Source of the DNA: a virus
DNA: 64,000 bases
Reading direction: 5' to 3' (one strand)
Virus record (IMG/VR): IMGVR_UViG_3300034283_001603
Coordinates: 27,960-91,959 of that record
Position numbers and translations under genes: made by a program. Shown piece after piece: positions 1-64,000 of the stretch. Below the pieces are notes generated by a model. That model saw only the letters and a program-made list of their open reading frames with translations. It was not told the origin of the DNA and made no database searches. The first letter of the stretch is position 1, and every line of letters starts with the position of its first letter.

Positions 1-2423
1 CTGTTGATGGAAATATAAGAGACAGAGTTAGCCAAAGTGGGTATTACTTAACAAAAGAATCTGTAGGGGACAATGCCCTAGTAGCCTATGCAAGACCCAA
101 CTTTATGCCTTCTCCACTTACAGCAATTGAAGATGCTATATCTGCAGCTGTAAATCAACGAACAACTCATGTGGTAGAAAAAGATCAAACTTTATCACAA
201 ATTGCAAAAAGTCTTAATATTGATTCAAAAGTACTTGCTGAATTAAATCCTGATTATCTTTTAGGCAATACAGTTTACAAAGGCAGTAGGATAAATATCC
301 CTAAAAAGTTTGCAGGTGGAGGAATGGTTCAAGCCTTTGGCGAAGGTGGCGGACCAGGCATTCCTTCTTGGCCTAAGAAGAGAAAGAAATTCAAGTCTCC
401 AGGAATGGGTATAGACAAGTATACTCCTCCACTAATTGGCTCTGGCGCATCTGCATGGTCTGGCGGATTGTTAGGCGGCGGCGGAGGATTTACGGTTGGT
501 ATGCACGACGGTGGCTATGTCCATCCACATCCTCATGACGCTCTTACAAATACACTAATACAAGCACCTCGTAAAGGTACTACTGCCTATGCTAAGTACG
601 CATACGAAATGGCTAGGAACTACGGAGGGGCAGCAAAGACTGCTGCTAAACTTACTAAGCCAATAAAAGTTTCTGACGGTCCTGCATACTCGTGGCTAGG
701 TAGCGATGGAACTATAGGCTATAGTAGACACGATAAGTATAAGTACGTAGATGCTGGCATGGGTTCTGCAAGTGAGGTAGCAAGCCAAATCCTTAACGAT
801 TTATCTAAGACCGCAATGCGAGCCAAGATTATTGAAATGAACGCTAAGCGATTCCACAAAGGTGGTCCAGTAGGACATAAGCATAAGTATGGAGAGCCAA
901 CATCTAAAAAACAAAATTGGCTACAAAGATATGTATCTGGATTAACTGAATCACAAGATGAAGCTCAAGCAATTCTTTCTAGATCACCACTTACTTCATG
1001 GATGGCCTCAGACCCACTTGGAGCAGTTGCTGCTTTAAGAAAAGCTACTGGCCAAAGCAGAGAGGGAGATAACTTATCTGCATCATTGCTGCCATTTAAT
1101 TTTATGGGATTTGGTCTCGGCGCAAGAGTTGGAATGGGAGCTACTGGTGTAGCAAACTCTGCACGTTTGGCAAATGCTACAACTGGTGCTGGCGGACCTG
1201 CTGTCTCATCAATGAAATCCTCTAAAGCAAGTAAAACAATTATTAGAAACTTACAGAAAAAAGCAATGGAGTATGCTGAAGCAAGGGGAGCTTCTATTCC
1301 AGAGATGGTTTTATCTGGAGATCGTGCACTAACTGATGCCCCAACTACATTTTTTAGTCCGCCAGGAACAGATTTGTCTAGAGCTTACAATTATTATTGG
1401 GGAGAAGCGTGGGAAATATTAAACAAAAACGGAGACCCAGCAATTAAAGACGTGTCAAAAGAATATTTTATGACAATGCTAGGCTTAATGGGTAAAGGAC
1501 AAATTAGCAGAGCTGAAACTGCAGAAACAGTCACCACGGAGTTTTCTAAAGCTGCAAATAAAGCATACGCCGCAGCCCACGGACTAGATCCAAATCAACC
1601 CCTTGCAATGTATAAAGCTACCGAAGCACATAGCAAGCTTGGTGGATACTGGAGTTTGTCTTCAAAAATGGCAGCACACTATGCTAGCGATGCTCATTTA
1701 AACCTTACAGGAGATAAAGCAGGAAACTGGATGGGTGGAAGCAATGCTGGTCTTTATAAGATAGACGTACTCCCAGAACAAGTTCCGACACCACTTTCTA
1801 TTGGTGGAATGTATGATGAATTTACATCAACCTTACCCCCAGAATTAGTAGAATTACTTGGCGGAGGACAAAGAATTGCAGTTGGGGGCAAAAAATTTAC
1901 TGTAAGAGGGGACAAGAGGGGAACACCTGGACCACAAAGAGCTAACACTGCAGATGAATTCTACTCTGTAGTTAGAGGCGCGGCTTTGCCCCAAGGAATT
2001 TACCCACATGATTTATCCCGATTAATGAAAACGGATTTACATAGCAGGAACCTTCCATTCATGGATGCTATTAATAATACTTTTAAAAAATTGCTTGAGT
2101 TTGGTTCAATTAGACCAAAATTTGCAAATGGTGGAATGGTTAATTCTCTTTCAAATCTAGGTGTTCCAATGTTTGAAAATGGAATCAATATGGTTCCTGC
2201 AAATATGCTGGCAATGCTTCATAAAAATGAAGCAGTAATTCCAGCCAATATGAACCCATTTAATCCAAATGCATCGGCGGCTGTATCAGGTTCAGTATAT
2301 AATATTAGTGTAGAATTAAATGGAACTAATGTAACAGCACAAGATGTTGCAACTCAAATACATAAAGAAATGAGATTAAAAGAAATGGCAGCGGGAGTAA
2401 ATAGAAGAGTAGGTAATGGATAA
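1..2423 (+). CDS. Tape measure protein, C-terminal part (5' end outside window)
   Basis: The reading frame is open from position 3, so the gene begins before the window; the first internal ATG at 105 is not a credible start. The visible part holds a LysM module (about nt 165-310, ending in INIPKKF), several Gly/Met-rich GGMV segments, and the terminal 'ALLHKNEAV'-like motif (MLHKNEAVIPA, nt ~2215) characteristic of tape measure C-termini. Tape measure proteins set tail length and may carry peptidoglycan-active domains; a LysM here suggests cell-wall contact during DNA entry. The stop overlaps the next start (TAATG). Tape measure is the best reading from these motifs and from the tail genes that follow. 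The middle ~400 residues match nothing I recognise. Confidence 0.82.
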   Translation, partial: VDGNIRDRVSQSGYYLTKESVGDNALVAYARPNFMPSPLTAIEDAISAAVNQRTTHVVEKDQTLSQIAKSLNIDSKVLAELNPDYLLGNTVYKGSRINIPKKFAGGGMVQAFGEGGGPGIPSWPKKRKKFKSPGMGIDKYTPPLIGSGASAWSGGLLGGGGGFTVGMHDGGYVHPHPHDALTNTLIQAPRKGTTAYAKYAYEMARNYGGAAKTAAKLTKPIKVSDGPAYSWLGSDGTIGYSRHDKYKYVDAGMGSASEVASQILNDLSKTAMRAKIIEMNAKRFHKGGPVGHKHKYGEPTSKKQNWLQRYVSGLTESQDEAQAILSRSPLTSWMASDPLGAVAALRKATGQSREGDNLSASLLPFNFMGFGLGARVGMGATGVANSARLANATTGAGGPAVSSMKSSKASKTIIRNLQKKAMEYAEARGASIPEMVLSGDRALTDAPTTFFSPPGTDLSRAYNYYWGEAWEILNKNGDPAIKDVSKEYFMTMLGLMGKGQISRAETAETVTTEFSKAANKAYAAAHGLDPNQPLAMYKATEAHSKLGGYWSLSSKMAAHYASDAHLNLTGDKAGNWMGGSNAGLYKIDVLPEQVPTPLSIGGMYDEFTSTLPPELVELLGGGQRIAVGGKKFTVRGDKRGTPGPQRANTADEFYSVVRGAALPQGIYPHDLSRLMKTDLHSRNLPFMDAINNTFKKLLEFGSIRPKFANGGMVNSLSNLGVPMFENGINMVPANMLAMLHKNEAVIPANMNPFNPNASAAVSGSVYNISVELNGTNVTAQDVATQIHKEMRLKEMAAGVNRRVGNG

Positions 2424-3028
2424 TGACACAGAGCCCATTGTTTCAAAATTTATCAAAGGGATCAATTCTCTATATACAAGCACCCGACCCACTTGCAATT
2501 GATACAGCTAACAACACTTTTGATTATAAGGGAGTAAATATTCCAGCACCAGGAAATATATATGATTTTCATACAGCAGCTAAAAACGGTCTTGCAACTA
2601 GCGATAAAACAACTGCAACAAAATTTAGAAGAGTTACAGAGCACAATAGAGATCCTCTTTCTATAAGTACAAATAGAATTGAAAATAGCCAAAGAATGTC
2701 AAATGGAACATTAAGAAAGTATTTTATTGCTGATAAACTAAACCTATCCATATCTTGGGCAATGATACCGTCATTTAGAAATGAAACAGTTGATGGTGGA
2801 TGGGGAGCAGAAGATTTAAAAACTTTTTATGAAAGCGCAGCTGGTCAAGGTGCATTTTTAATTAAATTAAACCCAACAGTATTTCCAGTAGATATGATAG
2901 AGGAATCATCTGGCCTCTTGGCAAATAAATATACTTACAATATGATGTTTACCTCATGCGACTTTACTGTAATAAAAAGAGGCATACAACCCTTTTGGAG
3001 TGTTAACATAAGCCTGGAGCAAGTATGA
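2423..3028 (+). CDS. Minor tail protein (distal-tail-like)
   Basis: The product has 201 residues and no recognisable motif. It lies directly between the tape measure gene (TAATG overlap) and the large hub-like gene (4-base overlap), the usual place of the distal tail protein in siphophages. The content is mixed beta-rich, with a compact C-terminal part reading like a structural domain (PFWSVNISLEQV). Function is inferred from position only; it could equally be another small tail-tip component. Confidence 0.55.
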   Translation: MTQSPLFQNLSKGSILYIQAPDPLAIDTANNTFDYKGVNIPAPGNIYDFHTAAKNGLATSDKTTATKFRRVTEHNRDPLSISTNRIENSQRMSNGTLRKYFIADKLNLSISWAMIPSFRNETVDGGWGAEDLKTFYESAAGQGAFLIKLNPTVFPVDMIEESSGLLANKYTYNMMFTSCDFTVIKRGIQPFWSVNISLEQV

Positions 3029-6000
3029 TATCCATAAACGCTTCAAATAAAGACTTGCTTAAAAAGGGGTCATCTATAAAAACTTCAGCAGGTGCAACAA
3101 TGGAGTATAACTTAAACTCTATGGTTGAATATATAAAAGCAACATCTACAGCTGCAAAACATACTTATACAGATGCATATAAAAAACTATTTCCAATCGA
3201 TACAATCTATAAGCCATTTAGACCTCTAGCCCCAGGAATTAAATATTTAGTTTATACAAAAGATCCTATAACTGGCAAGCAGACAGACACACCAGACCAG
3301 AGTTTTTATGAAAAGCCTAGAGACGTAGCTATTGGAGACAAGCCAAGACTATATTATCCTGGCCCAAGCATGGTGTATAAATATTGGCTGGCACCTAAAG
3401 ATGAAGACATTAGTGTTTCTTTAGAATATTTTTTAGATGAAGCAAAGACTACAGTAAAGCTAGTTCCTGCAAATAAAATTATTGCAAGGTTTGAAACTAA
3501 TCACTCCAGCCCAACTTCATGGACCATAACTGGGGTTAGGGCAGATAATACAACTATATCTGTCACTGGAACCACACTTGTTAACGGGGAAGCAATAATA
3601 TATTATAATGGAACTGGATGGTCAACAAGCAAGCCTCCTACATATACAACAACGGAATATTTAAAGAAGATAACATTAACTGCAGTTAATTCAAAAGCGG
3701 GTAAACTATTAGGGGTAATCGAATTTAGTCCAAGATGGGTAAAACCAATAGACTCAGACATAGTATCATTTTCTGTTAATAAAGAAACAACAGCAGATGA
3801 TAATTCAATTGTTCCAGTTGGAGTGATTACAGCAAACTACTTGAGCTTAGCTTTGTTTAAACCTCATTCTCCTACATCTAGATCAATTTTAGAATATAAC
3901 ATAAAAGATCCCATTATAGACGATACTAAGGTTTATCTATTTAAAAACACCATCATAGAACCATACGTATATCTTGGAGAAGGCGTATCGCTAGAACAAA
4001 TAAAACAAGGTGTATTTTATGCTAACTCCTGGACAATTTCTGAGTTTGGAGACGTATCTATTGATGCAACTGATGCAGCAAAAATATTACAAGATACTAT
4101 GTGCCCACAATTATTAGTTCAAGATTCACCAGTAACTTCAGTAATAAAAAGAATACTTGACTCGATTGGTTTTTCCACATATAAATTTAATATAAAAATG
4201 ACCGATGGAAAAGCTGATGATGATTCAATTACATCTTTACTTTACTGGTGGTGTGACGGAGACAAAACGGTTTGGGAAACATTGCAAGAGCTATGCAGAG
4301 ATATTCAAATGAATGCATTTGTAGATGAAAATAATGTTTTAAATTTTTACAGCAGAAATGTTATATACGACAACACAATTGCTCCTAAATGGGTGTTTAC
4401 AAGCGAAGAAGTTAAAACTGCAAATGTTCTTGACTATGCCCCAAATATAATTGATTTATCATCTAGAGAAATATTTTCTGCAAATCAAGTTACAGTTAGA
4501 TACTCTTCGGCATCTGTTGCTGTAAATAGTAATTCTAGCTCGCCACTTTGGACTTCAGCAGATTCTTTTCTTGGAGCTGGAAAACTTGATGAAGATATTA
4601 ATGACAATAGTACAACATTTAAGCTAACTCCAAACACAATAAATTCAGCAAGAATTGACAAGGTCCTTGATGCTTTTAGCGGATACGTTTTAATTAATGA
4701 CGAGATCATTGAGTACGACGGACTTTGGTATCAATATGTTCCCGCAGAAAAAGATTACTCTTTTACTCCAGCACGTGACAAGCCTCCAGTTAGAGTTCTA
4801 ATGAAAACCCAGTCAGATTTTTGGAAGTATCAAGCTTTGGCAAAACCAGGATATAAAAATTTTTATCCAACTGGGGAGTATAATATTAAAACAAGGGAAG
4901 CTTTTAAAACATCTAAAAAGAATCACAAAAAAAGTTTATCCTCTTACATTAATAATCCAGGCGAAACAGATGCGAATAAATTTAACAGGTACACAGTTAC
5001 GTTAGCGACTCCAGATGTTGCACAATTAAAAGTTCGTGAAGGGTATATAACTGCACCAGCAAATTCAAAATTTGATACACTGTCCAAAAGCTTTCTTATG
5101 GTATCAAATTTAGACAGAGATAAAAAAATGTATAGCTTGGTGTTGAAGCCATTTAATTCAATTAATACAGGATCTTTATACATGGCTTGCGGTACTAGAA
5201 TGTTTTTTGATAGTCAGGCTATGAGCCCAGAACAGGTTGGAGGCATAGGATTTTGCCTAGACTCAACTGGCAAAAATGGTTATTATGTAATAGTTCGTAC
5301 ATCAGCTTTTGCAAAATTAGAAAAAGATATAATGATTGTCAAGATTCAAAATAATAAACTTACTGTTTTAAAAGATAGTCAACAATCTGATTCAACAAAG
5401 CTGAGTGGAATAATGGCAGGTAGTTCTTACAGCATAGACGTGCTTGTTAAGGCGCAAACCACGTCGGGGCAATTAGTTAAAAATACAATTACTGTTTTTA
5501 TTAATGGGTTTAAGATAGTAGCAGTTGATCAGGGAAATGATTCTTTTAATCAATATATCCCACCAATTGGTATAACAAAAAATTTAGCGCTGCATTGTGG
5601 GCAGGGAATTGCCTTCTTTGATTTCTTATACGGGAAAAGTATCAATGAAGATCTTTATAAAAAAAATAGTAGTTTGCAGTCATACAGGCACAATGGAAAT
5701 TATTCTGACGATACAATTTCTATGTTATATGGAGATATAATTTATAATGATGCGGACACTACTCCTGAACAGGAGGTGGGCCTTATGGAGTTTGGAACAA
5801 CTGCAAGAGAAATAAGAAAAATAAAAGTTCCTTATGACGACAGGCCAGCCCTGCCTATTATGGTTAGAACTCCCAATAATCCTTACGTCACAGTACTTGA
5901 TAAAAGGTTGCAGCCATTTACAGCTGAGGCATACGTTTTAAACAACACCTCTACTTCAGTTGTTTTACACGATAGTAATTATACAACCTTCTATATACTT

Positions 6001-6336
6001 GGAAATAGTATTAGTAGATCCTCCGCCATAGATTATAATACAGATCAGTCAGATGACCCTAAAAATAAAGAGTCTGTAATATTTGATTCCTCATGGATTC
6101 AAAATGAACAGGACGCAGAAAAGCTTGCAAATTGGATTAAATCAAACTCTTTAAATAAAGGTAGATTTGTTGATATGACAGTCTTTGGAAATCCAATTTT
6201 ATCTGCTGGGGATATTGTTAGCATAAATTATCCGATATTAGGAATGACTCAGTCTAGCAATAAGTATGTAATAACTAAATGTACTTTAGAGTATAGGGAG
6301 GGGCTAAGTACCTCAATTTCGTGTAGAGCAATCTAA
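3025..6336 (+). CDS. Large tail tip/hub protein (Tal-like)
   Basis: This 1103-residue protein starts at an ATGA overlap with the upstream tail gene. Length and position match the tail-associated hub/baseplate proteins of siphophages. The N-terminal half is beta-rich. Around nt 5080-5620 a region resembles a concanavalin/laminin-G-like fold (GFCLDSTGKNGYYVIVRTS, FINGFKIVAV), which may bind glycan. The C-terminal part (ILSAGDIVSINYP, KYVITKCTLEYREGLST) resembles the end domain of phage hub proteins. No catalytic motif is evident. Receptor contact or baseplate hub is the likely role. Confidence 0.6.
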   Translation: MISINASNKDLLKKGSSIKTSAGATMEYNLNSMVEYIKATSTAAKHTYTDAYKKLFPIDTIYKPFRPLAPGIKYLVYTKDPITGKQTDTPDQSFYEKPRDVAIGDKPRLYYPGPSMVYKYWLAPKDEDISVSLEYFLDEAKTTVKLVPANKIIARFETNHSSPTSWTITGVRADNTTISVTGTTLVNGEAIIYYNGTGWSTSKPPTYTTTEYLKKITLTAVNSKAGKLLGVIEFSPRWVKPIDSDIVSFSVNKETTADDNSIVPVGVITANYLSLALFKPHSPTSRSILEYNIKDPIIDDTKVYLFKNTIIEPYVYLGEGVSLEQIKQGVFYANSWTISEFGDVSIDATDAAKILQDTMCPQLLVQDSPVTSVIKRILDSIGFSTYKFNIKMTDGKADDDSITSLLYWWCDGDKTVWETLQELCRDIQMNAFVDENNVLNFYSRNVIYDNTIAPKWVFTSEEVKTANVLDYAPNIIDLSSREIFSANQVTVRYSSASVAVNSNSSSPLWTSADSFLGAGKLDEDINDNSTTFKLTPNTINSARIDKVLDAFSGYVLINDEIIEYDGLWYQYVPAEKDYSFTPARDKPPVRVLMKTQSDFWKYQALAKPGYKNFYPTGEYNIKTREAFKTSKKNHKKSLSSYINNPGETDANKFNRYTVTLATPDVAQLKVREGYITAPANSKFDTLSKSFLMVSNLDRDKKMYSLVLKPFNSINTGSLYMACGTRMFFDSQAMSPEQVGGIGFCLDSTGKNGYYVIVRTSAFAKLEKDIMIVKIQNNKLTVLKDSQQSDSTKLSGIMAGSSYSIDVLVKAQTTSGQLVKNTITVFINGFKIVAVDQGNDSFNQYIPPIGITKNLALHCGQGIAFFDFLYGKSINEDLYKKNSSLQSYRHNGNYSDDTISMLYGDIIYNDADTTPEQEVGLMEFGTTAREIRKIKVPYDDRPALPIMVRTPNNPYVTVLDKRLQPFTAEAYVLNNTSTSVVLHDSNYTTFYILGNSISRSSAIDYNTDQSDDPKNKESVIFDSSWIQNEQDAEKLANWIKSNSLNKGRFVDMTVFGNPILSAGDIVSINYPILGMTQSSNKYVITKCTLEYREGLSTSISCRAI

Positions 6337-6347
6337 TAACGTAATGG

Positions 6348-6353
6348 TATAAT
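6348..6353 (+). promoter_or_regulatory. -10 box TATAAT six bases before ATG
   Basis: TATAAT at 6348-6353 is followed by six bases and then the ATG at 6360, with no Shine-Dalgarno sequence between. This spacing puts the transcription start at the ATG itself, so a leaderless message is predicted. No good -35 hexamer is visible; the TGG before TATAAT may act as an extended -10. Confidence 0.45.
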
Positions 6354-6359
6354 AAATAA

Positions 6360-6698
6360 ATGGGAATTGAAGTAGGAAAAATTGCGGTCATATTTGACGA
6401 TGACCCACGCCTTGCTACAGTATGGAAGGGTAAGGTCGGAGAAACAAGAACACTTTCCAGGCCATTTCCATTTTCAACTGGAAATTCAGAGGGCGACAAC
6501 GGTGGAGATCCAGACCCAAAGGAAGGCAAAAGGCCACAGCTTTCGGACATAGTTCTAAAAGGTTTTGAGTTGTATGAAGATTCATCTGGAATGCAAAGAG
6601 CAAAAGCAAAGTTTAGAATTTATAATTCAAGTGAAGAAGCAATAGATGGCTTCCTTTATGCAATAACAATAGCAGATGCTCAAGGGGGAACAGAATGA
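6360..6698 (+). CDS. Small tail-module protein, unknown
   Basis: The product has 112 residues and I do not recognise it. It has an acidic, Gly/Asp-rich segment near residue 40 and a C-terminal beta-rich part. It lies between the hub and fibre genes and overlaps the next gene by four bases. The ATG has no ribosome binding site but a TATAAT box six bases upstream, unlike its tail-operon neighbours, so it may be separately transcribed. Confidence 0.5.
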   Translation: MGIEVGKIAVIFDDDPRLATVWKGKVGETRTLSRPFPFSTGNSEGDNGGDPDPKEGKRPQLSDIVLKGFELYEDSSGMQRAKAKFRIYNSSEEAIDGFLYAITIADAQGGTE

Positions 6699-7555
6699 TA
6701 ACTAAGTTTGGAAAAAGATTCTTAACCAACTTTGTTGCTGGCAATTCCTCTTTTAGTTCAAAAGAGATGGCATTAGGAATTTCAACAAATGCCGAGTATG
6801 CTTTATCTGATACAAACTCAAGATTAGGATTTGAATTTTATAGAGTTCCAATTAGACAAGGCGGAATAGATATAGACACATCTGTATCACCAGTAAAGTA
6901 TACAGTCATATATTCAGCTACACTTCCTACAAACATTGCAGGCAAAATTAATGAGATTGGAATATACTCTGGGCAATCTTATACAAGAAATTTATATGAT
7001 AGCAAGTTCTTGTCTGATTTTGAATTGCCATACAAATGGAGCCCAGAGCCAGCATTAGATCAAACTGATTATAGAGTTGGAGATAGCTCATTAATATTTA
7101 CATCAAATGCGGCGTTGCCAAAAGAATACACATATGATCTTGGAACAATGGATGTATCTGGATACAATCCATCAGATACATTATCATTTTCTTATAAGGT
7201 AAACGATGCAAATCTTTCATCATTAAAGGTTAAGTTGTATAGCTCAGATACGGATTACTTGCAATTCACATTTACTGGACATTCACTTGGATATAATATA
7301 AAGAATTTAAATATGTCTACTGGAGTATCAACAGGAACATTTAATCCACAAAGTGTTGTTAAGCTAGGTATTGTTGTTACACCAACAACTGCTCAAACAT
7401 CTGTATCAATGGATGGTCTTAGAATCAATGATGAGGACACCTTTGATCCAGCATACGGATTAATTGCTAGATCTATTTTAGATTCAACCATGATCAAAGT
7501 AATTGGAAGAGAAGCATCAATAGAATTTAAACTAGACCTATCGTTCGGAGTTTAG
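6695..7555 (+). CDS. Tail fibre/collar-like structural protein
   Basis: The product has 286 residues. The N-terminal ~90 residues (ITKFGKRFLTNFVAG, then TNIAGKINEIGIY) resemble N-terminal domains of phage tail-collar and fibre proteins that dock to the baseplate. The remainder is a beta-sandwich-like region (residues ~120-285) that could be a carbohydrate-binding domain. It overlaps the previous gene by four bases and is followed after one base by the next tail gene. Assignment rests on position and general fold character. Confidence 0.5.
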   Translation: MITKFGKRFLTNFVAGNSSFSSKEMALGISTNAEYALSDTNSRLGFEFYRVPIRQGGIDIDTSVSPVKYTVIYSATLPTNIAGKINEIGIYSGQSYTRNLYDSKFLSDFELPYKWSPEPALDQTDYRVGDSSLIFTSNAALPKEYTYDLGTMDVSGYNPSDTLSFSYKVNDANLSSLKVKLYSSDTDYLQFTFTGHSLGYNIKNLNMSTGVSTGTFNPQSVVKLGIVVTPTTAQTSVSMDGLRINDEDTFDPAYGLIARSILDSTMIKVIGREASIEFKLDLSFGV

Positions 7556-7556
7556 T

Positions 7557-10500
7557 ATGTCAGAACAATATGAAGATCTAGGAATAACTCAAAAGCAAGA
7601 TGGAGATTACTGGGATGTTGTAATCCCAGACTTAGATTGTAGTACTGACTACGCCCTTCAAATAGCATGGATATTTAGTGACAAGTCTTCTGGAACAAGC
7701 GAATTTTCTGATAGGTTTAACTTTAGAACTCCTGGACCAAGAAGAACATGCCCAATCAATGTTGTTGCAGTATGGAATGATGCAACTGCAGACTTAAAGG
7801 TTTCCTGGGAGAAACCATTTTTAGCAGACAATGTAACTCGTGACAACAGGATAAAACTTTTTCAACTTACCTTAACGGCAGCTGGTGAAGAGCCAATCTT
7901 TATTCCTTTCGCTGCAAAATCTGGCGTTAATGAATATAGTTATACGCTTAGCCAAGCAAATAACATGGCTAACTTTGGCGGAGTATTTCAAACAACAATA
8001 ACTGGAAAGATAACAAGTATATATGGAGACGGTTCATCTGATGATTGCCCATTTGTTATACCAGTTTATACTGATCCAGTATGTGTATCTGCAACAGCTA
8101 CACCAACTGTTATAAGCGCTGATAGCGGAATAATTGTTTCATGGCAAGACCCAGCAACCAAGCTTGGAACATATAGAGAAACTAGAGTTTATGTTTCAGA
8201 AACAGCATCTCCATATAATTGGGTTCGTAGATACACAGGCTTTGGACCAGCATCTATAACTTTATACACATTGAATACTGTATATGTTAAATTAAATCAT
8301 TTGTCGGATTCTGGTTGCCAGTCTGTTGACTCGGCTATTGTTGAGGCAAAAGCCTACGACCAGATAGTTTTTGATGACATTCCACCAGACCCAGTTATAA
8401 ATCCATTAGCAGCATGGAACGTAAGAGACCTAGATGTTTCATTTACTATGCCAGCAATTAATCTTCCATCATATGTAAAGGTGCACCTAACATCTGGAAC
8501 AAAAACCAGATCCTTTGAGTATCCAGTTTCTGCAGCAGCTTCTGCTTCTACCTCAGTTAAAATTACCAGAGCTAAACTTATTGAATCTTTCGGAGAAAGC
8601 CCAAGCTCTTTTTCAGGCGGCTACGTAACTGATTTAGATATATATAGAAATGAAAATACAACACAGGTTGCCATATCTAATATAGCAACTCAAGTAAAAC
8701 CAAACCCACTTACTGGAATTATTACAACAATATCTGTTACTCCAGCAGCTAATGGATATACTGTTTCTTCAAATTTTAATGCAGCTGCTACTGGAATTAT
8801 AATCTATCAAAGCTCATCTGAAAATGGTACATATTCACAAGTTGGCTCTTCAAATTCAAGCCCCGTAGCAATTTATGATGACCTAAATGCTGGTACTGAA
8901 GTTTGGGTAAAGGGACTATGGAATTGCGAAGAAGGTATATCAGCACTATCTATCGCACATGCAGTAACCCCAATTGATGTAGGAGCACTTTCTTTAATTG
9001 AAAATCCAATCAAGATAAAAACAGAGGGTTCTATATTTGCGGGAACGCTAGATGAAAATGATGATCCAGTTTTATCTGGAGCAAGAATGTTAATAAACAA
9101 ACGTGGTTTATTCTTGTATGACGATAACGATTTAAATGGAACAAATCCAACAACCCAAATTATTGGAAAGTATGATCCTGCATATCCAAACCTAACGCCT
9201 GCTACATTTATTACACAAAAAGCTAAGATAGCAGATTGGATTATATCTACTAGTAAAATTGAAAATACTGGTAACGCTATAGCAAACGTTGGAGCAGTCG
9301 CTGGAACATTTACTGGTTTATCTCCTAGTGGTACTTATTCTTTTTGGGCGGGCGCAGGAGTACCTGGAGGATATTCTGTTAATGCTAATCAAGATGCAAA
9401 ATTTTCTGTAAAGCCAGATGGATCTGTTATAGCAAGAAATATAAATGTTTTAGGCGGAACTATAAAAGTTGGATCTAATTTTGAAGTTAATACAAACGGA
9501 CTAGTCAAAGCTATAGATGCAGAGCTTAGTGGAACAATAAAAGCTTCATCTGGTATTTTGGGATCAATGGATATTGGTGGAACCATTAAAGTTAATGGAC
9601 AGGATACTCTAGTGGCTGGTCAGTTAAGAGTTACCGTTCCTGGTACAACAGGTGGAAAGATAGAGGTAGGAACATTATCTTCACAAAGCCTTGGAGCCAC
9701 AGTTGGGGCTGGTATCCAAGTAACAAATACAACAAATGGTGTTTACGCACAACTAGATCCTATTAACGGAATTATAGCCAAGAAGGGAAGCATCGGCGGA
9801 TGGACTATTGATGCTAATTCAATTAATAATGGAGAAGATATTGGCTTTTATAATACAACAACTTTATCAGATATTGCTATTTGGGCAGGCGGAAGTAGAA
9901 CAGGAACACCTGGTCCTAATTTCTCAGTAACATATGGTGGTTCTTTAATTGCAAAGGAAGCAACAATATATGGAGTAATCCAAGCCCGCGCTGGGTATTT
10001 TGGATTATATAATACAACAAGCAAAAAGATAACTAGCGGATGGAAGATAAATGGACCATCCATACAGTCTTTTATGGACTCTGATGAAAATCCAAATGCT
10101 ACTCCAAAAGTAAAACTTGATGGCCTCCAGGGATCTATTATTGGTGGAAACATAGTTGGATCAAATCATTATTTTATGGACCCTGCAGTTTGGAACACAA
10201 CTTACCCTGGTGAAGGAAGCGGAAACCCAGGAGGCGTTGATTACATATCTTCTACTGGAGCATTTAGATTAGCAGGAGGAAAAATAACTTATGCAACACC
10301 TACTACACAAAATCCAAATGGAACCTTTAATGTTCAAACAGATTTAGTTGCATCTAATATATTTTTAGGAACAGGAGAAAGTTTTTCAAATGATTTTATA
10401 TTAGGTGCAAGCAAAATGTTGCCATCTGTAAACGGAATAACAAAACCAGCGGGGTCTTTTAGACTAGCAGGAGGAATGATTACTTATGATGGATCTACAT

Positions 10501-10763
10501 TAACATTTAATCCAGGTGCCGAAGCTATATCTAAATTTAGAATTAAGATGAATGTCCAAGATAATGGAGATGGAACTGCTGGAGATCCAACAATAGTACA
10601 GGCTGCGGACGGAACATTGACAGTTGGCAGAGCATTCTTTTATGCTGGAAATAATTATCCTGGAAACGCACTAACTAGAGGCGATATTCCTTCATTCCCT
10701 GGAAAAGAGCAAGGAACTAAAGCGTTTTCTGTTGGAGACATAGTATTAAGTAGGAAAGCTTAA
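7557..10763 (+). CDS. Large minor tail protein with fibronectin-like and repeat segments
   Basis: The product has 1068 residues. The N-terminal ~500 residues contain several fibronectin-III-like modules (for example LKVSWEKP and IVVSWQDPATKL). The second half carries recurring phrases such as FRLAGG.ITY and KVGSNFEVNTNG, typical of phage side-fibre or central-fibre proteins with short beta-helix or coiled repeats. The stop codon overlaps the next start. It is likely a baseplate-attached fibre that contacts the host surface. No enzymatic motif is visible. Confidence 0.65.
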   Translation: MSEQYEDLGITQKQDGDYWDVVIPDLDCSTDYALQIAWIFSDKSSGTSEFSDRFNFRTPGPRRTCPINVVAVWNDATADLKVSWEKPFLADNVTRDNRIKLFQLTLTAAGEEPIFIPFAAKSGVNEYSYTLSQANNMANFGGVFQTTITGKITSIYGDGSSDDCPFVIPVYTDPVCVSATATPTVISADSGIIVSWQDPATKLGTYRETRVYVSETASPYNWVRRYTGFGPASITLYTLNTVYVKLNHLSDSGCQSVDSAIVEAKAYDQIVFDDIPPDPVINPLAAWNVRDLDVSFTMPAINLPSYVKVHLTSGTKTRSFEYPVSAAASASTSVKITRAKLIESFGESPSSFSGGYVTDLDIYRNENTTQVAISNIATQVKPNPLTGIITTISVTPAANGYTVSSNFNAAATGIIIYQSSSENGTYSQVGSSNSSPVAIYDDLNAGTEVWVKGLWNCEEGISALSIAHAVTPIDVGALSLIENPIKIKTEGSIFAGTLDENDDPVLSGARMLINKRGLFLYDDNDLNGTNPTTQIIGKYDPAYPNLTPATFITQKAKIADWIISTSKIENTGNAIANVGAVAGTFTGLSPSGTYSFWAGAGVPGGYSVNANQDAKFSVKPDGSVIARNINVLGGTIKVGSNFEVNTNGLVKAIDAELSGTIKASSGILGSMDIGGTIKVNGQDTLVAGQLRVTVPGTTGGKIEVGTLSSQSLGATVGAGIQVTNTTNGVYAQLDPINGIIAKKGSIGGWTIDANSINNGEDIGFYNTTTLSDIAIWAGGSRTGTPGPNFSVTYGGSLIAKEATIYGVIQARAGYFGLYNTTSKKITSGWKINGPSIQSFMDSDENPNATPKVKLDGLQGSIIGGNIVGSNHYFMDPAVWNTTYPGEGSGNPGGVDYISSTGAFRLAGGKITYATPTTQNPNGTFNVQTDLVASNIFLGTGESFSNDFILGASKMLPSVNGITKPAGSFRLAGGMITYDGSTLTFNPGAEAISKFRIKMNVQDNGDGTAGDPTIVQAADGTLTVGRAFFYAGNNYPGNALTRGDIPSFPGKEQGTKAFSVGDIVLSRKA

Positions 10764-13700
10764 TGTCTTGGTGGAGAAAAGCAAGTGCAGTAGATAACGG
10801 TTCTCATAATATTAATGGCTGGATCAAAATTCAAAGCATATGGAGAAAGGCTTCTATTTCGGATACCATATCTTCTGCATCGAGCTCAAATCCATGGATT
10901 GTAGATGGTTGGCTAAGAATAAAAACTGCTTGGAGGTATGCTGGCGCAGGACTATGGGATTTAATATTTACTTCCTTATCTGTACCAGCACCATTAGTTC
11001 CATACCCGTACCTTGTTGCAGTTAATACAGACCCAGACAACCCTATGCTCCAGCCAAATACTAAGCTGTATACAACTCGTGGATACTGGGCGGAAGAGCC
11101 AATTAACTTTAATATTCAAATACAAGAAAAGCCTCCAGGCGGATCATGGTCTGCGATACAGACACACATAAAAAATTATGATGAATACTTATCCTCAGAT
11201 GGTTTAGATCAATTCCCACCACTTGCCTCTAATAGATATACTATACCAAAATCAAGAGTTAGGCAAGGATACTCATATAGAACTAAGCATGTTGCAACAA
11301 ATGCACAAAATCTTGAAGGTACATATATAACAGAAGCAATAATGCCAAGAATGACGCATGGCCCAATAATAAATACATTTACTGTAAGTAATGAGACTTC
11401 ATATGGAGCTAAGTTTTCTTGGACATTAGATGGAAATGTTGTAGATTCACCAGTTGAAGATTTATTTAAACAAACAATTAGAATTTATGATTATGAAACT
11501 GATGAGCTTATATATGACGATGATGTGTTAATTAATCAGCAAACTATAACTATAAACGAACCAACTCTTTTAGAAACTGGAGTAACGTATACTGCAGAAA
11601 TTACAGTTATATGTCAAGATGGTTGGTCATCAACAGCCAATCCTACACAAGATTTTATGAGAGTAGATTTTACAACAGGAGTTTCTTTGCCAGGACCAGT
11701 AAGAAATGTTGTAGCAACACAAACTTCGGGAAGACCTTATAATAATGCAGAGATTACTGTAACATGGAGCCCTCCACTTTTAGACCCTCAAGCAGTTGAT
11801 TACTATAGAGTTCAGTATGCTTACGTTAATTCTTCTGGAAATTATGGCGGAGTAACATGGAACACTTTGTCTGATACATGGCCAAATACAAGTATTACTA
11901 GCTCCCCATATGCAGCAAATTATGGAGGGTATTTTGTTACTCATAAGATTTGGTCTCATAACTCAGCTGGCTATACCCTAACAAGCGTAACTTCAAACGA
12001 AATTCTTACATCTACTAAAGCGGAAAAACCAGTAATTCTTAATGCAACAAAAGCTTCTAATACCTCAATCTCTGTATACTTTGACCCACTGTGGGACTAT
12101 GGTGGCAATAAGGGAGATGGCGGGTCTGTAACAACCTACCGTCTTTACGCCACATCAGACACAGGCCAATTTAATAAACTGATTACAACATCTCCAACTA
12201 CAATTACGGGACTTACGGCAAATAAATCTTATGAGCTAAAAATAAAAGCTACCAATAACGAAGGAGATGAATATTCAGATGGATTTATTTTAGACATAAC
12301 AGATAGAACGCCAGTAGCAACTCCTGTATCTGCAGTACTATCTTTACAGGCGGGGCCTGCAGGGCGTCCTGGATCTACATATAGAATTACAGCTCCATCA
12401 TTTACGAATTTACCAACTGAATATTATTTTCAATATGAAGTAAATAATCAAGGTGCGAATAGCTATGTTAACAGTGGGTGGATATCTAATAGCTATTGGG
12501 ATTACACTTTTTTAACCGAGACATCAAACACCTTATCTGGTATCGTTTATGCAAGAAATATTTATGCAACAAGCGCTGGAGTTTATACATCAACATCTGT
12601 TCCTGTGCTTAAATATAAACCTTCTGATCCAACAATAACAACATCTTCAACTACATCAAGCTGGTCTATTGGGGTCGTATTTGGAGCAAACACAACATCG
12701 GTTGAAATTGAATATGGATCAACTATAAATTATGGAACAATTGCAACACTTACATCTTCTAGAACATTTACACCAGTAGGACCATTTCCTAGTAATACAA
12801 CATATTACTATAGAATCACACCATTTAATTCATCTTCTCCTGGAGATTCAATAACTGGATCAGTAACTACACAAGTTATATTAACTGCTCCTGGGCCAGC
12901 AAGAAATGTTTCAATACAAAACGTTGCTTTCAGAAGTTATGGTGAAGGTCAGATATCTATATCCTGGGAAGCTCCATTAAACAATGGAGGATCTGCGATA
13001 GATTACTATAGGGTTCAGTATGCTTATGATTATGATTTAAGTACATGGTACACTCTATCAGATACTTGGGCAGCAACATCAATGACGGCTGGCCCATTTC
13101 CAGATTCATATACAATTAGGGCAAAAGTTTTTGCACACAATGCACAGGGATATTCTGTTAGTGAAGTTTCACCAGCACCAGGAGCGTACATAAACACAAA
13201 AGCAGAAGCACCTAGCCTTTTGACTGCAACAAAATCATCTTCAACATCTATTGCAACAACTTTTACTCCAAGTATTATATACGGAGGAACAAAAAATACT
13301 GGAGGCAGTGATGTTATATACTACCTAAGAACATCATCAATCTTAGGACCTACATCTAAACAGGTTACAACATCTCCTTCAACAATTACTGGATTAACAG
13401 CTGGATACGACTATACTGTTTTTATAAGAGCATCAAATGATCAAGGAACGGTTGATTCAAATACTATTACTGTTGGTCTTGTAAATGCACCATCACTTAT
13501 TTCTGCACCAGAGGTAACCCCTAGTTCTGGTACTGCAGGTTCTACTCAATACTCAACGACAAATGGTTCATGGAGTGGAAGCCCAACTGGATACACGTAT
13601 TCATGGAGATACAGGGAGACAAGCGTTATATACCCAGCTGCACCTGGCACAAATAATCAAAGTACGTATACTCCACCTGCAAATTTTGTTTCCTTGTACG

Positions 13701-15172
13701 GAAACACATTAAGATGCGTTGTTACAGCAATTAATGGTGGGGGATCAACACCAGCTAATTCAAATGACGTAACCGTTTCTGCTCCAGTATCTGCACCAGT
13801 AGGTTCTGTATCTATTTCTCCATCTGGTACAGTTCAAGCACGTACTCAAATAACTGCAACTTCTTCATTTACAAATTCTCCAACCTCATCTTACATTGAA
13901 ATAAGAAAGGCAACTGGTGCAAACCCAACACAGTCAAGCACACTAGTCACTTCGTCTGCATCTACTCAAGTTTCACATACAATTACAGACTCTGAAGCTT
14001 CTGGTACTCCAGATCGGTTTATTGCATTTGCATATGCTTCAAATTCAGGTGGAACCTCACCAACATATTCTTCAAATATTATTACCTCTACGCCATACGT
14101 ACCCCCAGCACTTGCACCAACTGGAGGCTCAGCATCGGTTAGCCCAGCTAGCGGAACATACGGATCCACAACATTTACTGCATCAACTTCAGGATGGAGT
14201 GGATCTCAAACTATAACTTATGCATATTCTTGGCAGAGATTTTTAAGCAATGGGTCTTGGCAAGAAGTTGCGACAGGATCTACATTTTCTCCAACTGTAG
14301 CTCAAGGGACCACAGCACTTTCCTGGAGACTTTTTGTAACAGCATCAAATGGAATTTCTCCTAACGGAACAGCAACTGCAACGTTTACAGTTCAAAATCC
14401 AACAGTGGCAATACCTTCTGGAGGATCGGTTACTTTAACTGGAACATCAACCGTTGGAAGTATTATATCCGCAGCAACTTCTGGATGGTCTCCAACGCCA
14501 ACTTCGTATGAAACAATTATTACAACTGCGCTTTATCCTACTATACCAACAGATTTAAGTACAGTTGTTGCAACTGGAACAACATCTGCTTCTTATACAA
14601 TTACATCAAATGATGCAATTTCGCCAGAAAATATATTCAGATCTTTTGCCAGAGCAACTAACTCTTCTGGTACATCTTCTTATGTTTCTTCAACAAATAC
14701 TATTACTGCAACAGCTGCAAATACACCACCGTTCTTCCCACCACACTTCCCACCGTTCTTCCCACCGTTCTTCCCACCACACTTCCCACCGTTCTTCCCA
14801 CCACACTTCCCACCGTTCTTCCCACCGTTCTTCCCACCACACTTCCCACCGTTCTTCCCACCACACTTCCCGTCTACAACACCAGCAGTTCCAACAGGTT
14901 TAACAGCTTACCTATCTGGTTCTAATACACAGCTTTCCTGGAATGCAGTATCTGGAGCAACTAGCTATGAGTTGTATTGGGGAACAAGTGCAACAAAACC
15001 TTCAAGCTCAGCGACTATAGATTATCCACAACCTGGACAGCCTCTTATCACATCAGAAGTATTTACTGCTCCAATATCTAATCAATATTATTGGTTTATT
15101 AGAGCAAGGAATTCTGCTGGGGTTAGCGGCTGGTCTAATGGGGCTTTCACATCTGCAATAGGGCCATCTTAA
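10763..15172 (+). CDS. Giant tail fibre with fibronectin-III modules and FFPP/HFPP repeat
   Basis: This 1469-residue protein opens with three WR(K/Y)A-type short repeats in the first ~70 residues, which may be a docking segment. Multiple Fn3/Ig-like modules follow, recognisable by TITGLTANKSYELKI and TITGLTAGYDYTVFI. At residues ~1324-1370 there is a strict (F/H)FPP tetrapeptide repeat, followed by a last Fn3-like module (TNPTGLTAYLSG-type context). It ends the tail operon. Adhesion or receptor binding is likely. The proline-phenylalanine repeat is probably a rigid spacer and is described separately. Confidence 0.68.
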   Translation: MSWWRKASAVDNGSHNINGWIKIQSIWRKASISDTISSASSSNPWIVDGWLRIKTAWRYAGAGLWDLIFTSLSVPAPLVPYPYLVAVNTDPDNPMLQPNTKLYTTRGYWAEEPINFNIQIQEKPPGGSWSAIQTHIKNYDEYLSSDGLDQFPPLASNRYTIPKSRVRQGYSYRTKHVATNAQNLEGTYITEAIMPRMTHGPIINTFTVSNETSYGAKFSWTLDGNVVDSPVEDLFKQTIRIYDYETDELIYDDDVLINQQTITINEPTLLETGVTYTAEITVICQDGWSSTANPTQDFMRVDFTTGVSLPGPVRNVVATQTSGRPYNNAEITVTWSPPLLDPQAVDYYRVQYAYVNSSGNYGGVTWNTLSDTWPNTSITSSPYAANYGGYFVTHKIWSHNSAGYTLTSVTSNEILTSTKAEKPVILNATKASNTSISVYFDPLWDYGGNKGDGGSVTTYRLYATSDTGQFNKLITTSPTTITGLTANKSYELKIKATNNEGDEYSDGFILDITDRTPVATPVSAVLSLQAGPAGRPGSTYRITAPSFTNLPTEYYFQYEVNNQGANSYVNSGWISNSYWDYTFLTETSNTLSGIVYARNIYATSAGVYTSTSVPVLKYKPSDPTITTSSTTSSWSIGVVFGANTTSVEIEYGSTINYGTIATLTSSRTFTPVGPFPSNTTYYYRITPFNSSSPGDSITGSVTTQVILTAPGPARNVSIQNVAFRSYGEGQISISWEAPLNNGGSAIDYYRVQYAYDYDLSTWYTLSDTWAATSMTAGPFPDSYTIRAKVFAHNAQGYSVSEVSPAPGAYINTKAEAPSLLTATKSSSTSIATTFTPSIIYGGTKNTGGSDVIYYLRTSSILGPTSKQVTTSPSTITGLTAGYDYTVFIRASNDQGTVDSNTITVGLVNAPSLISAPEVTPSSGTAGSTQYSTTNGSWSGSPTGYTYSWRYRETSVIYPAAPGTNNQSTYTPPANFVSLYGNTLRCVVTAINGGGSTPANSNDVTVSAPVSAPVGSVSISPSGTVQARTQITATSSFTNSPTSSYIEIRKATGANPTQSSTLVTSSASTQVSHTITDSEASGTPDRFIAFAYASNSGGTSPTYSSNIITSTPYVPPALAPTGGSASVSPASGTYGSTTFTASTSGWSGSQTITYAYSWQRFLSNGSWQEVATGSTFSPTVAQGTTALSWRLFVTASNGISPNGTATATFTVQNPTVAIPSGGSVTLTGTSTVGSIISAATSGWSPTPTSYETIITTALYPTIPTDLSTVVATGTTSASYTITSNDAISPENIFRSFARATNSSGTSSYVSSTNTITATAANTPPFFPPHFPPFFPPFFPPHFPPFFPPHFPPFFPPFFPPHFPPFFPPHFPSTTPAVPTGLTAYLSGSNTQLSWNAVSGATSYELYWGTSATKPSSSATIDYPQPGQPLITSEVFTAPISNQYYWFIRARNSAGVSGWSNGAFTSAIGPS
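14732..14872 (+). repeat. In-frame FFPP/HFPP tandem repeat with 60-nt super-period
   Basis: Twelve 12-nt units encode FFPP or HFPP in the order F H F F H, F H F F H, F H. The five-unit block (60 nt) is repeated almost exactly, so the sequence has a higher-order period above the 12-nt unit. It is entirely in frame inside the fibre gene. It is neither a CRISPR array nor intergenic. Confidence 0.95.
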
Positions 15173-15206
15173 TAAATAGTTAATCTGTAATTAAATTTTG
15201 ATCATA

Positions 15207-15236
15207 TTGCTAAATGGTATATGATAATGGTATAAT
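15207..15236 (+). promoter_or_regulatory. Promoter TTGCTA-18-TATAAT before small-gene cluster
   Basis: After the fibre gene ends at 15172 the intergenic stretch contains TTGCTA (15207-15212), an 18-base spacer and TATAAT (15231-15236). A clear Shine-Dalgarno sequence (AAAGGAGG) then precedes the ATG at 15254. Confidence 0.5.
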
Positions 15237-15253
15237 ATGAAAGGAGGCACAAA

Positions 15254-15472
15254 ATGACATATGAATTAACAAATGAAGAAAAAGAAGCAGTAATAAATCA
15301 GCATTCAAGATCACTAGAATATGCAAAGTATAATGTTCAGGTATCTTTGAAGGTTGAAAATGCTGTGTCCACACCAAACACAACAACAATTGCTGATCTA
15401 AATACACAGCTTGCAGATATAAATGCAAAGCTAGTTGTTCTCGCCGCAGAATTAACATTAATCGCAGAATAA
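15254..15472 (+). CDS. Small helical protein, unknown
   Basis: The product has 72 residues with a strong ribosome binding site (AAAGGAGG). It is predicted mostly helical, with a C-terminal heptad-like segment (IADLNTQLADINAKLVVLAAEL) suggesting a coiled coil. It follows the fibre gene and precedes another small coiled-coil protein, so a fibre-associated or chaperone role is possible. I do not recognise a family. Confidence 0.6.
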   Translation: MTYELTNEEKEAVINQHSRSLEYAKYNVQVSLKVENAVSTPNTTTIADLNTQLADINAKLVVLAAELTLIAE

Positions 15473-15481
15473 GGTAAACAA

Positions 15482-15670
15482 ATGGAAGAAAAATCTCAGC
15501 TAGTAATATCTGCTATGCAAGAAAGAATTGGCCAGCTTGCTGCTAATTATGAGTTACAAATTGCAATGCTAAGAGCAGAGCTAACAGTTCTATCTAATCA
15601 ATCAGATGATAAGCAAAAAGCTTTAGATTCTTATTCAGAAGAAATTGCAGCAAAGATGGGGGATTCATAA
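15482..15670 (+). CDS. Small coiled-coil protein, unknown
   Basis: The product has 62 residues and is almost wholly alpha-helical with heptad spacing of Leu/Ile/Ala (for example IGQLAANYELQIAMLRAEL). It starts nine bases after the previous stop and ends just before the next gene. It is probably co-transcribed with both neighbours. Function is unknown. Confidence 0.6.
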   Translation: MEEKSQLVISAMQERIGQLAANYELQIAMLRAELTVLSNQSDDKQKALDSYSEEIAAKMGDS

Positions 15671-15671
15671 T

Positions 15672-16109
15672 ATGGGTGAAACGTTTGCAGACGGAGAGCC
15701 AGTAGATCCAAAAAAATTAGAGAACCTACAAAATCAGATAGATGCCATCAAGATGAGATCTGATGAGTCTTATGACTTGAGTAAGGCTACCGCAGGCGAT
15801 GTTTCAAAACTTGCCGTGATGCACTTAAGAGCGGGCTTTGTTAGCTTTGACAATGGCATAGGTAAGGGTAAATCAAACTCAAGAAACATACCACTTGCGT
15901 GGGAGCCAGAATACGAAGCAGTATTTGTAGTTGCAACACCAAGATTTCAGGACCCATCAAAAAATGATCTTAGGTATTCTATTACTGGTACTGGAACTTC
16001 AGGTGGAACTACAACGCTGCATGTTTATTCTAGTACAGGTATAGCTGGAAAAGTTGAATTTCATTGGCTAAGCGCTGGTAGAAAGCCTGTTTCAGATTCA
16101 TCTTCATAG
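15672..16109 (+). CDS. Fibre-associated-like protein, unknown
   Basis: The product has 145 residues from the ATG at 15672, which has a GGGGG ribosome binding site nine bases upstream; an in-frame ATG at 15645 would overlap the previous gene and is less likely. The N-terminus is helical (PKKLENLQNQIDAIKMRSDE). The C-terminal ~90 residues (AVFVVATPRFQDP, TTTLHVYSSTG, KVEFHWLSAG) look like the small beta domain found at the tips of phage fibre proteins. With the two preceding genes it ends the tail region. Confidence 0.5.
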   Translation: MGETFADGEPVDPKKLENLQNQIDAIKMRSDESYDLSKATAGDVSKLAVMHLRAGFVSFDNGIGKGKSNSRNIPLAWEPEYEAVFVVATPRFQDPSKNDLRYSITGTGTSGGTTTLHVYSSTGIAGKVEFHWLSAGRKPVSDSSS

Positions 16110-16117
16110 AATTGCTA

Positions 16118-16145
16118 TTGACACACTGCACCAATATGTTACAAT
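16118..16145 (+). promoter_or_regulatory. Strong promoter TTGACA-16-TACAAT
   Basis: TTGACA at 16118-16123 is followed by 16 bases and TACAAT at 16140-16145, near-consensus for a sigma-70-like factor. It should drive the replication operon starting with the metallophosphoesterase at 16200. A perfect 26-bp palindrome begins about ten bases downstream, near the expected transcription start. Confidence 0.7.
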
Positions 16146-16154
16146 TACTATAAC

Positions 16155-16180
16155 ATTAAGCCACGATATCGTGGCTTAAT
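16155..16180. promoter_or_regulatory. 26-bp perfect palindrome at transcription start (operator or terminator)
   Basis: The arm ATTAAGCCACGAT is followed immediately by its exact reverse complement, giving a 13+13 palindrome without a loop. It sits between the tail operon end (16109) and the ATG at 16200, at about +3 to +28 of the promoter. It could be a repressor operator, a terminator for the tail operon, or a 5' stem in the leader. No long T run follows on either side, which argues somewhat against an intrinsic terminator. Confidence 0.6.
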
Positions 16181-16199
16181 ATATATATTAAGGGTTTTA

Positions 16200-17000
16200 A
16201 TGACTAACGATTTAAAGTGGATGATTTCATCCGACCAACAATTTCCATATCAGGATGATAAGATGATAGCACTTTGGTTCAAAGTCATGAAGTGGTTTAA
16301 ACCAGATGTTGTAGATTATCTTGGAGATACAGATGACCAAGCATGTTATAGCAAGTACACAGAAGGAAGATCAGCAGAGTTTTTAAACCTTCACAAGACT
16401 GATAGTAGAGACCTGATTGTTCCAATGATGCGTCATGAAGCAAAAGGCGCTAGAGATTTTTACACAAAAACACGAGAGATGCTACCAGAAGCACAATTAT
16501 TTTCTGCTTTAGGCAACCATGATGTTAGAATTTTTAATTATGTAGACGCAAAGCTTCCTGATTATATTAATGAAGTTACTCCAGAAGCATTGTGGGGCTT
16601 AGACTCATTGGGTTACGAGTATATTCATTATAATGAATTACCTAAGCGCCGCTTTGGAGATATACATGTTCACCATGGACTTTCAATTGCAGCAACTGGA
16701 TCTGTTCGTAAAGACATGGAAGACCTGCAGGTATCTTTAATTAGAGGACACTCGCACAGAATTGCCTCCCACCTTGTAACATACGAACTAAGAAATGGCG
16801 GAGAAGGAGAAACTCTTCGTGGTTATGAGCTTGGCCACATGTGTGATGAAAAAGGTCCAGGAATGAAATATATGCAGCACCACGATTGGCAAAAAGGTTT
16901 TGCTATTGCACATATTGTAAATGATTATCCACATATTCAGATGATACATGTGGCTCCAGATTACTCATGTGTTGTTGATGGGAAGCTATTTACACTATGA
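16200..17000 (+). CDS. Calcineurin-like metallophosphoesterase
   Basis: The product has 266 residues with the metallophosphoesterase signature in order: SDQQFPYQD (residues ~11-19), GDTDD (~41), GNHDVR (~100), HHG (~157) and GHSHR (~178). These are the expected metal-binding Asp, Asn and His residues; the first motif has DxQ rather than DxH, as in many phage members. It is the first gene of the replication operon. Substrates of such phage enzymes (phosphodiester or cyclic nucleotide) are not deducible from sequence. Confidence 0.85.
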   Translation: MTNDLKWMISSDQQFPYQDDKMIALWFKVMKWFKPDVVDYLGDTDDQACYSKYTEGRSAEFLNLHKTDSRDLIVPMMRHEAKGARDFYTKTREMLPEAQLFSALGNHDVRIFNYVDAKLPDYINEVTPEALWGLDSLGYEYIHYNELPKRRFGDIHVHHGLSIAATGSVRKDMEDLQVSLIRGHSHRIASHLVTYELRNGGEGETLRGYELGHMCDEKGPGMKYMQHHDWQKGFAIAHIVNDYPHIQMIHVAPDYSCVVDGKLFTL

Positions 17001-17185
17001 TGAAATGCAATAAGTGTCAAGGAAGAGTTTTTGTTGATAGAGTGTTTTCGCAAAAACTACACGTAGAGCTTTTCTGCATGATGTGCGGTAAAAGATGGAT
17101 GATTAATAAGGATACGAGTGCACTAGGTAAATGGATAGAAAAAAGAGAAAACAGTCAGCTAAAAGCATTCGGTATTTCTTCTTAA
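16997..17185 (+). CDS. Zinc-ribbon small protein
   Basis: The product has 62 residues. Two CxxC pairs (CNKC near residue 4 and CMMC near residue 29) form a probable zinc ribbon. It overlaps the previous stop by four bases and the next gene by 55 bases. Function is unknown; nucleic-acid or protein contact is typical of such ribbons. Confidence 0.6.
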   Translation: MMKCNKCQGRVFVDRVFSQKLHVELFCMMCGKRWMINKDTSALGKWIEKRENSQLKAFGISS

Positions 17186-17613
17186 ATAACAAGATACATA
17201 AAGTATTAAGTCATTCAAGATCTAAAGATCAAATGGTTGCCTGGTGCTACCCAGATAAAAAAAGATTGCTATATTCTTATTCACAAGTTTTAAAAACTAT
17301 GGAGAATGCATATTCAACTAGTCAGGTAGCCCAGATGCTTGGCAAGCATAAGGTTACAATAGAAGATTATATTTTGGACGGGAAGATAAGATATCCTCAA
17401 AAAGTATATCCAATAGGTAATCCAGATAGCACATGGTATAAGTTTATGTATAGCGAATCGGACATTATGGACATTCATGAGTTTATATTAGAATCAGGAT
17501 ACTCTAATAATATGCCTTCAAAAAATGAGATGAAAGCTCTTCTCAAACACAACACTATATTGTATACTAAGACCACTGAAGGAAAATTTGTACCAGTATG
17601 GAAAGCAGAATAA
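17131..17613 (+). CDS. HTH DNA-binding protein (MerR/excisionase-like helix)
   Basis: The product has 160 residues. Residues ~55-80 (YSTSQVAQMLGKHKVTIEDYILDG) match a MerR/excisionase-type helix-turn-helix, where the helix pair reads 'S..vA.mLG....TI..yi..G'. The N-terminus is very basic. The long overlap (55 bases) with the upstream zinc-ribbon gene leaves the exact start uncertain; a later start would lose the basic segment. It is probably a regulator or replication-associated DNA-binding protein. Confidence 0.6.
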   Translation: MDRKKRKQSAKSIRYFFLNNKIHKVLSHSRSKDQMVAWCYPDKKRLLYSYSQVLKTMENAYSTSQVAQMLGKHKVTIEDYILDGKIRYPQKVYPIGNPDSTWYKFMYSESDIMDIHEFILESGYSNNMPSKNEMKALLKHNTILYTKTTEGKFVPVWKAE

Positions 17614-17720
17614 TGTCAAGCAGAGTAGTGGTATGTGATATATGTAAAAAAGAAATAGAATTACGTTGGGGCATTTTTGCTCATGACAGTTTAAGCAGGC
17701 ATAGAAAGGCTGAGCACTAA
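17613..17720 (+). CDS. 35-residue C2H2-like mini zinc finger
   Basis: The ATG at 17613 overlaps the previous stop (TAATG) and the product ends in HRKAEH immediately before the next start. CxxC at residues 8-11 and two His near the C-terminus (SRHRKAEH) suggest a C2H2-type zinc finger. Tight TAATG coupling on both sides supports a real gene. Confidence 0.5.
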   Translation: MSSRVVVCDICKKEIELRWGIFAHDSLSRHRKAEH

Positions 17721-17929
17721 TGGAAAAAGGAACTCAAGTTAGAGTAGACTTATCTTTTACACGCAATCTGGGTAATTTTGAAAGCATCAAGATTGGTATT
17801 GGCGTAGACGATTTTGTTAGAGAAGGCGAAACAGTTGATGCCGCAGCAGATAGAGTATATAAGTTTGTTGAAGATAAGCTAATTCAAAAGACACAAGAAG
17901 TAGAAGAGGAATTGCGTGGCAGTAAATAA
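17720..17929 (+). CDS. Conserved small phage protein, unknown
   Basis: The product has 69 residues with one beta sheet followed by a helix: RVDLSFTRNLGNFESIKIGIGV, then AADRVYKFVEDKLIQKTQEVEEEL. This layout is common in actinophage replication regions, where its function is not known. It starts at an overlap with the preceding mini zinc finger and overlaps the next gene by 14 bases. Confidence 0.6.
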   Translation: MEKGTQVRVDLSFTRNLGNFESIKIGIGVDDFVREGETVDAAADRVYKFVEDKLIQKTQEVEEELRGSK

Positions 17930-18230
17930 AGAACCCTACATCCTACTTTCTTTGTATTCTAATCTATATGAGGAGGCTTATAAAACAAAGCCAACTATCA
18001 ATAGGTATAAGGAAAAGTGGGCAATGCAAGATGTAATAGACAGCATAGGGTTTGATCGATCTAAAGATGTGTTAGAGTATTACTTTAAAACTGGAAAGAA
18101 TAGGCACCCGCTTAATTTCTTTTACAACAACTTTGATCGAATAGAGGACATGATGATTCAGATTAAAGAAGATAAAATTAACAGAAGCCGTCTGTTGCAG
18201 GAGACTAAAAGAATGGTTGAGGATAACTAA
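17916..18230 (+). CDS. Unknown protein directly upstream of helicase (loader candidate)
   Basis: The product has 104 residues starting at GTG (17916). It is helical and charged, with no recognised domain. Its stop overlaps the ATG of the DnaB-like helicase, the position often held by a helicase loader or accessory replication factor. That role is inference from position only. Confidence 0.5.
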   Translation: MAVNKEPYILLSLYSNLYEEAYKTKPTINRYKEKWAMQDVIDSIGFDRSKDVLEYYFKTGKNRHPLNFFYNNFDRIEDMMIQIKEDKINRSRLLQETKRMVEDN

Positions 18231-19465
18231 TGAATACAGAAGCAGAACTCATTTCGGCAGTTTGTAAAAACAAAGATATCAGCACCATTCTTGCAGACAA
18301 TTCGGACGACCTGTTTGTATCCCATAAGGATATCTGGGAAGGCCTTAAGTCATACTACTATAAGTTTAGAGCAGTACCAGAGGCTGGAATCCTACAAGAT
18401 AAATTTAAAGACTTTGAGCCAGTTGAAACAAAAGGTGAGACGGGATATTATCTAGATAAACTAAAGAATGAATTTGTAGGCAATAAGTTAAAGACAATTC
18501 TTATGCAGGCTGGTTCATCTTTAAAAGAAGATGCTCCATCTAGAGTGCTTGGAACAATGCAATCGCAACTTGCAAATTTGAGTAGGTACACAAACAATGT
18601 TAAAGACCTAGATATAACAGATTTAGATTCAGCAGAAAGACACTATGAGTCAGTAAGAACTAGATCTTTAGCGATGGGTGGAAGTCCAGGAATCCTAACA
18701 GGGTTTGATGCAATTGATAAGGCATACCCAACTGGAATGGCTCCAGGACACCTCATTGTGGCAATTGGCTGGCCAGGACGTGGTAAGACTTGGTTTACAT
18801 CGTATCTTGCATGCAAAGCTTGGGAGCAAGGCTTTAAGCCTATGATTGTGTCTCTTGAAATGGCACCAGAGAATATGCGAGATAGAATTTATACTATGCT
18901 TGGCTCTGGTTTATTTAGAGCAAGTGACCTGTCTAAGGGCGACATTAACATTGACGATTTTAAAACATGGGGAAAGAAAAAAACTGAAGGCAAAAACAGT
19001 TTCATTCTTGTTTCAAATGAAGGTGCAGGAGAAGTAACTCCAGCAACTATTCAGGGAAAGATTGATCAGCATAAGCCAGACTTAGTTATTCTTGATTACC
19101 ATCAATTGTTTAATGATAATAAGAGAAGCAATTCTGAAGTTGAAAGAAATAGAAATATTTCAAGAGATTTTAAGTTGTTGGCTGTAACAAATGGAATTCC
19201 TATTATTGATATTACCGCTGCTACGGCAGATGATATTTCAGATCAAAAAGAACCTCCAATGATGAGCCAAGTTGCATGGTCAAAGGCTATTGAGTATGAT
19301 GCTGATATGGCTATTGCTATTCATAAGCATGCCAATACAGATTTAATTGAGGTTGTGTCTAGAAAGAATAGGCATGGACATGACTTTAGATTCTTCCTTG
19401 ACTGGGATATAAATAGAGGAGTTATCACTCCGATCTATGAAGACTTGCCAGAGTTGAGCAAGTGA
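18230..19465 (+). CDS. dnaB: DnaB-like replicative helicase
   Basis: The product has 411 residues. The N-terminal ~110 residues resemble the DnaB N-terminal helical domain. The C-terminal RecA-like core has Walker A GWPGRGKT at about residue 180, then MIVSLEM, a Walker B-like LVILDYHQLF and MSQVAWSKAIEYDAD. It unwinds DNA at the phage fork. It lies just upstream of the primase and polymerase genes with overlapping ends, forming a replication operon. Confidence 0.88.
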   Translation: MNTEAELISAVCKNKDISTILADNSDDLFVSHKDIWEGLKSYYYKFRAVPEAGILQDKFKDFEPVETKGETGYYLDKLKNEFVGNKLKTILMQAGSSLKEDAPSRVLGTMQSQLANLSRYTNNVKDLDITDLDSAERHYESVRTRSLAMGGSPGILTGFDAIDKAYPTGMAPGHLIVAIGWPGRGKTWFTSYLACKAWEQGFKPMIVSLEMAPENMRDRIYTMLGSGLFRASDLSKGDINIDDFKTWGKKKTEGKNSFILVSNEGAGEVTPATIQGKIDQHKPDLVILDYHQLFNDNKRSNSEVERNRNISRDFKLLAVTNGIPIIDITAATADDISDQKEPPMMSQVAWSKAIEYDADMAIAIHKHANTDLIEVVSRKNRHGHDFRFFLDWDINRGVITPIYEDLPELSK

Positions 19466-19752
19466 CTCATCAAAATATTAAAAGGTTTCAAATAAGAGTT
19501 GAGTTTTTAGATGATTCTGATATGATCAGGATAAAAAAACAATACGAAGATTTGCTTGTAGGACAAATGAAAGATTCTGGATACGCTAGGGCACTTGACA
19601 TAGACCCAGCTTTTTCGGTAGAATTTGACGGACAAACATGGAAGTTCTTAATGACCCTCCATGGAGTTTATGTAGGAAAGAAGAAGGCATGGCAATTAGA
19701 GGGTATGACACAAGGAAAGTTGATACATCGGAATACTCCTCTGCCCACATAA
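19462..19752 (+). CDS. Unknown protein between helicase and primase
   Basis: The product has 96 residues starting at GTG and overlapping the helicase stop by four bases. It is beta-rich (IRVEFLDDSD, FSVEFDGQTWKFLMTLHG) and I do not recognise it. Its 3' end overlaps the primase start by about 64 bases. Function is unknown; replication accessory by context. Confidence 0.5.
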   Translation: MTHQNIKRFQIRVEFLDDSDMIRIKKQYEDLLVGQMKDSGYARALDIDPAFSVEFDGQTWKFLMTLHGVYVGKKKAWQLEGMTQGKLIHRNTPLPT

Positions 19753-20678
19753 AATCAATAGTCCAAAGTCTAGGTATAGATATGGTTGGAGAAACATCCA
19801 ACGACTTCCTTGCGTATTGCCCATTCCATTCAAACAGACATACATCAAGCTTTAGCATAAGTAAAACAAAGGGTGCTTATATTTGTTTTAATCCTTCATG
19901 CGGTGAATCTGGAACAATGAGCGATCTAGTAAAAAAGATTTTAAATAAAAATGAGTTTCAATCCTTGAGGTATATTGAATCAAAACAGTCTCAGGCCCTA
20001 GAAAACTTTGATGAATCGCTTAAGGATATTCTAGAAGACAAGCCAGACTTTGTTGAATTTTCAGAAGAAAAATTAAAGAGTTTATATAATGGATTAATTG
20101 TAAATGATAAAGCAAAGGAGTACTTAAAATCACGTGGTATTAATTTGCAATCAATTGACCATTTCTCATTAGGGTATTCTGAAAACATGGACATGATAAC
20201 TGTCCCAGTTCATAGTCCAGATGGAATACCAGTCGGAGTTGTTGGGAGATCTATTTCTGATAAAAGATTTAAGAATAGCAAAGACTTGCCAAGAAGCAAA
20301 ACTATGTTTAATATCCATCGTGCTAAAAAAATTGGAGATAGGGTTATAGTTGTAGAGTCTAGCTTTGATGCGATTCGTGTTCATCAGGCTGGCTTCCCGA
20401 ATGTTGTTGCCACCCTGGGGGGTCACATATCTGGACAAAACCTTAACCTGTTAAATAGATACTTCAATACAGTTATTATTATGACTGATGCAGATAAGGC
20501 GGGAAGAGATTTAGGCTCAACAATTGCATATAAACTAAGTAATAAAAACATCTTGTGGGCATCGCATTCTTATGGTAGAATATATCCAGAGGGTGTAAAA
20601 GATGCAGGTGACATGTCTGATGAAGACATTAAAGCCTGTATAACAAATGCCATATCTAATTTCGAATATAAAAATTAA
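19689..20678 (+). CDS. dnaG: DnaG-type DNA primase
   Basis: The product has 329 residues from the ATG at 19689 (A/G-rich ribosome site); an upstream in-frame ATG at 19638 lies deeper inside the previous gene. The zinc-binding domain is CPFHSNRHTSSF...CFNPSCGESG (residues ~43-80). The TOPRIM core holds VVESSFDAIR (~220), TLGG and the acidic MTDADKAG motif (~260). It makes RNA primers for the phage polymerase. It is shorter than cellular DnaG (about 580-600 residues) because the C-terminal helicase-binding domain is missing. Confidence 0.85.
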   Translation: MAIRGYDTRKVDTSEYSSAHIKSIVQSLGIDMVGETSNDFLAYCPFHSNRHTSSFSISKTKGAYICFNPSCGESGTMSDLVKKILNKNEFQSLRYIESKQSQALENFDESLKDILEDKPDFVEFSEEKLKSLYNGLIVNDKAKEYLKSRGINLQSIDHFSLGYSENMDMITVPVHSPDGIPVGVVGRSISDKRFKNSKDLPRSKTMFNIHRAKKIGDRVIVVESSFDAIRVHQAGFPNVVATLGGHISGQNLNLLNRYFNTVIIMTDADKAGRDLGSTIAYKLSNKNILWASHSYGRIYPEGVKDAGDMSDEDIKACITNAISNFEYKN

Positions 20679-20699
20679 ACAATAATATAAGTGATTACA

Positions 20700-20716
20700 A
20701 ACGGATATATACCGTT
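20700..20716. promoter_or_regulatory. Inverted repeat AACGG-N7-CCGTT upstream of ssDNA-binding protein gene
   Basis: A 5-bp inverted repeat with a 7-base AT spacer lies 20 bases before the ATG at 20737, in the only sizeable gap of the replication operon. It may be an operator or an RNA stem. An AAGGAG ribosome site follows it. Confidence 0.35.
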
Positions 20717-20736
20717 ACATACATAAGGAGAATAAA

Positions 20737-21411
20737 ATGGGAATAGTAAAAGGTTTGTCAGGAATGACAAAGGCAATGGACAAGGTTACGTATACTAGTT
20801 CAGAAGATAGCAAGGCAAAGTGGTTAAAGATTGAAGACGGAGAAGCAGTCAAGATTCGCTTTCTGCAAGAATTAGATCCAGATTCACCACACTATAATGA
20901 AAAAATGGGTTGCGGATTTTTTGCAATTGAGCACACAAACCCTAAAGATTATCGCCGTAAGGCACTAGACACAATGGAAGATGAAGGCCGTGACTGGGCT
21001 CAAGAACAGCACCGTAAAGATCCAAAGGCTGGCTGGGGTGCAAGAAAGCGCCTATATATTAATGTCCTAGTTGATGACGGAAAGACTGAGCCATATGTAG
21101 CAATTCTTTCTCAAGGAGTAAGCGGTAAAACAATTACACCAACACTGATTGAATATGCAAATGAAATGGGAAGCATCACAAATCTAATGTGGCGTGTAAA
21201 GCGTAGTGGTCTTAAGACAGACACAAGCTACACAATTATACCGTTGGCTAAAGATGAAAAGCCATTCGACTTTTCTGCTGTTGAGCTGTTTGATTTAGAA
21301 AAAACAGCAGTGCGTAGCGTTCCATACGCAGAGCAGGAAGCATTCTATACTGGTGAGTCATCTCCAGAAGAACGAGAGTCATCCTCAACAAGTAGCAGCG
21401 TAGACTGGTAA
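20737..21411 (+). CDS. Probable phage ssDNA-binding protein (gp32-like)
   Basis: The product has 224 residues. A central beta-rich domain (YINVLVDDGKTEPYVAILSQGVSG, LMWRVKRSG) is followed by an acidic Ser/Glu-rich tail ending in ESSSTSSSVDW, the architecture of phage ssDNA-binding proteins whose acidic tail recruits partners. It sits between primase and polymerase genes behind its own leader with a strong AAGGAG site. It is distinct from the canonical SSB at 26.4 kb. The family call is moderate. Confidence 0.6.
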   Translation: MGIVKGLSGMTKAMDKVTYTSSEDSKAKWLKIEDGEAVKIRFLQELDPDSPHYNEKMGCGFFAIEHTNPKDYRRKALDTMEDEGRDWAQEQHRKDPKAGWGARKRLYINVLVDDGKTEPYVAILSQGVSGKTITPTLIEYANEMGSITNLMWRVKRSGLKTDTSYTIIPLAKDEKPFDFSAVELFDLEKTAVRSVPYAEQEAFYTGESSPEERESSSTSSSVDW

Positions 21412-21436
21412 GAGAGAGTATAGGCGGAGAATTAAG

Positions 21437-24400
21437 TTGAACTTTACACATTTGCATGTGCATTCTTTCTATTCATTAATGGATGGGCTTAATTCTCCTG
21501 CCGAACTTGTAAAGGCTGCGAAAGAAGCTGGTCAGACTTCTCTGGCTATTACTGACCACGGAACATTATCTTCACACCGTGAAATGCAAATTGCATGTAA
21601 AGAGCAAGGAATCAAGCCAATTCTTGGAGTGGAAGCATACATTTCTCCAACAGATAGATTTGATAGGTCTTCAAAGACAGATAAATCAATTCAGGCCTAT
21701 AACCATATTATTCTTTTAGCTAAGAATAAAAAGGGTCTAGAGAATATCAACACCCTTCAGGAGCTTGCATGGACAGAAGGCTTTTATCATAAGCCACGTA
21801 TTGATAGAGAGGTATTGAAAGAGTATGCAGAAGGTATTATTGTATTGTCTGGATGCCTTAACGGGCTTATTAGTAAGGCTATTGAACGCCAGGAATTCTC
21901 AGAAGCAAAACTTGTACTTCAAGACTTTAAGAAAACTTTTGGTGAAGACTTTTACGTTGAGGTCCAATCTCATAACCCGACAGAAATCAACTCAAAGCTT
22001 TTGGAGCTGGCTGATCAACTCAAGATAAAAGCGGTGGCAACAGGAGATGCTCACTTTGCTAAAGAAGAAGATAGAGTATTAGAAGAAGCAATGCTTATTC
22101 TATCAACATCTCCTAAGTCAGATAAAGATGCAGACTTTGAAATGTCCAGACAAATGCCAGACATGATTGATAGATTTAATTACTTATATCCAGACCGTAG
22201 AATATCATTTCAAGACTATAATCTATTTATTCAGAGTAGGTCTGAAATTGAGGCGGACTTTAATAAGGCAGGAATTACTCGTACAGATATATATGATAAT
22301 ACAATGGAGATTGCTGATAAAATTGGCGAGTATGACTTCCATGAGGGGCTAGATCTGCTACCTATCCCAAAGACCAATGCTGACAAGAAACTGTCTGATA
22401 TGGCCTTAGAAGGCCTTAAAAGACTATCCCTAGACAAAGATCAGGTCTACCTGGATAGAATTGCAGAAGAATTATCTATAATTAAAGATAAGGCATTTGC
22501 TTCATATTTCCTAGTTGTAGCAGATATGATTACATGGGCTAAGTCAAATAATATTATGGTTGGCCCAGGACGTGGCTCTGCAGCTGGATCATTAGTTTGC
22601 TATGCCCTTGGAATTACAGATGTGGATCCAATTAAATATGATCTTCTATTCTTCCGATTTATTAACCCAGAGCGCAATGACTTCCCAGATATAGATACAG
22701 ACTTTGAAGACCGACGTCGCAAAGAGGTAAAGGATTATCTAAAGAAAAAGTTTAAGCACGTTGCTTCTATTTCTACATATACTTATTTTAAAGATAAGGG
22801 TGTAATTAGAGATGCTGCTCGTGTATTCATGGTTCCACTTTCAGATGTTAATCGTGCAATGAAATCGATTGATACATTTGAAGACTTTATGGATTCGCCA
22901 AATACAAAAGAGTTTAGAGCAAAGTATCCAGAAGTAACTTGGCTTGCAGAAAGACTTCGTGGAAAGATTCGAAGTGTTGGAGTCCATGCTGCAGGTGTTG
23001 TAGTTGCAAAAGATGATTTAAGAAAGTACGCACCAATAGAGTCCAGAGCTGATGCAAATGATGAAGTCTCTGGAAGAATTCCAGTCGTGGCATACGATAT
23101 GGATACGGTTGCAGATATAGGTCTTATTAAGCTAGATGCCCTAGGTCTTAAGACTTTATCTGTGATCTCTGATACTTTAAAATCAATTAAGAGTAGATAT
23201 GACAAAGACATTAATCTTTATGACATTGCTTTAGATGATGAGAATGTTTATAAGATTTTTAACGATGGATACACAAAGGGAATATTCCAGGCAGAAGCAA
23301 CACCATATACAAACTTACTTATAAAAATGCGTGTCGATAAATTTGAAGACTTAGCTGCATCAAATGCTTTGGTTAGACCAGGAGCTATGAATACAGTTGG
23401 AGCCTCTTACATCAAGCGTAAGCACGGTAATGAAGCAGTTAATTATATCCATCCAATTATGAAACCTTTTACAGAAAATACATACGGGGTGATTATATAT
23501 CAAGAGCAGGTTATGCAAGCATGCGTACACCTAGGAGGAATGACTTGGTCAGAGGCTGACAAGGTTAGAAAGGTTATTGGTAAAAAGCAAGATGCAAAAG
23601 AACTCAGTCCATTCAAAGATAAATTTATTCAGGGCGCTAAAAAGCATATCAGCGCAGAAGAAGCAGACAATCTCTGGAAAACATTCGAAGCTCACGCTGG
23701 ATACTCATTCAATCGTAGTCACGCTGTCGCTTATTCTATGCTTTCTTATTATACCGCTTGGCTTAAGTGCTATTATCCTTTGGAATTTTTATTCTCGATC
23801 CTTAAAAATGAAGGGGACAAAGACGCCAGAACAGGCTATTTGATTGAGGCTAAGAGGCTTGGGATTAAAGTTAAGCTGCCACATGTAAATGAATCAGATG
23901 TAAATTTTTCACTACAAAAAGATTCAATTAGATTTGGTTTAGCTGAAGTTAAATTTATTTCAGACAGCATTGCAAATAAAATTATTGAAAAGAGACCTTA
24001 TGAAAACTATAAAGATTTTGTTGACAAAGCATCCAAAAAGGGTAGCGGCATTAACTCTAGGGCCGTTAATTCTCTTAATGCTATTGGGGGCGCTGCTTTT
24101 GATGATAACCCTAGAAGCGGTAAAGAAGCAGAGTCTTATTACGAGTTTTTAGGAATACCTTCCTTTAACCTCTCCAACTTAGAGCCAAGAGTAAAGGCAC
24201 AAGCTAGACCTATTGATGAGTTTGAAGAGCTAGGATCTTTTGTTATGTTTGGGATGGCTAAAAGTATAAAGCGTGGGAATGGCTGGTCACGAATAGAGTT
24301 AGTCGATGAAAGTGGATCTGTTGGACTGTTTGATATCGAGCAGACAAAAATAGAAACAAACAAAATGTATTTTGTTTTAGTTGGAGACAATCGAATATCT

Positions 24401-24706
24401 AGATATATAGATGTAGATTCTATTACCAAAGATTCAGATGATCCATTTGTAAAGTATTTATATGCAAAGTCTTACCCCATTGACGAAAATCAAAGGTTTG
24501 TGATAAGCTATACTCCATATAAAACAAAAGCTGGCAAAACCATGGCTCACCTTGTAATGTCAGATAAAGATAAGAATCTAAATAGAGCAATTGTATTTTC
24601 AAGCATGTATCCAATTTCTTTGGCAAAAATGCGAGAAGGAATGATATGCGAGCCAGTTCTAAAAACTTTAGAAGATGGAACACTTATGGTTAAGGAAGTA
24701 AAATGA
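21437..24706 (+). CDS. dnaE: DNA polymerase III alpha subunit (DnaE type)
   Basis: The product has 1089 residues starting at TTG (21437) with GGAG upstream. The N-terminal PHP domain begins FTHLHVHSFYS and continues with AITDHGTL. The C-family polymerase core has GPGRGSAAGSL (~375) and the catalytic PDIDTDF (~416), then a helix-hairpin-helix region and an OB-like C-terminal segment (IELVDESGSVGLFD). It is close to bacterial DnaE in length (~1160) and replicates the phage genome. DnaE-type phage polymerases are rarer than family A or B enzymes. Confidence 0.93.
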   Translation: MNFTHLHVHSFYSLMDGLNSPAELVKAAKEAGQTSLAITDHGTLSSHREMQIACKEQGIKPILGVEAYISPTDRFDRSSKTDKSIQAYNHIILLAKNKKGLENINTLQELAWTEGFYHKPRIDREVLKEYAEGIIVLSGCLNGLISKAIERQEFSEAKLVLQDFKKTFGEDFYVEVQSHNPTEINSKLLELADQLKIKAVATGDAHFAKEEDRVLEEAMLILSTSPKSDKDADFEMSRQMPDMIDRFNYLYPDRRISFQDYNLFIQSRSEIEADFNKAGITRTDIYDNTMEIADKIGEYDFHEGLDLLPIPKTNADKKLSDMALEGLKRLSLDKDQVYLDRIAEELSIIKDKAFASYFLVVADMITWAKSNNIMVGPGRGSAAGSLVCYALGITDVDPIKYDLLFFRFINPERNDFPDIDTDFEDRRRKEVKDYLKKKFKHVASISTYTYFKDKGVIRDAARVFMVPLSDVNRAMKSIDTFEDFMDSPNTKEFRAKYPEVTWLAERLRGKIRSVGVHAAGVVVAKDDLRKYAPIESRADANDEVSGRIPVVAYDMDTVADIGLIKLDALGLKTLSVISDTLKSIKSRYDKDINLYDIALDDENVYKIFNDGYTKGIFQAEATPYTNLLIKMRVDKFEDLAASNALVRPGAMNTVGASYIKRKHGNEAVNYIHPIMKPFTENTYGVIIYQEQVMQACVHLGGMTWSEADKVRKVIGKKQDAKELSPFKDKFIQGAKKHISAEEADNLWKTFEAHAGYSFNRSHAVAYSMLSYYTAWLKCYYPLEFLFSILKNEGDKDARTGYLIEAKRLGIKVKLPHVNESDVNFSLQKDSIRFGLAEVKFISDSIANKIIEKRPYENYKDFVDKASKKGSGINSRAVNSLNAIGGAAFDDNPRSGKEAESYYEFLGIPSFNLSNLEPRVKAQARPIDEFEELGSFVMFGMAKSIKRGNGWSRIELVDESGSVGLFDIEQTKIETNKMYFVLVGDNRISRYIDVDSITKDSDDPFVKYLYAKSYPIDENQRFVISYTPYKTKAGKTMAHLVMSDKDKNLNRAIVFSSMYPISLAKMREGMICEPVLKTLEDGTLMVKEVK

Positions 24707-24927
24707 CATATAATGCAGAAGATGTATTTAAAACAATGAACGCCTCTAGGGTTTTAGTGGCTATATTAAGTAAAATAGGTTCTGTTGAAATATCAACGGA
24801 AGACTTTATGAAGACAACCAATGATGATATGCAACTTTCAGTTACATATAATGATGAAGGCTTGTCATTTGAATTTAAGCTAGAGCCACTAGGATTTAAA
24901 TCTGACTACGAATTGGCTAACGAATAA
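24703..24927 (+). CDS. Unknown small protein in replication operon
   Basis: The product has 74 residues and overlaps the polymerase stop by four bases. A helical N-terminus (RVLVAILSKIGSVEIS) is followed by a beta hairpin (QLSVTYNDEGLSFEFKL). Small proteins like this are found in actinophage replication modules, but no function is known to me. Confidence 0.55.
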   Translation: MTYNAEDVFKTMNASRVLVAILSKIGSVEISTEDFMKTTNDDMQLSVTYNDEGLSFEFKLEPLGFKSDYELANE

Positions 24928-24931
24928 ATAA

Positions 24932-25936
24932 ATGGAAATGAACCTAAATGATATTTTAGCAAAGCTTGACCCTAAGACTAGAGCAAGGGTACAGTCTGCA
25001 GTTGATATTCAAGTAGACAAGCAGCCAACACCAAGCATAGGATTAACCTTTGCTTTAAATGGCGGCTTTGCCTATGGTCGACAGATATTAGTTTGGGGAA
25101 ACAAGTCAGCAGGAAAATCTTCGTTCTGTCTACAAATGATTGCACTTGCACAAAAAGAAGGAAAGACTTGTGCTTGGATTGATGCAGAGCATTCTTATGA
25201 TCCAGAATGGGCAGAGAAACTGGGAGTTGACTCAAAAGAATTGATATACTCACCAGCTAAAACTGTTAATGACATGGTGGATGTTGCAACAAAACTTATG
25301 GAGGCTGGTGTAGATCTAATTGTAGTTGATTCAATCTCAGCACTTCTTCCAGCCATATACTTTGAAAAAGATGGAAATGAAATGAAGGATTTGCAAGACA
25401 CAAAGCAAATTGGCGCAGAAGCTAAGGACATGACCCACGCAGTCAAAATGTTAAATTATGCAAACAAAAATACGCTACTCGTTCTTATATCGCAGCAAAG
25501 AAATCAGTTTGGATCTATGCATGCCAGCCACATCCCAACAGGAGGAATGGCTGTTAAGTTCTTCTCCTCTACCGTTATCAAGCTCTGGTCTTCAGAGGCT
25601 GAGGCTAATGCTATTAAAGCAGGTGTTAAGGTTGGCGACAAGATTATTGAACAAAGAGTTGGAAGGCCCGTTAACTGGATTGTTGATTATAACAAACTCG
25701 GTCCCCCTAACCTCTCTGGCCAATACGACTTCTACTATCAAGGAGAGTCACTTGGCATAGATCTTGTTGGAGAAACCCTTGACGTTGCAGAAATGTGCGG
25801 GATAATAGAAAAAGGTGGAGCATGGTATACAGTAAATGGAGAACGTTTTCAAGGACGTGCAAAGGCTGTGGCATATTTAAAGGAAAATCCAGATGTTGTA
25901 GACAAATTAATAGGAGAAATAAATGCCAAATCTTAA
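24932..25936 (+). CDS. recA: RecA/UvsX-type recombinase
   Basis: The product has 334 residues. Walker A is GNKSAGKSS (~residue 55), followed by AWIDAEHSYDPEWAEKLGVD, the Walker B-like LIVVDSISALLP and ISQQRNQFGSMHA with a loop-2-like segment. It catalyses strand exchange for recombination-dependent replication and repair. An ATG at 24938 is an alternative start. It overlaps the next gene by 14 bases. Confidence 0.9.
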   Translation: MEMNLNDILAKLDPKTRARVQSAVDIQVDKQPTPSIGLTFALNGGFAYGRQILVWGNKSAGKSSFCLQMIALAQKEGKTCAWIDAEHSYDPEWAEKLGVDSKELIYSPAKTVNDMVDVATKLMEAGVDLIVVDSISALLPAIYFEKDGNEMKDLQDTKQIGAEAKDMTHAVKMLNYANKNTLLVLISQQRNQFGSMHASHIPTGGMAVKFFSSTVIKLWSSEAEANAIKAGVKVGDKIIEQRVGRPVNWIVDYNKLGPPNLSGQYDFYYQGESLGIDLVGETLDVAEMCGIIEKGGAWYTVNGERFQGRAKAVAYLKENPDVVDKLIGEINAKS

Positions 25937-26114
25937 TGAATTTTTTGCTTCTCAACCTAAAGATGTTCAAGATCAAAGGATTGAGAAAATAGAGCAAGAA
26001 AGACCGTGTAGCAAATGTGAGTTGTCTGCTCCATTTTATAATTTTAATCAAGCTACATTAGAAATGTATTGGACATGCTCTAATGGACATGAAACAAAGC
26101 ATAAGCTTAATTAA
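25923..26114 (+). CDS. Small zinc-binding protein, unknown
   Basis: The product has 63 residues. CSKC (~30) and C...H (TCSNGHETKH) suggest one zinc site. It overlaps recA by 14 bases and shares TAATG with the next gene. Function is unknown. Confidence 0.5.
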   Translation: MPNLNEFFASQPKDVQDQRIEKIEQERPCSKCELSAPFYNFNQATLEMYWTCSNGHETKHKLN

Positions 26115-26422
26115 TGTCGGAGAGAGCAGAAGTAAAACGAGATGGCGCCAAGGCACAAAAAAATAGTGGTCGCGGTGAATATCAAAAAGGTGATGCTAAA
26201 TGGAAAAATTTTGTAGTAGACTACAAAGAGGCCAAAGCATCATTTACTTTAAACAAAGATGTATGGGCTAAAATCTGTACAGATACTTTTAAGGTAAGCA
26301 GGGACATGCATCCTGCTCTTAAAATTATTATAGGAGGGGATTCCAAGGTCCGTCTTGGAATCATAGAGTGGTCAGTCTTAGAAGAACTGATTACATTTTG
26401 GGAGGAAAATAAAAATGGCTAA
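26114..26422 (+). CDS. Putative PD-(D/E)XK-like nuclease
   Basis: The product has 102 residues. The run RDGAKAQKNSGRGEYQKGDAKW followed by VVDYKEAK is reminiscent of small restriction-endonuclease-fold nucleases and Holliday-junction resolvases, in which SGRG, a GD motif and a (D/E)xK site occur in this order. Here the acidic residues would be D in KGDA and D/E in VDYKEAK. It lies beside recA, SSB and RuvC-like genes. The family call is tentative. Confidence 0.45.
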   Translation: MSERAEVKRDGAKAQKNSGRGEYQKGDAKWKNFVVDYKEAKASFTLNKDVWAKICTDTFKVSRDMHPALKIIIGGDSKVRLGIIEWSVLEELITFWEENKNG

Positions 26423-26807
26423 TCCAATTATTACAATCGTAGGCAGAGTTGGCAGCGAACCAGAAACTGTAGGATCTAATGGTCTTCGTTTTAGAGTTGC
26501 AACAAATGATCGTGTTAAGAATGATACTACTGGTGAGTGGGAAGATAAGAACACCTCTTGGTGGACAGTAAAGGCTTGGCGCACACTTGCAGAGCAATCA
26601 AAGTCTGTAATTAAAAAGGGCATGGAAGTTATTATTGTAGGAAAGATTTATGAAGAAAGCTGGACAGATAAAGAAGGAACAAAGCGAACCTCATATGAGA
26701 TCAATGCTGATTCTATTTCTGTAACAGCATACACACTATCTAAAGATAAGGCTCCAAGCAGCAACGATTTCCCTTCATATAAAACATATGCTGAGGTTCC
26801 ATTCTAG
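26415..26807 (+). CDS. ssb: Single-stranded DNA-binding protein
   Basis: The product has 130 residues with the canonical SSB OB-fold: TIVGRVGSEPE, FRVATNDR, TSWWTVKAWR, KGMEVIIVGKI, then YEINADSISV. It ends in a short variable tail without the classic DDDIPF but with a final AEVPF. It binds ssDNA at forks. It is a second candidate ssDNA-binding protein in this genome besides the one at 20.7 kb. Confidence 0.88.
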   Translation: MANPIITIVGRVGSEPETVGSNGLRFRVATNDRVKNDTTGEWEDKNTSWWTVKAWRTLAEQSKSVIKKGMEVIIVGKIYEESWTDKEGTKRTSYEINADSISVTAYTLSKDKAPSSNDFPSYKTYAEVPF

Positions 26808-26911
26808 TGATATACTTTGTATATGGCACCCTGCTTGGCTTTGTTGTTGGGTATGGGGTAGGTTTACTAATGGATAAATGGGATAAAAAGATTAAAAATG
26901 ACAGAGGATAA
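26807..26911 (+). CDS. 34-residue single-span membrane protein
   Basis: GTG at 26807 overlaps the ssb stop (TAGTG) and the product ends 14 bases into the next gene. Residues 2-22 (IYFVYGTLLGFVVGYGVGLL) form one transmembrane span, followed by a short basic tail. Tight coupling on both sides supports it. Function is unknown. Confidence 0.45.
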   Translation: MIYFVYGTLLGFVVGYGVGLLMDKWDKKIKNDRG

Positions 26912-27236
26912 AAACACATTAGAGTTGATTAACTCTATAACCGAGTTCAATGATCTGCATGAGTACATGAATGATGCTCAGCTAGATAGAGCATTGGCTG
27001 TTATCGTAAAGCTTTTGTTGAACCCAGATGTTCCTGCGGCTAAAGCCCCACAGCTTATTATTGAGTTGCAGGCAATGTCAACTAAGTTTGCCATGATGGC
27101 TTCTTACTATTCAACAATAGCAAAAGATAAAGCGGGAACCACGAATAACAATAAGAAAAATATATATTATTCAGCAAAGGAGTCCATAGACAAACTTGTA
27201 GATGCACTTAAGTATGTCGTTAGGTATAATTTGTAA
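26898..27236 (+). CDS. Unknown helical protein
   Basis: The product has 112 residues and is predicted all-helical. It is not a family I recognise. It sits between ssb and a Cas4-like nuclease, and its stop overlaps the next ATG (TAATG). It is probably part of the recombination module. Confidence 0.55.
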   Translation: MTEDKNTLELINSITEFNDLHEYMNDAQLDRALAVIVKLLLNPDVPAAKAPQLIIELQAMSTKFAMMASYYSTIAKDKAGTTNNNKKNIYYSAKESIDKLVDALKYVVRYNL

Positions 27237-28024
27237 TGGGTAGAAACATAGTTAAAAATTTAAAGTTTAAGAAGCACACTGGTAAGTTCTTTGACCCAGA
27301 GCTTTTTGCATCAATGCTTGACGAGTCATATAAAAATACTAAAAGGGCAGATGGAGAAATGACTAAGAAGTCTTTTAGCCCAAGCTCTTTAGGTTATGGT
27401 CATGGAACATGCCCTAGGTATTGGTATATGGCTTTTTCGGGTGCTGTATTTATTGACAATAATGATGCAGTTGCAGTTGCAAACATGGCTCAGGGAACTC
27501 AAGCTCATGAAAGACTTCAAAACTTAATTAAAACTATGCCGCAATGGATTGCAGAAGAAGAAGAAATCGTTAACGAATATCCACCAATCCGTGGGTTCAT
27601 TGATCTAATAATGGAATATGACAATGAAACAGTAATTGGTGAAATAAAGACTGCAAAGCAAGAGGTGTGGGATACAAGGCAGGCAGAGATGAGCCCATCG
27701 CCAAATCACTTACTTCAGCTGTTAACTTACATGAAGCTTAAGAATGCTAAAGAAGGATTTTTTCTGTATGAGAATAAAAATACTCAAGAGATACTGATAA
27801 TTCCAGTATCAATGAACGAAAGAAACACAAAGATTATTGAAGACACATTCCTTTGGATGAGAGAGGTTTGGGATAATTTTAAAGATGGCGACCTTCCTAT
27901 GAAGCCAGAAGGTGCAACAAAAACTAAAATGCCATGCACTTATTGTCCAATTAAAAAGGAATGCTATTCAAAGGATACACCTACTGGAACAGTTCAGATA
28001 GAAAGATTTAAGGTGCCTTTATAA
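27236..28024 (+). CDS. Cas4/RecB-like PD-(D/E)XK exonuclease
   Basis: The product has 262 residues. An early Cys (GTCPRYWYM, ~residue 58) plus a C-terminal triad (CTYCPIKKEC, ~235-245) would ligate an Fe-S cluster as in Cas4/AddB nucleases. The nuclease core has GFIDLIMEY and GEIKTAK (the D...ExK motif). Phage Cas4-like proteins process DNA ends in recombination; no CRISPR genes are nearby. Adjacent RuvC-like, RecA and SSB genes support a recombination role. Confidence 0.8.
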   Translation: MGRNIVKNLKFKKHTGKFFDPELFASMLDESYKNTKRADGEMTKKSFSPSSLGYGHGTCPRYWYMAFSGAVFIDNNDAVAVANMAQGTQAHERLQNLIKTMPQWIAEEEEIVNEYPPIRGFIDLIMEYDNETVIGEIKTAKQEVWDTRQAEMSPSPNHLLQLLTYMKLKNAKEGFFLYENKNTQEILIIPVSMNERNTKIIEDTFLWMREVWDNFKDGDLPMKPEGATKTKMPCTYCPIKKECYSKDTPTGTVQIERFKVPL

Positions 28025-28317
28025 TGATATGCGCTAATTCAGATTGCCCAAATGGTAAAGAGTTTACTCCAAAGACTCATAACCAAAAATATTGTGGTGA
28101 TGATTGCTGCAGAGTTGCAACAAATAAAAAAATCATGGAAAAATACTATGAGAAAAAAGCAATTAGATCTGGCCAAAAAAGATACTGCAAGTCATGCAAA
28201 GCATCTTTAAGTAGATATAATACTTTAGATATATGCTCTAAGTGTGAAAAAGATAATTCTAAATCTGATAGAAACAAAATATTGAGGATGATAAATGACG
28301 CTAGCGAAGCTATCTAG
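28024..28317 (+). CDS. Double zinc-finger protein, unknown
   Basis: The product has 97 residues with two Cys-rich clusters: an N-terminal one (C...C...CGDDCC, residues 3-35) and a second (CKSCKA...CSKCEK, ~58-80). The first resembles zinc fingers that recognise modified ends of cellular proteins, but this is only a pattern match. It overlaps the RuvC-like gene by 23 bases. Confidence 0.55.
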   Translation: MICANSDCPNGKEFTPKTHNQKYCGDDCCRVATNKKIMEKYYEKKAIRSGQKRYCKSCKASLSRYNTLDICSKCEKDNSKSDRNKILRMINDASEAI

Positions 28318-28861
28318 GACTAAGGCAAGCAGGGTTCTCGGAATAGACGCATCAACATCTTCTGTCGCCTTTTGTCTTATTGAAGGAGATAAGCCAGTCA
28401 AGTGGGGAAAGATTAACTTAGTAGGCAATGATATATATGAAAAAATATATAATGCTAAAACTAGAGTAGCAATGATGCTAGATGAACTAAAAAGTGATTA
28501 TATTGCAATTGAAGGTGCGATACTTGTCAGATCACCTGATGCTGTGATAAAATTATCTTATGTTTATGGAGTTGTCATTGCTGAACTAATGTCTACTGGA
28601 GCTTCTGTTATAACCATATCACCAAGTTCCTGGCAAGCCTTTATTGGAAATAAGAATCCAACCAAGGAAGAGAAGGCATCTATAAGGTTGCTAAATCCAG
28701 GATATGCAGATTCATGGTATAAAAATCAATTAAGAAATATGAGAAAGCAAAGAACGGCAGATTACTTTAATAAAAAGCATGGATTAGATATAAAAGATTT
28801 TGATGTGGCTGATGCATTTGGCATAGCTTACTACGCTAGAGAGGTCCTAACAAACAAATGA
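28295..28861 (+). CDS. RuvC-like Holliday junction resolvase
   Basis: The product has 188 residues with an RNase-H-fold resolvase motif series: GIDAST (D18), AIEGA (~72) and DVADAFGIAYYA near residue 170. These supply the acidic metal-binding residues of RuvC-type resolvases. It likely resolves branched recombination and replication intermediates before packaging. Confidence 0.78.
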   Translation: MTLAKLSRTKASRVLGIDASTSSVAFCLIEGDKPVKWGKINLVGNDIYEKIYNAKTRVAMMLDELKSDYIAIEGAILVRSPDAVIKLSYVYGVVIAELMSTGASVITISPSSWQAFIGNKNPTKEEKASIRLLNPGYADSWYKNQLRNMRKQRTADYFNKKHGLDIKDFDVADAFGIAYYAREVLTNK

Positions 28862-29448
28862 CACAAATATGGAATGATATAAGCGCACAGGAAGAGTTTG
28901 TTTTAGACCTCCTTGAAAATAAAAAGGGTGGCTACTATGTTGAGCTGGGAGCATTCCATTCAGAAAATGGAAGCAACACAAATAAATTAGAAAAGCAATT
29001 TGATTGGAAAGGTGTTTCTTTTGAAATAAGAGAAGACTTTAGAAAAGAATTTAATGAAAATAGATCCAATCCTTGTATGGGCGACGCTTTAGATTTTAAT
29101 TATATATCCTACTTTGAAGAAAATTTATTCCCAAAACAAATAGATTATTTGCAGGTGGATATTGATTCTGGGTATCAGGGAAACGGGAGATCCATCGGAA
29201 GTGCATACACAAGCCTTCATGGACTTTTGGCTGTCCCGCTAAACTCATATAGATTTACGGTTATAACATTTGAGCATGATGCCAATATGTATTGGAGAAA
29301 TATTGTAATGCGAGATGTTCAAAGAGAAATACTAGACTCACTTGGGTATTCAATTGTTGTTAGAACAGAATCAGAAGATTGGTGGGTTGATCCAAACGTT
29401 ATTGATTTAGAGTCATATCGAAAGCATTTCAAATGGGATCACCTATGA
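28858..29448 (+). CDS. FkbM-like SAM-dependent methyltransferase (tentative)
   Basis: The product has 196 residues. The segment GGYYVELGAFHSENGSNT, then WKGVSFEI and IDYLQVDIDSG, follows the FkbM-type Rossmann pattern (motif I, acidic after strand 2, DxD-like motif). FkbM enzymes methylate sugars or small molecules, which would fit other glycan-modifying genes in the window. The N-terminal glycine motif is weak, so a non-catalytic relative is possible. Confidence 0.5.
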   Translation: MTQIWNDISAQEEFVLDLLENKKGGYYVELGAFHSENGSNTNKLEKQFDWKGVSFEIREDFRKEFNENRSNPCMGDALDFNYISYFEENLFPKQIDYLQVDIDSGYQGNGRSIGSAYTSLHGLLAVPLNSYRFTVITFEHDANMYWRNIVMRDVQREILDSLGYSIVVRTESEDWWVDPNVIDLESYRKHFKWDHL

Positions 29449-29585
29449 AATTATATAAAAATAAAGACTGGCTTTATAGAAGATATGTAGTACAGAAAAA
29501 AACTATGGAAAATATAGCGCAAGAGTGTGGCGTAACCGTTATGACCATATATAGAGCTTTAAAAGAAAAGGGATTAATAAAATGA
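29445..29585 (+). CDS. 46-residue helix-turn-helix protein
   Basis: ATGA overlaps couple this gene to both neighbours. Residues ~20-45 (TMENIAQECGVTVMTIYRALKEKGL) form a clear helix-turn-helix of the Hin/sigma-region-4 type. The protein is little more than this motif plus a basic N-terminus. It is a possible DNA-binding regulator or terminase accessory. Confidence 0.6.
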   Translation: MKLYKNKDWLYRRYVVQKKTMENIAQECGVTVMTIYRALKEKGLIK

Positions 29586-29923
29586 AACCAGCACCAATTT
29601 TTGAAGACTCAAAAGAATTTAGATACGATGACCTTTATTTGCTTACAGTTGGAACTGAAGCAGGGCATGAGATTTTAACAACCTGTCTTGACATTGCTCA
29701 TATGCTAATTAAAAAGAATATATCGTATGGAAATTCAGCCCTAGACCCAGTTCGTATATTTTCTAAGGCGGGACCAAAAGAACAACTATACGTTAGAATT
29801 GATGATAAATTAAATAGACTTATTAAGGGTGAAGAATACCCAGGAGATAATGATATTGATGATCTAATTGGATATTTAATCCTATTAAAGGTTGCCAAGG
29901 AATTTGCTATTTCAGTCGACTAG
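29582..29923 (+). CDS. Nucleotide-modification-associated (DUF1599/Nmad1-like) protein
   Basis: The product has 113 residues. The motif ISYGNSALDPVRIF, then VRIDDKLNRL and DIDDLIGYLILL, matches phage proteins of the nucleotide-modification-associated family, in which YG..., RI.DKL.R and D.L.DL.GY are conserved. Such genes are often near DNA modification or nucleotide metabolism genes. The exact reaction is not known. Confidence 0.6.
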   Translation: MKPAPIFEDSKEFRYDDLYLLTVGTEAGHEILTTCLDIAHMLIKKNISYGNSALDPVRIFSKAGPKEQLYVRIDDKLNRLIKGEEYPGDNDIDDLIGYLILLKVAKEFAISVD

Positions 29924-29926
29924 AAG

Positions 29927-29932
29927 TATAAT
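29927..29932 (+). promoter_or_regulatory. -10 box before terminase genes
   Basis: TATAAT at 29927-29932 lies eight bases before the ATG at 29941, with no Shine-Dalgarno sequence between. A leaderless or nearly leaderless terminase transcript is predicted. Confidence 0.4.
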
Positions 29933-29940
29933 GTACCTAT

Positions 29941-30477
29941 ATGGAAATTGAATTAGCTGATCATTTTGATCGCATGAACATGGTAGTTGAAGAACTTCTT
30001 AAGGGAAGTACTCCAACTCAAATTGCTACAACTACTGGACTTAAAAGAGCAGAGGTTCTAGAGCATATTGACGAATGGAAAGAGTTTGTAAAGAACGACT
30101 CTGGTGCTCGTGACAAGGCAAAGGAAGCCATATCTGCGGCTGATCAACACTATGCAATGCTTATTAGCGAAGCTTGGGATCTAGCAAAAGAAGCAAAGAT
30201 GCAGGGCCAGTTAAATGTACAGAACTCAACACTTAAATTAATAGCAGACATACAGGGTAAAAAAGTTGCCATGCTTCAAGATGTTGGGCTGCTTGAAAAC
30301 AACGAGATTGCTTCTCAAATAGCAGAGTCAGAAAGAAAGCAAGAACTGCTCGTAAAGATATTAAAAGAAGTAACTGCGACTTGCCCAAAATGTAAGCTAG
30401 AAGTTGCAAAACGTTTATCTCAAATTACTGGAATTGTTGAGCCAATAGAGATTATTGAGGAAGTCAGTGGAATTTGA
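29941..30477 (+). CDS. terS: Terminase small subunit (probable)
   Basis: The product has 178 residues. An N-terminal helix-turn-helix (TPTQIATTTGLKRAEVLEHI, ~25-45) is followed by long helices and a C-terminal CPKC. It overlaps the large terminase start by eleven bases. DNA-recognition helices plus this position make it the likely small terminase that selects the packaging site. The call is positional as much as sequence-based. Confidence 0.65.
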   Translation: MEIELADHFDRMNMVVEELLKGSTPTQIATTTGLKRAEVLEHIDEWKEFVKNDSGARDKAKEAISAADQHYAMLISEAWDLAKEAKMQGQLNVQNSTLKLIADIQGKKVAMLQDVGLLENNEIASQIAESERKQELLVKILKEVTATCPKCKLEVAKRLSQITGIVEPIEIIEEVSGI

Positions 30478-32257
30478 TTTTAATGATCTCATCGATATCT
30501 TGGATGGCGAAGAGTTTGATGAAAGACCAGTAGATTTAAGAACTTTTGTAACAGACAAAAATTACTTAGGTCTGCCCGATCTATCAGAACACCAATACAC
30601 ACTTATTGAAAAATCATCTCAGATATACAAAGAGTCTACATTAATAAAATTATTTGGTGAAAAAGAAGGATCTATAAGATTTAAGCAAACAGCCAATGAA
30701 GTTGTTGCTCAATTAGGTAAGGGCAGTGGAAAAGATTATTGTTCTACCATATCAGTTGCATATATAGTATATTTACTATTATGCTTAAGAGACCCAGCGT
30801 CATATTATGGAAAGCCACCTGGAGACTCAATAGATATTATTAACATTGCTATTAACGCTCAACAGGCAAACAATGTATTCTTTAAAGGATTTAAGAACAG
30901 GGTTACTCACTCACCCTGGTTTACTGGTAAGTATTTTGAAAAAGCATCAGAGATTAAGTTTGATAAAAATGTTACAGTGTATTCTGGACACTCAGAAAGA
31001 GAAGCCTTCGAGGGATATAACGTATTGGTTGCGGTGCTCGATGAAATTTCTGGCTTTGCACTAGATAGCACAAGCGGTCATGATCAAGCAAAAACAGGAA
31101 GCGGAATATATGATATGTACAGGGCATCTGTAGATTCTCGTTTTCCAGATTATGGCAAGGTAATACTTCTTTCTTTCCCAAGATTTAAAAATGATTATAT
31201 TCAGCAAAGATATGACGACATCATATCTGAAAAAGAAGTCATATCTAGGTCACATAGGTTTAAGTTAGATCCAGATTTGCCAGATAACACAGTAGGCAAC
31301 GAGTTTGATATATTTTGGGATGAAGACCAAATAATTTCTTATAAGTATCCTAGAGTATATGCAATTCGTAGACCAACATGGGAAGTTAATCCCACAAGAA
31401 GTATTGAAGATTTTAAAATTGCTTTCTATAGAGATGTTACTGATGCGCTAGGAAGATTTGCATGCATGCCACCAGAAGCAATAGATGCCTTCTTTAAGTC
31501 TCGTGAAAAGATTGAAATGGCCTTTAACGATCTTTCTGTAGCGGTAGATAGCTTTGGAAGATTTGAAGAGTGGTTCTTGCCAAAAGATGACACAGAATAT
31601 TTTATACATGTTGACTTAGCTCAAAAGCATGACCATTGTGCTGTGTCTATGGCTCACATTGAAAAGTTTGTTAGTGTTAAGGTTACTGACACATATTCTC
31701 AGCCAGCACCAATTGTTAAAGTGGATGCCGTTATGTATTGGACTCCTACTTCAGACAAGTCGGTTGACTTTAGCGAAGTAAGAGATTACATATTGTCTTT
31801 AAGATCAAGAGGGTTTAATATTAGGGTATGTACATTTGACAGATGGAACTCCCACGACATGATGCAACAGCTGAAGCAATATGGAATTAACACGGAAACT
31901 TTATCTGTAGCTAAAAAACATTACGATGATATGGCCATGGTTGTTCTGGAAGAAAGATTAAATGGGCCACACATACCTCTCCTTGTCGATGAATTGCTGG
32001 AGCTAAGAATTATGAGAGATAAGGTCGACCACCCCAGAAAAGGTTCTAAGGACTTGGCTGATGCAGTATGTGGATCCATCTACAATGCAATTAGTTTAAC
32101 TAGAGCAGCGTTTGGCGATATAGAAGTACACGACTATTCATCTGTTAAGAAACAATATAGAGAGTCTTTGGTCGTAGATAGTCCTAATCTAATTAGAGCA
32201 CCATCTCCTATGCCAAGAGATCTTTCTGATGCATTAAGTGGAATGGAAATACTATGA
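30467..32257 (+). CDS. terL: Terminase large subunit
   Basis: The product has 596 residues from GTG at 30467, which has GAGGAA just upstream; TTG at 30455 is an alternative. The ATPase has a Walker A variant LGKGSGKD (~83) and Walker B VLVAVLDEIS (~188). The RNase-H-like nuclease has HVDLAQKHDHC (~381), CTFDRWNS and DLADAVCG. It is the packaging motor and headful or cos nuclease. Unusually, portal and capsid genes do not follow; tRNAs and accessory genes do. Confidence 0.92.
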   Translation: MEFDFNDLIDILDGEEFDERPVDLRTFVTDKNYLGLPDLSEHQYTLIEKSSQIYKESTLIKLFGEKEGSIRFKQTANEVVAQLGKGSGKDYCSTISVAYIVYLLLCLRDPASYYGKPPGDSIDIINIAINAQQANNVFFKGFKNRVTHSPWFTGKYFEKASEIKFDKNVTVYSGHSEREAFEGYNVLVAVLDEISGFALDSTSGHDQAKTGSGIYDMYRASVDSRFPDYGKVILLSFPRFKNDYIQQRYDDIISEKEVISRSHRFKLDPDLPDNTVGNEFDIFWDEDQIISYKYPRVYAIRRPTWEVNPTRSIEDFKIAFYRDVTDALGRFACMPPEAIDAFFKSREKIEMAFNDLSVAVDSFGRFEEWFLPKDDTEYFIHVDLAQKHDHCAVSMAHIEKFVSVKVTDTYSQPAPIVKVDAVMYWTPTSDKSVDFSEVRDYILSLRSRGFNIRVCTFDRWNSHDMMQQLKQYGINTETLSVAKKHYDDMAMVVLEERLNGPHIPLLVDELLELRIMRDKVDHPRKGSKDLADAVCGSIYNAISLTRAAFGDIEVHDYSSVKKQYRESLVVDSPNLIRAPSPMPRDLSDALSGMEIL

Positions 32258-32493
32258 GTATATATCAAGAAAAAGCTAAAGAGTGCAAGTGCTGTAGCAA
32301 GCACGTCCCTTTGCCAACAAGACTAAAGGATTATGATGGCATACTTGTATGCCCAACAACATTTGACAACATTCATGAATATAAAAGAGTGTGGTCTGAT
32401 ATTGGCAAAAGACCGCCTGGCAGCATAAGAAAACATTTTTCAGAGTATGTTCAACAAATAGTAGAGCAGTCTATTGACAAAATCGGTAACTAA
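32254..32493 (+). CDS. Small zinc-ribbon-like protein, unknown
   Basis: The product has 79 residues with CKCC near residue 11 and a further Cys at ~33. It overlaps the terminase stop by four bases. A strong promoter for the downstream tRNA cluster is embedded in its 3' end. Function is unknown. Confidence 0.55.
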   Translation: MSIYQEKAKECKCCSKHVPLPTRLKDYDGILVCPTTFDNIHEYKRVWSDIGKRPPGSIRKHFSEYVQQIVEQSIDKIGN

Positions 32494-32503
32494 ATAATAT
32501 AAT
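32474..32503 (+). promoter_or_regulatory. Promoter TTGACA-18-TATAAT for tRNA cluster
   Basis: TTGACA (32474-32479) and TATAAT (32498-32503) match both consensus hexamers with an 18-base spacer. The promoter begins inside the end of the preceding gene and would start transcription at about 32510, at the first tRNA. Confidence 0.7.
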
Positions 32504-32511
32504 TAGGCTAA

Positions 32512-32585
32512 GCAACAATAGCTTAGTTGGTTAAAGCCCCGAACTCATAATTCGGTAATCGTAGGTTCAAGTCCTACTTGTTGCA
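32512..32585 (+). tRNA. tRNA with CAU anticodon (Met or Ile2)
   Basis: The acceptor arms GCAACAA and TTGTTGC pair fully. The anticodon arm is CCGAA-CTCATAA-TTCGG with anticodon CAT; the T arm is GTAGG-TTCAAGT-CCTAC. The first pair is G1-C72, so it is not an initiator tRNA. It is elongator Met or, if lysidine-modified, Ile for AUA. No CCA is encoded. Confidence 0.92.
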
Positions 32586-32598
32586 CAGAAAGGTAGCA

Positions 32599-32937
32599 AT
32601 GTCAAAACCATTTGATGAAGAAGATGAAGAAGATCTAATGATTAAGATTCAGCACTATCTAGATATTGGTGCAATTAAAATTGTTGGATTCTCAAAAGAC
32701 GGAGAAGCAATTTTTGAGTTAAATGAAAATGTAACTCCATTACTTGCACCAGATTTGTGGGAAGCTCATGAGCATTATGTAGAATCCGAACTAATAGATC
32801 TATTAAATAGTGATTTAATGCAGGTTGAGTATGATGAAAATCTTCGGGTAACATATAACTTTACAGAAGAAGGATATAATATAGCAAAGCAAAAGGGAAT
32901 AATTCCATTAGAGGCTATTGAAGATTTTGATTTTTAA
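32599..32937 (+). CDS. Acidic protein of unknown function between tRNAs
   Basis: The product has 112 residues from the ATG at 32599 with AAAGG upstream; upstream in-frame TTG codons lie inside the tRNA. It is strongly acidic at the N-terminus (FDEEDEEDLM) and otherwise mixed helix and strand. It is not recognised. The tRNA-Arg promoter overlaps its 3' end. Confidence 0.6.
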   Translation: MSKPFDEEDEEDLMIKIQHYLDIGAIKIVGFSKDGEAIFELNENVTPLLAPDLWEAHEHYVESELIDLLNSDLMQVEYDENLRVTYNFTEEGYNIAKQKGIIPLEAIEDFDF

Positions 32938-32954
32938 TAGTATAATTTAATTAT

Positions 32955-33026
32955 ACCTCTGTAGCTCAGAGGAAGAGCAACAGACTTCTAATCTGTTGGC
33001 CGCTGGTTCGATTCCAGCCAGGGGTA
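32955..33026 (+). tRNA. tRNA-Arg(UCU)
   Basis: The acceptor ACCTCTG pairs with CAGGGGT. The anticodon arm is ACAGA-CTTCTAA-TCTGT with anticodon TCT; the T arm is GCTGG-TTCGATT-CCAGC. It decodes AGA, which is the dominant Arg codon in these AT-rich genes. TATAAT lies at 32941-32946. No CCA is encoded. Confidence 0.93.
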
Positions 33027-33030
33027 CTAT

Positions 33031-33103
33031 GTTCCTATAGCTCAGCTGGTAGAGCAGCAGACTTTTAATCTGCGGGTCGATGGTTCGATACCATCTGGGG
33101 ACA
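33031..33103 (+). tRNA. tRNA-Lys(UUU)
   Basis: The acceptor GTTCCTA pairs with TGGGGAC. The anticodon arm is GCAGA-CTTTTAA-TCTGC with anticodon TTT; the T arm is GATGG-TTCGATA-CCATC. It decodes AAA, abundant in the phage genes. It starts four bases after tRNA-Arg, so the two are probably processed from one transcript. No CCA is encoded. Confidence 0.93.
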
Positions 33104-33122
33104 CAAAAAATTGGAGGGTGTT

Positions 33123-33791
33123 ATGAAAAAAGCAATCATTACGGGAGTAAGCGGTGGGGTAGGTAACCTATTAGCTTATACACTATCTAATAACGGATAC
33201 CTTGTAATTGGAACATCAAGACATCCAGAAGGAATAACTAATCTAAGCATTGAAAATGTAAAAATTGAACACTTGGACCTATCAGATGAGACAAGCATTA
33301 ATAATTTTTATAACAGATATAAAGATGAAACAATAGACCTAATTGTAAATAATGCTTCCTGTGCTGGCTTAGATGGGGCTAAAGCGCTGAGCAATGAAAC
33401 TACTGATAACTTTATGCATTCATATATGGTTAATGTTGCTGGCCCAATGTATTTGTCAAAACTTTTTATACCAAACCTTAAAAAATCTGAAAATGCCACC
33501 ATTATTTTTATATCTTCATTTGCAAAAAAACATTTCTATGATGGTGGAGGAAACTATGCGACCTCAAAGCTATCAATATCTGGACTTGCAAAATTATTTA
33601 GGCTAGAGCTATCTCATTTTAAGGTAAAGGTTACAGAGGTATGTCCAGCAGCAATTAATACCCACCAGCATAATCATGGGGCATTGGAAGCAGAAGATAT
33701 AGCAAATGCTATATTGTGGGTAAGTAAATTGCCTCAGAGATGTAATATTGATCTTATTGAGATATCCCCGTCAAACGCGGCACAGGGATAA
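33123..33791 (+). CDS. Short-chain dehydrogenase/reductase
   Basis: The product has 222 residues from the ATG at 33123 with GGAGG six bases upstream. The Rossmann motif TGVSGGVG (residues 7-14), NNAS (~78), catalytic Ser in FISSFAK (~131) and YATSK (~145) are all present, so it should be active with NAD(P)H. It ends one base before the GlcNAc-transferase-family gene and two genes before the halogenase, suggesting a shared pathway on a sugar or small molecule. The substrate is unknown. Confidence 0.85.
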   Translation: MKKAIITGVSGGVGNLLAYTLSNNGYLVIGTSRHPEGITNLSIENVKIEHLDLSDETSINNFYNRYKDETIDLIVNNASCAGLDGAKALSNETTDNFMHSYMVNVAGPMYLSKLFIPNLKKSENATIIFISSFAKKHFYDGGGNYATSKLSISGLAKLFRLELSHFKVKVTEVCPAAINTHQHNHGALEAEDIANAILWVSKLPQRCNIDLIEISPSNAAQG

Positions 33792-33792
33792 A

Positions 33793-34944
33793 ATGAATAC
33801 CATAACTAATCATGATGATGAAAAAACAATTTTTATAACTATAGCTGCATGCGGAGAATTTTTTTTAGAGCAGACTATAAGAAGTGCAATGTCTTTAGCC
33901 AGTAATCCAAATCGTTTATACTTTGGAGTTTTTAACAACATATTAGACAAAAATTTAGTATCATATTGGGATGCAAATAGAGATAAATCTTTTAAATCAA
34001 AAGAAGATCTTTCCATGCTTTCAAATCCATTTTTTACTAATAATGAACAAATAGTTTATGCAGAATTGACAACTAGTGTTCCTATGGGGGTCGGTCATGG
34101 AAGATTTAACGCAGCTCTTTTATCTTCAGAAGAAAGATATGATTATTTTTTTCAAATTGATGCCCACACAATATTTTCTAATGATTGGGATAAAATAATA
34201 ATAGAAAATTACAACACAATTAAGCGAGAAGAAGAGATTGATAGTATCATATTGAGCTGCATTCCAGGAATCATCTGGACATATGACCCCAAAAATAGAA
34301 ATGATGTGTATAGCTATCAAGAGTTACTAAATGAGAATGGTATTAAATTTTTAAATCCTTACGAGAATAATTACAATAATCTAAATTTTGATTTTTTTAA
34401 TGGCATTCCTAAGATATCATTAAATGGCTGGGCACCAAGTCATAGCGGATCAACATTTTTATCTGAAAATATAGGTGTTCCAATTGTTATTGGTGGCGAG
34501 GGTTTTGATGATAAAGATTATAAGGAAACAAATTGCGTACATGCATCATTTATGTTTGGAGAATATTCAATGTTAAGGGATATCATGCATGATCCCCAGG
34601 ATAGTTTTAGTGGGGATCAAACAAATTATAGTTTAAGGCTGCTATCTAGAGGATACAGAATATTCTCTGTAAAAAAACCAGTACTTGGATCTTTAAATAA
34701 GTCAGATGAATATGGACTAAAAGATGTTGTTGGCGAGCCTGGAAGGGTAAAGTCTTTAGATACAGATAGTAACTGGAGAGACTTTGAATCAAAATCAAAA
34801 TCAGGGCAAAGACTTTATGGATCAATTTTAATTAACTCTAAAAAAAGATGTGAAGATATTTTTTCTGGCAAGTATTTGGGTTATTGGGGAGCCCCAGATA
34901 TGGACTCATTAAAAATAGCAAAGGGCAAGATGGGCCTGGATTAA
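33793..34944 (+). CDS. GlcNAc-transferase family glycosyltransferase (Skp1/Gnt1-like, PF11397 type)
   Basis: The product has 383 residues from the ATG at 33793; an upstream in-frame ATG at 33748 lies inside the SDR gene. The N-terminal block TIFITIAACGEFFLEQTIRS...NRLYFGVFNN and FFQIDAHTIFSNDWD (~120) reproduce the conserved blocks of the GlcNAc-transferase family, in which the D-x-H motif binds metal and UDP-sugar. The characterised founding member glycosylates hydroxyproline on Dictyostelium Skp1. The acceptor in this phage is unknown. It is flanked by an SDR and a halogenase. Confidence 0.78.
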   Translation: MNTITNHDDEKTIFITIAACGEFFLEQTIRSAMSLASNPNRLYFGVFNNILDKNLVSYWDANRDKSFKSKEDLSMLSNPFFTNNEQIVYAELTTSVPMGVGHGRFNAALLSSEERYDYFFQIDAHTIFSNDWDKIIIENYNTIKREEEIDSIILSCIPGIIWTYDPKNRNDVYSYQELLNENGIKFLNPYENNYNNLNFDFFNGIPKISLNGWAPSHSGSTFLSENIGVPIVIGGEGFDDKDYKETNCVHASFMFGEYSMLRDIMHDPQDSFSGDQTNYSLRLLSRGYRIFSVKKPVLGSLNKSDEYGLKDVVGEPGRVKSLDTDSNWRDFESKSKSGQRLYGSILINSKKRCEDIFSGKYLGYWGAPDMDSLKIAKGKMGLD

Positions 34945-34990
34945 TTTATTTTAATCTGATATACTTATTAAGTCGATGGGGTAGAAAATA

Positions 34991-36514
34991 ATGTCAAAAA
35001 ATATAGTTGTTGTTGGTGGAGGTAGTGCTGGCTGGCTTACTGCTTTAACAGCAAAGAAGAATTATCCAAAACTAAATGTTACTGTCATAGAATCAAAAGA
35101 TATTGGCATACTTGGTGCAGGAGAAGGATCTACTCCGTATCTTCCTGCATTCTTAAAAACATTGGATATAGGGGTAGAGGATTTAGTAAAAAATTGTGAT
35201 TTAACTATAAAAAATGGAATTAAGTTTACTAGATGGAACAACCAAGATGATTTTTACTACCACGGATTTGACTTTACAGACCCAACTGTTGGAACAGAAG
35301 GACTTTCTTCTATGTTTTTGTCTTCAAGCCCCATCCTTGTTTCAAGTATTGCACTAAACAATAGCTTAAAAAATGTAGACTTTACAGAAATAGTTTCAGA
35401 AAATAACAAAGTTCCTTTCATTATTGAAAAAAATAAAGATGGAAAATCTATATCAGACTATAAACAGATAGGTCTTGTTTCTTTTCATTTTAATGCTACA
35501 AAACTTGCAGCAAGGCTTAAAGAGATAGGAATAGAAAGAGGAATTAAAGTTTTTGAAGATACAATAATCAAAGTGTCTTTAGATGAGTCAAGCAATGTAA
35601 CAAGCTTAGATCTTGATAACGGAAATAGCATTCCTTCCGATTTTGTTTTTGATTGCAGTGGATTTCATAGGCTTATTATTGGAAAAACATTTAACTCAAA
35701 ATGGAAAAGCTATAAAGAATTTTTGCCAACAAACTCTGCCGTCCCATTTTTTATTGAAATGACAGATACAATTCCTCCATACACAGAAGCAATTGCAATG
35801 AAATATGGTTGGATGTGGAAAATCCCATTGCAATCAAGGTTTGGCTGTGGCTATGTGTATGACTCTTCTTTAATATCAGAGCAATCTGCCATTGAAGAGA
35901 TAGAAGAATTACTAGGATTTGTTCCAACATATCCAAGAAAAGATAAAGGCGGATTTAGTTTTAGTCCAGGGTCATTCGAAGAGCCTTGGCAAAACAACTG
36001 TGTTGCCGTTGGGCTTGCAGCAAACTTTGTAGAGCCCCTAGAGGCAACTTCTCTTTGGGTCAGCATGGTTCAGCTGACAGAAATATTTGGCGCACCAAGC
36101 CTATTTGTTAGCAACACTCAGCAAATAAGAGATGAGTTTAATAAAAAGATTGTAAGAATGAATGACGATATACTTAACTTTATATACTTTCACTACATGT
36201 CTTTAAGGAAAGACACACCATTTTGGGAAAAATTTTCTTATGAAAACGCCCCAGAAGAACTAAGGAATAAGATAAAAATTTGGGAAAGCAGAATGCCAGG
36301 GAAACTAGACAATGGAGAGTATTGGAAGTCCAAGAGCTGGTTTGTGGTAGGATCTGCTATAGACAAAATAAATAAAGAACTTGCCAAAGAATACGTAGAA
36401 ATTTATAATGAGTACAAAAAGGCTATTGATTTGTATGACTACTATAGTACATATCGTAATCACAAGGTTTCAGAATGTGTGAGCCATAGAGAATTTTTGG
36501 ATGGGCTTAAATGA
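34991..36514 (+). CDS. Flavin-dependent (tryptophan-type) halogenase
   Basis: The product has 507 residues, the usual length. FAD-binding GGGSAGW is at residues 9-15, then ILGAGEGSTPYLPAF, and the family-diagnostic WxWxIP motif appears as WMWKIP at ~275, which excludes monooxygenase activity. A Lys-rich segment (CDLTIKNGIKF, ~70-80) is where the catalytic Lys of PrnA/RebH lies. It should need a reductase for FADH2. A viral halogenase (VirX1) is known from a cyanophage. The substrate here may be a sugar, peptide or metabolite. Confidence 0.88.
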   Translation: MSKNIVVVGGGSAGWLTALTAKKNYPKLNVTVIESKDIGILGAGEGSTPYLPAFLKTLDIGVEDLVKNCDLTIKNGIKFTRWNNQDDFYYHGFDFTDPTVGTEGLSSMFLSSSPILVSSIALNNSLKNVDFTEIVSENNKVPFIIEKNKDGKSISDYKQIGLVSFHFNATKLAARLKEIGIERGIKVFEDTIIKVSLDESSNVTSLDLDNGNSIPSDFVFDCSGFHRLIIGKTFNSKWKSYKEFLPTNSAVPFFIEMTDTIPPYTEAIAMKYGWMWKIPLQSRFGCGYVYDSSLISEQSAIEEIEELLGFVPTYPRKDKGGFSFSPGSFEEPWQNNCVAVGLAANFVEPLEATSLWVSMVQLTEIFGAPSLFVSNTQQIRDEFNKKIVRMNDDILNFIYFHYMSLRKDTPFWEKFSYENAPEELRNKIKIWESRMPGKLDNGEYWKSKSWFVVGSAIDKINKELAKEYVEIYNEYKKAIDLYDYYSTYRNHKVSECVSHREFLDGLK

Positions 36515-36795
36515 AATTTAGAACACAATGGATACTCGCCCTTCGTAGCATGGGCAATAAGTCTTATTGGAATAAGCCTAATACTGTAGAGTTCTTTGCT
36601 TTTATGACAAAAGCAGCAATTATTATTCCAGGCCTTTTATTTAATACACAGATATGGTGGCTTTATATTATTGCTTTGATAACAAGCCTATCGCTTATTT
36701 GGTCATCAACAGTCAAAACATTGCCAACAATTATTTGGTTTAACATACTGTGGTCTTTGCTCGCCGCAGCTGCTATAATTAAGTATTGGGTCTAA
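36511..36795 (+). CDS. Small membrane protein, unknown
   Basis: The product has 94 residues and overlaps the halogenase stop by four bases. Two to three hydrophobic spans are visible (~30-45, 48-64, 72-90), with a basic N-terminus (RTQWILALRSMGNKSYWNK). It may anchor or export products of the preceding cassette or be unrelated. Confidence 0.55.
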   Translation: MKFRTQWILALRSMGNKSYWNKPNTVEFFAFMTKAAIIIPGLLFNTQIWWLYIIALITSLSLIWSSTVKTLPTIIWFNILWSLLAAAAIIKYWV

Positions 36796-36805
36796 GGAGG
36801 ACTAT

Positions 36806-37213
36806 ATGTTTGAATATTATGTAAAGAAAGTAAGCAAGGTTGTAGATGGGGATACTATTGATGTAGATATCGATCTTGGATTTGATATATCATTTACTTC
36901 AAGGGTAAGACTGGCTGGTATAGACACCCCAGAAAGCCGTACTACAGATAAAATGGAAAAAGCATTGGGCCTTGAAGCCAAAGCATACTTAAAGAATGCA
37001 ATTGACTCAGCTAAAACTGTTGTTATTAAAACAGAAAAGATGGACTCATCAGAAAAATATGGTCGTATTTTAGGATGGGTATTTTTGGACGGATCAGATA
37101 AATCTATTAATCAAAAGATGATTGAAGATGGTCATGCCTGGGGTTATATGGGAGAAACAAAGGTTAAAGACTTTGATGAATTGGCAAGAGCTAGGGCTAA
37201 ATCTAAAAAATAA
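36806..37213 (+). CDS. Thermonuclease-like (SNase) protein
   Basis: The product has 135 residues with an AAGGAGG site. The staphylococcal-nuclease OB-fold motifs are clear: VVDGDTIDVDIDLG (~10-24), VRLAGIDTPES (~32-42) and YGRILGWVF (~80-88). They retain the catalytic Arg, Glu and Arg residues and the metal Asp. It has no signal peptide, so it acts inside the cell, perhaps on host DNA or RNA. The length matches the SNase domain. Confidence 0.85.
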   Translation: MFEYYVKKVSKVVDGDTIDVDIDLGFDISFTSRVRLAGIDTPESRTTDKMEKALGLEAKAYLKNAIDSAKTVVIKTEKMDSSEKYGRILGWVFLDGSDKSINQKMIEDGHAWGYMGETKVKDFDELARARAKSKK

Positions 37214-37214
37214 C

Positions 37215-37244
37215 TTGCAATTATAGTTTGCAAAATGATATAAT
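37215..37244 (+). promoter_or_regulatory. Promoter TTGCAA-18-TATAAT for Hsp20 gene
   Basis: TTGCAA (37215-37220), an 18-base spacer and TATAAT (37239-37244) lie upstream of the Hsp20-like gene. A ~50-base leader with AAAGGAG precedes the ATG at 37300. Confidence 0.5.
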
Positions 37245-37299
37245 ATATTGGTGTCCGCCAAATGGGGTCACTAATTTAACTCGCTTAAAAGGAGCAAAA

Positions 37300-37716
37300 A
37301 TGGTAACAAATTTCGCCATGGATCTTTTCAAGGATCCATTTTTTATTGGTTTCAACCGAGAGTTGGAACGATTTAACAGTCTAAGTAAAGTAAACAATAC
37401 AGCATTCCCGCCGTATGATTTGCTAAAGCTTGACGAGGATAACTATCAGCTGTCACTAGCAGTTGCTGGATTCACAAGAGATAATCTAACTGTATCTATT
37501 GAAGACGGAAGTCTATGGATTACAGGTGAAATCAAAGAGGTAATAGACGCAGAAGTTGTTCATAAAGGAATAGCTGCACGTAAGTTTACAAGAATCTTTG
37601 AGCTTAGTGAATACATGGAAGTATCCAATGTCGAGCTGAAGGATGGAATGCTACACATTAATGTAGTAAGAAACATCCCAAAGGAAAAGCAACCAAAAGT
37701 CCTAAAAATTAAATAA
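37300..37716 (+). CDS. Small heat shock protein (Hsp20/IbpA-like)
   Basis: The product has 138 residues from the ATG at 37300 with AAAGGAG upstream; an earlier in-frame ATG at 37228 lies in the promoter. An alpha-crystallin domain is evident: YQLSLAVAGFTRDNLTVSIEDGSLWITGE, KGIAARKFTRIFELSEYMEV and LKDGMLHINVVRN. It ends with a short Lys-rich tail. Phage small heat shock proteins are thought to protect structural proteins during assembly. Confidence 0.88.
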   Translation: MVTNFAMDLFKDPFFIGFNRELERFNSLSKVNNTAFPPYDLLKLDEDNYQLSLAVAGFTRDNLTVSIEDGSLWITGEIKEVIDAEVVHKGIAARKFTRIFELSEYMEVSNVELKDGMLHINVVRNIPKEKQPKVLKIK

Positions 37717-37770
37717 CAAAATGAGACCTGGGTATGTCCTAAAACTGCCCACTAATATTAAGGGATATTA

Positions 37771-37959
37771 ATGCCAGTTTACGAATACAAGTGCTCATAT
37801 GATGAAGCACACCCACTGATGTCAATTAATAGATCAATTACAGATAATGATCCAGGATATACATGTGTTGAATGTGAATCCGATATGATGAGACACTTTA
37901 CGCCTTTTGGTATACAGTTTAAAGGTAATGGCTTTTACAAAACAGATAATCCTAAATAG
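37771..37959 (+). CDS. FmdB-like zinc-ribbon protein
   Basis: The product has 62 residues. The start MPVYEYKC, RSITDNDPGYTC.EC (~28-36) and a hydrophobic end (GIQFKGNGFYKTD) match the FmdB putative regulatory protein family, which carries a zinc ribbon and the terminal GF.GKGFY-type motif. It occurs widely in actinobacteria and their phages. Its molecular function is unclear. Confidence 0.75.
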   Translation: MPVYEYKCSYDEAHPLMSINRSITDNDPGYTCVECESDMMRHFTPFGIQFKGNGFYKTDNPK

Positions 37960-38010
37960 TTAAAGTGGTATAATTACTATGTAGACATATTGTTTACTTA
38001 GGGGCCCTAC

Positions 38011-40212
38011 TTGACAAGGAATAAATTATTTAGAATAACAGCAGCCACAATGCTTGCATTTGGTTGGCTCTTTATGTCACCCGCTTATTCTGATGATCCA
38101 CTAAGCTTAGCAGCTCAAGAAATTGAAGAGCTAAACAATAGCGTTGACGACCTTGGTTACAAGGATGAATTTATATCCTTAATCCAAGAAGCAGAAGACA
38201 AATATGATCTTGCCGTATCTGCAGAAGAAGCCAGGACACAAACCTCTGTCCTATATGATGACTCCCTTGACGCAGAAACCACAGCACTTGAAGAAAAAGA
38301 CTTAGCCCAATCAGCAGTAGACGGACAAACAGTAACAGTAGCCACTGCTTTAGACAATAAGAATGATGCCTACGATGCCCTTGGAGTAGCAAACATCAAT
38401 CTGTCAAACGCTCAGCAAGCATTAGACAGTGCTGGTTCTGCTGGTCTGGCATATGATGTTTATAGTTTAATTAGGGTTAATGGACTTGCAGCCACAGATG
38501 AATTCTTATGTAGTGGAACACTAAATGGAAACTATATGACTCGCCCAGTTTGTGGTAATAGATATGAAAACTTTATAGTTAAATTTACTGGAAAAATAAC
38601 AGTACCGTCATGGTTTACTCAAACCTACTTTGCTGGTTATACAGATGATGGTTTTAGAATGTATATTGACGGATCATTGGCCATAGACAACTGGGTAGAG
38701 CAAGGAACAACTTGGAGTAATTACTCTCCTGTATATGATGTAACTACAAACAAAACATTTGATGTAGAGATTTGGTGGTACAACGGTGGAGGACCTGGAT
38801 CTTATCATCTTGGCTGGGCTATCCCTGGAGGATGGACTGGTGCAGGTTGTGACTATGCTGGCAACCCAAGAGTATGGGGACAAGACTTTAGTTGCAATCT
38901 TAATACATTTTCTCATGGATCTGGAGCAACTCAAGAACAAACAAACGCCTACAACAACGCACTTGCTGCAAAGAACTCAGCACAAGATGTATATAATGAC
39001 AAACTAAATGTTTATAATCAAGCAGTTTCAACATTAAATGGTTACAATCAAACACTAACTAATAAAACAAATGAATATAACAACTCAGTTTTAAATGTTG
39101 CCACTGCATTGCAAAATAAAAATAATGCTGAAGATGCATACGAGCAGTCAATAAATAATCTTAATATTGCGATTGATAACGCATGGCGTTACTATGAAGA
39201 ACAATTACAAAGAGAGATTCAGTCTGCTATTGCTCAGGCAGCAGCTAACGCTGCAGCCAATCAGCCTACTCCAGAACCAACTCCAGAACCAACTCCAGAA
39301 CCTACCCCAGAACCAAGTACTGAACCTACAGATGAACCTACAGATGATCCATCTCCAAAGCCTACAGAGGAACCTACAGGTGAGCCAACAGAGGAGCCAA
39401 GCCCTGAGCCTACAGAAGAGTCTACTGAGGAACCAAAGCCCACTCCTACGCCAAAGCCCACTCCTACACCAAAGCCATCTACTGAGCCTACAGCAGAGCC
39501 TACAGAGGAACCAACTCCTGAACCTACAGTAGAACCTACACCAGACCCAGAACCAACTACAGAACCAACTACAGAGCCTACTGAGGAACCCACAGAAGAG
39601 CCTACGCCTGAACCCTCACCAGAACCAGGACCAGATCCTGAGCCTGAAGAAAACCCATGGACTGAGCCAGATGTAGAAGTTAAAGATGAGGTTTTAGCAG
39701 AACTTATTCCTGAAAAGGGTACAGGAACAGTAGAAGATTTATCTGGAGTTATTGCTAACCTTACAAGCAAGGATAATAAGTTAGTTACTCTTTCCCCTGA
39801 ACAAGTAACAGCAGTTAGCCAAACACTTAGAGCCTTGACTCAAGAAGCAAAGGCTGAGGTTGCAGAAGACCTTGGGATTAAGCCTTCAGAGGTTGCACAA
39901 ATTGCTGAGCAGATGAAGTCTAACCCAGCACTGGCAGAAGCATTCGTTGAGTTTACAGATAGAGAGGCGGAGGCAGGAGAAACTCCAATGCCATTTACAT
40001 TAGCAGATGCAGTAACAGAAGTACAAACAGAAGCATTCTTAGCAGACCCACTTGGAGCGGTATTTGCGGTGGACCCAGTAGAACTGCTATCTAATTTCTC
40101 TGAGTTAGGTATGGATATGACAGATGATCAAAGAGAAAAAGCGCAGGAAGTAATTGTCCCAGTGGTCATTGCATCACAAATTGCAGGGGCAATGATAAGG
40201 AGGAACAAATGA
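38011..40212 (+). CDS. Secreted PA14-domain protein with proline-rich repeat
   Basis: The product has 733 residues from a TTG start. A signal peptide (basic start then AATMLAFGWLFMSPAYS) ends near residue 27. Order: helical coiled coil (~40-135); PA14-like lectin domain (~150-290, with YFAGYTDDGFRMYIDGSLAIDNW); second coiled coil; a ~125-residue Pro/Glu/Thr repeat (PEPTPEPT types); a folded acidic C-terminal domain; and a terminal hydrophobic segment before RRNK (AGAMIRRNK). It looks cell-surface attached. PA14 domains bind glycans. It sits just before lysis genes. An adhesin, superinfection or virion role is possible. Confidence 0.75.
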   Translation: MTRNKLFRITAATMLAFGWLFMSPAYSDDPLSLAAQEIEELNNSVDDLGYKDEFISLIQEAEDKYDLAVSAEEARTQTSVLYDDSLDAETTALEEKDLAQSAVDGQTVTVATALDNKNDAYDALGVANINLSNAQQALDSAGSAGLAYDVYSLIRVNGLAATDEFLCSGTLNGNYMTRPVCGNRYENFIVKFTGKITVPSWFTQTYFAGYTDDGFRMYIDGSLAIDNWVEQGTTWSNYSPVYDVTTNKTFDVEIWWYNGGGPGSYHLGWAIPGGWTGAGCDYAGNPRVWGQDFSCNLNTFSHGSGATQEQTNAYNNALAAKNSAQDVYNDKLNVYNQAVSTLNGYNQTLTNKTNEYNNSVLNVATALQNKNNAEDAYEQSINNLNIAIDNAWRYYEEQLQREIQSAIAQAAANAAANQPTPEPTPEPTPEPTPEPSTEPTDEPTDDPSPKPTEEPTGEPTEEPSPEPTEESTEEPKPTPTPKPTPTPKPSTEPTAEPTEEPTPEPTVEPTPDPEPTTEPTTEPTEEPTEEPTPEPSPEPGPDPEPEENPWTEPDVEVKDEVLAELIPEKGTGTVEDLSGVIANLTSKDNKLVTLSPEQVTAVSQTLRALTQEAKAEVAEDLGIKPSEVAQIAEQMKSNPALAEAFVEFTDREAEAGETPMPFTLADAVTEVQTEAFLADPLGAVFAVDPVELLSNFSELGMDMTDDQREKAQEVIVPVVIASQIAGAMIRRNK
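39265..39655 (+). repeat. In-frame (E/T/K)PT-type proline repeat
   Basis: Low-complexity codons for Pro-Glu-Pro-Thr and variants run for about 125 residues within the PA14 gene, with local exact 12-base iterations near 39271-39300 and 39437-39470. The strand-opposite frame is also open here only because of this bias. Confidence 0.85.
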
Positions 40213-40439
40213 AGATAATCAAAAAGATGTTTAATCTTACAGGCAAGGCAATTAAGGGCTTGGCTAAATGGTTCAAAGACGCGGGAATGGAGCTAATTGC
40301 CCAGGCATTCACCCTCTTAGGCTTCTTTATAGCATGGCTAACTTTGACGGGCTCAGCTAGAGATATTGTTGGAATTGCAGTATTAATAACTACTGTAATT
40401 TGGCTAATAACTATACCACTTAGAAAAGACGATAAATAG
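40209..40439 (+). CDS. Holin-like small membrane protein
   Basis: The product has 76 residues and overlaps the PA14 gene by four bases. An amphipathic basic N-terminus (KIIKKMFNLTGKAIKGLAKWFKDAG) is followed by two transmembrane spans (~28-48 and 52-68) and a charged tail (LRKDDK). Size, topology and position before an endolysin fit a class II holin. The 136-residue protein at 40668 is the competing candidate. Confidence 0.55.
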   Translation: MKIIKKMFNLTGKAIKGLAKWFKDAGMELIAQAFTLLGFFIAWLTLTGSARDIVGIAVLITTVIWLITIPLRKDDK

Positions 40440-40441
40440 TG

Positions 40442-40447
40442 TATAAT
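40442..40447 (+). promoter_or_regulatory. -10 box TATAAT six bases before lipoprotein ATG
   Basis: TATAAT at 40442-40447 lies six bases before the ATG at 40454. No Shine-Dalgarno sequence exists, so a leaderless transcript is predicted. The box sits immediately after the holin-like gene's stop codon. Confidence 0.5.
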
Positions 40448-40453
40448 TGTACT

Positions 40454-40675
40454 ATGAGGAAAATATTTTCTATTGCTTTAGCAGGCTTACTAATGATATC
40501 ATTAAGTGCATGTTCACCAGACTCTTTAAATAGATACCGATATCCATGCCAAGATCCTAAAAATTGGGAAATTGCAGAATGTAATCCTCCAGAATGCGAA
40601 GCTACGCAGACTTGCACAAAAGATGTAATAAAAATTACACCTAACACACCAGAACAGGAAATAACAAATGGCTAA
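40454..40675 (+). CDS. Lipoprotein in lysis region
   Basis: The product has 73 residues from the ATG at 40454. A lipoprotein signal (MRKIFSIALAGLLMISLSAC) ends in the lipobox LSAC, giving lipidated Cys at ~20. The mature ~54 residues hold four more Cys (CQDP...CNPPECE..QTC), suggesting disulfides. In Gram-positive hosts small lipoproteins from phages often act in superinfection exclusion; a spanin role is unlikely without an outer membrane. Confidence 0.7.
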   Translation: MRKIFSIALAGLLMISLSACSPDSLNRYRYPCQDPKNWEIAECNPPECEATQTCTKDVIKITPNTPEQEITNG

Positions 40676-41078
40676 ACAAAAACTAACGCCCGCAGATTTA
40701 GATGCTCGATTAAAGTTTATTCTAGGAATAACTCTTGGAAGTATTCTTTTTATGACAGCTCTTGGAATTATCTATGGGCTGTTGTTTGTAACACAACCTA
40801 TTGGAGCTCAGTCAGAAAATGACAAAATGTTCTTCAATGTTCTAGGTAGCATTGCAACATTTATTACAGGAACACTTGCAGGAATTCTAATTGGTAACTC
40901 AGGCGCTAAAGATATTATGGCAGCACAGATACAAAATAAAGAAGTAGATGCAAAAAACACACAGGCAGATAAAAAATTAGAAGCAGAAATTGATGCAACA
41001 GCAGCTCGTTTGGCAGCAAAGCCAGATGGCGCAATGCCAGAAGAGCAACCAGTTGATCTAGATTGGGATAAAGACTAA
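40668..41078 (+). CDS. Membrane protein with C-terminal helix (second holin candidate)
   Basis: The product has 136 residues. Two hydrophobic spans (~17-40 and ~58-78, the latter with GTLAGILIG) are followed by a charged helical tail (KEVDAKNTQADKKLEAEID). It sits directly before the endolysin (TAATG overlap). Holin or antiholin is plausible; topology alone does not decide. Confidence 0.55.
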   Translation: MAKQKLTPADLDARLKFILGITLGSILFMTALGIIYGLLFVTQPIGAQSENDKMFFNVLGSIATFITGTLAGILIGNSGAKDIMAAQIQNKEVDAKNTQADKKLEAEIDATAARLAAKPDGAMPEEQPVDLDWDKD

Positions 41079-41707
41079 TGGCAGAACAAGGTACAGCAGC
41101 TCGTCTAATAGAAGTTGCTACAGCAGAGCTAGGAACTATTGAAGGTCCTAAAGACAACGAAACTAAATACGGTGCTTTTATGAAAGCAAACTTCCAACCA
41201 TGGTGCGGAAGTTTCGTAAACTGGTGCGGGTCAGAATCTGGCGTAAAGATTCCAAACACTGTTTACACACCAGGAGGTGCAGCAGCATTTAAAAAAGCTG
41301 GTGCTTGGATTGATGTAGATGTTGCAGATCCAGAGCCAGGAGATATAGCGTATTTTGATTTCCCTTCAGATGGCGTCGATAGAATTTCTCACGTAGGTAT
41401 TGTTGTTAAAGACAATGAGGATGGAACTGTTTGGTGTATAGAAGGAAACACATCTTCAAAAAAGTCTGGAAGCCAAAGAAATGGCGGAGAAGTTTGCAAA
41501 CAACTTCGTGCTTACAAGAAAAATAAAGCTGGCGTTCTTATTTCAATCGTAGGATTTGGAAGACCAAAGTTTGGTGGATCAGCAAAGATTGAAACAAAGC
41601 CTTCATCAAAGCCATCTACATCACAAAAGATACCAGCAAAGGTAGATCCTAAAGTTAAAGCGGCGATTGATTTATTAACTAAAAACGGATATACTGTATC
41701 AAAGTAA
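41078..41707 (+). CDS. CHAP-domain endolysin
   Basis: The product has 209 residues. The CHAP core has catalytic Cys in PWCGSFVNWCG (C43), His in ISHVGIVV (~105) and the following acidic/Asn segment IEGNTSS. The linker is Ser/Pro/Lys-rich (KPSSKPSTSQKIPAK) and a short C-terminal helix (VKAAIDLLTKNGYTVSK) may bind the wall. It has no signal peptide, so it needs a holin, consistent with the membrane proteins upstream. It cleaves peptidoglycan cross-bridges or amide bonds at lysis. Confidence 0.86.
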   Translation: MAEQGTAARLIEVATAELGTIEGPKDNETKYGAFMKANFQPWCGSFVNWCGSESGVKIPNTVYTPGGAAAFKKAGAWIDVDVADPEPGDIAYFDFPSDGVDRISHVGIVVKDNEDGTVWCIEGNTSSKKSGSQRNGGEVCKQLRAYKKNKAGVLISIVGFGRPKFGGSAKIETKPSSKPSTSQKIPAKVDPKVKAAIDLLTKNGYTVSK

Positions 41708-41863
41708 ATGAATAAATATTTGATTAAGCTAGAAATTTCAGCAGAGGTAGAAGCCTTTGATGAAAATGATGCAAAAGAATACATCTCGGATGTATTTGGC
41801 ACAGACGATGAAGTAAAGTCTGTAAAAATTGCATCAATAAAAATAAAAGGGGACAAAAAATGA
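41708..41863 (+). CDS. 51-residue protein, unknown
   Basis: The ATG at 41708 follows the endolysin stop directly, and the ATGA overlap links it to the next gene. A beta-alpha-beta pattern (YLIKLEISAEVEAFDENDAKEYI, then VKSVKIASIKIKG) resembles small ferredoxin-like folds. Function is unknown. Confidence 0.5.
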   Translation: MNKYLIKLEISAEVEAFDENDAKEYISDVFGTDDEVKSVKIASIKIKGDKK

Positions 41864-42747
41864 AATCATTATATGATCTAGAACTAAACGCAGCAGACGG
41901 TACACCAGACTTTTTAAAAAAGTATAAGGGTAAGGTTACTATGTTTGTAAACACAACAGTAGGTTGTGGAAATGCAAATCAAATGGAGGTCCTAGAGTGG
42001 CTTCATCAAAAATATAAGGACAGAGGCTTTGAAATTGTAGCACTCCCAACAAATGATTACTGTGGTCCAGGAGTTACAAAAGGTGCATGGTCTCAAGGAC
42101 TAGTTGAAGGAATGGATTCTCAAAACTACGGATGCGACGTGTATGGCACAACTTTTGGGTTTTCCGAAAAAGTAAACTCAATTCCAAATAAAGAATTAGT
42201 CGGAGATCTAAATGGAATAGATCAGCCATTCGGAGAACCAAGCGAAGTGTTTAATGTAATTGTTGAGCATTCAAGTCATTTATGGGGTAAAGCGCTAGAG
42301 CTTGGAATACAATTCCCGTTTGACCAATACTACTCATGGTGGTTATGCCAAGGATTTTATTCTGGACAGACACAGGCAGCAAATTTTGAAAAATACTTAG
42401 TTGACAAAGACGGTTTTGTTGTTAAGCACTACTCTCCTTCAGTGCTCAACCTTGACGTTGAAAAAACATTAAAAGAAAATCTAATGAACGATTTAGGTCT
42501 AGACTACGGAGATTTTGGTTCAGATCTATCTAGAATAAATCACGAACCTAATCTTGCTGTAGGAGAAGGCGGCAGAGTAGAGCTTGCATCAGACCACATC
42601 TTAATGGTTTCTCATAGACAACAGATTGCACCAGGACCAGGACATGGAAGATCGTACAAACTATTTGAAGAAGAGTGGGATGTTGTATGCTCACACATTG
42701 AAGAATTGCTAAATGGTGAAGTTTCAATGATTAACCCAAATAAATAA
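41860..42747 (+). CDS. Glutathione-peroxidase-like protein
   Basis: The product has 295 residues. The N-terminal ~65 residues follow the GPx pattern: SLYDLELNAADG, KGKVTMFVNTTVGCGNANQ with the peroxidatic Cys (~36), LHQKYKDRGFEIVALPTNDY. GPx-like QAANFEKYLVDKDGFVVKHY recurs near 180. A long insertion and a C-terminal extension make it bigger than standard GPx (~160). It may protect the infected cell against peroxides. The enzyme could use thioredoxin (a phage thioredoxin is at 46.9 kb). Confidence 0.72.
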   Translation: MKSLYDLELNAADGTPDFLKKYKGKVTMFVNTTVGCGNANQMEVLEWLHQKYKDRGFEIVALPTNDYCGPGVTKGAWSQGLVEGMDSQNYGCDVYGTTFGFSEKVNSIPNKELVGDLNGIDQPFGEPSEVFNVIVEHSSHLWGKALELGIQFPFDQYYSWWLCQGFYSGQTQAANFEKYLVDKDGFVVKHYSPSVLNLDVEKTLKENLMNDLGLDYGDFGSDLSRINHEPNLAVGEGGRVELASDHILMVSHRQQIAPGPGHGRSYKLFEEEWDVVCSHIEELLNGEVSMINPNK

Positions 42748-42756
42748 CAAAAACAG

Positions 42757-42786
42757 TTGACAACTACTGTTTTGCTCCTGTATAAT
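42757..42786 (+). promoter_or_regulatory. Promoter TTGACA-18-TATAAT
   Basis: TTGACA (42757-42762) and TATAAT (42781-42786) are perfect hexamers with an 18-base spacer, located just after the GPx-like gene. It should drive the WhiB-containing operon. A ~30-base leader precedes the ATG at 42820. Confidence 0.75.
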
Positions 42787-42819
42787 AATATATAGGTATA
42801 AAAAAGACAAATTGGACAG

Positions 42820-43053
42820 ATGCTACATTTATATGAAAACGGAGTAGAAATTCTAAGGAACAAAATTCCTAAGAATAAGTTTGATTTATACTGGAATAAT
42901 TATAACTTAATTGTTTGGGAGAAAAATAATAGCGGATATTTTGACACCAAAGGAGTTTATAAAAATAATTCCTGGGGAATCGCAAATGAGTTCCCAGTTA
43001 ATTCAAAAGGGGCATGGACTCTTCCGCTAAAGTATGTCAAATATTTTAAATGA
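42820..43053 (+). CDS. Unknown protein upstream of WhiB
   Basis: The product has 77 residues, rich in aromatic residues (LYWNNYNLIVWEKNNSG, SWGIANEF). It overlaps the WhiB gene by 20 bases. It is not recognised; it is first in a promoter-led operon. Confidence 0.5.
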   Translation: MLHLYENGVEILRNKIPKNKFDLYWNNYNLIVWEKNNSGYFDTKGVYKNNSWGIANEFPVNSKGAWTLPLKYVKYFK

Positions 43054-43345
43054 ATTAGATTCAGATGAGCAATCAATAAGATGGTGGCATTTAGCTGCAT
43101 GCAATGGCATGGAGACTAATCTATTTTTTGATCAGTATGAGTCTGATGTTAATATGGCTAAGGCTATAGACCAGTGTTGTTTATCGTGCCCAGTAATGTT
43201 GATGTGCCGCGATGCGGGAATTAAAAATAATGAGTACGGAGTATGGGGCGGTGTATTTTTGTCATCTGGTTTAATGGATAAAATGAAAAATGCACACAAA
43301 ACAAAAGAAGTGTGGAAACAAATAAAGGCAAAACAAAATGTCTAA
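43034..43345 (+). CDS. WhiB-family transcription factor
   Basis: The product has 103 residues. Iron-sulfur ligands C23, C49, C52 and C58 fit the WhiB pattern C-Xn-C-X2-C-X5-C, and GVWGG follows at ~70, the family's diagnostic turn. The C-terminus is basic (AHKTKEVWKQIKAKQN), as expected for DNA contact. WhiB proteins are restricted to Actinobacteria and their phages. A phage copy may reprogram sigma-factor-dependent host transcription. This is strong host-lineage evidence. Confidence 0.9.
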   Translation: MSNILNELDSDEQSIRWWHLAACNGMETNLFFDQYESDVNMAKAIDQCCLSCPVMLMCRDAGIKNNEYGVWGGVFLSSGLMDKMKNAHKTKEVWKQIKAKQNV

Positions 43346-43643
43346 TGTTTACGATAATCATCATTTTAAATATGGAATGAATCAATGGACTGGTGAACCT
43401 AACAAGCCAGTTTTTTATAATTCAGAAATGAAAAAAAGACTTAGAGAAATAAAGAAGCCTATGTTTTTATTAATGGATGTTGTAGAGTATCCAGAATTTT
43501 TAGCATTAAGATTATATGAAGATAACTTTATCCAATTTGACGGAATAGAAAAAGAAAAGGTTATAGACTATGTAACCAAGGCAAAAAAATTACTTGAGTC
43601 ATATGGAGTTAGAGTAGAGTTAGAGGGAAGGCCAATGGCATGA
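43338..43643 (+). CDS. Unknown protein, WhiB operon
   Basis: The product has 101 residues, overlaps WhiB by eight bases and the next gene by four. A mixed alpha/beta pattern (FLLMDVVEYPEFLALRLYEDNFIQF, then VIDYVTKAKKLLESYGVRVELEG) is seen. I do not recognise the family. Confidence 0.55.
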   Translation: MSNVYDNHHFKYGMNQWTGEPNKPVFYNSEMKKRLREIKKPMFLLMDVVEYPEFLALRLYEDNFIQFDGIEKEKVIDYVTKAKKLLESYGVRVELEGRPMA

Positions 43644-44104
43644 GCGAATTAAAATCAGAACATTTTTCTGTTGTTGACAACTTTTTAAGAGAAAACTCAA
43701 ACGGAAGCACCCACTACATGCTAACTATTGCAAGGGATGGTGAAAGCCCAGCTAGATCAATTTATCATTATAATGGCCCATTAGATGTAACCGAAGCTTA
43801 TAATAAATATACGGATTGGGGATTTGCAAAAGAATACCTAACAGTAACAATGTATGGTCCAGGTGGCCAGCTAGCGCAAAAAATACTCCGTAGATCATCT
43901 GGCGGAACCCAAGGAGACTGCACCTTTGTAAGAGAAGACTACATAAAGGCAGAAAGTATCATATTAAAATATAAAAGTGATATGCAAGAAGACAAATATA
44001 AGAGCCTAGTAAAAGATTTTGCTGGGCTATTTTCAAGAGACAACATCAGATTTGATGTAGGTCGTTTTTTTAAAGCAACAGAATGCGAAGAGGTTTTTGA
44101 ATGA
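43640..44104 (+). CDS. Unknown protein, WhiB operon
   Basis: The product has 154 residues with translational coupling on both ends (ATGA). An N-terminal beta domain (YMLTIARDGESPARSIYHYNGP, LTVTMYGPGGQLAQK) is followed by a helical C-terminal half (IKAESIILKYKSDMQEDKYKSL). It is not recognised. Confidence 0.55.
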   Translation: MSELKSEHFSVVDNFLRENSNGSTHYMLTIARDGESPARSIYHYNGPLDVTEAYNKYTDWGFAKEYLTVTMYGPGGQLAQKILRRSSGGTQGDCTFVREDYIKAESIILKYKSDMQEDKYKSLVKDFAGLFSRDNIRFDVGRFFKATECEEVFE

Positions 44105-44340
44105 GTGAAAAGATATTTTGTTATTCATGTAACAAGACAAAGAATAAGCTGAACCTAAAAAAATCATCATTATTGACAATTAATTTGTTTTTATGCCAAA
44201 CATGTATAGATAATAAGTTTGAGCCAAGATGGGTAGTTTTAATTGCTGGTAGACAAAATGGTCATGAGCATGTTAAAGATTTTATACAGAAAAAAAGATA
44301 TATCGGCGCAGAAATTGCAGCATCTGAGCTATTAGTTTAG
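44101..44340 (+). CDS. Zinc-ribbon small protein
   Basis: The product has 79 residues. CYSC (~7) and CQTC (~33) form a four-Cys zinc ribbon; the remaining ~45 residues are helical (HEHVKDFIQKKRYIGAEIAASELLV). It overlaps the previous gene by four bases. Function is unknown. Confidence 0.6.
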   Translation: MSEKIFCYSCNKTKNKLNLKKSSLLTINLFLCQTCIDNKFEPRWVVLIAGRQNGHEHVKDFIQKKRYIGAEIAASELLV

Positions 44341-44369
44341 ATTAATTATAAGGTATAATATGATATATA

Positions 44370-44684
44370 ATGGAAATATCATACATAACCATAGTGGTTT
44401 CAATATTAGCGGCAAGCCTAAGTGGTTTTGGTACCGCCATTGTTGCTGGCATTAGAGACGGCAAAAAGGAAAAAAATAGGCGGGAAGAGAAAGAAAAAGA
44501 CCAACTCAGATTAGATATAAAAGACCTTAAAATTGAACTATATCAATTAGAAAAAGAATTAACTGAGTGGAAAGACAAATATTATAAGGCCATTCAAGAT
44601 TTAATTGAAATGAAGTCTGAATTAGATAATGTAATAAATCAATTAAATCACTTAGAATATCATGAGATGCTGGACACAGAATAA
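44370..44684 (+). CDS. Membrane-anchored coiled-coil protein
   Basis: The product has 104 residues. One N-terminal transmembrane span (YITIVVSILAASLSGFGTAIVA) is followed by a highly charged coiled coil (KNRREEKEKDQLRLDIKDLK through IDQLNHLEYHE-like heptads). The topology resembles phage Rz-type or holin-associated proteins, but no family match is claimed. TATAAT lies at 44354-44359. Confidence 0.6.
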   Translation: MEISYITIVVSILAASLSGFGTAIVAGIRDGKKEKNRREEKEKDQLRLDIKDLKIELYQLEKELTEWKDKYYKAIQDLIEMKSELDNVINQLNHLEYHEMLDTE

Positions 44685-44693
44685 TTAAAATAG

Positions 44694-44699
44694 TACAAT
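44694..44699 (+). promoter_or_regulatory. -10 box TACAAT six bases before ATG
   Basis: TACAAT at 44694-44699 precedes the ATG at 44706 by six bases. No ribosome site other than AAAGG directly abutting the ATG is present, too close to function. A leaderless transcript is predicted. Confidence 0.45.
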
Positions 44700-44705
44700 A
44701 AAGGT

Positions 44706-45263
44706 ATGACTTGTATTGTTGCTATTGCCCAGAGTGGTGTCGTTTATATGGCATCAGATCATGCTGCCTCAGATGATAAAACTGGTTGGATCCTGTCAAG
44801 AAAAGAGCCTAAAGTTTTTAAAGTTGGGCAGTATGGCATTGCATTTACTGATTCTTTTAGAATGGGTCAGATTCTTCAATACTCGTGGACTCCACCAAAA
44901 TATACTCCAACAAAAACTAACTCTGGATTAGATAAGTTTATGAGAACTAAGTTTGTTGATTCTGTTAAGGCTGCATTTAAAGAGCATGGATACGGAAGCA
45001 TCGGATCATCATCTGAGGAAGATAGTGGTGGAATTTTTATAGTAGGTCTTGAAGGTAGAATCTTTACTATAGATGAAGACTTCCATGTTGGAGAAAACAT
45101 AGTAAACTATATGGCGGAAGGAAGCGGCGGACAGATAGCATTAGGTGCACTTCATGCTACAAAGAATCAAAAGAACCCACGCTTACGCTTAAAGGCAGCA
45201 TTAGAAGCAGCAACTGAGTTTAACATGAGTGTATCTGCCCCCTATACATACATTCAAGTTTAG
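44706..45263 (+). CDS. HslV-like Ntn peptidase (proteasome-beta superfamily)
   Basis: The product has 185 residues, close to HslV (~175). It begins MTCIVAIAQSGVVYMASDHAAS: after Met removal Thr2 would be the N-terminal nucleophile, as in HslV, and D18 resembles the Asp that supports it. KVFKVGQYGIAFTDSFRMGQ, IVGLEGRIFTIDEDFHVG and AEGSGGQIALGALHAT follow the family order. No HslU ATPase is in the window. It might act in protein turnover or capsid maturation. Confidence 0.72.
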   Translation: MTCIVAIAQSGVVYMASDHAASDDKTGWILSRKEPKVFKVGQYGIAFTDSFRMGQILQYSWTPPKYTPTKTNSGLDKFMRTKFVDSVKAAFKEHGYGSIGSSSEEDSGGIFIVGLEGRIFTIDEDFHVGENIVNYMAEGSGGQIALGALHATKNQKNPRLRLKAALEAATEFNMSVSAPYTYIQV

Positions 45264-45265
45264 TG

Positions 45266-45271
45266 TATAAT
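45266..45271 (+). promoter_or_regulatory. -10 box TATAAT six bases before ATG
   Basis: TATAAT at 45266-45271 lies six bases before the ATG at 45278 and overlaps the end region of the HslV-like gene. A leaderless start is predicted. Confidence 0.5.
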
Positions 45272-45277
45272 TAAACA

Positions 45278-45487
45278 ATGGACATAAATGACCTAAGACC
45301 AGATTACTCTAAGTCAATGGACGTAAGAGGTGTACCGACACATGTGTGTCCATGCGGTTGTGAAATATGGAACCTTAAAGTTATTTTTGATAACTCTGAA
45401 ATTGCAACTTACTTTTTAGATATGGAGTGTGCTAATTGTGGCACACTGGCAACAGCACCAACGCCACTGGATAGAGAAGAAGAATAA
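45278..45487 (+). CDS. Zinc-binding small protein
   Basis: The product has 69 residues. CPCGC (~24-28) and CANCG (~51-55) flank a beta hairpin, forming a probable zinc ribbon. TAATG couples it to the next gene. The acidic end is DREEE. Function is unknown. Confidence 0.55.
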   Translation: MDINDLRPDYSKSMDVRGVPTHVCPCGCEIWNLKVIFDNSEIATYFLDMECANCGTLATAPTPLDREEE

Positions 45488-45666
45488 TGAGATCACAAAG
45501 AAGAATTGATATGCTAGAGCTTGAGCTATATAAGCTTAGAATTGAATTAGATATAATGCATGAGATTATGGGCAACATTATTAATACTCAGCAACAGGCG
45601 GCAGAATCAAGAAATATGGATTCTGGTAAATGGTATCCACGCAAGAACCCAACACAAAATTCATAA
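45487..45666 (+). CDS. 59-residue helical protein, unknown
   Basis: The ATG overlaps the previous stop. The first ~38 residues form a coiled-coil helix (MLELELYKLRIELDIMHEIM), then a basic tail with WYPRKNPTQNS. It is not recognised. The subtilase promoter lies just after its stop. Confidence 0.5.
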   Translation: MRSQRRIDMLELELYKLRIELDIMHEIMGNIINTQQQAAESRNMDSGKWYPRKNPTQNS

Positions 45667-45670
45667 TCTA

Positions 45671-45699
45671 TTGACAACCATCGCTGCATTTAGTAGAAT
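45671..45699 (+). promoter_or_regulatory. Strong promoter TTGACA-17-TAGAAT, leaderless subtilase
   Basis: TTGACA (45671-45676), a 17-base spacer and TAGAAT (45694-45699) lie upstream of the ATG at 45707 with only seven bases between. This predicts strong leaderless transcription of the secreted protease. Confidence 0.72.
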
Positions 45700-45706
45700 T
45701 AGCTTT

Positions 45707-46669
45707 ATGAAAAAACTAATAACTATGGCAATTATCGCCAGCACACTCGCTATTACCACAATGCCTGCACAGGCAAATCTAAAGCCAAAAACAGTTGTCC
45801 CAACATTGGCTATTTTAGACACAGCGCTAGACACATCAATCCCATCAATTAAGTCAAGACTAGTTGCTGAGGTATGCATTTTAGATTGGCCATCATGTCC
45901 AAATAAAACTAAATTTATGGAGGGCGCAGGAGCATCAGTTCTTCCAATTAGTATGTTATCAACAAACAACTTTAATCATGGAACACAAATGGCTTCCGCA
46001 GCAATTGCTGCTAATCCAAATATTAATATTGTATTTATTAGAATTGTTGGCAATACAACAAAGGGCGGACAGCAAACTTACGGTTTAAACACCCTTGTAA
46101 ATGCTTTAACATGGGTTAATAACAACAAGGCTAAGTACAATATTGTAGCAGTTGCATCATCTCATGCTACTAATGCTCCAGTTATTAAGCGCAGCGCAAC
46201 ATCTGCTTATTGTTTACCAACAGCAGTTGATACAGTAGTTTCTAATTTAAATAACTCTGGTGTACCAGTATTTTTCCCTTCTGGAAATAGTGCTGGAAAT
46301 CCAAGTATGAAGGGCAAGATTGAGTGGCCAGCATGTATTAGCCAGTCAATTGCAGTTGGTGGAGTTGAAACTCTAAATCTAGATAAGCCTCAAGTTTCTT
46401 TAACAAGTAACTATGATGTAAACCTTGTAGATCTATGGGGTGAAATCCAGCAGCCAACTATTTATCCTGGAAATGTTAACGGGTATTCTTATGGAACATC
46501 TGTTTCCGTTCAGGTAATTGCTGCAAAGTACGTACACCTTAAGACTACAAAGCCTACACTAACATCAGCACAGCTAATTTCATTAATGAAGACTGCTTCT
46601 GATCCAGTAGAAAACTCTTATGGACAAAATGTTTATCTGTTTAAGTTGAGTAAAGTAATCAATGGATAG
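45707..46669 (+). CDS. Secreted subtilisin-like serine protease
   Basis: The product has 320 residues from the ATG at 45707; an upstream in-frame TTG-type start would place the signal peptide internally. The signal peptide is MKKLITMAIIASTLAITTMPAQA. The catalytic triad fits S8 subtilases: Asp38 in ILDTALD, His in FNHGTQMAS (~91), oxyanion Asn in FPSGNSAGN (~192) and Ser in YGTSVSVQ (~263). There is no propeptide of normal length. A secreted protease from a phage could process host surface proteins, degrade bacteriocins or aid release. Confidence 0.86.
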   Translation: MKKLITMAIIASTLAITTMPAQANLKPKTVVPTLAILDTALDTSIPSIKSRLVAEVCILDWPSCPNKTKFMEGAGASVLPISMLSTNNFNHGTQMASAAIAANPNINIVFIRIVGNTTKGGQQTYGLNTLVNALTWVNNNKAKYNIVAVASSHATNAPVIKRSATSAYCLPTAVDTVVSNLNNSGVPVFFPSGNSAGNPSMKGKIEWPACISQSIAVGGVETLNLDKPQVSLTSNYDVNLVDLWGEIQQPTIYPGNVNGYSYGTSVSVQVIAAKYVHLKTTKPTLTSAQLISLMKTASDPVENSYGQNVYLFKLSKVING

Positions 46670-46871
46670 CAAGTTAACTATCCTTGAAGAAATAATCAAG
46701 GAAATTGGTGAGGAGTTGTACCAGAAATGGTACAACGCCCTTGCCATTGAAGATAGAACAGAAGAGGCTTCAAAAGCGATGTCTACAAATGCTGGTGAGA
46801 CAGCACTCTGGGTTATTCAAACATTTATGAATAAGTTTAATAATGCAGCGGACGAACTAAAAGGAGAATAG
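46662..46871 (+). CDS. Unknown small acidic helical protein
   Basis: The product has 69 residues and overlaps the subtilase stop by eight bases. All-helical (LEEIIKEIGEELYQKWYNALA). It is not recognised. It ends one base before the thioredoxin start. Confidence 0.55.
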   Translation: MDSKLTILEEIIKEIGEELYQKWYNALAIEDRTEEASKAMSTNAGETALWVIQTFMNKFNNAADELKGE

Positions 46872-46872
46872 A

Positions 46873-47175
46873 TTGATAGTTACAGATGAAAGCTTTGATA
46901 GAGTACTAGATTCTCACAATCTAGTCCTTATTGATTTCTGGGCTCCATGGTGCGGACCATGCTTAAAGGTGTCTCCAATATTAGATGAGATATCAAATGA
47001 GTGCGGGCTCTGGGTAGGAAAGATAAATGTTGATGAAAATCCTGTAAAATCAGCAGAATACTCTGTAACTTCTATCCCTTATATGGTACTATTTAAGTCG
47101 GGGAAACCAGTAAAGACTATTACTGGAGCAAAACCTAAGCATGTAATGCTAGAAGAACTTTCAGAATGGATCTAG
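46873..47175 (+). CDS. Thioredoxin
   Basis: The product has 100 residues from TTG with AAGGAG upstream. Classical thioredoxin fold: VLIDFWAPWCGPC active site (~17-30), INVDENP, cis-Pro in SIPYMVLFKSG (~68-79) and a C-terminal helix. It probably reduces disulfides; the phage GPx-like protein and secreted Cys-rich products are possible partners. In T7, host thioredoxin is a polymerase processivity factor, but the phage polymerase here is DnaE type. Confidence 0.92.
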   Translation: MIVTDESFDRVLDSHNLVLIDFWAPWCGPCLKVSPILDEISNECGLWVGKINVDENPVKSAEYSVTSIPYMVLFKSGKPVKTITGAKPKHVMLEELSEWI

Positions 47176-47360
47176 AAAACATAGATTCAAATCATTTAGA
47201 GTTTGAGATATGGCTCAAAAATGGTTACGATAAAGGCTGGGTATCTGATGTATTTTGCGATACACACGATGGTCCGCCTTTAACAGATGAAGAAATGCAA
47301 GAATGGGAAGAAGGAGGAGATCCCTGCTCTTTCCATGTAAAAGTAAATGCACTACACTAA
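47166..47360 (+). CDS. Unknown acidic protein
   Basis: The product has 64 residues, overlaps thioredoxin by ten bases and is strongly acidic (DEEMQEWEEGGDP). One CDTHDG and one CSFH could bind metal. It resembles small phage proteins of unknown role. Confidence 0.55.
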   Translation: MDLENIDSNHLEFEIWLKNGYDKGWVSDVFCDTHDGPPLTDEEMQEWEEGGDPCSFHVKVNALH

Positions 47361-47408
47361 ATTTCTGTAATCGCAAAGATGACAGAGGAAATAAGGAGAA
47401 TAAATTAA

Positions 47409-48845
47409 ATGAACTCATTTAAGAAAATCGCTCTAGCCATGGTTGCAGCCATGACTTTGGGCACAATGGTAGCAACACCTGCAAGTGCTAACACCATGTC
47501 AGTTGTAGCATCCACATGGAATGCCGCAAAAACAGGTGGCGCAGGATATGACACGCCAGCAACTGCTGGAACAGCGCTAACGACTGCAATCGTACGTCCA
47601 GTACCTGCAGACAACACTGTTGACAATACAGACGTTGTTCAGATCGTAGCAACAGTAGTAGCAGGAACATCAGTTACTGCAACTTCAACAAATGCAACAA
47701 TCGTATCTGCACTACACTCAACTGCTGCACCAGTAGGAGCAACATCAGGATCATCATCTTTGACAGTTGCAACTGGTACAGGAACAACAGCAACATTCTA
47801 TGTATACACAAAGACAACAGCAATTGGAACAGTTGTAGTTACAAATGGTCCAGTAACGGTAACATACTATGTACAGGGTACTGCTGGTCTAATCAATAAT
47901 CTATCAGTTTCTGCACCTACAACAGGTGCTGCTGGTACAAAGCAAGACATCGTTGTAACTGCAACAGATGCATTTGGCAACAAGGTATCTGGTAAGTCAA
48001 TTACAGCAACTGTATTTGCTTCAACAGCAGTTATGGATACAGCAACAGTAACAACTGGTGCTACACTAACAGATTTTGGAACAGCAACCTTTAAGGCTAC
48101 TCTTCCAACAACAGGAACACGCTCACTAATTACATTTGCTCCAACAACATCAACAGATGCAGTTGCAGCAGCAGTAGTTGGTTTGACTGCTCCAACACTT
48201 GCTCCATTCGCAGAGATTTCAGTTCGTGATCTAGTATCAGAGCTTGCTGCTGAAAAAGCAGCACTCGTTGCAGAAAGAGCAGCACACGCTTCAACAAAAG
48301 CTCAGCTTGAAGCAGAAGTTAAGGCTAAGTCAGCTCTAGCAGAAAGCCTAGCAAAGGCTAATGCTGAGCTACTAAAGGCTACCGCAGAAGCAACTGATGC
48401 AAAGAAGGCAGAAGCAAGCGCTCTAAAGGCACTCGCAGATGCAGGCGTTGCTGCAGATAAGATTATTGCACAGTTCAAGTTGGACTTGGAAGCAGCGAAT
48501 GCTTCACTTGCAACACTTACTGCAGAACTTGCAGAACTAAAGGCTTCACATGCCAAGGCACTTGCTGATCTAAAGGCTACATCAGATAAGGCACTTGCAG
48601 ATGCAAAGGCTGCTTCAGATAAGGCAGTTGCAGATGCTGTAGCAACAGAGAAGGTAGCGGGTGCAAAGTCACTTGCAGATGCAAAGACTGCATCAGATGC
48701 TGCTCTACTCGCTAAGGATGCACAGATTGCTAAGTTGACTGCAGATAATGCTGCAGCAATTAAGTCTATGAAGGCTGCATTTAACAAGTTGGCCACTCAG
48801 TGGAACAAGAAGAATCCAAAAGCTAAGGTTACCTTGCTTAAGTAA
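47409..48845 (+). CDS. Secreted Ala-rich coiled-coil surface protein
   Basis: The product has 478 residues with an AAGGAG site. Signal peptide MNSFKKIALAMVAAMTLG...ASA (~28). Residues ~30-260 are Thr/Ala-rich beta sandwich with an Ig-like module (QDIVVTATDAFGNKVSGKSIT). Residues ~265-450 form a long Ala/Lys/Glu coiled coil (VRDLVSELAAEKAALVAERAA onward), then a basic end (WNKKNPKAKVTLLK). The gene looks visibly less AT-rich and more codon-biased than its neighbours and has a strong terminator, suggesting high expression or recent acquisition from the host. Confidence 0.75.
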   Translation: MNSFKKIALAMVAAMTLGTMVATPASANTMSVVASTWNAAKTGGAGYDTPATAGTALTTAIVRPVPADNTVDNTDVVQIVATVVAGTSVTATSTNATIVSALHSTAAPVGATSGSSSLTVATGTGTTATFYVYTKTTAIGTVVVTNGPVTVTYYVQGTAGLINNLSVSAPTTGAAGTKQDIVVTATDAFGNKVSGKSITATVFASTAVMDTATVTTGATLTDFGTATFKATLPTTGTRSLITFAPTTSTDAVAAAVVGLTAPTLAPFAEISVRDLVSELAAEKAALVAERAAHASTKAQLEAEVKAKSALAESLAKANAELLKATAEATDAKKAEASALKALADAGVAADKIIAQFKLDLEAANASLATLTAELAELKASHAKALADLKATSDKALADAKAASDKAVADAVATEKVAGAKSLADAKTASDAALLAKDAQIAKLTADNAAAIKSMKAAFNKLATQWNKKNPKAKVTLLK

Positions 48846-48852
48846 TTAGTTT

Positions 48853-48882
48853 AATATGGGGCAGGGTAACCTGCCCCATATT
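48853..48882 (+). terminator. Intrinsic terminator after coiled-coil protein gene
   Basis: A 13-bp perfect stem (AATATGGGGCAGG pairing with CCTGCCCCATATT) closes a GTAA loop and is followed by TACTATTATG. It is the strongest hairpin on the plus strand of the window. The downstream U run is short. Confidence 0.85.
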
Positions 48883-48893
48883 TACTATTATGA

Positions 48894-48899
48894 TAAAAT
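48894..48899 (+). promoter_or_regulatory. -10 box TAAAAT six bases before ATG
   Basis: TAAAAT at 48894-48899 precedes the ATG at 48906 by six bases, just downstream of the terminator. A leaderless start of the next operon is predicted. Confidence 0.4.
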
Positions 48900-48905
48900 A
48901 TATAT

Positions 48906-49058
48906 ATGGAATGGGATCATTTTCACGTAATTAAAAAAAAGATTTTAAGAGATCTAATAATTGAAATGGAAAATTTAGAATTTCCACCAGACTGGAGACC
49001 CAAAGACGTTTTGGGATTAGTGGTAAGAAAATTAAAAGAAAAAGAGGAATCATGTTAA
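48906..49058 (+). CDS. 50-residue charged protein, unknown
   Basis: The gene starts at a predicted leaderless ATG and overlaps the next gene by seven bases. A helical N-terminus (FHVIKKKILRDLIIEMENL) is followed by PPDWRPKDVLGLVVRKLKEKEE. It is not recognised. Confidence 0.5.
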   Translation: MEWDHFHVIKKKILRDLIIEMENLEFPPDWRPKDVLGLVVRKLKEKEESC

Positions 49059-49258
49059 AGAATTTAAAAAATTGGTTAGGATTCAATTCAGTTGAATCTC
49101 AGGTTGAAGCCATGCTAGAAGAAATTAAGACTTCGGCCAAGAAGGCACCAGCCAAGAAGGCACCAGCCAAGAAGGCACCAGCCAAGAAGGCACCAGCCAA
49201 GAAGGCACCAGCCAAGAAAACTTCGGCTAAAAAAACTTCGGCTAAGAAAACAAAATAA
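49052..49258 (+). CDS. Histone-H1-like basic protein with AKKAP repeats
   Basis: The product has 68 residues. A short amphipathic helix ([22 protein letters not shown]) is followed by five exact AKKAP repeats and then three [10 protein letters not shown] variants. Such tails, like eukaryotic H1 and bacterial HU/HupB C-termini, bind DNA non-specifically. The phage copy could condense DNA or coat nucleic acid. The following gene starts within its stop (TAATG). Confidence 0.7.
49136..49210 (+). repeat. Five 15-nt tandem repeats encoding AKKAP
   Basis: The unit GCCAAGAAGGCACCA is repeated five times without mismatch, then decays into AKKTS units. Exact DNA identity, rather than only protein conservation, points to recent slippage expansion. 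Confidence 0.95.
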
Positions 49259-49476
49259 TGGAATCAAAGAAAAGAAGTTTTTATAAATCAATTACTTGGC
49301 CAGCAGTTCATATTGGATTTGTTGGCACATTAGTTTACTTCTTTGAAATGGCTATTACTGGCGAAGCTCATTGGGAGTATGCTGGGGCATTTGCAATTAT
49401 TTACACTGCATGCGAAATGATAGGGTTTTTTCTACATGAAAGAGCATGGTCAAAATTTGGTGGGAAGATTAATTAA
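49258..49476 (+). CDS. DUF2061-like membrane protein
   Basis: The product has 72 residues with two spans. [23 protein letters not shown], a short loop, then [24 protein letters not shown] match the DUF2061 pattern (R..K..TWR..., E...YYLHER.W). The function of the family is unknown. It overlaps the neighbours at both stops. Confidence 0.65.
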
Positions 49477-49616
49477 TGGGAAAGCATTTAGATAAAATGC
49501 AGAGAGCTCTTGCTCAAAGGCAAGCTGCTACATATTCACCTGGTGAAAAAAAGCCTGGATCAATGAATATTAAAAAAACTGGCTACAGAGGGCAGAAGGC
49601 AAAGGGATCTAAGTAG
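49476..49616 (+). CDS. 46-residue basic protein, unknown
   Basis: The ATG overlaps the preceding stop and GTG of the next gene overlaps this stop (TAGTG). It is rich in Lys/Gln/Gly (QRALAQRQAATYSPGEKKPG, TGYRGQKAKGSK) and probably disordered and nucleic-acid-associated. It is not recognised. Confidence 0.5.
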   Translation: MGKHLDKMQRALAQRQAATYSPGEKKPGSMNIKKTGYRGQKAKGSK

Positions 49617-49738
49617 TGTTTAGTGGATTTTGCGAAATAAAAGACTGTAATAATAAGGCAACAAGGCTTTCTGGAAAACAAGAAGGCCCAATCATAGATA
49701 TATGCGATGATTGCTGGCATAAGCAATACAAGTCCTAA
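49616..49738 (+). CDS. 40-residue zinc-binding protein
   Basis: GTG start overlapping the previous stop. Four Cys arranged CEIKDC (6-11) and CDDC (30-33) form a probable zinc knuckle. It ends in WHKQYKS. Function is unknown. Confidence 0.45.
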   Translation: MFSGFCEIKDCNNKATRLSGKQEGPIIDICDDCWHKQYKS

Positions 49739-49750
49739 TCAACTAAATGC

Positions 49751-49787
49751 TATAATAGTCCTATAAGCGGAATACTAGTCCCGCTTA
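49751..49787 (+). promoter_or_regulatory. Promoter -10 with leader hairpin
   Basis: TATAAT (49751-49756) is followed by an inverted repeat TAAGCGG-N10-CCGCTTA (49764-49787) and then TAGGAG before the ATG at 49814. The stem would form at the 5' end of the message, possibly stabilising it, or could be a terminator of the upstream genes. Confidence 0.45.
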
Positions 49788-49813
49788 AATAAATAACCTA
49801 TAGGAGTAATAAA

Positions 49814-49966
49814 ATGTCAGACGGAAAAGATTTAAACGGATTTACATCACCAAAGGTAAACGATTCAACAGTATGGGGAAACAACGAGCAGTACGCAGCT
49901 GATCCAAAGGCAGCATTCCCATCAACAGACGTTTCAAACCAAGCGCAGGCTCAAGGTCCTAAGTAA
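49814..49966 (+). CDS. 50-residue polar protein, unknown
   Basis: ATG with TAGGAG upstream. Polar, probably disordered sequence (SDGKDLNGFTSPKVNDSTVW, then YAADPKAAFPSTDVSN). It leads a string of tiny genes ending at the first 2OG oxygenase. Function is unknown. Confidence 0.55.
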   Translation: MSDGKDLNGFTSPKVNDSTVWGNNEQYAADPKAAFPSTDVSNQAQAQGPK

Positions 49967-49967
49967 T

Positions 49968-50060
49968 ATGTGCTTTGAATGCGGTTGCGAAAGCGTAGGC
50001 AGCGAGACTGGAGTTAAAGAAGTTAGTATCCAGGATGTATCAGATCAGAGGAATCAATAA
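49968..50060 (+). CDS. 30-residue Cys-motif protein MCFECGC
   Basis: ATG one base after the previous stop. The N-terminus MCFECGCES has a CxxCxC cluster; the rest is polar. The next gene begins in the same way and overlaps its stop. The motif resembles the MCxxCGC metal-binding N-terminus of nickel chaperone HypB, but the rest of HypB is absent. Confidence 0.45.
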   Translation: MCFECGCESVGSETGVKEVSIQDVSDQRNQ

Positions 50061-50167
50061 TGTGTAAAGATTGTTCATGTGGAAAAGATGAGCAGATTCA
50101 AAATGAATCAGCTCCATCACCAGCTAGTAACAATGTTGTGACCATCTCACAAATTAAGGGAGCATAG
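50060..50167 (+). CDS. 35-residue Cys-motif protein MCKDCSC
   Basis: The ATG overlaps the previous stop and the stop overlaps the next GTG. The N-terminus MCKDCSCGKDE repeats the CxxCxC cluster of the preceding gene, suggesting tandem duplication of a tiny metal- or thiol-binding peptide. The rest (NNVVTISQIKGA) is short and uncharacterised. Confidence 0.45.
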   Translation: MCKDCSCGKDEQIQNESAPSPASNNVVTISQIKGA

Positions 50168-50343
50168 TGTCAGAAAATGTTGTAAACTCTGGAGAGGCAA
50201 CAAAAAAGAATCCTTCTCAGGGTAAATTTAAATCTGGTATACAAGAAAAAAGACCACCAATGAAAATTGATGTCAATAAGCATGGAATTAGAAGAGAAAC
50301 ACCAGCAGTTCCACCTAAAAAATTTGGTAGAAAGAAGGTTTAA
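50167..50343 (+). CDS. 58-residue basic disordered protein
   Basis: GTG start in a TAGTG overlap. Lys/Pro-rich (KKNPSQGKFKSGIQEKRPPM, PPKKFGRKKV). It has no recognisable fold and ends two bases before the 2OG oxygenase gene. Function is unknown. Confidence 0.45.
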   Translation: MSENVVNSGEATKKNPSQGKFKSGIQEKRPPMKIDVNKHGIRRETPAVPPKKFGRKKV

Positions 50344-50345
50344 TT

Positions 50346-51236
50346 ATGGAAGCATTATCACAGACCACAAGTCAACTCGGAGGAAAACTCCTAGGAGGAG
50401 GGGGAACTGGGATTTGGCAGTACGAAAACTTTCTTTCTAAAGAAGAGTGTGAAGAATTAATTAAATTCTTTAACGCAAATGAGGAAGAGTGGAGATTTAT
50501 TTGCTTCTACGGATCTTACGGTATGCATGTCGTTTCTCCATTTACCAAAGATCATGGTACTTCAATAACTGAAGAATACATGGCAACCCTAAGACAAAGA
50601 ATGATTCAGTATTGTTCTGATGCTGCTGGAAGGCCTATGAAGATTAACAGTATGCATGCACAGAAGTGGGAGATTGGTGCTTACGCAAACGATCACTCAG
50701 ATAACACAGACCTTGATGGCGAAGACATGGGTTGGGCTGATAACAAGCAATACTCTGGAATATACTTAAACAGCCAGCCAGATTATGATGGTGGAGTTTT
50801 AAAGTTTAGAGATCATAATCTAGATGTTGTTCCACCTACTGGATCTTTTGTGTCATTTCCTGGAGGCGTAGAGAATATTCATAGCGTTACCGAGATTACT
50901 GCAGGAACTAGATATACCATAGTGATATTCTGGGATTATGCAGATGCATGGTACTCTGAAGCACAGCTGCAAGAGTGGGAAAGATTAATTTTTAAGGAAA
51001 GAATTCATCAGTATCAATTAAAGCAGCAGTGGAAAGACAAAGTAGCACATCCTTTGCTAGAAAATCCATATGCTGGAGTAGACAACCCAGAAGAATTACC
51101 AGAAGGACTAATGGAAAGCTTGACTTCTGCAGACATTAAGTGTAATGCTAGAAGAAATCAAGAGGCAGCAATTAAAGCTGGTAATGTTCCAGCTGGAGTA
51201 GTTGTTGACCAGATAATTACAGAGGAAGATGTTTGA
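50346..51236 (+). CDS. 2-oxoglutarate/Fe(II) oxygenase (prolyl-4-hydroxylase-like)
   Basis: The product has 296 residues. The iron-binding HxD...H triad is visible as H117-S-D119 (NDHSDN) and H179 (VENIHSV), with the 2OG-binding Arg in GTRYTIVIFW (~189). Surrounding sequence (YSGIYLNSQPDYDGGVLKFRD, PPTGSFVSFPGG) is typical of the P4Hc branch. A C-terminal ~90-residue helical extension follows. Such phage enzymes hydroxylate proteins or nucleic acids; the substrate is unknown. A second homologous fold lies two genes on. Confidence 0.85.
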   Translation: MEALSQTTSQLGGKLLGGGGTGIWQYENFLSKEECEELIKFFNANEEEWRFICFYGSYGMHVVSPFTKDHGTSITEEYMATLRQRMIQYCSDAAGRPMKINSMHAQKWEIGAYANDHSDNTDLDGEDMGWADNKQYSGIYLNSQPDYDGGVLKFRDHNLDVVPPTGSFVSFPGGVENIHSVTEITAGTRYTIVIFWDYADAWYSEAQLQEWERLIFKERIHQYQLKQQWKDKVAHPLLENPYAGVDNPEELPEGLMESLTSADIKCNARRNQEAAIKAGNVPAGVVVDQIITEEDV

Positions 51237-51531
51237 TTTAGAAAAGGCTGTCAAGCACCACGGTACCTTTATCTTTGGATCTCCAGATAATTCCGAGGGG
51301 ATCGATAAAAACGGCGATGCATATGATTATTCTTTTATGACTGAAACTGGTATGGTTTCTTATAATAAAGAAGATGACGGAACCTATTTAGTTAATCTTA
51401 ACAACACCCATTTAGATAAGATAGAAACAAGAAAGATAACATTGGATCAGCTTACAAAGTGGTTTTATGAGTTATCAGATGAGTATTTTAATGAAAATAT
51501 AAAAGATATACCATTGGAGGAAAAAGAATAA
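51229..51531 (+). CDS. Unknown protein between two oxygenases
   Basis: The product has 100 residues, overlapping the first oxygenase by eight bases and the second by one. Alpha/beta, acidic (DEYFNENIKDIPLEEKE). It is not recognised. Its placement between two 2OG oxygenases suggests a related role. Confidence 0.55.
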   Translation: MFDLEKAVKHHGTFIFGSPDNSEGIDKNGDAYDYSFMTETGMVSYNKEDDGTYLVNLNNTHLDKIETRKITLDQLTKWFYELSDEYFNENIKDIPLEEKE

Positions 51532-52295
51532 TGGAATTTGATGAGATAAGCAACTCTGGATCTGAAAGAGATATTAAGTTTATTGATTATTTTTTAAAAA
51601 ATAAACAAACATTAGAAGACCGAAAAGTTATAATTGATAAGGAACTATGGTATATACCTAACTTTTTAGAAAAAGAAGAGTTAGAGTATCTTAAGCCATT
51701 CTGTGATGAGAAAACTGGCTGGTACTTAACTTCTAGATCTAGTTCTATTAGAAATAAATTTATTGGCGTTAATTACAGAATACATCCAGAAGGCACAATA
51801 TGCCCAACACGCGGAATAGATCTAAGTAATAGTGCAATATTTCCAGAAGAAACTGATTCAAGATACCACCCAGAGCTATTCTATAAATCTGAAGGAGTAT
51901 TTGATAGAATGAAAGTTGTGCTTCCAAATAGATTAAACGAAGATACAACTCTACAATCTTTTTGGCCTCTAGATGATTCTGATCATAGCGGTGCATATCA
52001 GTGGCATTGGGAAAAGAGCATGGCCGCAGAGCTTGGTGATCCAGACTTTAATGATTTTGGAATGACTGCAGCTTGGTCTATTTATCTGAATGATGATTTT
52101 GAAGATGGCCAGCTTGAATTTGCTTACAAGGCATATGTTATTAAGCCACAGCCTGGGATGTTAATATCAATACCAATGACAAAAGAATTTACTCACCGTG
52201 TAACTCCAGTAAAAAATGGAGAAAGACATACTCTTTATGGTACATGTTTTCAAGATTTAAATGATAGAGCTATTTCTAGCGGAGAAACCTGCTAA
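51531..52295 (+). CDS. Second 2OG-Fe(II) oxygenase
   Basis: The product has 254 residues. The probable iron site is H159-W-E161 (YQWHWEKS), an HxE variant of HxD, with distal His222 (EFTHRVTPV) and Arg in GERHTLYG (~232). KPQPGMLISIP fits the strand preceding the distal His. It is diverged from the upstream oxygenase, suggesting different substrates rather than recent duplication. It ends just before a strong promoter. Confidence 0.75.
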   Translation: MEFDEISNSGSERDIKFIDYFLKNKQTLEDRKVIIDKELWYIPNFLEKEELEYLKPFCDEKTGWYLTSRSSSIRNKFIGVNYRIHPEGTICPTRGIDLSNSAIFPEETDSRYHPELFYKSEGVFDRMKVVLPNRLNEDTTLQSFWPLDDSDHSGAYQWHWEKSMAAELGDPDFNDFGMTAAWSIYLNDDFEDGQLEFAYKAYVIKPQPGMLISIPMTKEFTHRVTPVKNGERHTLYGTCFQDLNDRAISSGETC

Positions 52296-52298
52296 CTA

Positions 52299-52327
52299 TT
52301 GACTATCCGTATTAATTGTAGTATAAT
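52299..52327 (+). promoter_or_regulatory. Promoter TTGACT-17-TATAAT, leaderless
   Basis: TTGACT (52299-52304), a 17-base spacer and TATAAT (52322-52327) lie six bases before the ATG at 52334. A strong leaderless transcript for the small membrane protein and GroES is predicted. Confidence 0.7.
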
Positions 52328-52333
52328 TAATAT

Positions 52334-52495
52334 ATGAAAACACTTATTATTATTTTTATATTATCTCTAGTTGTATGCGGCTATCTTTCATATAGACTTT
52401 ATCAAGAAATTTCAACAATTATGGAAGCAAAAAAAATACAAGAAAAATCGGTACAGGATCGTTTTTGGGCAAGCCAACAGTCTTTTGAGGAGTAA
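52334..52495 (+). CDS. 53-residue single-span membrane protein
   Basis: Leaderless start. An N-terminal hydrophobic stretch (LIIIFILSLVVCGYL) is followed by a charged helix (EISTIMEAKKIQEKSVQDRFW). It is probably anchored to the inner membrane with a cytoplasmic coiled tail. Function is unknown. Confidence 0.55.
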   Translation: MKTLIIIFILSLVVCGYLSYRLYQEISTIMEAKKIQEKSVQDRFWASQQSFEE

Positions 52496-52497
52496 AA

Positions 52498-52794
52498 ATG
52501 ATCAAGCCCTTCGGTAACCTTCTGTTAGTAAAAGAAGATAAAATTGAAGATAGGACCACATCATCTGGTATAGTGCTTATGGCCTCACTAAGTGAGTCTA
52601 ATCTTAGAACTGGTAAGATAGTTGATCTTGGAAATGGTGAGCACAACTATAAAGGTGAGCTTATACCAATTAATGGATTAGATATTGGTGATAGCGTGTA
52701 TTACAACCAAAATAGCGGAACAGATATTGAAGATGAAGACGGAGAAAAGTATTTGCTTTTGAATACAAAAAGCGTACTAGCAATTAAGGGGTAA
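52498..52794 (+). CDS. groES: GroES-like co-chaperonin
   Basis: The product has 98 residues, matching Cpn10 length. IKPFGNLLLVKEDKIEDRTTSSGIVL, LRTGKIVDLGNGEH, DIGDSVYYNQNSGTDIE and YLLLNTKSVLAI reproduce the GroES beta barrel with a mobile loop around residues 18-30. Phage co-chaperonins such as T4 gp31 replace GroES so that host GroEL folds the capsid protein. No GroEL gene is present, consistent with use of host GroEL. Confidence 0.88.
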   Translation: MIKPFGNLLLVKEDKIEDRTTSSGIVLMASLSESNLRTGKIVDLGNGEHNYKGELIPINGLDIGDSVYYNQNSGTDIEDEDGEKYLLLNTKSVLAIKG

Positions 52795-52796
52795 AG

Positions 52797-52979
52797 TTGA
52801 GAAAAGGGTTTGTTTTTAAATCATTATCTGACTCAGTTATACTGCAGGTTAAAACAAAATCTCCAGAAAAATGGCTATTGGTTGATAGAGAAACTGGTCA
52901 AGTCTATCAAGGAAGCAAAAATGGACACTGGGATAGATTAGATCCAGTTATAAAAACCGACAAAAATAAAAGCTATTGA
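52797..52979 (+). CDS. Unknown small protein
   Basis: The product has 60 residues from a TTG start with AAGGGG upstream. A compact WW/SH3-like beta pattern is possible (EKWLLVDRETGQVYQGSKNGHWDRLDP). The stop overlaps the next promoter's -35 box. Function is unknown. Confidence 0.5.
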   Translation: MRKGFVFKSLSDSVILQVKTKSPEKWLLVDRETGQVYQGSKNGHWDRLDPVIKTDKNKSY

Positions 52980-53004
52980 CAGCAACTGTAATATATTATA
53001 TAAT
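52976..53004 (+). promoter_or_regulatory. Promoter TTGACA-17-TATAAT
   Basis: Perfect hexamers TTGACA (52976-52981) and TATAAT (52999-53004) with 17-base spacing; the ATG at 53013 follows after eight bases. Strong, probably leaderless. It drives the glycosyltransferase/nucleotidyltransferase operon. Confidence 0.75.
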
Positions 53005-53012
53005 AAACTATA

Positions 53013-53144
53013 ATGATAAATAAGATTATATGCATGATTAAAGGACACACCCTTGTAGATGCAGGCACATGTCCATATACTGGCTCAACATATCAATATT
53101 GTGAAAGATGCACTGCAATGATTCCAATCCAGGTGGCGGTATGA
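53013..53144 (+). CDS. 43-residue Cys-containing protein
   Basis: First gene after a perfect promoter. Pattern GHTLVDAGTCPYTGSTYQYCERC suggests a zinc ribbon (C..., CxxC). It overlaps the next gene by four bases. Function is unknown. Confidence 0.5.
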   Translation: MINKIICMIKGHTLVDAGTCPYTGSTYQYCERCTAMIPIQVAV

Positions 53145-53248
53145 AAGAGCCTAAAATAATGAAGATGGACTGGCGTTCATTAGGATATTGGCCAGTCTAC
53201 AAAGATGGAAAACTTACATGGGAAAAGGATCCAGAAAATAATGATTGA
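53141..53248 (+). CDS. 35-residue protein, unknown
   Basis: ATGA overlap with the previous gene and overlap with the following one. Sequence MDWRSLGYWPVYKDGKLTWEKD is tryptophan-rich. Translational coupling on both sides supports expression. Confidence 0.4.
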   Translation: MKEPKIMKMDWRSLGYWPVYKDGKLTWEKDPENND

Positions 53249-53504
53249 TTGGTTAGTTCATAAATTGTTTTGGTGGGCACCACTTAGAAAAGCTATATTT
53301 GAAGAAGTGCATATGTATGATCATTTGTCTGATGTATTTACTAATTCAGACTTAACAGATATAGCCTCATGCAGCTGGATGGAAGGCGACACTTGGTACG
53401 GTTGGGAATATGATAGTGAACTAAATCGTTACTATTTTAATGACATTGGTAACAAATCCCTGGTTGGATTATGGGAAGACAATTGGCTAAAAGAAGCCCT
53501 ATGA
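53241..53504 (+). CDS. Unknown acidic aromatic protein
   Basis: The product has 87 residues from the ATG at 53241; upstream in-frame ATG at 53205 lies inside the previous gene. It has many Trp/Tyr (WYGWEYDSELNRYYFND) and is acidic. It overlaps the glycosyltransferase start by four bases. It is not recognised. Confidence 0.5.
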   Translation: MIDWLVHKLFWWAPLRKAIFEEVHMYDHLSDVFTNSDLTDIASCSWMEGDTWYGWEYDSELNRYYFNDIGNKSLVGLWEDNWLKEAL

Positions 53505-54166
53505 TACCAATCCTATCAATACCAGTTTTAAACAGATATGATCTGTTAGATGAAAATTTAAGATTGATAAACTACCCTATCAAAGAAATATTAATTATTA
53601 ACAATGGTAAAGAAATATATGAACCTAAAAGAAAAGATTTAAACATAAGGGTTCTTAATCTTCCATCCAACCTCGGAATGTCGGGATCTTGGAACCTTAC
53701 AATTAAACTTTATCCTCATGAAAAATATTGGATGTTTTCTTCTGCAGATACCCACTGGATGCCAGAGTCTCTACAACAAATGCATGAGATGAGTGGTGAG
53801 TCAAAAATAATTTGCAGCAGTGAGGGGTTTAGTTGTTTTTCTGTTGGTGAAGATGTTGTTAGACATATAGGACTATTTGACGAATACTTTTATCCATATG
53901 TATACGAAGATGACGATTATCGTGAAAGATTATTTATACATAATAGTAAAAAAAAGTTGCCACAACTACATTTTCTTAATAGAGCAGTAGATGTTTCTGT
54001 TCCACATGGAGCATCACAAACAGTTTTAAGTGATGAACTTCTTTTCCAAAAATCTAAAGAGACATATGTTAAAAATAAAGAGTACTTAGAATTAAAAAAA
54101 TCTCAAGAATTTAAAATAATGGGAACCTGGGACATAGATGTAAGAAGGAATCAAGAATGGCTATAA
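53501..54166 (+). CDS. Family 2 glycosyltransferase (GT-A)
   Basis: The product has 221 residues from the ATG at 53501 (ATGA overlap). The N-terminus IPILSIPVLNRYDLLDENL and IKEILIINNG, LGMSGSWNLTI and MFSSADTHWMPESL follow the GT2 fold, with SADTHW replacing the usual DxD. HIGLFDEYFYPYVYEDDDYRERL supplies the acidic ED motif before the acceptor region. It shares ten bases with the nucleotidyltransferase downstream. It transfers a sugar to an unknown acceptor. Confidence 0.75.
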   Translation: MIPILSIPVLNRYDLLDENLRLINYPIKEILIINNGKEIYEPKRKDLNIRVLNLPSNLGMSGSWNLTIKLYPHEKYWMFSSADTHWMPESLQQMHEMSGESKIICSSEGFSCFSVGEDVVRHIGLFDEYFYPYVYEDDDYRERLFIHNSKKKLPQLHFLNRAVDVSVPHGASQTVLSDELLFQKSKETYVKNKEYLELKKSQEFKIMGTWDIDVRRNQEWL

Positions 54167-54822
54167 TAGGAGTTTTACCAGCTTCTGGAAGATCCTCAAG
54201 AATTGGTGGGATACCTAAATTTTGTTTGCCAATATCTGATGAAAGGTCTTTGTTGCAGTGGCATGTTGAACAGATGCTCGAGGTTTGTGATGAAGTAAGA
54301 GTTGCAACAAGGCCTGAGTGGGTTCCAATAGTACAAAATATGGACATGAATGTCAAGATTATTGTTCTTGAGCCATCAACAATGTCTGATGCTATAAAAT
54401 TTATGGTAGGAGATTGTAACGATACTGTTCTTGTTGGTATGCCAGACACTTACATACATAAAACACACAAAAATATTTATAAAGAAATGCTTGCGGTTGA
54501 TGGAGATCTTATTTTAGGAACGTGGGAATGCACTGATGATATAAAAGGCAAGGTAGGACAAGTACTAATTTCTGGCAATAAAGTTATTGGATCAAAGGAT
54601 AAGTCTGCTGACTGTGACTATAAGCATATGTGGGGCACAATGTTGTTTAGAAAAAACCTGGTACGATATATAGACCCAGAGTTGGAACACCCAGGGAAGC
54701 AAATACAAGAGTGGATTGATATGAATTTGAATATTAGGTCCGTAAGTGCTGGTGGTAAATATATGGATGTGGGGACCCTTAATGGTTTAAAGCAACTATA
54801 CAAAGAAATGGATAAGGACTAA
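54157..54822 (+). CDS. Sugar-nucleotide nucleotidyltransferase
   Basis: The product has 221 residues. The signature LPASGRSSRIGGIPK (residues 7-21) fits the GxGxRxxPxxK-like NTP-binding loop of the GlmU/RfbA family, followed by LVGMPDTYI (~90, DxD-like) and LGTWECTDD. It probably makes the NDP-sugar used by the overlapping GT2. It is shorter than GlmU, lacking the acetyltransferase domain. Confidence 0.72.
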   Translation: MAIIGVLPASGRSSRIGGIPKFCLPISDERSLLQWHVEQMLEVCDEVRVATRPEWVPIVQNMDMNVKIIVLEPSTMSDAIKFMVGDCNDTVLVGMPDTYIHKTHKNIYKEMLAVDGDLILGTWECTDDIKGKVGQVLISGNKVIGSKDKSADCDYKHMWGTMLFRKNLVRYIDPELEHPGKQIQEWIDMNLNIRSVSAGGKYMDVGTLNGLKQLYKEMDKD

Positions 54823-54860
54823 GGTGGAACAGATGGCCCGACTCCCTCACCTGGAGCTTA

Positions 54861-55052
54861 ATGCCTAAACATTGGGAAGATAAATCTCAATGGATCACAC
54901 ATTGCCCAATATGTTTTTGTGCAACTACACATCAATTATTAGATTTTCATTTACAATATCATGAAAATAAGATCCCAATTAGTGAGCCCGCCGAAAATAT
55001 AGAGCTTCCAGTCAACTACGTTGACACAACTGATGGTATAATAGATATCTAA
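54861..55052 (+). CDS. Zinc-finger small protein
   Basis: The product has 63 residues. CPICFCATTHQLLDFHLQYHE has CxxC and HxxxH (~15-33), a C2H2-like finger. The end is acidic. Function is unknown. Confidence 0.5.
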   Translation: MPKHWEDKSQWITHCPICFCATTHQLLDFHLQYHENKIPISEPAENIELPVNYVDTTDGIIDI

Positions 55053-55071
55053 CGATAAGGGTATATTAAAT

Positions 55072-55317
55072 ATGGAACAGTGGGTAAATAGCTACGCCTC
55101 ATACGTGCTTGTTTTAAGCGGTGCAGCAGCTATGTTTGTAATTGGCAGGAAGAAAAGATTTGGTTGGCTCTGGTTCATATTTAATGAATTTATGTGGACT
55201 GCATATGCTTTGATAACAAAGCAGTACGGTTTTATTCTTGGCGCTATCCTTTATGGGATAGTAGGTGTTAAATCTTATTTACACTGGTCTAAAAAGGGAA
55301 TAAACAAGATACATTAA
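55072..55317 (+). CDS. Small three-span membrane protein
   Basis: The product has 81 residues with hydrophobic segments at ~10-24, 30-50 and 53-68. The C-terminal phrase ITKQYGFILGAILYGIVGVKSYLHW resembles the ends of small phage proteins with PnuC-like spans. Transport of a vitamin precursor is possible but unsupported. No SD; TATATT lies at 55062-55067. Confidence 0.5.
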   Translation: MEQWVNSYASYVLVLSGAAAMFVIGRKKRFGWLWFIFNEFMWTAYALITKQYGFILGAILYGIVGVKSYLHWSKKGINKIH

Positions 55318-55329
55318 TAGGGGGAACCG

Positions 55330-55578
55330 ATGGCATACTCTAGATTTACAGACAGCGACATTTATATATACGCTCATGTAGGCGGATGGATAGAGTGTGC
55401 TGCATGTTGGCTAAATGAAAGTTCAGATGAGTATTCCTTATTCTCAATGTCAGAAGAGATCCACGATGATGGGCATTTGATTACCCATGTGAGAGAGCAT
55501 ATTAAAGCAGGCCACGATGTACCCCAAGGATTGCTTATGGAGATACTTGCAGATAATGATAGATATGGTAAACTATAG
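55330..55578 (+). CDS. Conserved actinophage-type small protein
   Basis: The product has 82 residues with GGGGG upstream. DSDIYIYAHVGGWIECAACWL is followed by a His-containing C-terminal helix (HDDGHLITHVREHIKAGHDVP) reminiscent of a zinc-binding C2H2 unit. Similar proteins occur in large actinophages. Function is unknown. Confidence 0.6.
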   Translation: MAYSRFTDSDIYIYAHVGGWIECAACWLNESSDEYSLFSMSEEIHDDGHLITHVREHIKAGHDVPQGLLMEILADNDRYGKL

Positions 55579-55580
55579 AT

Positions 55581-55802
55581 ATGGATAATATTGAATTAAC
55601 AGATGAAGAGATCTCAAAAGGGTATCAATCAGAGAACCCAGATGAAGATAAGTGGGACAACATTGAGAAGGCTTGCTGGAGCGGATACAAGCAGGTGGGT
55701 ATGAAGGACAAGGGCGGAAGAAGAGTCCCTAACTGCGTACCTGTAAAGAAGTCTCTATTCGGCACAGAAGGCCCTCAGAACCTCATACCAAGGAACAAGT
55801 AA
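55581..55802 (+). CDS. Small protein with KACW-GY-NCVP motif
   Basis: The product has 73 residues. EKACWSGYKQVGMKDKGGRRVPNCVPVKKS is a recognisable short motif seen in many phage structural or maturation proteins and standalone small genes. Its biochemical role is not known. It is linked by one base to the next gene. Confidence 0.55.
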   Translation: MDNIELTDEEISKGYQSENPDEDKWDNIEKACWSGYKQVGMKDKGGRRVPNCVPVKKSLFGTEGPQNLIPRNK

Positions 55803-55803
55803 T

Positions 55804-55971
55804 ATGGGTATACTAGATAACCTTGAAGCATATCTAGAAAAGGCGGAGAAGACAGACAGATGTCATTACTGCCAAGCTGTAGCTACATACAATGATTTAG
55901 CTGAAGTAGATCAAACATATAAGGTAGTAGGCGTATGTGCATGTCATTCATTTAAAGGATTATCTTCATAA
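55804..55971 (+). CDS. Zinc-binding small protein
   Basis: The product has 55 residues. CHYC (~20-23) and CACH (~46-49) suggest a zinc site. The gene overlaps the end of the inverted JmjC/cupin-like gene by six bases in convergent orientation. Confidence 0.5.
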   Translation: MGILDNLEAYLEKAEKTDRCHYCQAVATYNDLAEVDQTYKVVGVCACHSFKGLSS

Positions 55972-56505
55972 TTTCCAGCTAAACCCTATAGCAGCTCTAG
56001 GCATAGGAAAATTTACTGCGTGATATACACCACACGGTACATACACCATGTCTCCTGGATTTACTGTATATGTCTCACCTTGAGAATTCCATGTGGTTGA
56101 TCCTATACATTGCCAGTATAAAACTTCTTGGGTGTCACAATGAGATTCTACAGGGTTTAAATTACTAGATAAAGTGACATAAACAGTGCTTATTCCACCT
56201 GGAACATTAAATACATCAGTAAAATATTTTTCTATCTTTTCGCTAGATTCCCCTAAAAGACCACTGCCTGACATGTAAAAATAAAAGTTTTCTTTAATCA
56301 TAAGGTTATTAATTGTTACAGCGCCAAACTTCTTATCTCTTTCGTTTGGCTGACCCATTATAGGGTTTTCTGCATTAGAGGTTTTATCTATGTAATCTAT
56401 AAACTCTTGCCATGATGGAGTGTTGGTGCAGAAGTCCTTAAGAACAGCAATTTTAGACTCTTTTTTGCAATTCTCAATAGTTTCCAATATACTTGTAGTA
56501 ATCAT
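55966..56505 (-). CDS. JmjC/cupin-like Fe(II) oxygenase
   Basis: The product has 179 residues on the minus strand, the only inverted gene in the plus-strand accessory block. An iron-binding HxD...H site is visible: H122-C-D124 (SHCDTQEVLYWQCIGSTTW) and H162 (PGDMVYVPCGVYHAV). The layout, with the tryptophan-containing strand and PGD turn before the second His, matches cupin_8/JmjC-type hydroxylases. It would be the third 2OG-type oxygenase in this window. Inversion and its own leader suggest independent acquisition. Confidence 0.72.
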   Translation of the reverse strand: MITTSILETIENCKKESKIAVLKDFCTNTPSWQEFIDYIDKTSNAENPIMGQPNERDKKFGAVTINNLMIKENFYFYMSGSGLLGESSEKIEKYFTDVFNVPGGISTVYVTLSSNLNPVESHCDTQEVLYWQCIGSTTWNSQGETYTVNPGDMVYVPCGVYHAVNFPMPRAAIGFSWKL

Positions 56506-56561
56506 ATGTCATAATCATATCATATTTGATCGAAAAAGTGAAGTCGAAAAGTAGAGACCCC

Positions 56562-56590
56562 TTGTCAGTACCTGACATAAATGCTATAAT
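56562..56590 (+). promoter_or_regulatory. Promoter TTGTCA-17-TATAAT overlapped by TGTCAG inverted repeat
   Basis: TTGTCA (56562-56567) and TATAAT (56585-56590) are spaced by 17 bases. The palindrome TGTCAG-TAC-CTGACA (56563-56577) covers the -35 box and half the spacer. It lies in the divergent region between the inverted gene and the ATG at 56597, six bases after TATAAT. It is a likely operator. Confidence 0.65.
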
Positions 56591-56596
56591 AAATAT

Positions 56597-56806
56597 ATGT
56601 TACAGAGCTTAGAGATACCTGATCCATTTGCTACTTTTGTGGCACACAAATATGCCAATTTTAAGGGAGCTAAATATGACTTCTTTAGCGGTGAATGGGA
56701 TATGGCATGCGGTGCATGCCAAGAGCCATTAAACGCTCCAACTAAGAAGATATTGACTAAGATCAGACTATATCATACTCGTAATGAATGTCTTGGGGGA
56801 TACTGA
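56597..56806 (+). CDS. Zinc-binding small protein
   Basis: The product has 69 residues from a predicted leaderless ATG. CGACQ (~38-41) plus H and C in LYHTRNEC give a zinc-finger-like ligand set. It overlaps the next gene by one base. Function is unknown. Confidence 0.55.
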   Translation: MLQSLEIPDPFATFVAHKYANFKGAKYDFFSGEWDMACGACQEPLNAPTKKILTKIRLYHTRNECLGGY

Positions 56807-56964
56807 TGATAGATAAGATTATAGGTAGAGATCCCAATTGCTATACAGGCGGTGACTGCTGGAATTATGACTATTCAGATAGATGGTTGTTACTCTTTGG
56901 TATCACAATATCAATAGTAGTCATAGCCAGAATAATACGCAATAAAAGGCGGGGTGGCAAATAG
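56806..56964 (+). CDS. 52-residue membrane protein
   Basis: ATG in a TGATG overlap. A polar N-terminus with two Cys (NCYTGGDCWNYDYSD) is followed by one transmembrane span (WLLLFGITISIVVIARII) and a basic end (RNKRRGGK). An outside N-terminus with a possible disulfide is suggested by the positive-inside rule. Confidence 0.55.
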   Translation: MIDKIIGRDPNCYTGGDCWNYDYSDRWLLLFGITISIVVIARIIRNKRRGGK

Positions 56965-56966
56965 GT

Positions 56967-57131
56967 ATGGCAAAAAAACGGAAGTTCAATTGGGATCAAC
57001 AGCTTCAATATGCCCAAGAAGCATTAGATAAGAATAAAGCCCTAATAGAGTCTACATCTAGAGGAACTAATGCAAATAAGGCTTCATCTTGGTCTAGAAG
57101 ACCATCTAAAAACAAAAGCAGGGTACAATAG
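56967..57131 (+). CDS. 54-residue basic protein, unknown
   Basis: ATG two bases after the previous stop. Basic and Gln/Ser-rich (MAKKRKFNWDQQLQYAQEAL, WSRRPSKNKSRVQ). Its stop region contains the -10 box of the next gene. Confidence 0.5.
   Translation: MAKKRKFNWDQQLQYAQEALDKNKALIESTSRGTNANKASSWSRRPSKNKSRVQ
57124..57129 (+). promoter_or_regulatory. -10 box TACAAT six bases before ATG
   Basis: TACAAT at 57124-57129 lies inside the end of the previous gene and six bases before the ATG at 57136. A leaderless start is predicted. Confidence 0.4.
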
Positions 57132-57135
57132 GGTT

Positions 57136-57717
57136 ATGAAAAAATACATGGTTGCGGATCTAGTAAAGGATCTAAATAAAGATAAGATTATGAGAGCCAT
57201 GGAAGAATATGGACTATCCAAAGGCGATGCAGAAGAATTTGTCGATAATTACCCAAATGAGTCTGCTTGGCCTGATGTAGAAGGAACTGCTGAGCTATAC
57301 GGTGTAGGTATAATAGATGTTGATGACGACATGGTTGAAGCATATCTGTCTTTTAACGAAGAAGAAAAAGTCTACTTGATGGAATTGGGCGGGATGCCAA
57401 AAGCTAAGGGTGAGATAAGTACTAGTATGGGTAAGGTATTCTTCTGGTTCAATATATCACTAGGTACATTTATACTTACAACTATCTTTGATAAAGGGAA
57501 TATAGCTCAGTATCCAGTATCTGTATCAGAACTAAGAGATATAAGATCATCTTCCTCATTTGGTGAAAAGTTTAATAAAGACATTAGATCTAATACATCA
57601 TATAGCGATAAACCTGGAGCATGTGGCTGTATTGGCGAAGATCCAGCTAATCCAAAGAGACTTTGTGATGAGGCTGATTTTGCCCAAATGCCAAAAGAAT
57701 TTAAGCGCTACCTATAA
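57136..57717 (+). CDS. Unknown acidic protein, last plus-strand gene
   Basis: The product has 193 residues from the leaderless ATG at 57136; in-frame codons upstream lie inside the preceding gene. N-terminal ~60 residues are helical (DLNKDKIMRAMEEYGLSKGDA). A hydrophobic segment (KVFFWFNISLGTFILTTIF, ~103-121) may be a membrane span. The C-terminus has Cys (GACGCIGEDP, LCDEADF). It closes the plus-strand block. Confidence 0.5.
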   Translation: MKKYMVADLVKDLNKDKIMRAMEEYGLSKGDAEEFVDNYPNESAWPDVEGTAELYGVGIIDVDDDMVEAYLSFNEEEKVYLMELGGMPKAKGEISTSMGKVFFWFNISLGTFILTTIFDKGNIAQYPVSVSELRDIRSSSSFGEKFNKDIRSNTSYSDKPGACGCIGEDPANPKRLCDEADFAQMPKEFKRYL

Positions 57718-57747
57718 TATCCCCCCTCCCTTTATCTCCCTTGTATG

Positions 57748-57762
57748 AGCCTCCTAGAGGCT
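57748..57762 (+). terminator. Short terminator-like hairpin
   Basis: AGCCTC-CTA-GAGGCT with TATTTAG downstream, 30 bases after the last plus-strand stop. It is a modest intrinsic terminator for the accessory operon. Confidence 0.5.
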
Positions 57763-57769
57763 TATTTAG

Positions 57770-57799
57770 TGGAGTATTGTGGAGTAAAGTGGAGAATCA
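57770..57799. repeat. Three 10-bp phased TGGAGNA direct repeats
   Basis: TGGAGTATTG, TGGAGTAAAG and TGGAGAATCA follow each other with an exact 10-bp period, about one helical turn. This arrangement resembles iterons or clustered protein-binding sites on one DNA face. Confidence 0.55.
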
Positions 57800-57934
57800 T
57801 ACTATCAATTTAGATCCAAATACTATCATTATATATAGTTAAATATACTAGTGTAATGGAACAAGGGCATTCATAATCGTAATCGTAATATATGGCCAAG
57901 GCTTAGCATATTGGCCAATATATGTCAATAGATA

Positions 57935-57982
57935 TTCCAGGAAATTTTTTTATTTGTTCGTAAAGAGCAATTTTGGCCCATA
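57935..57982. repeat. Dispersed intergenic repeat, copy R1
   Basis: Begins TTCCAGGAAATTTTTTTA and ends CGTAAAG-N7-TTTGGCCCATA. It shares the TTCCAG...CGTAA...GCCC framework with four other copies at 58081, 58851, 61281 and 63103. Confidence 0.55.
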
Positions 57983-58080
57983 TTTATGGCAAAAAATTAT
58001 GTCTAATTCTGTATAATTTGTCTCATATAATGAGATATTCTATACAGATTTTGACAGATTTTATTCAATATGCATACAAA

Positions 58081-58127
58081 TTCCAGCGTATTTTTACATG
58101 CGTCGTAAAGAAGAAATTTGGCCCATA
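58081..58127. repeat. Dispersed intergenic repeat, copy R2, with hairpin
   Basis: Begins TTCCAGCGTATTTTTA and ends CGTAAAG-N7-TTTGGCCCATA, running into the perfect GCCCAT-AAG-ATGGGC stem (58121-58135). It lies 146 bases from R1 in the same orientation. Confidence 0.55.
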
Positions 58128-58192
58128 AGATGGGCATACAAAAATGGGACATATAGCTAATTAAAGCCATATGCCCCATAGGGGAAGTTATA

Positions 58193-58537
58193 TTAGAATG
58201 AATCTAGATCCATTATGTATTTGCTATCTCTTACTCTTGTTTCTTCAAGGGATTTAATAGTTAGGTTTCTATCCACCGCCCCGTATTTTGCTTCGAGGAT
58301 GTCGTTGAGAGCATCTGCCATAAGCAATCCTTCGGATGTGTATCCCTTATCCCATTCTGACTTTAATCTAAGGGAATTGTATTGGATAATGTATTTAACT
58401 AGTTCCATTAGTCTATCTTGGGTATACAAGGTATGTTCAGTTGTTAATACATTTGCCATTACGGCAGGTGAGAAGTTAGCATTGTTTAGATAGTCTGTTA
58501 GTTTTTCTGCTGCTTTGAATTCGTTCGCTTTAGCCAT
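58193..58537 (-). CDS. Unknown protein of early block
   Basis: The product has 114 residues from the ATG at 58537 with AAGGCGG upstream; an earlier in-frame GTG at 58642 would read through the promoter and is rejected. It is helical throughout (KAAEKLTDYLNNANFSPAVMANVL, DRLMELVKYIIQYNSLRL). Transcribed from its own TGTCAGTGG-type promoter. Function is unknown. Confidence 0.65.
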   Translation of the reverse strand: MAKANEFKAAEKLTDYLNNANFSPAVMANVLTTEHTLYTQDRLMELVKYIIQYNSLRLKSEWDKGYTSEGLLMADALNDILEAKYGAVDRNLTIKSLEETRVRDSKYIMDLDSF

Positions 58538-58558
58538 TGAGTTCCGCCTTTCGTTTTG

Positions 58559-58580
58559 ATTATACCATTGACCACTGACA
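58559..58580 (-). promoter_or_regulatory. Phage promoter P1: TGTCAGTGG-N7-TATAAT
   Basis: On the minus strand TGTCAGTGG (58580-58572), seven bases and TATAAT (58564-58559) precede the gene starting at 58537. The AACGAAAGG leader element is at 58555-58547. It is one of five copies with identical spacing. Confidence 0.75.
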
Positions 58581-58650
58581 TTTGTAAATGAAGCGAGGAC
58601 CCTCCCCTTTCCCGTTTCCCACAGAGAGGAGGATCCCCACACTTATTTTA

Positions 58651-58803
58651 TTACTTGACGTTCTTCTTGTCTGTAAAGACTACGCCTTCTTGTGCTGCCT
58701 TGCTGATAGCTCCTAGAGCTGCAGCTGAGAAGCGGCCACGCTTGCCCACAGAAATTCCCTGGGTCTTTAGGTACTCACGAGTTGTTGTTGGTGTTGATGT
58801 CAT
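58651..58803 (-). CDS. Lsr2 C-terminal-domain-like mini protein
   Basis: The product has 50 residues with GAAAGGA upstream. The sequence REYLKTQGISVGKRGRFSAAALGAISKA matches the Lsr2 C-terminal DNA-binding domain, in which G..V..RGR(I/F) inserts into the minor groove of AT-rich DNA. The N-terminal dimerisation domain of Lsr2 is absent. It may be a DNA-binding competitor of host Lsr2-type silencing, or a small regulator. It is transcribed from a separate promoter. Confidence 0.72.
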   Translation of the reverse strand: MTSTPTTTREYLKTQGISVGKRGRFSAAALGAISKAAQEGVVFTDKKNVK

Positions 58804-58837
58804 TTGTTTGATCCTTTCTAGATCAGTTGTTATATAT

Positions 58838-58866
58838 ATTATATCCGAATTTCGGCGATTTGTAAA
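58838..58866 (-). promoter_or_regulatory. Promoter TTTACA-17-TATAAT of Lsr2-like gene
   Basis: Minus strand TTTACA (58866-58861), 17 bases and TATAAT (58843-58838). The spacer contains the inverted repeat CCGAA-A-TTCGG (58845-58855), a possible operator. It lacks the TGTCAGTGG box, so this gene is regulated differently from its neighbours. Confidence 0.65.
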
Positions 58867-58894
58867 TAGGGTACGTAAAGCAAAATTTTTGCCC
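58851..58894. repeat. Dispersed intergenic repeat, copy R3
   Basis: Contains TACGTAAAG and TTTTTGCCC, matching the R1/R2 framework, and overlaps the upstream part of the Lsr2-like promoter. Confidence 0.4.
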
Positions 58895-58911
58895 GTGCCC
58901 TTAGATTATGA

Positions 58912-58938
58912 CCGTTATGTCCGAATTGTCCATAACGG
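58912..58938 (-). terminator. Hairpin after minus-strand operon
   Basis: CCGTTATG and CATAACGG form an 8-bp stem around an 11-base centre, 13 bases past the stop of the gene ending at 58951. No U run follows, so its termination strength is doubtful; it may be a processing site. Confidence 0.4.
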
Positions 58939-58950
58939 CCCAACCTATCT

Positions 58951-59145
58951 TTATTTAGTTGTAAGTTCTAGTTCTTCCACATTATAGGGCTCTATGTTAT
59001 TGCCCTTATTGCGAGCAGGTTCTTTCTTCCACTCTTTCTTAGGTGTTGCCACTGCAGCATTCCAAGCGTCATCATGGTTATCTGCCGTTACAATAATGTA
59101 ATAGTCTTGTACTATGTCTCCATAGACTTTCCACTGTTTGCTCAT
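58951..59145 (-). CDS. Unknown small protein
   Basis: The product has 64 residues. KQWKVYGDIVQDYYIIVTADNHDDAWNAAV resembles the small beta-alpha fold in phage early proteins where a strand-strand-helix ends in 'DAWEAA'. ATGA overlap with the upstream gene. Function is unknown. Confidence 0.55.
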   Translation of the reverse strand: MSKQWKVYGDIVQDYYIIVTADNHDDAWNAAVATPKKEWKKEPARNKGNNIEPYNVEELELTTK

Positions 59146-59279
59146 AGTTCCACCTGTTCTATTTTATCTTTAATTAATTTAGCAATGATGTTGTGTGCCT
59201 CAATGTTTTCTGTTTCGGACCCACCCCACAAAAGCTTTTGGGCTTTACTAAGTTGATCGTTTAGATACTTATCACTCAT
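59142..59279 (-). CDS. 45-residue helical protein
   Basis: ATG at 59279 overlaps the upstream stop by eight bases; its stop overlaps the downstream ATG (ATGA). Sequence SDKYLNDQLSKAQKLLWGG and EAHNIIAKLIKDKIEQV is helical. Function is unknown; coupling supports it. Confidence 0.5.
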   Translation of the reverse strand: MSDKYLNDQLSKAQKLLWGGSETENIEAHNIIAKLIKDKIEQVEL

Positions 59280-59586
59280 CTTCATCTTCGTCCTCCTCTT
59301 CTTCATCTTCAGGGTCTACGATGTAGTCCCTGCTCATCATCCAATCTAAAACTTCTTCCTGATGTTGCTCGGCGCCCCACTCCAAGGAGAAGCCCATACC
59401 AGCATCTACAGCCTCACACAGGTGGTCCCACATCTCGTCTTGGGTTGCCTTGGCAACATAGGTGTCATCCTCTAGTATATTATTAATTGTCGACCATGTC
59501 CATAGCCAAACTAATGATAGACCTAAGTCTGTGTCATCTAGAATCTCTAAACACTTATTTAATTTATCTTTATCTTCAGGCTTCAC
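59272..59586 (-). CDS. Acidic-tailed protein, unknown
   Basis: The product has about 104 residues from GTG at 59586, six bases after GGAG; GTG at 59589 and TTG at 59604 are alternatives. Helical, Trp-rich core (LVWLWTWSTINNI) and a C-terminal run of Glu/Asp (EEEEDEDEDE). A DNA-mimic character is conceivable from the tail. Function is unknown. Confidence 0.5.
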   Translation of the reverse strand: MKPEDKDKLNKCLEILDDTDLGLSLVWLWTWSTINNILEDDTYVAKATQDEMWDHLCEAVDAGMGFSLEWGAEQHQEEVLDWMMSRDYIVDPEDEEEEDEDEDE

Positions 59587-59848
59587 CACGTGCTCCAATC
59601 GCAAATGATAGTTGGTATGTTAGTTCATATAGTGCTACTAGGGCGTCAAGGTACCCTTCGCATTCAGTACGGACCATAGAGTCCATTGCTTCTTCTGATT
59701 CTTCTTCCCGTTCGATTGCGTCTGCTAGTTCCTGCTCAGCAATTAGCATTAGATTCTTTAGTTCACCGTGCATTATATCTAATCCACTAACACCTGCATT
59801 AACTAAACGTTGCAAATGGGGCGGGAGCCCAATGTCTTCTGAGTTCAT
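59576..59848 (-). CDS. Unknown helical protein
   Basis: The product has 90 residues with AACGAAAGGA upstream and promoter P2 25 bases away. Helical and acidic (AEQELADAIEREEESEEAMDS). Overlaps the next gene. Function is unknown. Confidence 0.55.
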   Translation of the reverse strand: MNSEDIGLPPHLQRLVNAGVSGLDIMHGELKNLMLIAEQELADAIEREEESEEAMDSMVRTECEGYLDALVALYELTYQLSFAIGARGEA

Positions 59849-60054
59849 TAATATATCCTTTCGTTATCATTCATTATATCAGAGGCCACTGACAAAATAT
59901 GTTCCATAGTATCAATAGCACCCATGTAATAACTATCTGATTCAAAGTATTCATCTTCAGATATAGGGATGTTATTTCTAGCATCTTCTAAATCTTGTTC
60001 TAAACTAATCTTATGTATCTTCATGTATTCCAGGAAGTGTGATGACTTAGTCAA
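59848..60054 (-). CDS. Unknown small protein hosting internal promoter
   Basis: The product has 68 residues from TTG at 60054, which has GGAGG six bases upstream; the open frame extends to 60081 but without a ribosome site. Helical (KIHKISLEQDLEDARNN, YMGAIDTMEHILSVASDIM). Promoter P2 lies inside its 3' end. Confidence 0.5.
   Translation of the reverse strand: MTKSSHFLEYMKIHKISLEQDLEDARNNIPISEDEYFESDSYYMGAIDTMEHILSVASDIMNDNERIY
59873..59894 (-). promoter_or_regulatory. Phage promoter P2: TGTCAGTGG-N7-TATAAT
   Basis: TGTCAGTGG (59894-59886) and TATAAT (59878-59873) on the minus strand, inside the end of the upstream gene, with AACGAAAGG at 59867-59859 before the ATG at 59848. Confidence 0.75.
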
Positions 60055-60223
60055 AGTAACCCTCCGCCCAAAGCCCGTCAAAGAATGAGTTGGCTTGTTC
60101 TAATCCAGTTGTAACTCTTGTCTTATCCATTAGATCGGACGGGTAAGAAAGATAAAACTGTTTAGCAGTCTCAATACATTCTTGCATAATAGCAATATCC
60201 TCTTTATCATATCCTAGCATCAT
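60047..60223 (-). CDS. 58-residue protein, unknown
   Basis: The ATG at 60223 overlaps the upstream stop (ATGA). Sequence YDKEDIAIMQECIETAKQFYLSYPSDL and ANSFFDGLWAEGYFD. Helical and acidic. Coupled to genes on both sides. Function is unknown. Confidence 0.5.
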   Translation of the reverse strand: MMLGYDKEDIAIMQECIETAKQFYLSYPSDLMDKTRVTTGLEQANSFFDGLWAEGYFD

Positions 60224-60432
60224 AAGCAGAACTCATCTCCCTCAATATAACCATAGTATTCATTGTATGATTGCTTTAAGTTATCAGGAGCAAATTGCAT
60301 GAACTTATATTCAGCAAATGCTTCTCCTTCATCTAAGTTAGCATTATTCCAATCTTCAAATAATGCTTGCTCAATTTCTACTTGAATTGCTCCAAGTATA
60401 TGTTCTCCTACTGTATCTGTAAATGCTTCCAT
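60220..60432 (-). CDS. Unknown acidic small protein
   Basis: The product has 70 residues; ATG in a TAATG overlap with the YubB-like gene. Acidic and aromatic (FEDWNNANLDEGEAFAEYKFMQF). Function is unknown. Confidence 0.5.
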   Translation of the reverse strand: MEAFTDTVGEHILGAIQVEIEQALFEDWNNANLDEGEAFAEYKFMQFAPDNLKQSYNEYYGYIEGDEFCL

Positions 60433-61166
60433 TATGCTTCCGCCTTTCTATATTCGGGTACTTTAGTGTCTAAGTATATCTTATGGGTCTGACAAATTGC
60501 GACAGCCTCTAGGTCTGCCTCGCCAAGCCAGTTGCAGTTGCCACAGATTTCACCGCAGTCATTGTCGCAGTATTCCATTTGGTCAGTTGCATCACAATCA
60601 CGGCACATGTTATCGTATTCTGATTCTGAGATAACTTCACCACGGAGGAATTCCATTTCTCCACCCCAACCTGTTTCTTCTTCATATGATAAAGTAAATA
60701 GTAGTGTTGGGTATTGTGCAGATAGTTTAGAGATAGCACCAAGAGGTCGTGACCATGCAGTGTTAAAGTTGTAATGAACTACATAGTTCTCACCGTTTTC
60801 TGCTTCTTCAATAGTTGTATCAGGATAAACATTATCCTCGGCTACAGCAACATCCCATTTGGTTCCCCACTCACGCACATTGAAGTTGTACCAGTCATTG
60901 GTTTCAAACTTCATTGCCTGAGAAAAGTCGGTGGAACGAGGAGGTTGTCCATGATAAACTTCATCAGTAATACCAGCATCTCTATAGTTATAGATATTAT
61001 GAAAAGCAAAGATAGGATTAACATACTTAGTCTGCTTGACATCATATGCTAAATCACCTACTGCATTAATAGAATAAACAAATGGCTTATTCATTTGCTT
61101 GATTAGAGTTTTTACTTGCTCAGGATTACCTTCAATTGTTAATCCATTAAATACCCAATTTGGCAT
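60432..61166 (-). CDS. YubB/Api92-like ferredoxin-fold protein with zinc ribbon
   Basis: The product has 244 residues from the ATG at 61166, which follows AACGAAAGGA; upstream in-frame ATGs lie in the promoter and are rejected. MPNWVFNGLTIEGNPEQVKTLI is the classic start of YubB-type (DUF1281-like) proteins of plasmids and phages. A C-terminal Cys cluster (CRDCDATDQMEYCDNDCGEICGNC) forms zinc ribbons. Relatives are early accessory genes; a counter-defence role is sometimes suggested but not established. Confidence 0.72.
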   Translation of the reverse strand: MPNWVFNGLTIEGNPEQVKTLIKQMNKPFVYSINAVGDLAYDVKQTKYVNPIFAFHNIYNYRDAGITDEVYHGQPPRSTDFSQAMKFETNDWYNFNVREWGTKWDVAVAEDNVYPDTTIEEAENGENYVVHYNFNTAWSRPLGAISKLSAQYPTLLFTLSYEEETGWGGEMEFLRGEVISESEYDNMCRDCDATDQMEYCDNDCGEICGNCNWLGEADLEAVAICQTHKIYLDTKVPEYRKAEA

Positions 61167-61193
61167 TTTATATCCTTTCGTTGATATGTTCCA

Positions 61194-61215
61194 ATTATAC
61201 AATGGACCACTGACA
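61194..61215 (-). promoter_or_regulatory. Phage promoter P3: TGTCAGTGG-N7-TATAAT
   Basis: TGTCAGTGG (61215-61207) and TATAAT (61199-61194) on the minus strand upstream of the YubB-like gene, with AACGAAAGG at 61183-61175. Confidence 0.78.
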
Positions 61216-61229
61216 AATGGAATAGAATT

Positions 61230-61246
61230 GGCATGTGATACATGCC
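61230..61246. promoter_or_regulatory. Inverted repeat upstream of P3
   Basis: GGCATGT-GAT-ACATGCC is a perfect 7-bp inverted repeat 15 bases upstream of the TGTCAGTGG box of P3. It is a candidate operator or activator site; it is not followed by a T run on either strand. Confidence 0.45.
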
Positions 61247-61280
61247 ACATTATTCAGCTTTGTGGTCAAGATCACAAAAA

Positions 61281-61325
61281 TTCCTGGGAAATATATTTGA
61301 CAATCGTAACAACAATATGTTACCC
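61281..61325. repeat. Dispersed intergenic repeat, copy R5 (degenerate)
   Basis: TTCCTGGGAAATATATTTG, then ATCGTAACA and TTACCC align with copy R4 (TTCCAGGGATTTTC, ATCCGTAACA, TGCCC). It lies upstream of promoter P3. Confidence 0.35.
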
Positions 61326-61350
61326 TCAAGTATTTGCGGGCAAAAGAAAA

Positions 61351-61373
61351 ACCCCCAGATCTTACCTGGGGGT
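61351..61373 (-). terminator. Intrinsic terminator on minus strand
   Basis: Stem ACCCCCAG/CTGGGGGT with a 7-base loop, followed on the minus strand by TTTTTCTTTTG. It terminates the operon ending at 61498. Confidence 0.85.
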
Positions 61374-61475
61374 CTTAGAATGGCTGCCTGGATTTCCAAC
61401 GAAAGAAATAAACCCGCTTTACTTAGCACCTGGCCCGTAGACTGATAGATGCACCATTATATTTCCTATTAAAAC

Positions 61476-61491
61476 CAGGACCTTAGTCCTG
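61476..61491 (-). terminator. Secondary hairpin after gene at 61498
   Basis: CAGGAC-CTTA-GTCCTG followed on the minus strand by GTTTTAAT, seven bases past the stop codon. It is a weak terminator ahead of the stronger one at 61351. Confidence 0.5.
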
Positions 61492-61497
61492 ATACTA

Positions 61498-61863
61498 TTA
61501 TACCATAACTAGTCGACTGTATTTATCTACAAATGCAGATAATGTTGAACTAAACACTACCGTGCTTAGGTCCTCTTCATACAGTGTAAAGGTTTGGTTG
61601 GTCCAGTCAATGACAGGCACCTTGTGCTCATTGTCCCCTAGTTGATTGACATAGATTCCCCAGCCTGTTGTCTGTGTCCAGTCTTCTCCAATTAGATTAG
61701 AGATAGCAATACGTGTTGCATATGATTCGTCCTGCCAACGTGACTCTGCTGCCTGTACAGCATTTGCTAACTTGGCTAGCATGTTATGGCCAGCCCAGTG
61801 TCCATATAAAAATACTACATTCTCCTTGGAATCTCTGAATCCAAAGTTTGCTCTGTCGCCCAT
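61498..61863 (-). CDS. Conserved MGDRANFGF-type phage protein
   Basis: The product has 121 residues. It begins MGDRANFGFRDSKENVVFLYGHWAGHNMLAKLANAV, a block widely shared by actinophage proteins of unknown function. A central GWGIYVNQLGDNEH and beta-rich C-terminus follow. It shares the operon with other early genes. Confidence 0.65.
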   Translation of the reverse strand: MGDRANFGFRDSKENVVFLYGHWAGHNMLAKLANAVQAAESRWQDESYATRIAISNLIGEDWTQTTGWGIYVNQLGDNEHKVPVIDWTNQTFTLYEEDLSTVVFSSTLSAFVDKYSRLVMV

Positions 61864-61864
61864 T

Positions 61865-62050
61865 TTATTCCGCCGTTTCTAGTTGTTTTTCGTAGTTGAG
61901 TAATTGTACCATCTCATGGGCCCAGTCCACAAGAGACTCGCCCTGTTTATTTTTATGGTGACCGCAGAAGTAAAGAGAGAATGAATCTTTCTTTGCTTCC
62001 CACATAGCCTGTGCTGCACATTGGTCACACTTAAGCCATTCAGCCATCAT
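61865..62050 (-). CDS. Zinc-binding protein similar to DUF7455
   Basis: The product has 61 residues. CDQCAAQAMWEAKKDSFSLYFCGHHKNK reproduces the C..C...(F)CxHH pattern of a small actinobacterial zinc-binding family. Start is ATG at 62050 or 62047. Function is unknown. Confidence 0.65.
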   Translation of the reverse strand: MMAEWLKCDQCAAQAMWEAKKDSFSLYFCGHHKNKQGESLVDWAHEMVQLLNYEKQLETAE

Positions 62051-62193
62051 AGTTTTCCACCTTCGATCATCTCAGATAGACGGTCAAGAATCCAAGAATC
62101 GATATCATTAATATCAATCTCTGATAACTTTTCCATTATCTCATCACGAGCAAACTTATAACCGTCTGCCCAACCATCTTTATACTCTGACAT
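62047..62193 (-). CDS. 48-residue protein, unknown
   Basis: The ATG at 62193 has a GGAGA site; the stop overlaps the next ATG. Sequence SEYKDGWADGYKFARDEIM resembles the 'GW.DGY..G...' segment of several small phage proteins. Helical and acidic. Function is unknown. Confidence 0.5.
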   Translation of the reverse strand: MSEYKDGWADGYKFARDEIMEKLSEIDINDIDSWILDRLSEMIEGGKL

Positions 62194-62202
62194 AATCTCT
62201 CC

Positions 62203-62406
62203 TTAATAACCTGTGGTTTCGTAGTCTGATACATAAGATTCAGTTAAGTTGTACTTATCTCTAAGACGACTTACTTTCTCAATACTACCAGTTCCAATGT
62301 TGAATGTCAAAGGTGACATTGCTTGAGGGTCAAGTCCAGTTATTTGTGCATCCCAATAAGCCATCTCCATTGATAGCCTATCGGGAGCGGTAAGTTCAAA
62401 GTACAT
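62203..62406 (-). CDS. Unknown small protein
   Basis: The product has 67 residues; ATG overlaps the upstream stop (TAATG). MYFELTAPDRLSMEMAYWDAQITGLDPQAM occurs in similar form in other phage early regions as far as I recall; no function is known. Confidence 0.5.
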   Translation of the reverse strand: MYFELTAPDRLSMEMAYWDAQITGLDPQAMSPLTFNIGTGSIEKVSRLRDKYNLTESYVSDYETTGY

Positions 62407-63062
62407 TAGTTCTCACGAACATTCGTAACTTCAACATCTCCTACTTCAATGTTGCCGTTCTGTGATTCAACATAAAGATTGTCGTAGATTTCTGATTCAA
62501 CATCTACATCACCTTCAAGCAAATCAATTGTTAATGTTCCACTAACCTCAATAGTTGCAGACCATTCAATCTCTTTAACTAAAGGAATGTCTAGCGCTTC
62601 AGCAATTGCTTGAAGTGTTTCTTGGTCAAGTGAGTCAGCATATGCTTCGGATAAAACATCCTTAGCCATGGCAATCTTATTTGTTAAGACTGAAGCAATC
62701 TTTGAATTAGTTCGGGAGTTATGAAGTTCCCATTCAATGTTGCGGACTTTGTCTGTAGCATATGTTGGGTCTGAGTATCCACTAATAACTTTGTAGGTAA
62801 CCAATAAATCAGGGTTGTACTCTACTGCAGGTGATACTGTTGTATCTGTTGTTTCCATTGTTTCCTCTTTCGTTTGGTTTGTTGGTGCAATTGTAGCATG
62901 CTCCACTGACAATAATGTGGTCTTACGACCACACGGGCATGTGAGCTCGGTCACACCTGACGGAAATCCAAACCCGTCAGATGATGTTAGTTCTATTAGG
63001 GAATCGCATTCATCTGGGTCGCAGACAAATGTATACTTACTTGATATGGTTTCGTTGGTCAT
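62406..63062 (-). CDS. Zinc-ribbon/early-protein fusion with internal promoter and start
   Basis: The frame runs 218 residues from ATG 63062, seven bases after TATAAT (leaderless). Residues 1-55 hold a zinc ribbon (CDPDEC, CPCG). The frame then passes straight through promoter P4 and AACGAAAG leader to a second ATG at 62858 (METTDTTV), which has its own GAGG site and would give a 150-residue product. The C-terminal part (YKVISGYSDPTYATDKVRNIEW, WSATIEVSGTLTIDL) is a separate unknown domain. Two products are likely. Confidence 0.65.
   Translation of the reverse strand: MTNETISSKYTFVCDPDECDSLIELTSSDGFGFPSGVTELTCPCGRKTTLLSVEHATIAPTNQTKEETMETTDTTVSPAVEYNPDLLVTYKVISGYSDPTYATDKVRNIEWELHNSRTNSKIASVLTNKIAMAKDVLSEAYADSLDQETLQAIAEALDIPLVKEIEWSATIEVSGTLTIDLLEGDVDVESEIYDNLYVESQNGNIEVGDVEVTNVREN
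62890..62911 (-). promoter_or_regulatory. Phage promoter P4: TGTCAGTGG-N7-TACAAT, inside a frame
   Basis: TGTCAGTGG (62911-62903) and TACAAT (62895-62890) lie within the open frame of the fusion gene, with AACGAAAG just before the internal ATG at 62858. Confidence 0.72.
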
Positions 63063-63069
63063 GAAGAGA

Positions 63070-63091
63070 ATTATACAGGAGCCCACTGACA
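63070..63091 (-). promoter_or_regulatory. Phage promoter P5: TGTCAGTGG-N7-TATAAT
   Basis: TGTCAGTGG (63091-63083) and TATAAT (63075-63070) lie seven bases from the ATG at 63062. Unlike P1-P4 it lacks an AACGAAAGG leader, so its transcript should be leaderless. Confidence 0.75.
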
Positions 63092-63102
63092 TTTACAATA
63101 GA

Positions 63103-63145
63103 TTCCAGGGATTTTCTTTTGTGATCCGTAACACGTTTTTTGCCC
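63103..63145. repeat. Dispersed intergenic repeat, copy R4
   Basis: TTCCAGGGATTTTCTTTTG, then ATCCGTAACA and TTTTTTGCCC. It lies between tRNA-Asp and promoter P5 and shares CAATAGAT-TTCCAGG with copy R1. Confidence 0.5.
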
Positions 63146-63163
63146 CCTTAGCTATACGGGCCT

Positions 63164-63240
63164 TGGCGACCCATATCGGACTTGAACCGACGGCCTCTAC
63201 CGTGACAGGGTAGCGCTCTAACCAACTGAGCTAATGGATC
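63164..63240 (-). tRNA. tRNA-Asp(GUC) with encoded CCA
   Basis: On the minus strand, acceptor GATCCAT pairs with ATGGGTC; the anticodon arm is CTACC-CTGTCAC-GGTAG (anticodon GTC); the T arm is GTCGG-TTCAAGT-CCGAT. Discriminator G and CCA are encoded, unlike the three plus-strand tRNAs. Confidence 0.93.
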
Positions 63241-63252
63241 AAAAAAAAATTG

Positions 63253-63275
63253 TGAGCAGTTTTTATTCATGCTCA
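63253..63275 (-). terminator. Intrinsic terminator after DUF932 gene
   Basis: TGAGCA and TGCTCA form a 6-bp stem with an 11-base loop, followed on the minus strand by CAATTTTTTTTTG. It lies just past the DUF932 stop and before tRNA-Asp. Confidence 0.75.
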
Positions 63276-63287
63276 GGAATTATTTAT

Positions 63288-64000
63288 TTAGAAAGCAGAA
63301 ACCAATTTCTTGATTTTGTTTTTCTCAGCAGTTAGAATTGGGTCAAACCCTGATGCACCCGCCATAAGTGTTTCAGAATTTCCGCGACCTGAACGATAGT
63401 AGTCAAGGCGTTCAGTTAGTGCATTGAACGCACCCCACTTAGTTCCCTTGATGTTAGCGTTAGTTGGTGAGTTATGATAAAGGTCATCAAGAAGCACGAC
63501 TTTATTCTCCCACTTAGTTAGTGCAACTTTTGCCGCATCTTTGTCAGGCTTAGGATAGATTGTCTGAATTAACTTAGAGAACTCAGCATCTGTAATTGCT
63601 TGAGCAAATAGAGCCTTAGCCTCAATTTCAAATTCATCGAAGTAACCAAGAGCAAGCCCAAGAGTTTCACGAGCAACCTGAATACGACCCTCAACAGATT
63701 GGGTGTGACGAATTTTGAATGATTGCTTTGCATTACGCATTGCGAGGTTCAATGTGTTTTGGCAAACAACACGAACAGGAGTAACGGCTGCCTGAACAGC
63801 AACAGAACCATCGTGTGAAGTCCAAACAATTAGATACAACTTAGTTGCATCATTTGCGCCTTGTGGGTCAAGCACCATTGTGCGAGGAATGTCCACAGTT
63901 CCAAATACTACTTTACCGCTACGAAGTGAGCCAGCAGACTCCCAGCGACAATCAGCATTGGCATCGTGAATTGCATCAGCAAATGCAAATAGTTCCTCAT
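63288..64000 (-). CDS. DUF932 phage/plasmid-like protein (5' end outside window)
   Basis: The frame is open to the window edge, so the N-terminus is missing; 237 residues are visible. LYLIVWTSHDGSVAVQAAVTPVRVVCQNTLNLAM is the DUF932 hallmark (NSHDGS..., TPVRVVCQNTL). The C-terminal half is helical (IQVARETLGLALGYFDEFE, WGAFNALTERLDYYRS). The family is widespread in phages and plasmids and its function is unknown. Less AT-rich than most neighbours. Confidence 0.85.
   Translation of the reverse strand, partial: EELFAFADAIHDANADCRWESAGSLRSGKVVFGTVDIPRTMVLDPQGANDATKLYLIVWTSHDGSVAVQAAVTPVRVVCQNTLNLAMRNAKQSFKIRHTQSVEGRIQVARETLGLALGYFDEFEIEAKALFAQAITDAEFSKLIQTIYPKPDKDAAKVALTKWENKVVLLDDLYHNSPTNANIKGTKWGAFNALTERLDYYRSGRGNSETLMAGASGFDPILTAEKNKIKKLVSAF

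Follow-up and report, generated by a model that had tools for sequence, protein, structure and literature searches.

In-frame genes within genes are a known kind of arrangement. Gene 4A/4B of phage T7 yields a long protein that begins with a zinc-binding domain and a short one that lacks it, the internal start lying near residue 64, and IS50/Tn5 gives in-frame long and short proteins, the transposase and its inhibitor, from two overlapping transcripts. The locus described here is similar to both in these respects, but the short form of T7 is made by internal translation initiation, and the IS50/Tn5 proteins are unrelated to the ones studied here and have no promoter-derived linker. In Shigella, the virF gene encodes in one frame a long and an N-terminally truncated form (VirF30 and VirF21), with a gene-internal promoter and one leaderless mRNA (PMC5101355). 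All of these traits are present or predicted in our locus, although in virF the leaderless mRNA makes the short form whereas here the predicted leaderless mRNA would make the long one. In the Rpn genes within genes (RpnL/RpnS; PMC10327210) the C-terminal domain is also made alone and is highly variable, but the short forms arise through an internal translation start, while here there is a conserved, dedicated internal promoter and we have found no nuclease domain in the protein. Compared to these systems, a two-promoter fusion with one of its promoters doubling as coding sequence appears to be a new variant.

At the level of the sequence there is strong evidence that the locus is a real and conserved two-promoter gene within a gene. 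With good confidence we propose that promoter P5 would drive a leaderless 218-aa form and the internal promoter P4 a leadered 150-aa form, that the fusion most likely originated by recombination at promoter and leader, and that both uses of the DNA have been under selection.

Architecture of the locus and its promoter family

The window, that is, the whole stretch of viral DNA that was analysed (64,000 nucleotides), contains the following features:

63070-63091, minus strand: promoter P5, with TGTCAGTGG at 63091-63083, a 7-nt spacer and the -10 TATAAT at 63075-63070 (exact motif)
62406-63062, minus strand: fusion ORF, long form of 218 aa, ATG at 63062 and stop at 62406 (translation)
62889-63035, minus strand: zinc-ribbon-like domain, residues 10-58 (alignment and a weak AlphaFold model)
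62890-62911, minus strand: internal promoter P4, TGTCAGTGG-AGCATGC-TACAAT, in frame as (L)SVEHAT(I) (motif and near-invariant synonymous positions)
62859-62889, minus strand: P4 leader, with the Shine-Dalgarno GAAAGAGG at 62871-62864, the linker codons APTNQTKEET and the conserved leader ACGAAAGAGG
62406-62858, minus strand: second half, short form of 150 aa, from the internal ATG at 62858 (translation)
61194-61215, minus strand: intergenic promoter of the same family before an Api92-like gene (motif)
59873-59894, minus strand: second embedded promoter, also a member of this family, within the 3'-terminal part of ORF 60081-59848, which ends in LSVASDIMNDNERIY before its stop (motif)
58559-58580, minus strand: intergenic promoter of the same family (motif)

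The short and the long ORF share frame and stop, and the order along the minus strand is zinc-ribbon-like domain, P4, Shine-Dalgarno leader and 150-codon gene. According to the original prediction, the frame that starts at 63062 runs open through P4 and its leader into ATG 62858, and this was confirmed by the translation, which gives 218 codons without a stop. Read as codons, TTGTCAGTGGAGCATGCTACAATT...AAACGAAAGAGGAAACA gives residues 51-68 of the fusion (LSVEHATIAPTNQTKEET). The codons TTG TCA GTG GAG CAT GCT ACA ATT are the TGTCAGTGG-N7-TACAAT box, and AAACGAAAGAGG is the P4 leader, including the Shine-Dalgarno, read in the same way. It had also been proposed that the linker is the promoter read as codons. 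The box is indeed read as codons, but its core encodes the last zinc-ribbon-like strand and only the leader supplies the linker; this division is drawn from the weak, low-confidence AlphaFold model of the fusion (pLDDT 67), in which a strand at residues 49-58 is followed by a disordered linker, residues 53-78 being below pLDDT 50. The 218-aa protein would therefore consist of a zinc-ribbon-like head, a flexible linker and a C-terminal domain.

Two cysteine pairs, Cys14-x4-Cys19 and Cys42-x-Cys44 (CX4C and CXC), are invariant in 42 aligned sequences of the N-terminal domain. Neither half gave a match in Pfam or PHROG, a meaningful match by sequence in the PDB or a usable match among annotated phages. 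Because no described zinc-ribbon family or solved fold was matched in Pfam, PHROG or the PDB sequences, "zinc ribbon" is used here as a descriptive name only. The model of the C-half, which is weak as well, has a mean pLDDT of 75 and a pTM of 0.36, and the comparison of its fold with the PDB gave no match below E 0.001, while BFVD returned one uncharacterised protein of an uncultured phage (E 4e-9). No helicase or primase similarity was found.

P4 belongs to a family with five exact TGTCAGTGG-N7-TA[TC]AAT sites in the window, all of them on the minus strand between 58.5 and 63.1 kb; the chance expectation in shuffles is 0.01 sites in the window at up to 1 mismatch, and the remaining 28 kb of the 92-kb virus record outside the window contain no further exact box. 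From related loci we collected 417 distinct family sites. In their column counts, TGTCAGTGG is preceded by A/T-rich bases and the -10 often by TGn (67% T, 72% G), as would be expected of a sigma-70-type extended -10, the -10 itself being part of the search pattern. A -35 TTGACA at the usual place (16-18 nt) is absent from these counts, and TGTCAGTGG occupies an unusual place 7 nt upstream of the -10.

Mechanical ORF callers start the gene at ATG 63092 (228 aa). Because this ATG is inside P5, it cannot be on the P5 transcript, and the sensible start is 63062. The locus is in this respect a warning for gene callers, which would place the start within P5 and miss the short protein.

Conservation of the fusion and selection on P4

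Viral contigs were scanned with the complete fusion protein, with each half (the C-half as single queries) and with divergent versions, and the stop-to-stop ORFs at the loci found were sorted by profile searches. Both halves were present in 115 distinct ORFs, and additionally in L165, L184 and L185, whose zinc ribbons are very divergent. We examined 109 distinct fused copies at the level of the start codon, and 100 of them have a good P4 box (at least 12/15). In the divergent copies L065, L066, L070, L072, L163 and L171 the -10 and the leader are intact with only 4-5 of the 9 bases of TGTCAGTGG, and L184 and L073 are without a clear full P4 box. The distance from the P4 -10 to the ATG is 28, 31, 34, 37, 40 or 43 nt, which corresponds to six linker lengths, and no copy has a stop. 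Since a fused ORF is necessarily in frame, the claim has to be limited to neighbouring pairs: the halves were searched separately, and no N-half and C-half neighbours out of frame or split by a stop appeared. These data indicate that the fusion is old, conserved and not peculiar to this contig. An error of sequencing or assembly hiding a stop, for which we found no supporting point, has a negligible probability, as the relatives refute it with many independent metagenome contigs that carry the same open frame. The two objections foreseen with the original prediction, namely relatives that all have the full fusion but no P4-like box, and an error hiding a stop, are thus both contradicted by the relatives.

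The sequence of P4 could also be conserved without any promoter activity, if the last zinc-ribbon strand needed exactly these residues, and in fact LSVE-ATI is strongly conserved as protein too in most relatives. We consider this explanation very unlikely, because synonymous positions are frozen only across P4. When P4 and the neighbouring codons of 63 non-redundant copies were compared on the same tree, the mean codon-choice entropy was 0.12 bits at the P4 codons versus 0.78 bits at the remaining conserved codons of this domain. Just before the box there is a Leu or a Val, yet its codon is always NTG, so that the TG of the motif is kept. Moreover, the amino acids within the box vary (EH/ED/VN/VD) while the motif stays: L050 (SVVNATI) and L334 (SVVDATI) have changed residues and kept their boxes, and L185 retains a version of the box (TGTCAG-N10-TAGAAT) in a different codon phase. 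The same box and leader would also drive stand-alone copies of the C-half, as described below. This pattern shows that the reading frame and the putative promoter P4 are both kept by selection, and the locus offers a clean natural case of one DNA stretch selected as promoter, ribosome-binding leader and protein code together.

If only the fused protein were made, the internal ATG and P4 would be relics of a formerly separate gene. This would fit a fusion that is nearly universal in this group, a few divergent members of which have a weak upstream element, but the box, the Shine-Dalgarno and the start codon are conserved at the nucleotide level far beyond the coding need, and L064 and L212 retain only the short form. 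We regard it as quite improbable. Our proposal is, instead, that promoter and codon uses of this DNA would have been maintained by selection since the fusion arose.

Two further elements near P4 were noted. A hairpin just before it (TGTGGTC-GTAA-GACCACA) was considered as a terminator and rejected, since its codons vary freely and it is not conserved. The codons GGT GTG (62957-62952, residues 36-37), ∼70 nt ahead of the start predicted for P4, have invariant synonymous positions in 63/63 copies; they may be a regulator site, or this may be chance.

Separate halves and origin of the fusion

It had been suggested that homologs of the two halves should be looked for as separate genes in related phages, and both were found. 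There are two classes of C-half. The second class (DNHYMTREFLE...) is fused in one group and stands alone in the sister group L263-L301 (29 distinct ORFs), with the same promoter and a homologous leader in nearly all cases, while the first class stands alone in L212, and second-half homologs are also alone in L064/L190. Among the stand-alone copies with a good site, the stretch from the -10 to the ATG contains an in-frame stop in 25/29, and the length of their leader is free of frame (mod 3 = 15/8/6). The sister phages, with the same kind of gene unfused, are thus a control set. In L267 and L286, no family promoter precedes the second-class C-half, whose start overlaps the stop of the preceding gene (TAATG) in an operon-type arrangement.

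The zinc ribbon was found alone in two loci, L342 and L217. The neighbours of the L342 gene resemble, by eye, the early genes of the window; the contig sits in a MAG labelled Chitinophagaceae, but with early genes of the type seen in this phage group it probably belongs to a phage and was misbinned. The zinc-ribbon ORF of L217 (116-298) is leaderless and has its own promoter (TTGACA/TATAAT), and its 3' end carries the TGTCAGAGT-N7-TATAAT promoter of an Api92-like gene, with the stop in the leader of that gene. By its sequence L217 is the same architecture in an unfused state.

In the window, ORF 60081-59848 likewise ends inside a promoter, which is read in the same codon phase as P4, and its stop overlaps the next ATG (TAATG). 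As this embedding is conserved in relatives, the use of a promoter to encode a C-terminal tail recurs among these phages, the fusion being the most extreme example. This gene and L217 could also be taken to mean that only the short protein matters and that the zinc ribbon simply overlaps the next promoter without harm, its read-through frame lacking a stop by chance. However, the leaders of the stand-alone genes mostly contain a stop, whereas not one of the 109 fused copies has a stop or a frame break despite the six linker lengths, and we find this alternative unlikely.

Regarding the origin of the fusion that we propose to be functional, the original prediction was that loss of a stop codon fused two genes while the internal promoter was kept. 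The separate halves support that once-separate genes were joined in frame and that the promoter was retained, but a stop codon lost locally is not supported, as the fusion is old and present in at least 109 distinct copies. In the tree of the C-domain, fused copies group with fused and separate with separate (4 changes of state versus 23.6 in shuffles), the root and direction being unsettled. Furthermore, in L064 the upstream flank of P5 is joined to the downstream flank of P4 at TGTCAGTGG and the whole zinc ribbon is missing. In L064, then, P5 has recombined with P4 and the zinc ribbon has gone, the short gene keeping promoter, leader and start, which means that the repeated promoter can act as a joint for domain swaps. 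Together with L064, the joining of a near-identical N-half and P4 to two classes of C-half fits an exchange at promoter and leader better than a point mutation. The C-terminal gene would formerly have been alone behind its own promoter, and the zinc-ribbon gene would have been joined to it through promoter and leader, most likely by recombination at the repeated promoter. More tentatively, the repeated early promoter may itself be a protein-coding module, which at least two unrelated genes would read in a single phase as the C-terminal tail LLSV..(A/D)(T/I), and the repeats of promoter and leader may serve as in-frame recombination joints for domain swaps in which each domain keeps its own promoter; this is possible, but we hold it to be somewhat less than an even chance. 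The locus as a whole suggests that domain shuffling in phages can be driven by promoter repeats.

Two predicted transcripts and the probable host

The distances from the -10 to the first ATG at the family sites fall into two groups, one of 20-34 nt, in which a AACGAAAG-type Shine-Dalgarno leader is normally present, and another of 6-7 nt. In relatives, the P5 sites in front of the zinc-ribbon gene have the short distance at 59/60, and in the window ATG 63062 comes about 7 nt after the -10. Because this ATG is where transcription should start, P5 is predicted to give a leaderless mRNA: the transcript would start at or next to ATG 63062 and be translated without a leader into the 218-aa protein. 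Leaderless translation is described as robust in mycobacteria, which are Actinobacteria, nearly one quarter of the transcripts being reported to be without a leader (PMC4633059). P5 is missing in some relatives, where the long form is within an operon.

The start of transcription from P4 is predicted at about 62883, and in the predicted RNA fold the Shine-Dalgarno and AUG of its leader are unpaired. The ATG and the GAAAGAGG-type leader are kept in nearly all relatives, that is, there is an internal start with its own ribosome-binding site. From its position within the coding sequence, P4 would give another transcript, whose leader has a conventional Shine-Dalgarno, and, from it, the 150-aa C-terminal domain alone. 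Thus the mRNA of the long form is probably leaderless and that of the short form leadered, so that the two modes of translation would be paired, in a way open to testing, in the two forms of a single protein. We infer in this way the transcription starts, the leaderless translation, the two transcripts and both proteins, as well as their mixing and function, for which control of the subunit ratio is the likely working principle: the two forms would probably set how many subunits with and without the zinc ribbon take part in an early function.

The virus is a distant relative of Streptomyces phages, at 62.7% for the terminase (Gilson and others) and 57.4% for the DNA polymerase (BillNye). This relationship makes an actinobacterial freshwater host likely, if unproven, and this lake phage family probably infects Actinobacteria. 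For the DUF932 protein the value is 51.7%, with the Streptomyces phage Jay2Jay (Stanwilliamsviridae), in which the DUF932 gene lies in a different neighbourhood.
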